Shown here in pieces: positions 1 through 21,113 of a DNA stretch of 21,113 nt. The DNA comes from a virus, in IMG/VR virus record IMGVR_UViG_3300028045_000128, positions 1-21,113 of that record. One strand, 5' to 3'. The position numbers and the translations under genes are program-made. The notes under the pieces were generated by a model. That model had not been told where the DNA came from. It did no database searches and saw only the letters and a program-made list of their open reading frames with translations. How positions within the stretch are numbered: position 1 is the stretch's first letter; every line of letters starts with the position of its first letter.

Positions 1-1
1 A

Positions 2-403
2 AATACAGGAAGTGGATATAATAATATTTTTATTTTAGGAGGAGAAATTTCTGATACAAATACTGCAAGTATTTCAATAGATAGTACAAAGTTTAGAGGT
101 ATAGTTTCAGATAAATTATTAATTGCTGATAGTAACTATACTATTGGAGATTGGTATCACGTATGTGTAACAAGGAATGGTAGTGGATTGTGCACCTTAT
201 ATATTGATTCTGAAGCTCAAGCAGATACAGAAACAACAAGTGCTTCAATTACTAACACATCAACTAAGCTAATAGGTAGAGATATGTTAACGACAAGGTT
301 TTATAAAAACTTAATAAGCGATGTAAGACTTTACGACAGAGCATTATCAGCAACCGAAATAGAAAACAATTATAACGCAGGTTTATCTGCACATACAAAT
401 TAA
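2..403 (+). CDS. LamG/concanavalin A-like domain virion protein, 3' part only
   Basis: The reading frame is open from base 2, so the gene starts before the window and only its last 133 codons are seen. The visible part looks like the end of a LamG/concanavalin A-like beta-sandwich: a WYHVCVTRNG segment, then LYIDS, then the closing signature ISDVRLYDRALSATEIENNY near the C-terminus. In phages such domains usually sit in tail fibre or other surface proteins and bind glycans. That role is inferred from the family, not shown here. The next gene starts 2 bases after the stop, so the two are probably co-transcribed. A TTG at 188 lies inside the domain and is not a credible start. Confidence 0.8.
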   Translation, partial: NTGSGYNNIFILGGEISDTNTASISIDSTKFRGIVSDKLLIADSNYTIGDWYHVCVTRNGSGLCTLYIDSEAQADTETTSASITNTSTKLIGRDMLTTRFYKNLISDVRLYDRALSATEIENNYNAGLSAHTN

Positions 404-405
404 TT

Positions 406-765
406 ATGAGAGGAAACGTTTATTTATCTCTTGATACAAAGACTTTTAAAGGATTGATTCCAGAAGAGTTAATGAAAACCTACGGAATACCACAATATGA
501 CGAGGAGGGTGTTCAAAATGGTGTCATTAAACCAACCTTTAAAGAGCTTGGAGAGTACAATCGTAGAAAGTTTGGTGCTAACCCTGTTGTAAAAATTGGT
601 AAGGCTAAATTTCATATAATAGAACTAGAGGCTAGTTGGGTAAGTGGAGAGCTTTCTGCTTTGCTTGATTTAGGTAAGGGAAAGGAATATCCATACAACT
701 GCTTAATGACAAGAACGGAAGCAGCTAAATTTATTAGAGATAACTCAGACGATTCAATAATATGA
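406..765 (+). CDS. Hypothetical phage protein, 119 aa
   Basis: I do not recognise the family. The protein is soluble in appearance, with mixed charge, no membrane segment and no catalytic motif that I can see. It starts MRGNVYLSLDTKTFKG and has a central stretch (about residues 60-75) that looks beta-rich. The ATG is 2 bases after the LamG gene stop, and the end overlaps the next start as ATGA, so it is part of the same translationally coupled virion block. Being between a LamG protein and the portal, it could be a minor virion or assembly protein. That is inference from position only. A minus-strand frame across this region (612-959) is a shadow. Confidence 0.75.
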   Translation: MRGNVYLSLDTKTFKGLIPEELMKTYGIPQYDEEGVQNGVIKPTFKELGEYNRRKFGANPVVKIGKAKFHIIELEASWVSGELSALLDLGKGKEYPYNCLMTRTEAAKFIRDNSDDSII

Positions 766-950
766 TATATTTTGATAAACTTAAAGTCAAGAGTAAAACT
801 GTTTACAAGATTACGCATGTAGATGGAGACTTTATTGCTATTACAAAGTATTTTGACATGCACAAAGATGCAGAGCAGTTTGCTGATTGGTATGCTAAAA
901 AAAGAGGTTGTGAGGTTCACAAATCGTTTAAAGTAAAAAAGAAAAAGTAA
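762..950 (+). CDS. Hypothetical small basic protein, 62 aa
   Basis: This short protein starts at an ATGA overlap with the preceding gene and its stop directly abuts the next ATG. The sequence has a compact look with several aromatic residues (YFDKL, ITKYFDMHKDAEQFADWYAKK) and ends in a run of lysines (KVKKKK), so the tail is strongly basic and may bind nucleic acid or another phage protein. I do not recognise a family. Tight spacing on both sides supports that it is expressed. Function unknown. Confidence 0.7.
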   Translation: MIYFDKLKVKSKTVYKITHVDGDFIAITKYFDMHKDAEQFADWYAKKRGCEVHKSFKVKKKK

Positions 951-1352
951 ATGGAGCATTGGCTACAAAGTGTTGCGATAAATAAATTGTCTTTAAACAT
1001 TTACAATCAATGTGTAGATGCTGAGGGTAATTACTTTTTGATTGGTGTAATAGATGACCAAACAAGAGTTGCAACATACGGAGCATTTTCTCCTGTTGCC
1101 AGATCTCAAAGAGCAATAAGATTTGATGTACCTACAAACGCAGTTCCATTTAATGCATTAAAGACAAACTCATTTTACAATGTTGTTGTATATGAGCAAA
1201 CGAATGATACAAATACAAGTCCAACAAACGCAGTTGTACTTGGTTTACGATGGGAGGGTACAATGATAATAGATGCAGATAGTGAGGTTACATTTACTGA
1301 GTATGCAAACCCAACTGCAAGGAATTACGTTTACTATAACACAGAAGATTAA
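951..1352 (+). CDS. Hypothetical virion-associated protein, 133 aa
   Basis: The ATG abuts the previous stop codon. The sequence is rich in beta-formers, Asn and Thr (for example FYNVVVYEQTNDTNTSPTN), with a GLRWEGTMIID segment towards the end, no cysteine pair and no membrane segment. It reads like a small beta-sandwich. My recollection is that similar proteins (a 'Y.VYEQ..~T' segment followed by 'G...I') lie just before the portal gene in other Bacteroidota phages, but I cannot check this. A decoration or head-associated role is inference from position, five bases upstream of the portal gene. Confidence 0.65.
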   Translation: MEHWLQSVAINKLSLNIYNQCVDAEGNYFLIGVIDDQTRVATYGAFSPVARSQRAIRFDVPTNAVPFNALKTNSFYNVVVYEQTNDTNTSPTNAVVLGLRWEGTMIIDADSEVTFTEYANPTARNYVYYNTED

Positions 1353-1357
1353 GCAGC

Positions 1358-3361
1358 ATGATAAATTTAGTACAAATGGCTTCCTATACTACTCCAAAGA
1401 TTGAGGAGAACCCTGCAAGGGAGTGGGTAGAATATGGGCAAGATAACAACTACTATCAATTCCTAATAGATAGGTTCAATGGTAGTGCAGTTAATAATGC
1501 TATTATTACAGGTATAGGCGAGATGATTTATGGTCAAGGTCTTGATGCAACGGATGCAGACAAAAGACCATTAGACTATGCTAAAATGAAGCTCATATTT
1601 AGAGATGAAGATATGCGAAAAGTGTCTTTGGATTTAAAGTTGCTAGGTCAAGCTGCGTTCAATGTAGTTTGGAACAAGGGCAAGACTGAAATTAAGAAAG
1701 CAATACATTTACCTATACAAAATATAAGACCAGAAAAGGCAGTTGATGGTAACATTACAGGATATTATTACTCAGATGATTGGGAGCAATACAGGAAAGA
1801 TAAATATAAGCCTATACGATACGATGCATTTGACGGAAAACGTCAAGCAAGTGATAGCCAAATCATGGTTATACATCCTTACTCACCGGGCTTCTTTTAT
1901 TTCTCTCCTGTTGACTATCAAGGTTCTTTACAATGGAGTGAGATAGATGAGGAGATAGGAAACTATCACTTGACAAACATTCAGCAGGGGTTTGCTCCTA
2001 GCATGATGGTAAACTTTAACAATGGTACACCTACAAAAGAGGAACAAGATGCTATTGAAAGAAAGATTACGCAGAAGTTTACGAGTACAAGTGGTAAGAA
2101 GTTTGTTTTATCGTTTAACGATAACCAACAACAAGCTACAACAATAGACCAAATACCTATCTCGGAAGCAGCAGAGCAGTATAAGTTCTTATCTGAGGAA
2201 TGTACAAAGAAAATTTTAGTTGGGCATAGAGTTACATCTCCTATGTTGTTTGGTATTAAAGACAAGACAGGTTTAGGGAACAATGCAGAGGAAATTAAAG
2301 TTGCATCTCAACTATTTGATAACACAGTTATAAAGCCAAAGCAAAATATAATCATTGATGCGATTGATGAGGTGCTTGCAGTTAATGGTATACACTTAGA
2401 TGTTTACTTTAAGACATTGCAGCCTATTGAATTTGCAGATGATATTGATGGTTTGACAGATGAAACTATTGAGAAAGAAACAGGCATGAAGATTGGCGAA
2501 GATGAAGTACAAGAAGTAGGTACGGAGGTAGCAGTTGAAGAAGTTGAGAAAGTTGATGCATCATATAATGGTGCTCAGATTAGTTCAGCAATCGATATTG
2601 TTGCAAAAGTACAAGAGGGTATTCTTACAGAAGCACAAGCGATTGTATTCTTAGTTCAATTCTTACAATTACCTGAAGATGTTGCTAGAGGTTTCTTTAA
2701 TAGTACGCCAGAGCAATTAATGGAAAAGATGTGTAAGCACAAGCATGACGATAGACCATTTCTTGACGATGCTAAATCTGAAACATTACTAGATGAGCTT
2801 AAGATTTACGGAGAGGTAAACGATGAGGAGGAATACGAGTTGATGAGTGAGGAGTTAGTCGATACAACAAACCCTGATTTTCACAAAGAGTTTGAGGGCT
2901 TTGATAGACAACCAAATGATTCCGATGCAAAGGCAGGAGAAAAGTCTAAATGGGGAGATAAGGGTTTGTATAAAGTAAGGTATGCATATGCAAAGACTAC
3001 AACTAAACAAGCAAAGAACCCAAGCAGACCATTTTGTACTGAGATGATAATGATGGCAGATTCTGGCATTGAGTTCAGATACGAGGATATTAAAAAAATG
3101 GGTAGAGCAGGAGTAAATGGGCAGTTTGCACCTAAAGGCTCTAGCACATACGATTTGTTTACTTGGAAAGGTGGGGTTTATTGTTATCATGGTTGGATGA
3201 GAAGAATCTACTTTAGAAAGCAAGTAAAAGGAAAGTTCTTACCAAACAAAGGTCTTGACAATGAGAAGCGAGTTGGTAACAATCCTTATGTTAAGCAGAA
3301 AGGAACGGAAGCAGTTGCACCGATAACAACACCGAATAGAGGAAGTTTAAAAAATAGATAA
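1358..3361 (+). CDS. Phage portal protein with extra C-terminal Cys/His domain, 667 aa
   Basis: The portal is the twelve-subunit ring at the capsid vertex through which DNA is packaged and ejected. Residues about 15-360 have the portal pattern: WVEYGQDNNYYQFLIDRFNGS near the start, then a central region with ILVGHRVTSPMLFGIKDKTGLGNNAEE, typical of HK97-like portals of Bacteroidota phages. Residues about 375-500 are acidic and helical. Residues about 520-640 form a further domain with RPFCTEM, YEDIKKMGRAGVNGQFAPKG and GGVYCYHGWMRR; its Cys/Cys-His pattern resembles the C-terminal part of SPP1 gp7/MuF-type minor head proteins. At 667 residues it is longer than common portals (about 400-500). 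The stop overlaps the next ATG (TAATG). The portal call is firm; the fusion interpretation is less so. Confidence 0.88.
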   Translation: MINLVQMASYTTPKIEENPAREWVEYGQDNNYYQFLIDRFNGSAVNNAIITGIGEMIYGQGLDATDADKRPLDYAKMKLIFRDEDMRKVSLDLKLLGQAAFNVVWNKGKTEIKKAIHLPIQNIRPEKAVDGNITGYYYSDDWEQYRKDKYKPIRYDAFDGKRQASDSQIMVIHPYSPGFFYFSPVDYQGSLQWSEIDEEIGNYHLTNIQQGFAPSMMVNFNNGTPTKEEQDAIERKITQKFTSTSGKKFVLSFNDNQQQATTIDQIPISEAAEQYKFLSEECTKKILVGHRVTSPMLFGIKDKTGLGNNAEEIKVASQLFDNTVIKPKQNIIIDAIDEVLAVNGIHLDVYFKTLQPIEFADDIDGLTDETIEKETGMKIGEDEVQEVGTEVAVEEVEKVDASYNGAQISSAIDIVAKVQEGILTEAQAIVFLVQFLQLPEDVARGFFNSTPEQLMEKMCKHKHDDRPFLDDAKSETLLDELKIYGEVNDEEEYELMSEELVDTTNPDFHKEFEGFDRQPNDSDAKAGEKSKWGDKGLYKVRYAYAKTTTKQAKNPSRPFCTEMIMMADSGIEFRYEDIKKMGRAGVNGQFAPKGSSTYDLFTWKGGVYCYHGWMRRIYFRKQVKGKFLPNKGLDNEKRVGNNPYVKQKGTEAVAPITTPNRGSLKNR

Positions 3362-3873
3362 TGGCGACAGTTTTATTCATATCACAGGACAGGTTAAAAA
3401 CATCAACTGCTCTAAATTATAACATCGATACGGAGTATTTGCTTCCATTCGTTAAGATTTCACAAGACAAGCATTTACAAGCTATCTTAGGAACTAAGTT
3501 ATATGAGAAGTTGGAGAATGATATAGCAGGAGTTGATGGTGCATCGTTAACAGGGGAATACAAGATTCTAGTAGATGACTACATACAAGATGCTTTAGTT
3601 CATTATGCTATTGTAGAAGCATTGCCATTTATTTCCTACAAGATTGCAAACGGTTCGATTACACAAAAGAATAGTGAGAACGGAACTGCTGCAACTAAGA
3701 ACGATGTTGATTGGTTAATTAGAAAGCAAATGGATTCAGCAGAGTTTTATGGGCAGAGAATCATAGAATATTTGATTTATAAGACAAGCTCTTTCCCTGA
3801 GTATTCTTCAAACTCAAATGCAGATATAGATCCAATAAGCAACGCATACAATCCTGGCATTAAAATAGATTAA
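3361..3873 (+). CDS. Putative head-tail connector protein (DUF6712-like), 170 aa
   Basis: The protein begins with ISQDRLKTSTALNYNIDTEYLLPFVKISQDKHLQAILGTKLYEKL, then a helical middle with LVDDYIQDALVHYAIVEALPFI, then a Lys/Asp/Trp helix (DVDWLIRKQMDSAEFYGQRI). This arrangement matches the small helical connector-type proteins next to portal genes in Bacteroidota phages (often labelled DUF6712), which are thought to sit below the portal as the adaptor between head and tail. It starts inside the portal stop (TAATG) and ends the same way with the next small gene. The family match is from memory; the connector role follows from family and position. Confidence 0.65.
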   Translation: MATVLFISQDRLKTSTALNYNIDTEYLLPFVKISQDKHLQAILGTKLYEKLENDIAGVDGASLTGEYKILVDDYIQDALVHYAIVEALPFISYKIANGSITQKNSENGTAATKNDVDWLIRKQMDSAEFYGQRIIEYLIYKTSSFPEYSSNSNADIDPISNAYNPGIKID

Positions 3874-3956
3874 TGGGGTACAAGCCAAAGAAAAAGAATA
3901 TCAAGAAGCTAAAGACATATTTAGCTAAAATTAAAATCAATGAACGAAAAAATTGA
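3873..3956 (+). CDS. Very small lysine-rich protein, 27 aa
   Basis: The ATG lies in a TAATG overlap with the connector gene. The 27 residues begin MGYKPKKKNIKKLKTYLAK and are about one third lysine. The end overlaps the next start by 17 bases. No family is recognised. The tight coupling on both sides argues that it is translated, and its charge suggests binding to nucleic acid or to the inner membrane surface, but neither is shown. Confidence 0.5.
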   Translation: MGYKPKKKNIKKLKTYLAKIKINERKN

Positions 3957-4092
3957 TACAGTTATATTTAATGGAATTAACTTTGGTGCATTAGGTGTTA
4001 CATTTATTGGAGTTGAGCAAGTTTTAACTATCTTAGTTCTTATAAGTGCATTGTTGTATAACATTAAGAAATTATCAAGAGATGAATCCTAG
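3940..4092 (+). CDS. Small membrane protein, holin candidate, 50 aa
   Basis: A 50-residue protein with one long hydrophobic stretch. Polar residues MNEKIDTVIF lead into a segment from about residue 14 to 40 (FGALGVTFIG, then VLTILVLISALLY), followed by a basic tail NIKKLSRDES. It lies immediately upstream of, and overlaps by 11 bases, the endolysin gene. Holins are small membrane proteins usually encoded next to the endolysin, so position and shape both fit a holin or related lysis membrane protein. No direct family recognition is possible at this length, and three other small membrane proteins follow in the same cassette, so which one acts as the holin is uncertain. Confidence 0.6.
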   Translation: MNEKIDTVIFNGINFGALGVTFIGVEQVLTILVLISALLYNIKKLSRDES

Positions 4093-4438
4093 ATTTTTTA
4101 TAAAGGAAGAGTTTACATGCGATGGAAAGAATTGCTTTGATAAGATTAATAAGAAGTCTTTAGAGCGTTTAGATCTGGCAAGAGAGTTTGCAGATGTACC
4201 TTTTACAATTACAAGCTCTTGGAGAAGCAAAGCACATAATATGGAAGTAGGAGGAAAACCAAACTCAGCACATTTACGAGGAACTGCATTTGATATATCT
4301 TGCATGAGTTCATATCAGAGAATGCAAATTGTGAGAGGCTTGCTTGATGCAGGATTTACACGCATTGGAATAGCTAAATCTTTTATTCATGCTGATGACG
4401 ATGTAGAATCTCCTCAACAGGTAATGTGGTTGTACTGA
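4082..4438 (+). CDS. Endolysin, M15-type zinc peptidase, 118 aa
   Basis: This cuts peptide cross-links in host peptidoglycan at lysis. The zinc site of the M15 (VanY/D-Ala-D-Ala carboxypeptidase-like) family is visible: SAHLRGTAFDI with His64 and Asp71, and FIHAD with His103, counted from the chosen start. TSSWRSKAHN at 45-53 is the usual preceding segment. The frame is open up to 4046, but the ATG at 4082 (MNPRFFIKEEF) is preferred because it gives the typical N-terminus of the family and a short 11-base overlap with the upstream membrane gene. The length fits the short single-domain members; there is no cell-wall binding domain and no signal peptide, so release through a holin is expected. 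Confidence 0.9.
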   Translation: MNPRFFIKEEFTCDGKNCFDKINKKSLERLDLAREFADVPFTITSSWRSKAHNMEVGGKPNSAHLRGTAFDISCMSSYQRMQIVRGLLDAGFTRIGIAKSFIHADDDVESPQQVMWLY

Positions 4439-4572
4439 TGAGTTGGGAATTATCTTTAGGATTTTACACAGGAATACTCTTGGGAGTTTATACCAAGCGT
4501 TACGATGATGGCATTGCCCATTATTTATATTTACCTTTTTGTTTCATTTGTTTAGACTTTTATTATGATTGA
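4438..4572 (+). CDS. Conserved-looking small protein of the lysis cassette, 44 aa
   Basis: The ATG overlaps the endolysin stop (TGATG). The 44 residues contain LSLGFYTGILLGVYTKRYD and YLYLPFCFICLDFYYD, two hydrophobic patches separated by charged residues. Small proteins with a 'GILLG.R.Y' and 'YLPF...CL' pattern next to lysis genes are, as I remember them, frequent in Bacteroidota phages, but this cannot be checked here. It may associate with the membrane. Function unknown. Confidence 0.6.
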   Translation: MSWELSLGFYTGILLGVYTKRYDDGIAHYLYLPFCFICLDFYYD

Positions 4573-4723
4573 TTTTATTGCACAAAATTGGGGAGAGCTT
4601 ACAATAGGCTTGTTGGCTTTTATTAAGGTTGTTGTTAACCTTACACCAACGGAGAAAGATAATGCCGTATTTGGTAGATTAGATACTATCATCAACTTGT
4701 TTATATACGATAAGATTAAATGA
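4565..4723 (+). CDS. Small protein of the lysis cassette, 52 aa
   Basis: It overlaps the preceding gene by 8 bases and the next by 4. The N-terminal part (IAQNWGELTIGLLAFIKVVVNL, residues 5-26) is amphipathic to hydrophobic and could anchor the protein in the membrane. The C-terminal part TPTEKDNAVFGRLDTIINLF is polar and helical. Proteins with an 'LTPTEKDN' segment after a hydrophobic N-terminus recur near phage lysis genes in Bacteroidota, from memory. A lysis-accessory role is inferred from position alone. Confidence 0.6.
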   Translation: MIDFIAQNWGELTIGLLAFIKVVVNLTPTEKDNAVFGRLDTIINLFIYDKIK

Positions 4724-4830
4724 GTTCACTAACTACAACTTTGATATTATCGATACCTGTTTGTTTATTTTATTATTTAAAATGGCTTTATAAAGATGAG
4801 AGCAATAGCGAAAGCAGTCGGCAAGATTAG
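4720..4830 (+). CDS. Tiny membrane protein, 36 aa
   Basis: The start is in an ATGA overlap with the upstream gene. Residues 5-20 (TTTLILSIPVCLFYYL) form one plausible membrane span, followed by a charged tail rich in Ser, Asp and Glu (KDESNSESSRQD). The last 35 bases overlap the next gene in a different frame. With the neighbouring endolysin it could be a holin, antiholin or other lysis regulator, but nothing in the sequence decides between these. Coupled starts on both sides support expression. Confidence 0.5.
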   Translation: MSSLTTTLILSIPVCLFYYLKWLYKDESNSESSRQD

Positions 4831-5008
4831 TGAAGTATTCCAAGAGGGACAACGTCAAAAGAAGTGGAGTGCAAAGCGTTCAGTAAGTGGAGTGCTAGTT
4901 ACGGCAGCAGTTTCAGACATGGCAGCAAATGGTTTAACACAACTTAACGTTATATTAAGTTTTATTGCTATCTTGCCATTATGTTTCACTGTATTCTCTA
5001 AAGCATGA
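4796..5008 (+). CDS. Small membrane protein, holin-like, 70 aa
   Basis: The N-terminal half is basic (EGQRQKKWSAKRS) and is followed by a moderately hydrophobic segment (VSGVLVTAAVSDMAANG) and a strong membrane span (LNVILSFIAILPLCFTVF), so one or two membrane segments are possible with the N-terminus in the cytoplasm. A basic 'SSKR/SAKRS' stretch just before the membrane region is common in phage holin-like proteins. It sits in the lysis cassette three genes after the endolysin. Its stop overlaps the phosphoesterase start (ATGA). Whether this protein or the one at 3940 is the main holin cannot be told. Confidence 0.55.
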   Translation: MRAIAKAVGKISEVFQEGQRQKKWSAKRSVSGVLVTAAVSDMAANGLTQLNVILSFIAILPLCFTVFSKA

Positions 5009-6099
5009 CAAAGAAAAAAGATAGTTGGAATCGAATGAGGTTAAAACCTAGTGAGATTGAACTAATTAAAAAGCACAGAGCAAACACCTTAGAAAACATC
5101 AATGACAATTCAGCTCTTGATTTACATTTACAGGAGCGAGGGATTGACAAAAAAGACGTTGTTTCAGTCAAGCATTGGCAGAACATGGGTGGAGAGCTTA
5201 GGTTCTCAGTTGTTACAAAAGAAGATTCTGGCATAGATGAAGAGGGCATATTTGGTAGGCTCAATACATTCATCGAAAACCATGCACCAACCTATCCAAA
5301 AATCAAACACAAAGCAGGTCGGCATTTATTAGTTATTAACCCTGCTGATATTCACATAGGCAAATACGCAAACGCAGAGGAAACAGGAGAAGATTACAAC
5401 ATTCCTATTGCAGTATCAAGAGTTATTGAGGGAGTTCAAGGTTTGATACAAAAATCTAAAGGCTTTGAGATCGATAGAGTATTGTTCTGCATAGGAAACG
5501 ATATACTCCACGTTGATAATGTATATAACACCACAACAAAAGGAACACCACAGGATTGCGATGGCAAATGGTGGGAACATTACGAGATAGCATTGCAGCT
5601 CTATGTTAAATGCGTAGAGATGCTGAGAGAAGTTGCACCTGTTGACTGCGTGCATTCAATGAGCAATCATGACTATCAAAGTGGATTTCATTTGGCACAT
5701 GCTTTAAATTCTTGGTTCAGGAACACAGAAGATGTTTCAGTTGATGCAGGAGTTGCACATCGGAAATATTACAAGTACGGAAGTAATTTAATAGGCTTAG
5801 AACACGGAGATGGTGCTAAAATGGATAATTTACCCTTGTTGATGGCACAAGAGAGAGCAGAGCTTTGGGCAGCAACTAAATATAGATATTGGTATTTACA
5901 CCATCTACATCACAAAGTAAAACATAAATGGAGAGATGCAAAGGATTTTATCGGTGTAACAGTAGAGTATTTAAGAAGTCCAAGTGCAGCAGATTCATGG
6001 CATTCAAGAAAAGGGTTTACAGGCTCTCCAAAAGCAGTAGAAGCATTTGTACACGAATTTGATAAAGGACAAGTTGCAAGACTGACACATTTTTTTTAA
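5005..6099 (+). CDS. Calcineurin-like metallophosphoesterase, 364 aa
   Basis: A two-metal phosphoesterase fold is indicated by the ordered motifs: PADIHIG (Asp115, His117), IGNDILH (Asn165, Asp166), SNHD (Asn221, His222), EHGDG (His267) and HHLHH (300-303). These correspond to the D-x-H, GD, GNH, and two late His motifs of the family that bind two metal ions. Residues 1-105 have no recognised domain. Substrate is unknown: members cleave phosphodiesters in nucleic acids, nucleotides or other molecules. In this phage it lies between the lysis cassette and a terminator, so it is probably expressed with the late genes; a DNA-processing or nucleotide role is possible. The start overlaps the upstream stop (ATGA). 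Confidence 0.8.
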   Translation: MTKKKDSWNRMRLKPSEIELIKKHRANTLENINDNSALDLHLQERGIDKKDVVSVKHWQNMGGELRFSVVTKEDSGIDEEGIFGRLNTFIENHAPTYPKIKHKAGRHLLVINPADIHIGKYANAEETGEDYNIPIAVSRVIEGVQGLIQKSKGFEIDRVLFCIGNDILHVDNVYNTTTKGTPQDCDGKWWEHYEIALQLYVKCVEMLREVAPVDCVHSMSNHDYQSGFHLAHALNSWFRNTEDVSVDAGVAHRKYYKYGSNLIGLEHGDGAKMDNLPLLMAQERAELWAATKYRYWYLHHLHHKVKHKWRDAKDFIGVTVEYLRSPSAADSWHSRKGFTGSPKAVEAFVHEFDKGQVARLTHFF

Positions 6100-6122
6100 C
6101 TACACAATCCCCCCAAGATTAA

Positions 6123-6151
6123 GGCTTACAGAAATGTAGGTCTTTTTTTTT
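6123..6151 (+). terminator. Intrinsic terminator closing the lysis/phosphoesterase block
   Basis: The stem GGCTTACA (6123-6130) pairs with TGTAGGTC (6135-6142) around a GAAA loop; two pairs are G-U. A run of nine T follows (6143-6151). It lies 24 bases after the phosphoesterase stop and before the next promoter. The same GAAA-loop design recurs at 16191-16217. Confidence 0.85.
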
Positions 6152-6195
6152 GCAAATTATTTTAATATTATAACTAGTGTTCTTAAAATAAATTA

Positions 6196-6203
6196 TATAT
6201 TTG
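6196..6203 (+). promoter_or_regulatory. Bacteroidota-type promoter, -7 element TATATTTG
   Basis: TATATTTG fits the Bacteroidota consensus TANNTTTG for the primary sigma factor. No clear TTTG -33 element is seen at the expected distance. It lies 22 bases before the ATG at 6225, just downstream of a terminator, so it should start the early block. The leader between them is A-rich with no Shine-Dalgarno sequence, as is usual in this phylum. Confidence 0.65.
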
Positions 6204-6224
6204 TAGAAACAAAACAAGATAATT

Positions 6225-6554
6225 ATGAAAGTACAAGTTGACACATCAGACAAGACCACAGTTTACACAGGAGGCGAATATCCTGTTGGGCATATCACAC
6301 AAGTAGTTAAGCAGTATGTTATGAAGCAAGAACTTGCTGACAACCTACTCAAGAACATGAAAGCTCGCATCAAGGAGTTAGAGAACGAGCAAGGCAATGG
6401 AGATTTAGTTTATGAGTTGAAGATGCAGTTGCACAAAGTTGGTGCATGGTACGAACCATTATCAGTTTGGGCAGATGATTATACTAGTGTTCCAGAAGTT
6501 GACATGCAACTTAGACATGCACCTTGTCAAAAATTAGGTTCTAGGAGTTTATAA
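6225..6554 (+). CDS. Hypothetical early protein, 109 aa
   Basis: This is the first gene after the promoter at 6196. The N-terminal part has a small beta-like region (VQVDTSDKTTVYTGGEYPVG), then a charged helical or coiled-coil stretch (about residues 33-75, MKQELADNLLKNMKARIKELENEQG), then an aromatic region with WYEPLSVWADDY. No family is recognised and no catalytic residues are evident. As the first early gene it could act on the host or regulate phage genes, but that is only positional inference. Confidence 0.7.
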   Translation: MKVQVDTSDKTTVYTGGEYPVGHITQVVKQYVMKQELADNLLKNMKARIKELENEQGNGDLVYELKMQLHKVGAWYEPLSVWADDYTSVPEVDMQLRHAPCQKLGSRSL

Positions 6555-6563
6555 AATTTTTTA

Positions 6564-6571
6564 TATATTTG
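6564..6571 (+). promoter_or_regulatory. Bacteroidota-type promoter, -7 element TATATTTG
   Basis: A second TANNTTTG match lies 10 bases after the stop of the preceding gene and 16 bases before the ATG at 6587. The downstream leader ACAAAACAAAACGAC shares its first 12 bases with the leader of the promoter at 8383. No -33 element is obvious. Confidence 0.65.
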
Positions 6572-6586
6572 ACAAAACAAAACGAC

Positions 6587-6766
6587 ATGACAAATTTATC
6601 AGCACAAGACAGAGTAAGACTTGACTATTTAGAGCAAGCATTGACAGAACATTTAAAACTAGAGAAGTTTATTTTAGACGAGGGTTTGTACTTTACTGCA
6701 AATGTTAACCTTGCTAAAGTTAAGGTAGCTTTAGAATCAGAAATTGAAAACTACAAAACAAAATAA
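6587..6766 (+). CDS. Hypothetical small protein, 59 aa
   Basis: The frame is open from a TTG at 6569, but that codon lies inside the promoter -7 element, so the ATG at 6587 (MTNLSAQDRVRLDYLEQAL) is chosen. The protein is acidic and almost certainly all helical, with regularly spaced leucines (LDYLEQALTEHLKLEKFIL) that could form a coiled coil. No family is recognised. It begins the second early transcript and is followed one base after its stop by the next gene (TAAGATG). Confidence 0.7.
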   Translation: MTNLSAQDRVRLDYLEQALTEHLKLEKFILDEGLYFTANVNLAKVKVALESEIENYKTK

Positions 6767-6767
6767 G

Positions 6768-6965
6768 ATGGGAAAGTTAAAAGAGTTTTTTTTAGGAAGC
6801 AGAGAGCAGCAAATTGATTTTGCAGCTATGAATGCAATAGAGTTAAGTTTAGATGAGGAAAGACAATACTACTTATCTAAAGAGTGGAGCAATGGCAAAA
6901 GAAGTCCATTGAACGAAACAATCAAAGAGTGGGAACATTTAGACAAACCAAGTAAAGAACAATAA
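6768..6965 (+). CDS. Hypothetical small protein, 65 aa
   Basis: The chosen ATG is one base after the previous stop; an upstream TTG at 6744 in the same frame would overlap the neighbour for no good reason. The sequence (MGKLKEFFLGSREQQIDFAAMNAIEL, then DEERQYYLSKEWSNGKRSP) is charged and helical, with no motif that I recognise. It is in the early operon, one base away from genes on both sides. Confidence 0.65.
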   Translation: MGKLKEFFLGSREQQIDFAAMNAIELSLDEERQYYLSKEWSNGKRSPLNETIKEWEHLDKPSKEQ

Positions 6966-6966
6966 G

Positions 6967-7341
6967 ATGAACAAAGACAAGCTAAACGAATTGTACAAGA
7001 AGAACGGATTGACTGCTGAAGATGTATTTGAGCATAAGTTCTACAAAATTATCTCAAGATCTGGAATTGATAAGATACAAGCCAACAACAACATTGAGAT
7101 TGATTACCAACTGCTTCACAACTCAGGAGATAATAAATGCATTATCATTAAGGCAACTGCAAAGAGTGGCGATAAGGTAATTCAAACATTTGGCGAATCA
7201 GCTCCAAACAACACATCAAATGCTTATCCTGTTGCAATGGCTGAGAAGCGTGCAATGAGTAGAGCAGTATTAAAGCTAACAGGCTTTTATGAGCTTGGGC
7301 ATTTTGGAGAAGATGAAGCTGATGACTTTAAAAGAAAATAA
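6967..7341 (+). CDS. Possible single-strand annealing or recombination-type protein, 124 aa
   Basis: The middle and C-terminal part read ITRSG-like (IISRSGIDKIQANNNIEI) followed by AEKRAMSRAVLKLTGFYELGHFGEDE. The 'AE-K/T-RA..RA' helix recalls the segment AETRAIGRAL found in Erf/Rad52-type phage annealing proteins, and the gene sits with SSB-like and replication genes. I therefore suggest a role in recombination or DNA annealing, but the protein is shorter than typical annealing proteins (about 180-270 residues), so this is a weak inference. Small proteins with this 'EKRA.SR..LKLTG.Y.LG.FGE' ending are, from memory, common in Bacteroidota phages. It starts one base after the upstream stop. Confidence 0.6.
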   Translation: MNKDKLNELYKKNGLTAEDVFEHKFYKIISRSGIDKIQANNNIEIDYQLLHNSGDNKCIIIKATAKSGDKVIQTFGESAPNNTSNAYPVAMAEKRAMSRAVLKLTGFYELGHFGEDEADDFKRK

Positions 7342-7344
7342 GAC

Positions 7345-7566
7345 ATGAAAAACGAAACAGGAAGAGGTTGGAATCCAACCACAAATTTACAAGAGGTGTT
7401 ATTGAATACCTACAAAACAAAGGCAACAATCGGTACTGCTTTAAAGTTATCTCAACCGACATTGAATGTTCTGCTCAAAGATGAGCGAAAGATTACATTT
7501 AGTCAGTTGGTGCAGATTAGCAACGATTCAAAAATAAGTTTAATCAAATTAATAAAACTACTATAA
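7345..7566 (+). CDS. Small protein with possible helix-turn-helix, 73 aa
   Basis: Residues about 26-62 (TKATIGTALKLSQPTLNVLLKDERKITFSQLVQISND) have the spacing of a Cro/CI-type DNA-binding helix-turn-helix: 'TIGTALKLSQPTLNVLL' would hold the two core helices. The rest is short. It may be a transcriptional regulator of the early region. There is no clear operator nearby. It begins 3 bases after the previous stop and its own stop overlaps the next ATG (TAATG). Confidence 0.55.
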   Translation: MKNETGRGWNPTTNLQEVLLNTYKTKATIGTALKLSQPTLNVLLKDERKITFSQLVQISNDSKISLIKLIKLL

Positions 7567-8045
7567 TGTTTAAAGAAGATAAATTTGAGTATTTAGTTGA
7601 GGAGGCTGCTAAGCTAAACAAGACTAACACAAAGAATATAATGAGTACAAACAGGCAACGATTTATTGTCGAAGCTCGAAATATGATTTATGCATTCCTT
7701 TCTGAAAATCATTGGGGGTGTACAAAGATAGGGAGAGCATTTGGTAAGAACCATGCATCGGTAATTCATGGGTGCAGGAATCATGAAAACGATTATAAAA
7801 CTCTACACTACTATCGAAAGACTTATGACAAGCTGATTCTTATCATGGCTGAAAATACCGATATGAATGAGGTTGTAAAGTTACGAGCAAAGCAAAGAGC
7901 AAAGGACGAGCTCGAAAACTTGCAAAATGAGAATGCCAGACTTAAGGAGAAGATTTACGATTTAAAAGAAAAGACTAAAAAAGTATTACAGTCACACAAT
8001 CACACAAATACGTTAACCCAAAAATTACATATATTATGCAGCTAA
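7566..8045 (+). CDS. DnaA domain IV-like DNA-binding protein with coiled-coil tail, 159 aa
   Basis: Residues about 34-92 resemble domain IV of the bacterial initiator DnaA: IVEARNMIYAFLSENHWGCTKIGRAFGKNHASVIHGCRNH. The stretch KNHASVIHGC (61-70) matches the DnaA signature RDHSTVLHAC that contacts the DnaA box. There is no AAA+ ATPase domain, so only the DNA-binding module is present. Residues about 103-143 are a charged coiled coil (DELENLQNENARLKEKIYDLK). It may bind DnaA boxes in the host or phage origin, either to recruit or to block host DnaA. It overlaps the upstream gene (TAATG) and overlaps the SSB-like gene by 10 bases. Confidence 0.75.
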   Translation: MFKEDKFEYLVEEAAKLNKTNTKNIMSTNRQRFIVEARNMIYAFLSENHWGCTKIGRAFGKNHASVIHGCRNHENDYKTLHYYRKTYDKLILIMAENTDMNEVVKLRAKQRAKDELENLQNENARLKEKIYDLKEKTKKVLQSHNHTNTLTQKLHILCS

Positions 8046-8353
8046 AAGGAACAATCCTAAAAATCAAAGATGTACAAGTTATATCTGACAAATTCAAGAA
8101 GCAAGAGGTTATCTTGAAACAAGCCGATACAGAGTATGACGCAGACATTCCGATAGAGTTTATGCAGGACAAAGGAATAGCTCTTGTAAATGGCTTAAAA
8201 GTAGGTCAGAACTATGAGATTAGTATCAACATAAGTGGTAGAGAATGGAAAGACAGACATTTTGTGAGTTTAAAAGCTTGGAAAGTTGAAAAGTTAGAGG
8301 GTTTCGAGTCTGAACAACCAACATCTTCAGCAGATGATTCAATGCCATTTTAA
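8036..8353 (+). CDS. DUF3127-type single-stranded DNA-binding protein, 105 aa
   Basis: The sequence follows the OB-fold family DUF3127 known from Bacteroidota: LKGTILKIKDVQVISDKFKKQEVIL, then KVGQNYEISINISGREW, then FVSLKAWKVEKLEG. It ends with the acidic tip DDSMPF, like the DDDIPF tail by which bacterial SSB binds partner proteins. It most likely coats single-stranded DNA during phage replication and recombination, in the cytoplasm. It is the last gene before a strong terminator and directly precedes the initiator gene. The ATG at 8036 is 10 bases inside the end of the DnaA-IV-like gene. Confidence 0.82.
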   Translation: MQLKGTILKIKDVQVISDKFKKQEVILKQADTEYDADIPIEFMQDKGIALVNGLKVGQNYEISINISGREWKDRHFVSLKAWKVEKLEGFESEQPTSSADDSMPF

Positions 8354-8358
8354 ATGAG

Positions 8359-8383
8359 AGGAGCGTAATGCTCCTTTTTTTTT
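8359..8383 (+). terminator. Intrinsic terminator after the SSB-like gene
   Basis: AGGAGC (8359-8364) pairs perfectly with GCTCCT (8370-8375) around GTAAT, followed by nine T (8375-8383). It begins 5 bases after the stop at 8353. A near-identical hairpin with loop GTGAT is at 16160-16176. The T run ends exactly at the first base of the next promoter element. Confidence 0.85.
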
Positions 8384-8390
8384 ACCTTTG
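8383..8390 (+). promoter_or_regulatory. Bacteroidota-type promoter TACCTTTG fused to the terminator
   Basis: TACCTTTG fits TANNTTTG. Its first T is the last base of the terminator T run, so the transcript of the SSB block ends where the initiator transcript begins. The leader ACAAAACAAAACT matches that of the promoter at 6564. The ATG of the initiator is 13 bases downstream. No -33 element is evident. Confidence 0.65.
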
Positions 8391-8403
8391 ACAAAACAAA
8401 ACT

Positions 8404-9054
8404 ATGGAACAACCAAATTATTACTCAATATTGACTGCATCGGTTAGGTATGACAAAGACTTAACACCGAATGCCAAGCTCCTGTACTCAGAGATTACTG
8501 CATTATCTAACAAGAAAGGTAAATGTTGGGCAAGCAATGGATACTTTGCAGGTCTTTACAATGTATCAAATACATCTATATCTAAATGGATAAAGCAATT
8601 AGCTGATAAAAAGTACATTCATGTGCAGATGCTTTACATTTCTGGAACTAAGCAGATTGATAAGCGAATTATATCAGTTACCCCTATTAAAGAAAAGTTA
8701 AATACCCCTATAAGAAAAGTTAAGGGGGGTATTGAAGAAATATTGCATACCCCTATTAAAGATAAGTTAAAGGATAATACTACAAGTATTAATACTACAA
8801 GTAATAATAGAGATGGTAAACCATCTTCTCTTACAATCGTTGAAGATTATTTTAGATTAAAAAACTTTGATTTAAGCGAGGCAATTAATTTCTTTGAGTA
8901 TTACGAAAGCAATGGTTGGAAAGTGGGCAGGAACGCAATGAAAAAGTGGAAGCTTGCAGCAAATAGATGGATAAGGAATGCCAAGCCAAAGAAAAAAGGA
9001 TTGTCAGAAGAATACTTTGGAGATTTGATGTCAAATAAAAATTTATTAGATTAG
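8404..9054 (+). CDS. Phage replication initiator protein, winged-helix N-terminus, 216 aa
   Basis: The N-terminal region YYSILTASVRYDKDLTPNAKLLYSEITALSNKKGKCWASNGYFAGLYNVSNTSISKWIKQLADKKYIHV (residues 6-75) is the helix-turn-helix domain (HTH_36 type) found at the start of many phage replication initiators. Residues about 92-125 are a low-complexity linker with repeats TPIKEKL, TPIRKV and TPIKDKL, encoded by DNA iterons. The C-terminal region has GWKVGRNAMKKWKLAANRWIRN, as in DnaD/phage initiator C-terminal domains. It probably binds the repeats within its own gene and opens the origin, as lambda O does. The start is 13 bases after the promoter; the next gene follows in 4 bases. Confidence 0.85.
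   Translation: MEQPNYYSILTASVRYDKDLTPNAKLLYSEITALSNKKGKCWASNGYFAGLYNVSNTSISKWIKQLADKKYIHVQMLYISGTKQIDKRIISVTPIKEKLNTPIRKVKGGIEEILHTPIKDKLKDNTTSINTTSNNRDGKPSSLTIVEDYFRLKNFDLSEAINFFEYYESNGWKVGRNAMKKWKLAANRWIRNAKPKKKGLSEEYFGDLMSNKNLLD
8679..8770 (+). repeat. Iteron array inside the initiator gene, candidate replication origin
   Basis: Three direct copies of a 21-23 base unit beginning TACCCCTAT and ending AAAAGTTAA or ATAAGTTAA lie at 8679-8701, 8703-8723 and 8748-8770. The second copy lacks two bases. An inverted core GGGGTATT (8726-8733) sits between copies two and three. The four C4/G4 cores start 24, 21 and 24 bases apart. Because copy two is shifted by two bases, the same DNA word is read in a different frame, which points to conservation as DNA rather than as protein. 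Placement within the initiator gene parallels the lambda O origin. Confidence 0.75.
8775..8803 (+). repeat. AT-rich tandem repeat beside the iterons, candidate unwinding element
   Basis: TAATACTACAAGTA occurs at 8775-8788 and again at 8790-8803 with one base between. The stretch to about 8808 is mostly A and T. It directly follows the third iteron, where an origin's easily melted region would be expected. A perfect inverted repeat AGATGG/CCATCT (8811-8826) comes next. Confidence 0.55.
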
Positions 9055-9058
9055 CAGA

Positions 9059-9754
9059 ATGGAAATAGGAAAACAACCGACAGAACAATTACTTGACTTT
9101 TGCTTTAAGACTTTAAACAAAGCATTGTTTGAGATGAGTCAGAACAAAGCAGAATCAGACAGGAAAGTATTAGCAAACATTTTAATGAACGATCTAAACG
9201 ATAAGTTTTTTAGATTGACTGCTGCTGATGTTACTCAGGCATTTCACAAAGGAGTGAGAGAGGGAGAGCAGCTTGCAATCAATCCAAGAACATGGTTTAA
9301 TTGGCTAAACAAACAAAAGATGAAAACTAACAAATTAAGGATTGAGCAGTCGCAAGATGGCGAACGATTACTAATAGAATCGAATGCTCAGAACATAGAC
9401 AAAGAAGAGGTGCTAAAGGAGTTCCTGGAGCTTTGTGTTATAGAACCATTTGAGGATCATTGCAAAGGGGAGGATATTACCTTTCAAGGAATTAACCAAG
9501 CATTCCAATGGCTAGAGCTTAATAACTTTATTGTGCTAACAACAAAGGACAAGGAACAAATGTGGGAACAGGTGCAGGAAGAGATAGTTGCAAGGAAAAA
9601 GTTTGTTCACAATAAACGCAAACAATTCCATCCTGTAATAATGTGCAGAGAGAAAGCCTTGAGGATGAATTTTGGTAAGTGGAAGAAAGCAAAGAAAAAC
9701 CTAAGAAAAGAAATTTATAAAATACTAGACAATAGGCAAGACTATGAAAAATAG
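9059..9754 (+). CDS. Replication-region protein of unknown function, 231 aa
   Basis: It starts 4 bases after the initiator stop. Residues about 30-95 contain KVLANILMNDLNDKFFRLTAADVTQAFHKGVREG and NPRTWFNWLNKQKM, a segment I remember from proteins that follow initiator or helicase genes in Bacteroidota phages. The C-terminal part is basic and helical (KKFVHNKRKQFHPV, KWKKAKKNLRKEIYKIL). No P-loop is visible, so it is not a DnaC-like ATPase, although a helicase-recruiting role is possible from position. The last ten residues (ILDN then RQDYEK) look altered: they lie at the 14-base repeat that flanks the next gene, and without that gene the protein would end ILDNG. Confidence 0.7.
   Translation: MEIGKQPTEQLLDFCFKTLNKALFEMSQNKAESDRKVLANILMNDLNDKFFRLTAADVTQAFHKGVREGEQLAINPRTWFNWLNKQKMKTNKLRIEQSQDGERLLIESNAQNIDKEEVLKEFLELCVIEPFEDHCKGEDITFQGINQAFQWLELNNFIVLTTKDKEQMWEQVQEEIVARKKFVHNKRKQFHPVIMCREKALRMNFGKWKKAKKNLRKEIYKILDNRQDYEK
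9720..9733 (+). repeat. Left copy of 14-base direct repeat flanking the methyltransferase gene
   Basis: AAATACTAGACAAT here is repeated exactly at 10173-10186, on the other side of the methyltransferase gene. It encodes KILDN in the upstream protein. Confidence 0.7.
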
Positions 9755-10169
9755 AAATTTAGAACACAAAGACGATTGGGCAACACCTGATTATGTGTTA
9801 AATCCTTTATACGAAGAGTTTGGTGATTTATTTGATCCTTGCCCATTTCAACATAACATAAGTGATTGGGATGGTTTAGATATAGAGTGGGCTAATAGAA
9901 ACTTTATAAACCCTCCTTATAGCAGAGTGCTTAAAGATAATTTTGTTTTAAAAGCCATAAAAGAAAGCAAAAAAGGTAAATTGTGTGTAATGTTATTACC
10001 TGTTAGTACATCTACTAAATTATTTCACGAACATATTTTACCTAACAAAACAGAAATAAGATTTTTAAAAGGTAGAGTAAAGTTTAAAGGCTATAATACA
10101 AAAGGTGAATTCGTAACAAGTAAGTGTGGTATGCACGATTCTATGTTAGTTATATTTGATGGGAGATAA
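9744..10169 (+). CDS. Phage N6-adenine DNA methyltransferase, Dam-like, 141 aa
   Basis: The protein follows the phage Dam family (PF05869 type): DDWATPDYVLNPLYEEFGDLFDPCP near the N-terminus, catalytic NPPYS at 56-60, LLPVSTSTKLFH in the middle and IRFLKGRVKF near the end. NPPY is the catalytic motif of adenine-N6 methyltransferases. It probably methylates phage DNA to avoid host restriction; the target site cannot be read from sequence. Length is typical to slightly short for the family. Most of the gene is AT-richer than its flanks (about 23-33 percent G+C in lines after 9900, against 35-38 percent at 9300-9420), and it lies between 14-base direct repeats, so it looks inserted. It overlaps the upstream gene by 11 bases. 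Confidence 0.85.
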   Translation: MKNRNLEHKDDWATPDYVLNPLYEEFGDLFDPCPFQHNISDWDGLDIEWANRNFINPPYSRVLKDNFVLKAIKESKKGKLCVMLLPVSTSTKLFHEHILPNKTEIRFLKGRVKFKGYNTKGEFVTSKCGMHDSMLVIFDGR

Positions 10170-10172
10170 TTT

Positions 10173-10186
10173 AAATACTAGACAAT
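10173..10186 (+). repeat. Right copy of 14-base direct repeat flanking the methyltransferase gene
   Basis: Exact copy of AAATACTAGACAAT at 9720-9733. Its final A and T are the first two bases of the ATG at 10185, so the repeat supplies the start region of the following gene. Confidence 0.7.
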
Positions 10187-10361
10187 GGATAAGAGGATAA
10201 GTAAATTACTAAAGCAGAACGCAGCTAATGTTGCAAACTCTGGCACAGGAAGCAAAAAAGATATTGGAGGAGAGAAAGAAGTTGCAAAGGCTTGGAAAGA
10301 GATTCAAAAGGATATTAAGAAAATAGACAAAGAGTTTTACGAAATAATTAAAGAGCGATGA
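10185..10361 (+). CDS. Hypothetical small basic helical protein, 58 aa
   Basis: The gene begins MDKRISKLLKQNAANVANSG and continues with lysine-rich helix (EVAKAWKEIQKDIKKIDKEFYEIIKER). It is soluble and has no recognised domain. The start codon overlaps the right 14-base repeat; the stop overlaps the next ATG (ATGA). If the methyltransferase insertion is removed in thought, this gene would overlap the end of the 231-residue protein by a few bases, which is the usual spacing in this genome. Function unknown. Confidence 0.6.
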   Translation: MDKRISKLLKQNAANVANSGTGSKKDIGGEKEVAKAWKEIQKDIKKIDKEFYEIIKER

Positions 10362-10972
10362 CAATTACAAACGAAGATAACATGCAGTTAATGGCTAGGT
10401 ACGAGGACAATCATTTCGATTTAGCTATTGTAGACCCTCCTTATGGAATAAACATAAATGTTTCTATGGGTAGGAGAAAAGGAGATAAAAAAAGTGATTA
10501 CCATAAATTTGCTGGTAATGATTCTGAAATACCAAGTAAACAATATTTTACAGAATTGTTTAGAATATCTAAAAACCAAATTATTTGGGGTGGTAATTAC
10601 ATGACTGAGCATTTAAAACCAACTTCCTGTTGGTTGCTTTGGGATAAAGGATTTTCTGAAGATGTAACTTTTGCACAATTTGAAATGGCTTGGTCTTCAT
10701 TTAATTCAAGTGCTAAAAAATACGATAAGCACCCAAATCAATTAAATAGAATACACCCAACACAAAAACCTATTGCCTTATATGAGTGGATTTTAATGCG
10801 ATACGCAAAAGAGGGCGACAAAATACTAGACACTCATTTAGGTAGTGGCTCAATAGCTATTGCCTGCCACAATTTAGGATATGATTTAACTGCCTGTGAA
10901 CTTGACAAAGAGTATTACGAAGCGAGTTTAAAAAGAATTAATCAGCATAAAGCACAATTAAGGATAATATGA
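10358..10972 (+). CDS. Beta-class DNA methyltransferase (probably N6-adenine), 204 aa
   Basis: The catalytic motif DPPYG (26-30) comes first, and the AdoMet-binding motif I DTHLGSGSIAIA (158-169) near the end, preceded by HPTQKP (133-138). This order (IV, target region, X-I) is that of beta-class amino-methyltransferases. DPPY favours adenine-N6, though cytosine-N4 cannot be excluded. Like the preceding enzyme it probably shields phage DNA from restriction. Much of the gene, at about 10440-10620, is low in G+C (25-30 percent). The start is in an ATGA overlap. At 10820-10832, motif I DNA repeats 12 bases of the nearby flanking repeat, perhaps by chance. Confidence 0.88.
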   Translation: MTITNEDNMQLMARYEDNHFDLAIVDPPYGININVSMGRRKGDKKSDYHKFAGNDSEIPSKQYFTELFRISKNQIIWGGNYMTEHLKPTSCWLLWDKGFSEDVTFAQFEMAWSSFNSSAKKYDKHPNQLNRIHPTQKPIALYEWILMRYAKEGDKILDTHLGSGSIAIACHNLGYDLTACELDKEYYEASLKRINQHKAQLRII

Positions 10973-11055
10973 AGTACGTTAAATTTGACACATTTTGGTT
11001 GATGTTTGGATTTACTCCTCCTGAAATGCCAAGAGGAAAAGACAAAAGAAAATGA
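10969..11055 (+). CDS. Very small protein, 28 aa
   Basis: A 28-codon frame from an ATGA overlap with the methyltransferase stop to an ATGA overlap with the nuclease start. It reads MKYVKFDTFWLMFGFTPPEMPRG..., aromatic at first and basic at the end. No family can be assigned. Coupling at both ends is the main reason to believe it is translated. Confidence 0.5.
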   Translation: MKYVKFDTFWLMFGFTPPEMPRGKDKRK

Positions 11056-11399
11056 AAGCAGCAGAGGACAAACTACAAACTGCTATTGTTTCCTATTTAA
11101 AGATGAAGTATAATGTTTTATATTGTGCATCTTTAGGAGGTCAATATCAAAAGTATCATTCGCAAAGGCTCAAAGCCAAAAGGACAGGATATGTTGCAGG
11201 GTTTCCAGATCTATTCATCTATGAAGCAAGGAACGGATTTAATGGTTTAGCAATAGAGCTTAAGGTAAAAGGCAACTATGCAAGTCCATCTCAAAAGGCA
11301 TGGATTGTAAACCTAAACAATAGAGGTTACCTTGCCAAAGTTTGCACAGGCTTTGACGATGCAAAAGAAACGATTGATAACTATTTTAAAGAAGATTAA
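11052..11399 (+). CDS. VRR-NUC domain nuclease, 115 aa
   Basis: The protein is a single VRR-NUC domain of the PD-(D/E)XK nuclease superfamily. Visible parts are Glu5 in AEDKLQ, KRTGYVAGFPDLFIY with Asp53, AIELKVK with Glu69 and Lys71, and the later SPSQKAWIVNLNNRGYLAKV with Gln81. Phage stand-alone VRR-NUC proteins are structure-specific DNA nucleases that can resolve junctions before packaging. The length is standard for these stand-alone forms. It overlaps the tiny upstream gene by 4 bases and lies after the replication genes, consistent with processing replication intermediates. Confidence 0.88.
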   Translation: MKAAEDKLQTAIVSYLKMKYNVLYCASLGGQYQKYHSQRLKAKRTGYVAGFPDLFIYEARNGFNGLAIELKVKGNYASPSQKAWIVNLNNRGYLAKVCTGFDDAKETIDNYFKED

Positions 11400-11401
11400 A
11401 C

Positions 11402-11479
11402 ATGATACAAAACGTCATAATAATTGCATCAACTGCAATAGCATTAACAGTAATTGTAGAATCATTTAACAAAAAGTAA
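11402..11479 (+). CDS. Tiny hydrophobic peptide, 25 aa
   Basis: MIQNVIIIASTAIALTVIVESFNKK: almost entirely one hydrophobic segment with a basic end, so a single membrane span is likely. It starts 2 bases after the nuclease stop and its stop overlaps the next ATG (TAATG). Family and function are unknown. Confidence 0.5.
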   Translation: MIQNVIIIASTAIALTVIVESFNKK

Positions 11480-11616
11480 TGAGCAAAGACGAAAAGAAAC
11501 GCAACGAAGAGATTGCAAAGGAAACATGGGAGAGTTGGATTGTTGATTTAGAAGATAAGGAACAACCTGAAACCTGCTCAATAGACGATGAAGATTGCGA
11601 AGCCTGTGGCTCATGA
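11479..11616 (+). CDS. Hypothetical acidic protein with C-terminal cysteines, 45 aa
   Basis: The 45 residues are strongly acidic (WIVDLEDKEQPETCSIDDEDCEACGS), with three cysteines in the last 13 residues, the last two as CxxC. The cysteines might bind a metal, but three alone do not make a standard zinc site. It is coupled upstream by TAATG and downstream by ATGA. I do not recognise it. Confidence 0.55.
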   Translation: MSKDEKKRNEEIAKETWESWIVDLEDKEQPETCSIDDEDCEACGS

Positions 11617-11801
11617 GTAGTATAGAAAACAAAGTGTGCAGTAAGATACTTGATAGAGCTGAAGTCGGCAAGAAAAAGTATGGCACAACTATGGATAGAA
11701 AAGACTTGACAGAGTTGGAATGGCTAAAGCATGCACAAGAGGAAGCAATGGATTTAGCAGTCTATTTAGAGAAGTTAATACAACTTAAGTTAATAAAATG
11801 A
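11613..11801 (+). CDS. Small MazG-like/nucleotide-pyrophosphatase-related protein candidate, 62 aa
   Basis: The ATG at 11613, in an ATGA overlap, is preferred over a frame opening at 11595. The sequence ILDRAEVGKKKYGTTMDR followed by LEWLKHAQEEAMDLAVYLEKLI carries an 'EE-AMD' helix. Helices with an EExx(E/D) pattern bind magnesium in all-alpha NTP pyrophosphatases (MazG/dUTPase families), and small phage proteins of this form are often placed there. At 62 residues it is shorter than a full MazG domain, so it may need to dimerise or may have lost activity. The call is tentative. It is the last gene before the leader region at 11.8 kb. Confidence 0.55.
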   Translation: MSSIENKVCSKILDRAEVGKKKYGTTMDRKDLTELEWLKHAQEEAMDLAVYLEKLIQLKLIK

Positions 11802-11881
11802 ACGTATTACATAAATTGTTTATATTTGTAATTCCTAACAATAATTGTCTTGTCATCAGTTGTTTTGTGTGGAGTTGTTAG
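11798..11881 (+). CDS. Possible leader peptide, 27 aa
   Basis: An ATG coupled to the preceding stop (ATGA) opens a frame for 27 residues: MNVLHKLFIFVIPNNNCLVI and on to WSC. Its stop codon (11879-11881) lies at the end of the 5' arm of the terminator stem (11871-11881), so a ribosome finishing this frame would cover that arm. It also runs across the promoter at 11821, so only read-through transcripts from upstream would contain its start codon. The frame could be chance; the placement of its stop is what makes it worth recording. Confidence 0.3.
   Translation: MNVLHKLFIFVIPNNNCLVISCFVWSC
11821..11828 (+). promoter_or_regulatory. Bacteroidota-type promoter, -7 element TATATTTG
   Basis: TATATTTG matches TANNTTTG; no good -33 element is visible. 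With a start site a few bases downstream, the transcript would begin near 11832-11835 and meet the terminator at 11871-11907 after only about 75 bases. It therefore produces a short RNA unless the terminator is bypassed to reach the genes from 11920. Confidence 0.6.
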
Positions 11882-11882
11882 G
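11834..11882 (+). promoter_or_regulatory. Alternative pairing that competes with the terminator (antiterminator candidate)
   Basis: CCTAACAA (11834-11841) is perfectly complementary to TTGTTAGG (11875-11882). The second segment overlaps seven bases of the terminator's 5' arm, so the two structures exclude each other. This is the usual arrangement of an attenuator or riboswitch expression platform. The sensor, if any, would be the 33 bases between the arms. Inference from pairing only. Confidence 0.5.
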
Positions 11883-11907
11883 TAACACTAGCAGCTCCAT
11901 TTTTTTT
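11871..11907 (+). terminator. Strong intrinsic terminator ahead of the sigma/mom/terminase block
   Basis: GGAGTTGTTAG (11871-11881) pairs along all 11 positions with CTAGCAGCTCC (11888-11898), two pairs being G-U, around loop GTAACA. One A and eight T follow. It is only 12 bases before the ATG at 11920, so it controls entry into the downstream genes rather than ending a gene block far away. Confidence 0.82.
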
Positions 11908-11919
11908 ATTTAAAAAGTT

Positions 11920-12126
11920 ATGAGAGGAATAATCAATCAAGTAATACTCAGAGGAATCAAAGCAAACGATTCTCAAAGGAAGATAAAGCTAACACTAAAG
12001 AAGCTGCACAATATTACAATTGCAACTGAGGTGTTTAAAACTAGGTACAATGCCATTAAATCAAGAATTAGCCAAGTATTACCCGAAGTTACTAAAGCTA
12101 GCAGAAAAGATAACAAAAGGAAATAA
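11920..12126 (+). CDS. Small basic protein, 68 aa
   Basis: The first gene after the 11.87 kb terminator. It is strongly basic (about 30 percent Lys and Arg) and helical: SQRKIKLTLKKLHNITIATEVFKTRYNAIKSRI. The pattern could be a small helix-turn-helix DNA-binding protein, but I do not recognise a family. The last 77 bases overlap the sigma-like gene in another frame, which is longer than other overlaps in this genome and lowers confidence a little. The A-rich leader (TTTAAAAAGTT) before the ATG resembles that of other phage genes here. Confidence 0.55.
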   Translation: MRGIINQVILRGIKANDSQRKIKLTLKKLHNITIATEVFKTRYNAIKSRISQVLPEVTKASRKDNKRK

Positions 12127-12580
12127 GGTTGATGCACAAGATTTAGTGCAAGACTTATATGTTATCATTTTAGAGTACGACCAAGAGAAGATAAAAAAGA
12201 TAGTCGAGAACGGACATCTTGTGTTTTGGTCTGCAAGAGTTTTGATGAATCAGTATGTAAGGACAAACTCAGCATTTAAAACAAAATACTACACCAAGCT
12301 AAGAACGGAGAATTACGATGTTAAGAACTTCCAATACTTTGATGGTATTGAGGAGTTAGTAGAGTTCGAGAACAAGTTGCAGTTTGTTAAAGATAAGATG
12401 AACAACCTGCATGAGTACGACAAGCTATTGTTTGAGATTTACTTTAGTTCTGGCAAGAGCATTCGAAAATTAGCAAAGGATACCGGCATAAGTACAACAT
12501 CTATATACACTACACTTAAGAACGTAAAACAATACCTGAAAGATGAAGTTGAGAGCGAGTACAAAGAATTTGAACGATAG
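12050..12580 (+). CDS. RNA polymerase sigma-factor-like protein, 176 aa
   Basis: The protein has the layout of a small sigma-70-like factor. Residues about 5-45 (ELAKYYPKLLKLAEKITKGNKVDAQDLVQDLYVII) resemble sigma region 2, and residues about 125-165 (LFEIYFSSGKSIRKLAKDTGISTTSIYTTLKNVKQYL) form a region 4-type helix-turn-helix. A charged linker lies between. It could direct host RNA polymerase to late phage promoters; the tail block at 16255 has no TANNTTTG element just upstream, in keeping with this. The frame extends to a TTG at 12020, but the ATG at 12050 (MPLNQELAKYY) gives the natural N-terminus. It overlaps genes at both ends. Confidence 0.72.
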   Translation: MPLNQELAKYYPKLLKLAEKITKGNKVDAQDLVQDLYVIILEYDQEKIKKIVENGHLVFWSARVLMNQYVRTNSAFKTKYYTKLRTENYDVKNFQYFDGIEELVEFENKLQFVKDKMNNLHEYDKLLFEIYFSSGKSIRKLAKDTGISTTSIYTTLKNVKQYLKDEVESEYKEFER

Positions 12581-12917
12581 ACTTGCCATTTGTAATAAGT
12601 GCAAGCATTTTAGAAAGTCAGTAAACCAATGCAAAAAATGTGGTTGCTTTATGCAGATAAAAGCAAGGATAGCATTCACTAAATGCCCAATTGATAAATG
12701 GGACAGAGAAACTGATATAACTAAAGACCAACTCTCAATACTTAAAAGAGTGTTTGATGAGATTGAGGGCGATAAAGTAACGCATGACCAAAACAGGAAC
12801 TTGACCAACATATACAATGACATCTTTGGAATGAATAAAAAAGTAACAGGTTGTGCAAGTTGTGTAAAGCAAACAGTAAACGATTTAAAAGAAGTATATG
12901 AAGCCTATAAAGATTAA
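12543..12917 (+). CDS. Zinc-finger protein with second C-terminal CxxC, 124 aa
   Basis: The N-terminal half has CNKC (17-20), CKKCGC (30-35) and CP at 48 in KCPIDKW, a clear zinc-ribbon or knuckle-type site. The C-terminal part has a separate CASC motif followed by a helix (VKQTVNDLKEVYEAYKD). Both parts occur in phage proteins of Bacteroidota as I remember, sometimes separately. It may bind nucleic acid or protein; no specific role can be given. It overlaps the sigma-like gene by 38 bases and the ParB-like gene by 20. Confidence 0.7.
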   Translation: MKLRASTKNLNDRLAICNKCKHFRKSVNQCKKCGCFMQIKARIAFTKCPIDKWDRETDITKDQLSILKRVFDEIEGDKVTHDQNRNLTNIYNDIFGMNKKVTGCASCVKQTVNDLKEVYEAYKD

Positions 12918-13437
12918 GCAAAGAAAAATCTCAGAGTTAAATCCTGCTGAGTACAACCCAAGACAATTAACAGATAAGCAATACAAGCAGCTTAAAAAGT
13001 CGTTGAAGACATTTGGTTGCGTTGAGCCTGTTGTGATTAATTGTAACCCTATGCGAAAGGATATAATTGTAGGAGGGCATCAAAGGTGTAAAGTATGGGC
13101 AGATTTGGGTAACGATACTATTCCAACCGTTGAGGTTGAGCTTGATGAAGCTGCTGAGATGGAGCTAAATGTTAGGCTAAATAAAAATACAGGGGAGTTT
13201 GACTTTGATATGTTAGCTAACTATTTTGATATGGATGCTTTGAAAGATTGGGGTTTTCAACCTTATGAGTTTGGAGAAACTTTTGATGATATTATTGAAG
13301 ATTTAGATGGAGAAGAAAAAGAAAACAAGCCATCAATTAAAATAACATTTACAACTTATAAAGATTTAGAAAATGCAGAGATTGAAATACAAGAATTAAT
13401 ATCTAAATATAAAGATTCATTTTATTCAGTTTCATAA
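12898..13437 (+). CDS. ParB/Srx-like N-terminal domain protein linked to mom, 179 aa
   Basis: Residues about 7-95 form a ParB N-terminal (ParBc/sulfiredoxin-like) domain: ISELNPAEYNPRQLTDKQYKQLKKSL, then the motif IIVGGHQRCKVWADLG (GGHQR at 59-63), then ELDEAAEMELNVRLNKNTGEFD. In phages such domains often neighbour DNA modification enzymes. The C-terminal part (NKPSIKITFTTYKDLENAEIEIQELI) is a separate small domain. Base composition falls from about 35-43 percent G+C in the first part to about 25 percent near 13320, so the 3' end of the gene and the following mom gene seem to come from a different source. It overlaps mom as TAATG, so the two are translationally coupled. Confidence 0.8.
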   Translation: MKPIKIKQRKISELNPAEYNPRQLTDKQYKQLKKSLKTFGCVEPVVINCNPMRKDIIVGGHQRCKVWADLGNDTIPTVEVELDEAAEMELNVRLNKNTGEFDFDMLANYFDMDALKDWGFQPYEFGETFDDIIEDLDGEEKENKPSIKITFTTYKDLENAEIEIQELISKYKDSFYSVS

Positions 13438-14036
13438 TGAGATTAGAAATAGCATCACATAAAGCAATAAAATATGCTTGTCTTAATTTTCATTATGCAA
13501 AAGTTTTACCTGTTACAAGTATAGCATTTAATGTATATAACAATAAAAATGAATGGTGTGGTTGTATATTATTTGGAGGAGGTGCAAGTTATATGTTAGG
13601 CAATTCTTATGGTTTAGTTTCAGGTCAGTTTTTAGAACTTACAAGAATGGCATTAAATGGTAAGCAAGAATCTACAAGTAAAGCTATGGCGATAGCTATA
13701 AAATTGATTAAGAAGAAAAAGCCTTTAGTTAAATTATTATTTAGTTATGCAGATAAAGGACAAAACCATTTAGGTATTATATATCAAGCAACGAATTGGT
13801 TATTTATTGATGCAACCAAAAGTAGTGGTATAGAATATTATTATAAAGGTAAATGGACACACGATAAAGGGAGATATAATTGGGATATAGATTTTAAAAA
13901 GTTAGAAAAAAGAAAAAAAGCAGGAAAGTATAAATACGTATATCCATTAACTAAAGAATTAAAAACAATGTGTAAAAACTTAAAAAAACCATACCCAAAA
14001 AATAACCCTCCAGGAGAGGAGGGCTTTGAGCGATGA
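13437..14036 (+). CDS. Mom-like DNA adenine modification enzyme, 199 aa
   Basis: The sequence matches the Mom family of GNAT-like DNA modification proteins: GCILFGGGASYML (42-54), LELTRMAL (66-73), ESTSKAMAIAIKLIKK (78-93) and SYADKGQNHLGIIYQATNW (103-121). In phage Mu, Mom converts adenine in DNA to an acetamido-type derivative that blocks many restriction enzymes; here the same role is inferred. The gene is very AT-rich (lines near 23-25 percent G+C against 35-43 percent in flanking genes), which suggests recent transfer. The C-terminus is lysine-rich (KKLEKRKKAGKYKYVYP). Its last seven bases overlap the acceptor end of a minus-strand tRNA gene. Confidence 0.85.
   Translation: MRLEIASHKAIKYACLNFHYAKVLPVTSIAFNVYNNKNEWCGCILFGGGASYMLGNSYGLVSGQFLELTRMALNGKQESTSKAMAIAIKLIKKKKPLVKLLFSYADKGQNHLGIIYQATNWLFIDATKSSGIEYYYKGKWTHDKGRYNWDIDFKKLEKRKKAGKYKYVYPLTKELKTMCKNLKKPYPKNNPPGEEGFER
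13997..14023 (-). terminator. Minus-strand intrinsic terminator for the tRNA unit
   Basis: On the minus strand CCCTCC (14023-14018) pairs with GGAGGG (14011-14006) around TCTCCT, followed by TTATTTTTT (14005-13997). It is 6 bases beyond the tRNA discriminator and lies within the coding end of mom. On the + strand no T run follows the hairpin, so it should act only in the minus direction. Confidence 0.7.
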
Positions 14037-14099
14037 GGTCGATTCGAACGCCAACTCTAAGCAGGAAGCCTAGCGTGTAACCAATAACACTTTCATCGC
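14029..14099 (-). tRNA. tRNA-Gly (anticodon TCC), phage-encoded, somewhat irregular
   Basis: Read on the minus strand: perfect 7-pair acceptor stem GCGATGA/TCATCGC, D stem GTGT/ACAC with GG in the loop, anticodon stem CTAGG/CTTAG with loop CTTCCTG giving anticodon TCC, and a TTCGAAT loop. The discriminator is U, as expected for glycine. CCA is not encoded. Irregular points are A at position 8, a pyrimidine after the anticodon, and a T stem that pairs only four bases with a bulged A (GGCG/CG-A-CC). It might be degenerate or highly diverged. It is the only minus-strand gene found. Confidence 0.7.
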
Positions 14100-14109
14100 A
14101 TGTATAAGA

Positions 14110-14117
14110 CTAATATA
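14110..14117 (-). promoter_or_regulatory. Weak candidate promoter for the minus-strand tRNA
   Basis: On the minus strand TATATTAG differs from TANNTTTG at one position and ends 10 bases before the tRNA 5' end. A T-rich stretch lies upstream, but no clear -33 element. Recorded because a minus-strand gene needs its own promoter. Confidence 0.3.
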
Positions 14118-14124
14118 CAAAAAA

Positions 14125-14403
14125 ATGACGAAACATTTAAAAATATACTTGGAATACTTTGGCTTTGATGTAAGCGATTACATTCAATGTGAGGTATGCT
14201 TTTCTCCTGCTGATGATATACATCACATAGATGCTAGAGGTATGGGAGGGAGCAAGACAAAAGACTACATTGAGAACCTGCAAGCAGTATGTAGACCATG
14301 CCATATTAAGTATGGAGATAAGACAAAACATAAGGAACAATTAAAGGAAATACACCTTAATTACATGAAACGATATGGAACAAAACAGAACAAAAGAAGC
14401 TAA
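14125..14403 (+). CDS. HNH endonuclease of the packaging module, 92 aa
   Basis: The HNH fold is clear: zinc pairs CEVC (22-25) and CRPC (56-59), catalytic DIHHIDARGMGG (31-42), an Asn at 51 in ENLQAVC, and His60. Stand-alone HNH proteins encoded beside terminase genes are known to be needed for cutting DNA at packaging in several tailed phages, and the position just before the small terminase supports that role here. Length is typical. It overlaps the terminase small subunit gene by 29 bases. The start follows an A-rich leader (ACAAAAAAATG) with no Shine-Dalgarno sequence. Confidence 0.9.
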   Translation: MTKHLKIYLEYFGFDVSDYIQCEVCFSPADDIHHIDARGMGGSKTKDYIENLQAVCRPCHIKYGDKTKHKEQLKEIHLNYMKRYGTKQNKRS

Positions 14404-14734
14404 AAAGCGAATGCTCAAAGCGTTAAGCAGTTCGTTGGGTATAGTTACTACTGCATTGAAAGCTGCTGACGTTGGAAGAGTAACATATTACAGGTGGCTA
14501 AAAGAAGATGAGGAGTTTGCAAGTCAAGTAAAAGAAGTTGAATCAATAGAGCATGATTTTATAAGGTCTAAGTATTACGAGTGCATCAAAGACAAAGTGC
14601 CTAGCGTTGTAATACATGCAGCCAAAACACAGTTAGGTTTAAATGAGAGGCAACTTATTGATGTGACTACACAAGGCGAGAAGATTAACAAAATAGAGAT
14701 AGAGATTGTCAAGTCTAAGGATAAAGACGAGTAA
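14375..14734 (+). CDS. terS: Terminase small subunit candidate, 119 aa
   Basis: The small terminase recognises phage DNA and feeds it to the large subunit. Residues about 18-60 hold a helix-turn-helix (SLGIVTTALKAADVGRVTYYRWLKEDEEFASQVKEVES) of the type seen in phBC6A51-like small terminases, followed by a helical region (HDFIRSKYYECIKDK...IHAAKTQLG) and a charged tail (EIEIVKSKDKDE). Position between HNH and the large terminase fits. It overlaps the upstream gene by 29 bases and the downstream one by 29 bases as annotated from the TTG start. Confidence 0.78.
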   Translation: MEQNRTKEAKKRMLKALSSSLGIVTTALKAADVGRVTYYRWLKEDEEFASQVKEVESIEHDFIRSKYYECIKDKVPSVVIHAAKTQLGLNERQLIDVTTQGEKINKIEIEIVKSKDKDE

Positions 14735-15872
14735 CGTATTTGAGCGTAATTACAACGCACCTACAAAAATTGTAGTGAATCAAGGAGGGACAAGATCTGG
14801 AAAGACTTACTCACTTTGTCAGCTTCTTATTGTCAAAGCATTTGAGAATACCGGCAAGAGATTTAGCATTGTTAGAAAGTCATTACCTAGTCTTAAGCTC
14901 TCAGTCATGAAAGACTTTTTCGAGATACTGAGCAACCTAGATTTATACAACGAATCACATCACAACAAATCTGACCACACCTATACTTTAAATGGTAACA
15001 CCTTTGAGTTTATATCTCTTGACCAACCACAAAAGAAAAGAGGTACAAAAAGACACTTTCTGTTTTGCAATGAAGCAAACGAATTAACTTGGGAGGATTT
15101 CTTTCAGCTAATCATTAGAACTGAGGAGAAGATATACATTGATTACAACCCCTCTGACACACACCATTGGATATATGATAAGGTACTAAGCAGAGAAGAT
15201 TGTACGTTTATTAAATCAACGTATTTAGACAATCCTTTTTTAGCTGATGAATTAGTTAACGAGATTGAAAGGCTAAAGCATACCGATGAAGAGTATTGGA
15301 AGATATACGGATTGGGAGAGCGAGGGTTTAGTAAATCGATTATATTTAACAAGGTGCAGATTGTTGGAACGATTCCAGAAGATGCAAAAGAAATTGCAAT
15401 TGGTTTAGATTTTGGTTACACAAACGATCCAACTGCATTGATAGAAGTTTACGAGTACGAGGGTGCTTTAATATTTAACGAGCTAATATATGAACGAGGT
15501 CTCACTAACCAAGACATTGCTAAGTCTTTACACAATTTCGGGATTGATAGACGAAGAGCTATTTACGGAGATTCTGCTGAGCCTAAATCTATCGAGGAAA
15601 TATATAGACTAGGGTTTAATATAAAGCCTGCATCTAAGGGAAGAGATAGTATTAACATAGGGATTGATTTGCTTAAACGTTACACCTTAAAGGTAACAAG
15701 CAAGAGTACAAACCTTATCAATGAGTTTAATAGCTACAAATGGCAGGAGGATAAGAACGGATACCTGCTGAACAAACCGATTGACAATTACAACCATGCT
15801 ATTGATGCAATCAGGTACGCAGTTATAATGACAAAGTCAAGACCAAACATCGGTAGGTATTCTATTAAGTAA
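14706..15872 (+). CDS. terL: Terminase large subunit, 388 aa, TTG start
   Basis: This is the packaging motor ATPase and nuclease. Walker A is GGTRSGKT (27-34), followed by the coupling region with RHFLFCNEANELTWEDF as Walker B. The nuclease half has IGLDFGYTNDPTALIEV, IYGDSAEPKSIEEI and DNYNHAIDAIRYA, the three acidic motifs of the RNase H-like domain. It is of the PBSX/terminase-3 type. No ATG precedes Walker A: a stop (TAG, 14700-14702) closes the frame just upstream and TTG at 14706 is the first usual start codon; an ATA at 14721 is less likely. The first residues FERNYNAPTKIVVNQGG are normal for the family, so nothing essential is lost. Confidence 0.93.
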   Translation: MSSLRIKTSNVFERNYNAPTKIVVNQGGTRSGKTYSLCQLLIVKAFENTGKRFSIVRKSLPSLKLSVMKDFFEILSNLDLYNESHHNKSDHTYTLNGNTFEFISLDQPQKKRGTKRHFLFCNEANELTWEDFFQLIIRTEEKIYIDYNPSDTHHWIYDKVLSREDCTFIKSTYLDNPFLADELVNEIERLKHTDEEYWKIYGLGERGFSKSIIFNKVQIVGTIPEDAKEIAIGLDFGYTNDPTALIEVYEYEGALIFNELIYERGLTNQDIAKSLHNFGIDRRRAIYGDSAEPKSIEEIYRLGFNIKPASKGRDSINIGIDLLKRYTLKVTSKSTNLINEFNSYKWQEDKNGYLLNKPIDNYNHAIDAIRYAVIMTKSRPNIGRYSIK

Positions 15873-15900
15873 AAATATTTTAAGATTTATTTGTAAATAG

Positions 15901-15931
15901 TTTGGTATTATTAAAAATTGTTTTATATTTG
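15901..15931 (+). promoter_or_regulatory. Complete Bacteroidota promoter: TTTG, 19 bases, TATATTTG
   Basis: TTTG (15901-15904) lies 19 bases before TATATTTG (15924-15931). Both elements and the spacing fit the phylum's -33/-7 promoter; this is the best promoter in the window. The transcript would start near 15936 with a small hairpin GTTGC/GCAAC (15936-15951). Confidence 0.8.
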
Positions 15932-15971
15932 TACTGTTGCAATGAAGCAACAACCTTTAAATCTTTTTAAT

Positions 15972-16145
15972 ATGTACACTTTAACTTACACTTACAACGG
16001 TAATAAATTTCAACAAGATTTTAAAACTATGGATGAGGCTTATACAGAAATGATTAAGACAAAAGGAACTATTACTTTTGAAGATGAAAACTTTACATAT
16101 AAAAGAACAAAAGGAATTTATATTTCTTATGACAAAATAAAATAA
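15972..16145 (+). CDS. Hypothetical small protein with own promoter, 57 aa
   Basis: A single gene between a promoter and two terminators. The protein MYTLTYTYNGNKFQQDF, then KTMDEAYTEMIKTKGTITFEDENFTYKRTKGIYISYDKIK, is beta-rich with alternating polar and aromatic residues and looks like a small compact sheet. The ATG at 15972 is preferred: the earlier in-frame ATG at 15942 lies in the loop of the 5' hairpin, a few bases after the transcript start, though it would add only ten residues. The solitary, strongly promoted layout between the terminase and tail genes resembles a moron-type gene that acts on the host, but nothing identifies the function. Confidence 0.65.
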   Translation: MYTLTYTYNGNKFQQDFKTMDEAYTEMIKTKGTITFEDENFTYKRTKGIYISYDKIK

Positions 16146-16159
16146 AATAATTTAAAAAT

Positions 16160-16179
16160 AGGAGCGTGATGCTCCTTTA
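16160..16179 (+). terminator. First of tandem terminators, weak T tail
   Basis: AGGAGC (16160-16165) and GCTCCT (16171-16176) pair around GTGAT, followed by TTTAA. Same stem as at 8359-8375, but with only three T after it, so it is probably weaker alone. Confidence 0.6.
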
Positions 16180-16190
16180 ACCTAAACTAA

Positions 16191-16217
16191 CCCTTGCAGA
16201 AATGCAGGGGTTTTTTT
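16191..16217 (+). terminator. Second of tandem terminators, GAAA loop
   Basis: CCCTTGCA (16191-16198) pairs with TGCAGGGG (16203-16210) around GAAA, one pair being G-T, and seven T follow (16211-16217). Same architecture as the terminator at 6123. It separates the small gene at 15972 from the tail block. Confidence 0.85.
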
Positions 16218-16254
16218 ATTTTTATACAATAACAAGTTAAACCTATTTAATAGT

Positions 16255-16857
16255 ATGAAAGTTATAATTCCTCAAGACTTAAACGAGATTACTCTCAAGC
16301 AGATGATAAAACTAGCTGATATTGAAAAGCTAGAGATTGACGAAGTAGAGAAAGCTAAAGAAGTGATTAAGCTCCTAGTCGATAAGGTAGACGATTCCAA
16401 TATCAATAGAATTAAGGTCCTCGATTTATTAGCCATGTACAAGAAACTTTGTGCAATGACTAATACCGAAACATCGTTAATCAAATTGGTAAGCATAGAG
16501 GGTGTTAAATACGGATTCAATCCAGACATTCAGAGTATATCAACAGGCGAGTTCATGGACATCGACATGCTTTGCAAAGACTTAGACAAAAACTTGCACA
16601 TGATTATGGCAATCCTTTACAGGAAAGTTACAACTGAGGGCGAGGGTAGATACTTAATAGAGGAGTACGATGCAAAGATAGATGAGAGGGCAAACCTATT
16701 CTTGAATAAGATGCCTGCATCAGTTGCTCAGAGTTGCTTGGTTTTTTTTTATCGTTTAGGGAGGGGCTATTTGAGCGACACAATGGTGTCTTTACAGGAG
16801 GAGGAGAAAGCGAGTCAAGTGCAAACTTCGGTAAACGATGGGGTTGGTATTCTGTAA
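16255..16857 (+). CDS. Tail assembly chaperone, unshifted product (G-like), 200 aa
   Basis: The sequence IIPQDLNEITLKQMIKLADIE ... IEGVKYGFNPDIQSISTGEFMDIDML ... HMIMAILYRKVTTEGEGRYLIEEYD reads like the phage family that acts as tail tape-measure chaperone in Bacteroidota phages ('GE..D', 'MA.LYRP'). Residues about 160-168 (CLVFFYRLG) are encoded at a T9 run where ribosomes can slip. The unshifted frame ends EEEKASQVQTSVNDGVGIL, and the tail after the slip site looks unlike a folded domain. It has no TANNTTTG promoter directly upstream, so late transcription may use another signal. Confidence 0.78.
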   Translation: MKVIIPQDLNEITLKQMIKLADIEKLEIDEVEKAKEVIKLLVDKVDDSNINRIKVLDLLAMYKKLCAMTNTETSLIKLVSIEGVKYGFNPDIQSISTGEFMDIDMLCKDLDKNLHMIMAILYRKVTTEGEGRYLIEEYDAKIDERANLFLNKMPASVAQSCLVFFYRLGRGYLSDTMVSLQEEEKASQVQTSVNDGVGIL

Positions 16858-16979
16858 TAATGATGTTGTGCAACGATGACATTTTAAAGATGGATGCAGT
16901 TACAAAGCTCAACATAAACGAAACACTAACATACATCTCCTACATTAAAGAAAGGAACAAAGTAAACAAGAAAAAATGA
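16255..16979 (+). CDS. Tail assembly chaperone, -1 frameshift product (GT-like), 241 aa
   Basis: Joined as 16255-16749 and 16749-16979. The slip site is T-TTT-TTT inside GTTTTTTTTTATCG (g at 16741, nine T at 16742-16750). After a -1 shift the frame continues LSFREGLFERHNGVFTGG... and then a folded-looking domain FGKRWGWYSVIMMLCNDDILKMDAVTKLNINETLTYISYI up to residue 241. No ATG-initiated gene explains this domain: the frame begins only with a TTG at 16734 inside the chaperone. This is the classic layout of lambda G/GT, where the longer form bridges tape measure and tail tube. A hairpin GACAC/GTGTC lies at 16777-16790. The stop overlaps the next ATG. Confidence 0.8.
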
Positions 16980-17434
16980 AAAGCTACATCGATATAGTAA
17001 ACACGTTTAAGAAGATATGCGAGCAGCATCAACAAGTTAAAACTTTTACAACAGGAGATATATTTGAGGCTGATTTAGAAACTCAAGACGTATTTACAAA
17101 GGTGCATTTAATCGAAACAGGTGCATCAATCAACAAGACTACATTCACGTTTACTTTTGATTTGCTTGTTATGGATCTAGTCGATGCTGATGGTTCTGAC
17201 CAAGATTTTACACTCAACAGAACTTTCTTAATACTAGCAGATATATATCGAGAATTTAGAACAGGAAGCTACTCAAGTACATCAGCAGTAACGCAAAGCA
17301 TAACGATGCCTGAGAGCTTGTCTTGTGAACCATTTACTGATAGGTTTGAGAACTTACTAAGTGGTTGGAAAGGTACATTCAACATAACTGTGCAAGCACA
17401 AAATTCTGCTTGTGAAACACCGATGAATCGATAG
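16976..17434 (+). CDS. Tail completion/terminator-like protein candidate, 152 aa
   Basis: It begins in an ATGA overlap with the chaperone. The sequence MKSYIDIVNTFKKICEQHQQVKTFTTGDIFEADLETQ, then FTFTFDLLVMDLVDADGSDQDFTLNRTFLILADIYREF, then EPFTDRFENLLSGWKGTFNITV is a mixed alpha/beta protein. I remember a family with this 'GDI-E-DL ... MD-VD ... ENLL-GW' order in the structural blocks of Bacteroidota phages. Its position between the chaperone and a gp10-like protein suggests a tail terminator or completion role, but that is inference. The next ATG follows directly. Confidence 0.65.
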   Translation: MKSYIDIVNTFKKICEQHQQVKTFTTGDIFEADLETQDVFTKVHLIETGASINKTTFTFTFDLLVMDLVDADGSDQDFTLNRTFLILADIYREFRTGSYSSTSAVTQSITMPESLSCEPFTDRFENLLSGWKGTFNITVQAQNSACETPMNR

Positions 17435-17971
17435 ATGGAATTTAAAGGAGAAAACTTATCTAAAGCCTTAAACAAGTTCGGTAAAAAGACTGTTGAAGTG
17501 GCTGCTGCTAATTTGCTGAGAAGCAAACGAGGGTACGATACAGGTAAGCTCCTAAAGTCTATTGATTATGATGTAGCAGTTACATTAAACGCATTCTCTT
17601 TAAAATTCAATTACGAAGATTATGGAGAGCAGATTGATAAAGGAAGAGGTAAATCAAACAATTCACAGGGTGGAGTTGTTTACCAAAACATATTGGAGTG
17701 GGTTAAGCGTAAAAAGTTAAGACCAAGAAACTCCAAAGGACAATATGAGGCATGGAAGAACAAGACGCAACAACAAAGGTCGATTGCTTTTCTAGTTGCC
17801 AGAAAGATTAACAGGTTTGGATATGAGGGTAACGGATTTTTTACCAATGCATTTAAACAAACATACAAGAAATTGCCTAAAGAAATTAAAAAGGCATACA
17901 TGTTAGATTTTGAAAAGTTTATGAGTTTTACATTAGATGAAATAAAGACAAATGGCAACAACGGCAACTAG
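17435..17971 (+). CDS. HK97 gp10-like head-tail or tail completion protein, 178 aa
   Basis: The pattern SKRGYDTGKLLKSIDYDVAV, then YGEQIDKGRGKSNNS, then YQNILEWVKRKKLRP, then SIAFLVARKINRFGYEGNGFFTNAF is that of the HK97 gp10 family: an early 'TG.L..SI', a middle 'Y....D.G', then a basic Trp helix and 'RKI...G'. These proteins join head and tail or complete the tail tube. The C-terminus overlaps the next gene by 20 bases. It is basic overall, with a low-complexity end (KTNGNNGN). Confidence 0.72.
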   Translation: MEFKGENLSKALNKFGKKTVEVAAANLLRSKRGYDTGKLLKSIDYDVAVTLNAFSLKFNYEDYGEQIDKGRGKSNNSQGGVVYQNILEWVKRKKLRPRNSKGQYEAWKNKTQQQRSIAFLVARKINRFGYEGNGFFTNAFKQTYKKLPKEIKKAYMLDFEKFMSFTLDEIKTNGNNGN

Positions 17972-19526
17972 AAGTAATTATTGGATAGTAACAACCACAA
18001 GTACAACCACACCTGTATTTAATTTTAGATACATTGTAGAGGTTGTAATTGGTGGAGTTGTTAAGGCAACATTAAAACAACCAAAGAACAATGCAGGTGC
18101 AGCTCATTTTAATATTGAGCGAATTGTAAAGAACTACACAACTGTAACGAATAAGCATGCTAACACTATCACAGGTGCAGTAGATTACAATTCTATACAT
18201 TTGATGCCTAGAAATATTCCAAACCCATCAGCAGGAGTTACAGAAGATTATGCTATAAGCAAGAACGCAGGAACTTGTAGGTTGGTCACATTAAAATTTT
18301 ATGAGGAGTTTGCATCAACTGATGGAGGAACGATAAGCAGAACACCACAAAACATTGATGTTACTTATGCGTTTATTAATTACGCAAATGAGTGGGAAGA
18401 CCAAATGAACTTTAAATTTGAGTTGTATGCTCCTAGATTAACAACACCATACGAAAAGTTCTTGAGCAAAATTCCATACGTAACAACACAACCAAACGAT
18501 ACAAGTGGAATGATTGCACATCTTACAGGTGCAGGAGATTACAGAACATTATCTTGGTTAAATGAAAGTAGTACATATTTTAATACTAGCAACATAGGTT
18601 TCCAATATAAATTTTATAGTGAAACTCCAAACGCAGATTTAAGTAATTACACGGCACAAATATACTTGCCAAATCAATCAACTTATGGTGGTGTTCTTGC
18701 AAGCGATGCAACAGGCGATGAAGATGAAATGCTTTTATTTATAGCAGCAGGTTATGAGAATGTAGCTAAAATGAAGTATGTTGATTTGGGAGGTTACCAA
18801 ATGCAAACAACTGATAAATATTATACTATTAGTGTAGGTAATCAAACAAGAGGGCAAACTATTATTGATGCAAAAGCAGCATCAACTGCTAAAATAGGAG
18901 ATTATATATACATACAATCAAGTGGAGATACTGATTGGGTTTCTATGGGTGCAGCAGATAACAATGTTGCTACTTTATTTATAGTTAGTGCAGTTGGTTC
19001 TGGTACAGGTAACTATTACAAAATTACATCTTATCCAACTGCTGAATATATAAGACCATTATTATTTGAGATTTCTCAATGTTCAAAATATCCATCTCAA
19101 TCAGTAGCTTGGAAGAACAAATTTGGTACATGGGATTACCACTATTTCAATAACAACTCAAATGAGAGTATCTCGATGAATAGGTCAATCGAATACGAAC
19201 GGAATGCAGGCTCATGGAATGCAGCAACATTTTCAATAGATAGTTTTGAGAGAGGTAAGGTACAGAGCGTAAACGGAACAAAGCAGATAACAGTTAATAC
19301 AGGTTATTTAGATGAAGCGTACAACGATTACTTTAAAGGAATGATGCAGTCAAACGATATACAATTAATCGCTCCTGTTGAGGTTGGCGATGATGGTGTG
19401 TTGCAAGAACCTGTACCTTTGATTTTAATCGATAGCCAATTCCAATACAAGACCACAGTCAAAGATAAACTCATTCAATACTCGTTTACTTTCCAATACG
19501 CACATAACTTAAAAAGAATGATATAA
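17952..19526 (+). CDS. Large virion protein, probably tail, with inserted small module, 524 aa
   Basis: Thr/Asn-rich beta-type protein starting MATTATRSNYWIVTTTSTTTPVFNFRYIVEVV. Its middle, residues about 313-353 (TAKIGDYIYIQSSGDTDWVSMGAADNN and on to VSAVGSGTG), is a small module I know from many marine phage virion proteins (pattern 'G-TDW..-GA..N...LF...-GSGTG'). The module interrupts the longer beta region, since IRPLLFEISQCSKYPSQ after it continues in the style of what came before. The C-terminal part (IDSQFQYKTTVKDKLIQYSFTFQYAHNLK) is beta-rich. A tail tube, baseplate or adsorption-related role is inferred from the gene block; no enzyme motif is visible. Confidence 0.7.
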   Translation: MATTATRSNYWIVTTTSTTTPVFNFRYIVEVVIGGVVKATLKQPKNNAGAAHFNIERIVKNYTTVTNKHANTITGAVDYNSIHLMPRNIPNPSAGVTEDYAISKNAGTCRLVTLKFYEEFASTDGGTISRTPQNIDVTYAFINYANEWEDQMNFKFELYAPRLTTPYEKFLSKIPYVTTQPNDTSGMIAHLTGAGDYRTLSWLNESSTYFNTSNIGFQYKFYSETPNADLSNYTAQIYLPNQSTYGGVLASDATGDEDEMLLFIAAGYENVAKMKYVDLGGYQMQTTDKYYTISVGNQTRGQTIIDAKAASTAKIGDYIYIQSSGDTDWVSMGAADNNVATLFIVSAVGSGTGNYYKITSYPTAEYIRPLLFEISQCSKYPSQSVAWKNKFGTWDYHYFNNNSNESISMNRSIEYERNAGSWNAATFSIDSFERGKVQSVNGTKQITVNTGYLDEAYNDYFKGMMQSNDIQLIAPVEVGDDGVLQEPVPLILIDSQFQYKTTVKDKLIQYSFTFQYAHNLKRMI

Positions 19527-21113
19527 TGGTTCAGTTAGTTGTAAAAGAGCAAGGAGGAACTGATTTACATTATTTAGATGTAAGCGATGTATCTATCAAA
19601 GGGAATTACTCAGCTAAAGAGATACAAGATCTGGCATCGCAAAAGTCTGACTTTACTCAAGCGTTTACATTGCCATTTACACAAGTGAACAATGATTTTT
19701 TTAGTCATTTTTATGATGTTGTTTCAGTTGATGGTTCTTTTAATAGTTCTATAAAATGCGAGGCTGATATTTATGTAGATTCAAATATTGTCTTTAGTGG
19801 TTATTTACAACTGCTAAATGTAAACAATTCAACAAAGTATTATGAAGCTCTAGTATTTGGTGTAATATCAAATATTGCAACATCACTAGATGAGAAGCAA
19901 CTAAATGAATTAGACTTGTCTGAGTTTAGTCATGTACTTACTGCTGCAAATGTAGAGGATTCTTGGAGTGGTAACACAACTTACACAACATCAGTAGGGC
20001 AAACAGGAGAGGAAATACTATATCCGATTGCTGATTATGGTTATGACTATAACAATGCAAGTTTAAACGGAACAATTAATGAGGGTGTAAGTGCAACCAA
20101 ATTAAAGCCTGCTATAAATGTTAAGGTGCTATTTGAGAAGATACTTGCATCAATAGGTTATACAATAAGCTCTACATTCTTTGCAAGTAATTTCTTTGCT
20201 AAGCAATACATGACATTGGCAAATCAAACTGAATCAGTTGCTACAACTTTCCAAGATGCGTTTAGAGTTGGTTTAAGTGCGAATAATACATTTACATCAG
20301 GATTTCCAACTCCAACAGTTACTGAAATTGATTTTGATACAGTTGGCTCATTTAATTTATTTGATTTAGGAGGTAATTATGACGAGTCAGCAGCAACACC
20401 ATTTTATGAAATTCCAATAACAGGGTTTTATCAGTTTAAAATAAACCTAAGATATAGTTTTGCAAATACTAATAACACAACTGCAAAGTTGCAATTAAGA
20501 AAAATAGGTTCAGCAACTTATAATCAAGAAATACAAGGGCAGTTTAATGGTGTCAATAATGATTTTTTTAGAGTTGCAAATTCAGGCGAAGTTGTAGACA
20601 TTACATCGGATGAAATATTCTTAAATGCAAATGACCAAGTTTATTTAGCAGTTAGTTTAAGTTCTGCAAGTGGTAATACATTGACGATATTTCAACAGAT
20701 AACACCCGGTCTATCTAACTTTTCATTATTTGCAGCTCCAATACAAAGTGAGGGTTCTACTGTTGATTTATCAGCTAACAATAATATATTGCCAACTGAA
20801 AAGCAGGTTGATTTTATTAGTGCAATATGCTCTAGGTACAATCTTATTATTGAAATGGATAAGGATGTTGCAAATCAGCTTAATATAGAACCTGCTCAAG
20901 ATTACTTTGATGCAGGAACAAGTAAGGATTGGAGTAATAAAATAGACTTAAACAAAGATGTAAAGCTCAAGCCAACAAATGAGTTTAGGAAAGAACGCAT
21001 ATTGATGAGTGATTTAGAAGATGAGGACAGGCTTAACTATTATTGGCAAGATACATTTGATGAGGTTTACAATAGTTATACTGCTGCATTTAGTGGGGAT
21101 TTTGGTAAGGATG
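19526..21113 (+). CDS. Large tail protein, 5' part only, at least 529 codons
   Basis: The frame opens at ATG 19526 (TAATG with the previous stop) and stays open to the last base, so the gene is cut by the window. The N-terminus MVQLVVKEQGGTDLHYLDVSDVSIKGNYSAKEIQDLASQKSDFTQAFTLPFTQVNNDFFSHFYDV fits a family of large tail proteins in Bacteroidota phages: 'D..D.....S.F...F.LP.T..N..FF..FY.V' then 'A..Y.D......GYLQL..V'. Later parts are beta-rich, with a possible carbohydrate-binding-like stretch around residues 270-410 (FYEIPITGFYQFKINLRYSF). The role is probably in the tail tip or baseplate. Confidence 0.72.
   Translation, partial: MVQLVVKEQGGTDLHYLDVSDVSIKGNYSAKEIQDLASQKSDFTQAFTLPFTQVNNDFFSHFYDVVSVDGSFNSSIKCEADIYVDSNIVFSGYLQLLNVNNSTKYYEALVFGVISNIATSLDEKQLNELDLSEFSHVLTAANVEDSWSGNTTYTTSVGQTGEEILYPIADYGYDYNNASLNGTINEGVSATKLKPAINVKVLFEKILASIGYTISSTFFASNFFAKQYMTLANQTESVATTFQDAFRVGLSANNTFTSGFPTPTVTEIDFDTVGSFNLFDLGGNYDESAATPFYEIPITGFYQFKINLRYSFANTNNTTAKLQLRKIGSATYNQEIQGQFNGVNNDFFRVANSGEVVDITSDEIFLNANDQVYLAVSLSSASGNTLTIFQQITPGLSNFSLFAAPIQSEGSTVDLSANNNILPTEKQVDFISAICSRYNLIIEMDKDVANQLNIEPAQDYFDAGTSKDWSNKIDLNKDVKLKPTNEFRKERILMSDLEDEDRLNYYWQDTFDEVYNSYTAAFSGDFGKD

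Follow-up and report, generated by a model that had tools for sequence, protein, structure and literature searches.

The current analysis provides evidence that an array of repeats in the middle of a viral initiator gene, at 8681-8809 of the 21,113-nucleotide stretch of DNA analyzed here (hereafter the window, from the IMG/VR virus record IMGVR_UViG_3300028045_000128), is very likely an intragenic origin of replication that is recognized by the product of the same gene. An initial annotation, made from the letters alone, had proposed a candidate origin inside the initiator gene, and this proposal gains support from conservation at the DNA level as well as from covariation between the recognition helix of the initiator and the half-sites of its repeats, both of which are drawn from sequence comparison. 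Since intragenic origins are already established for lambda O, RepA_N plasmids, phage 80alpha, and pPR9, the point of interest is a recognition code that extends across the family. We consider it probable that phage HTH_36 initiators from several phyla constitute one system with self-labeled sites, in which a code pairing helix positions 4, 7, and 8 with site bases 3, 4-5, and 1, respectively, sets origin specificity, and in which helix and iterons are mobile as a single cassette. A search of open-access literature retrieved no earlier account of a family-wide, cross-phylum helix/iteron code with cassette exchange.

The initiator gene (8404..9054, + strand) encodes 216 amino acids, which are arranged as a winged-helix N domain, a predicted disordered linker, and a C domain according to PF13730, PHROG matches, and a structure model. 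The match to PF13730 (HTH_36) reaches 51.8 bits (E 7e-14; gathering cut-off 25), and PHROG matches include phrog_19658, "replication initiation protein" (6e-32), and phrog_270 (3e-18). The gene sits in a replication gene group, its neighbor being a DUF3127/single-strand DNA binding protein (8036..8353, + strand; PF11325, 9e-22; PHROG 4932, 3e-22). The alignment-based AlphaFold2 model is mostly confident for the N domain to residue 92 and for helices 143-193, and the recognition helix comprises residues 56-68 (8569..8607, + strand), with T57, S60, and K61 occupying code positions 4, 7, and 8 according to the model and the covariation described below. Residues 96-136, which are encoded by the iterons and an adjacent AT block, are predicted to be disordered. 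The C-terminal helical domain spans residues 137-193 (8812..8982, + strand) as judged from the model and from PHROGs, with PHROGs 15768 and 28809 matching residues 119-196, and it presumably contacts the helicase or its loader. A single-sequence AlphaFold2 model (pLDDT 39) was set aside. When compared with the RepA_N N domains 4pql, 4pt7, 4pta, and 5kbj, the alignment-based model yields Z scores of 8.3-9.6 over 82-88 residues; because the top rows also hold generic winged helices, the fold alone leaves the family undecided. No match to PF06970 (RepA_N) was found in the initiator up to E 0.1, and comparing the family profile with PDB sequences returned nothing significant (best E 0.083). Fourteen plasmid records were matched at E<=1e-5, and among those examined, the one with annotation exhibits a phage-like gene order.

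The 21.1 kb window contains exactly three copies of TACCCCTAT, at 8679, 8703, and 8748, all of them in the initiator gene, and a single GGGGTAT, at 8726, between copies two and three. The repeats are therefore located where the initial annotation had placed them, and none of 1000 dinucleotide shuffles reached the observed repeat score. Positions 8679-8702 and 8748-8771 are 96% identical across 24 nt, and Tandem Repeats Finder detects the array with a period of 24. The sequence also bears out that two bases are missing from copy two, due to which the common word AAGAAAAGTTAA is read there in a different frame. Since relatives show a 5-base half-site, an A-rich spacer, an inverted half-site, and a C/G-tract joint, the repeat unit is best defined as an imperfect dyad, TTAAA-GAAAA-GTTAA (half-site, A-tract, inverted half-site), and not as a simple direct repeat. 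The three direct copies described initially are thus present, but their unit is a dyad occurring four times, and the reported "inverted core" GGGGGGTA reads as an inter-dyad joint, the joints of the family being of the CCCC or GGGG type.

The array, whose features carry no strand, begins with a CCCC tract (8681..8684) preceding dyad 1 (TTAAAGAAAAGTTAA, 8687..8701), which the joint ATACCCC (8702..8708) connects to dyad 2 (TATAAGAAAAGTTAA, 8709..8723) in another reading frame. The joint GGGGGGTA (8724..8731) leads to a degenerate dyad 3 (TTGAAGAAATATTGC, 8732..8746), and the joint ATACCCCTA (8747..8755) leads to dyad 4 (TTAAAGATAAGTTAA, 8756..8770). Dyads 1, 2, and 4 as well as GGGGGGTA were assigned with the aid of family dyads and joints, the CCCC tract and the other two joints from the sequence. 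Successive dyads are 22, 23, and 24 bp apart, with CCCC or GGGG connecting neighbors. Dyad 3 is not significant by itself, as it has 4 mismatches to the consensus, a level at which the two strands of the window yield 28 matches; its assignment is based upon how it fits the 22-24 bp period and upon relatives keeping TTGAAGAAATGTTGC at the same place. No further dyad of this kind is present anywhere else in the window at <=2 mismatches. Among family members, dyad spacing is mostly 22-24 bp, whereas the joints vary, with TACCCCTA being the commonest, followed by GACCCTA, GAGGGTA, GGGGGGTA, and similar forms. Even spacers prevail, and for spacer 6 there are 230 perfect 5-bp dyads (a count that takes in dyads centered on the C tract) versus 34 expected from synonymous shuffles.

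Several observations indicate that these repeats are real and act at the DNA level. When the codons of the window gene were redrawn from the phage's own usage with the protein fixed, none of 1000 synonymous shuffles attained the summed repeat score and only 2 of 1000 had a single best repeat as high. Among eight near relatives (including the window, all with the same recognition helix), synonymous variation affects 2 of 24 conserved codons in the iterons and 0 of 9 in the AT block, compared to 66 of 134 elsewhere (p 1.3e-6). In a broader family set of 174 clusters of relatives at 85% identity, 141 of 170 linkers (83%) contain an excess of DNA repeats relative to protein-preserving shuffles at p<=0.01, whereas the same is true of only 4 of 174 N-domain and 2 of 160 C-terminal end control segments (1-2%). 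The approximately 17% of linkers missing this threshold may be partly explained by single or degenerate dyads. Furthermore, dyads are found in more than one reading frame within one linker in 77 of 136 cases, which argues that the peptide is not the target of selection. A function at the DNA level had been claimed initially, and a comparison of homologous genes had been set beforehand as its check; the shuffles and the conservation among homologues both agree with the claim.

On its 3' side, the element extends through a tandem AT repeat with a 15-bp unit, ending at 8809. This AT block (8774-8809, strandless, tandem AATACTACAAGTATT) ranks among the least stable 0.26% of the window's duplex and is a probable unwinding element in view of its stability and codon constraint; in relatives it reads near GATAATAATACAAGTATTAATAATAC. 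When viral contigs were searched for the DNA pattern of the AT block while ignoring the protein, 79 of 80 retrieved loci fell within winged-helix initiator genes, always in the same frame, the one exception lying in a contig-edge fragment that resembles such a gene. As protein conservation alone could produce this result, codon choice was examined in 126 genes found by protein. Within the AT block, Asn is encoded by AAT in 97% of cases (69% elsewhere in the genes), Ser by AGT or TCT in 98% (46% elsewhere), and Ile by ATT in 83% (43% elsewhere). When duplex stability is ranked along each gene, the block is among the lowest 5% in 110 of 126 genes, and in 21 of 22 genes above 40% GC. In 102 of approximately 149 cases, it lies 12 bp from the center of the last dyad.

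The strongest evidence comes from the correspondence between helix and half-site. Half-sites, which were called by a rule demanding an A-rich center and in a sample of relatives biased toward those near the queries, fall into classes by helix: E4+R8 helices are paired with TTGAC, V/I4+R8 with TTAAC, V/I4+K8 with TTAAA, and T4+K8, the class of the window, with TTGAA or TTTAA. Helices with R4 have G at site base 3 in 17 of 17 cases, while the K4, N4, and S4 classes are too heterogeneous for any rule. Mutual information peaks between helix position 4 and site base 3 (1.06 bits, z 24); the next pairs are position 8/base 1 (z 18.6) and position 7/base 5 (z 16). In a phylogeny control using 76 disjoint nearest pairs, a simpler approach than modeling the full tree, Fisher tests yielded p 5e-7 for position 4 with base 3 and 3e-4 for position 8 with base 1. 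Likewise, half-sites predicted from a like helix in proteins <60% identical elsewhere were correct at 0.71 of their bases (0.83 where the helix matched well), compared to 0.51 when using the nearest protein outside the helix and 0.48 for a random choice (p 8e-13). The same helix is paired with the same site across Bacillota and Bacteroidota, as TTGAC is found with both an Enterococcus initiator (L342) and a Flavobacterium initiator (L374). The relatives also include an isolated phage, Cellulophaga phage phi39:1 (L043). Because recognition-helix residues covary with half-site bases, it is very probably the initiator's own winged helix that binds the dyads. Two other initiators, L144 and L165, encode SENIKGG peptide repeats with the AT block kept, and L144 exhibits a weak domain score (52 bits) and an unusual helix, SKGRCTQI, perhaps representing a separate specificity class. 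With protein and sites located in one gene, each sequenced relative provides a matched protein-DNA pair, and such pairs constitute a natural data set for the winged-helix recognition code. Origins and replicon incompatibility could also become readable straight from metagenomic phage sequence.

Helix and iterons also appear to travel together. The window and its relatives L011 and L012 share 90-100% identity in the first 150 nt of the gene and mostly 87-100% from the AT block on. In the segment from the recognition helix to the iterons (gene nt 181-360), identity is about 43-70%, and helix class and iterons switch together. A similar situation is evident in phage 77, a family member with TTGAC iterons, which shares 107 of 109 C-terminal residues (98%) with phage 80alpha gp20, whereas gp20 differs in its N domain and iterons. 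If the cassette moves as one unit, phages could switch replicon identity by recombination, which would offer an evolutionary route of escape from same-origin competition.

Other explanations for the array have to be considered. Initiator-bound dyads could be an operator or copy-number brake on the initiator's own transcription or replication, with the true origin located elsewhere. Winged-helix proteins are often autoregulators, the dyads lie inside a transcribed gene, and the window is probably incomplete, all of which would be compatible with such a role. However, the array is located ~280 bp into the coding sequence, away from the promoter, and it contains the only dyads of this type (<=2 mismatches) in the window. 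An operator would also have no need of an AT block that is unstable, frozen in its codons, and set at a constant 12 bp, and functional origins are present in genes with a comparable architecture (PMC5703833, PMC5499656). We consequently regard an operator or brake as unlikely.

A still less probable scenario is that selection acts upon the linker peptide, with its TPIKEKLN repeats and DNNTSINNTS segment, and that the DNA repeats are a by-product. While the peptide does look repetitive and alike across phyla, it is predicted by the model to be disordered, and the inverted symmetry of both dyad arms would be meaningless to it; we rejected this explanation because the repeat excess persists when the peptide is kept and the codons are shuffled, the dyads occupy several frames, and the synonymous sites are frozen. 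Neutral tandem duplication through replication slippage, a known source of short tandem units from which the 15-bp AT repeat could have arisen, was judged to be just as improbable. It was rejected because half-sites follow the recognition helix in divergent proteins, spacing is kept mostly at 22-24 bp despite varying joints, and synonymous sites are frozen in the window's clade.

The most likely role of the repeats is that of a replication origin for the phage, and 8681-8809 is presumably the main one. We infer a sequence of dyad binding, strand opening, and helicase recruitment, in which a winged-helix N-domain dimer would occupy each dyad, placing one recognition helix on each half-site with the A-tract between them. 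Being about two helical turns apart, the dimers would be stacked along one face of the DNA. The AT block, 12 bp past the last dyad center in most relatives, would then open with the help of the stacked dimers, and the C domain would recruit the replicative helicase or its loader. Further architectural neighbors that support this mechanism include PLE RepA (PMC7145576) and the lambda and Stx O proteins (PMC7466680). A replicative helicase was not recognized among the window proteins scanned, so the phage either uses that of its host or encodes one outside of the fragment. GC skew, which had been suggested as a check, proved uninformative, as it is positive over the whole window with no switch at the array. 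DnaA boxes (1 mismatch) are absent between 7037 and 9603, and their matches in the window are no commoner than in a reversed control. As contigs of near relatives reach about 28.7-29.0 kb, the 21.1 kb record probably represents a fragment, and another origin could therefore lie outside of it.

Among known systems, the RepA_N plasmids pSK41 and pTZ2162 have an origin located in the rep gene between the N and C domains, with an origin-encoded linker, and their winged-helix N domain, which has a DnaD-like fold, binds iterons consisting of inverted repeats that converge on a poly-A tract (PMC5703833, PMC7145576). The window gene resembles them in its probable intragenic origin, its inverted-repeat iterons around an A-tract, and its winged-helix N domain, but RepA_N proteins belong to PF06970 instead of PF13730 and are mostly found on plasmids rather than phages. 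Functional data for close architectures are supplied by pPR9 and phage 80alpha gp20. In pPR9, a PF13730 N domain is joined to the pSK41 C domain together with its own origin, and the arrangement replicates autonomously (PMC5703833); it shares PF13730 with the window initiator, and N domain and origin were replaced together, although pPR9 is a plasmid. In phage 80alpha, trans complementation of ORF20 is not possible, and ORF20 plus ORF21 suffice for replication (PMC5499656); the phage record annotates the origin inside the gp20 gene. There, an N domain, iterons, an NNT-rich AT block, and a C domain follow in the same order, with the origin embedded in the gene (PMC5499656), but the N domain is of another family (no significant domain match with the family profile) and the iterons are different, so the genetics can be transferred by architecture only. 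Lambda O was originally cited as the precedent, which is fair functionally, but the RepA_N plasmids are nearer in layout, iteron design, and fold. Lambda O likewise has four mid-gene iterons with inverted halves around an A-tract, in several frames and followed by an AT-rich stretch (PMC7466680); these iterons were taken from the record annotation, as our even-spacer A-tract dyad search missed their odd spacer. It differs in its half-site, in its Gram-negative host, and in having no match to the family profile (E 0.39 on lambda O itself); the lambda O-like PHROG matches of the window initiator are weak (2e-5 and 9e-5).

The surrounding genes include a few additional items. A small protein encoded at 7566-8045 (+) matches the DnaA C-terminal domain IV (Bac_DnaA_C, E 2e-9) without an AAA+ domain, and the proximity of a putative DnaA-box binder to an array without a DnaA box is curious. 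Directly 3' of the initiator, a 231-aa ORF (9059-9754, +) has no family match and is a candidate helicase loader by position. Farther downstream are methyltransferase genes at 9744-10169 (Dam) and 10358-10972 (N6_N4), as well as a stand-alone ParB N-terminal domain protein (12898-13437, +) that resembles the N-terminal portion of phage DNA methyltransferases (PHROG 498). A Mom family protein (13437-14036, +; PF25680, E 7e-32) points to possible base modification of the phage DNA.
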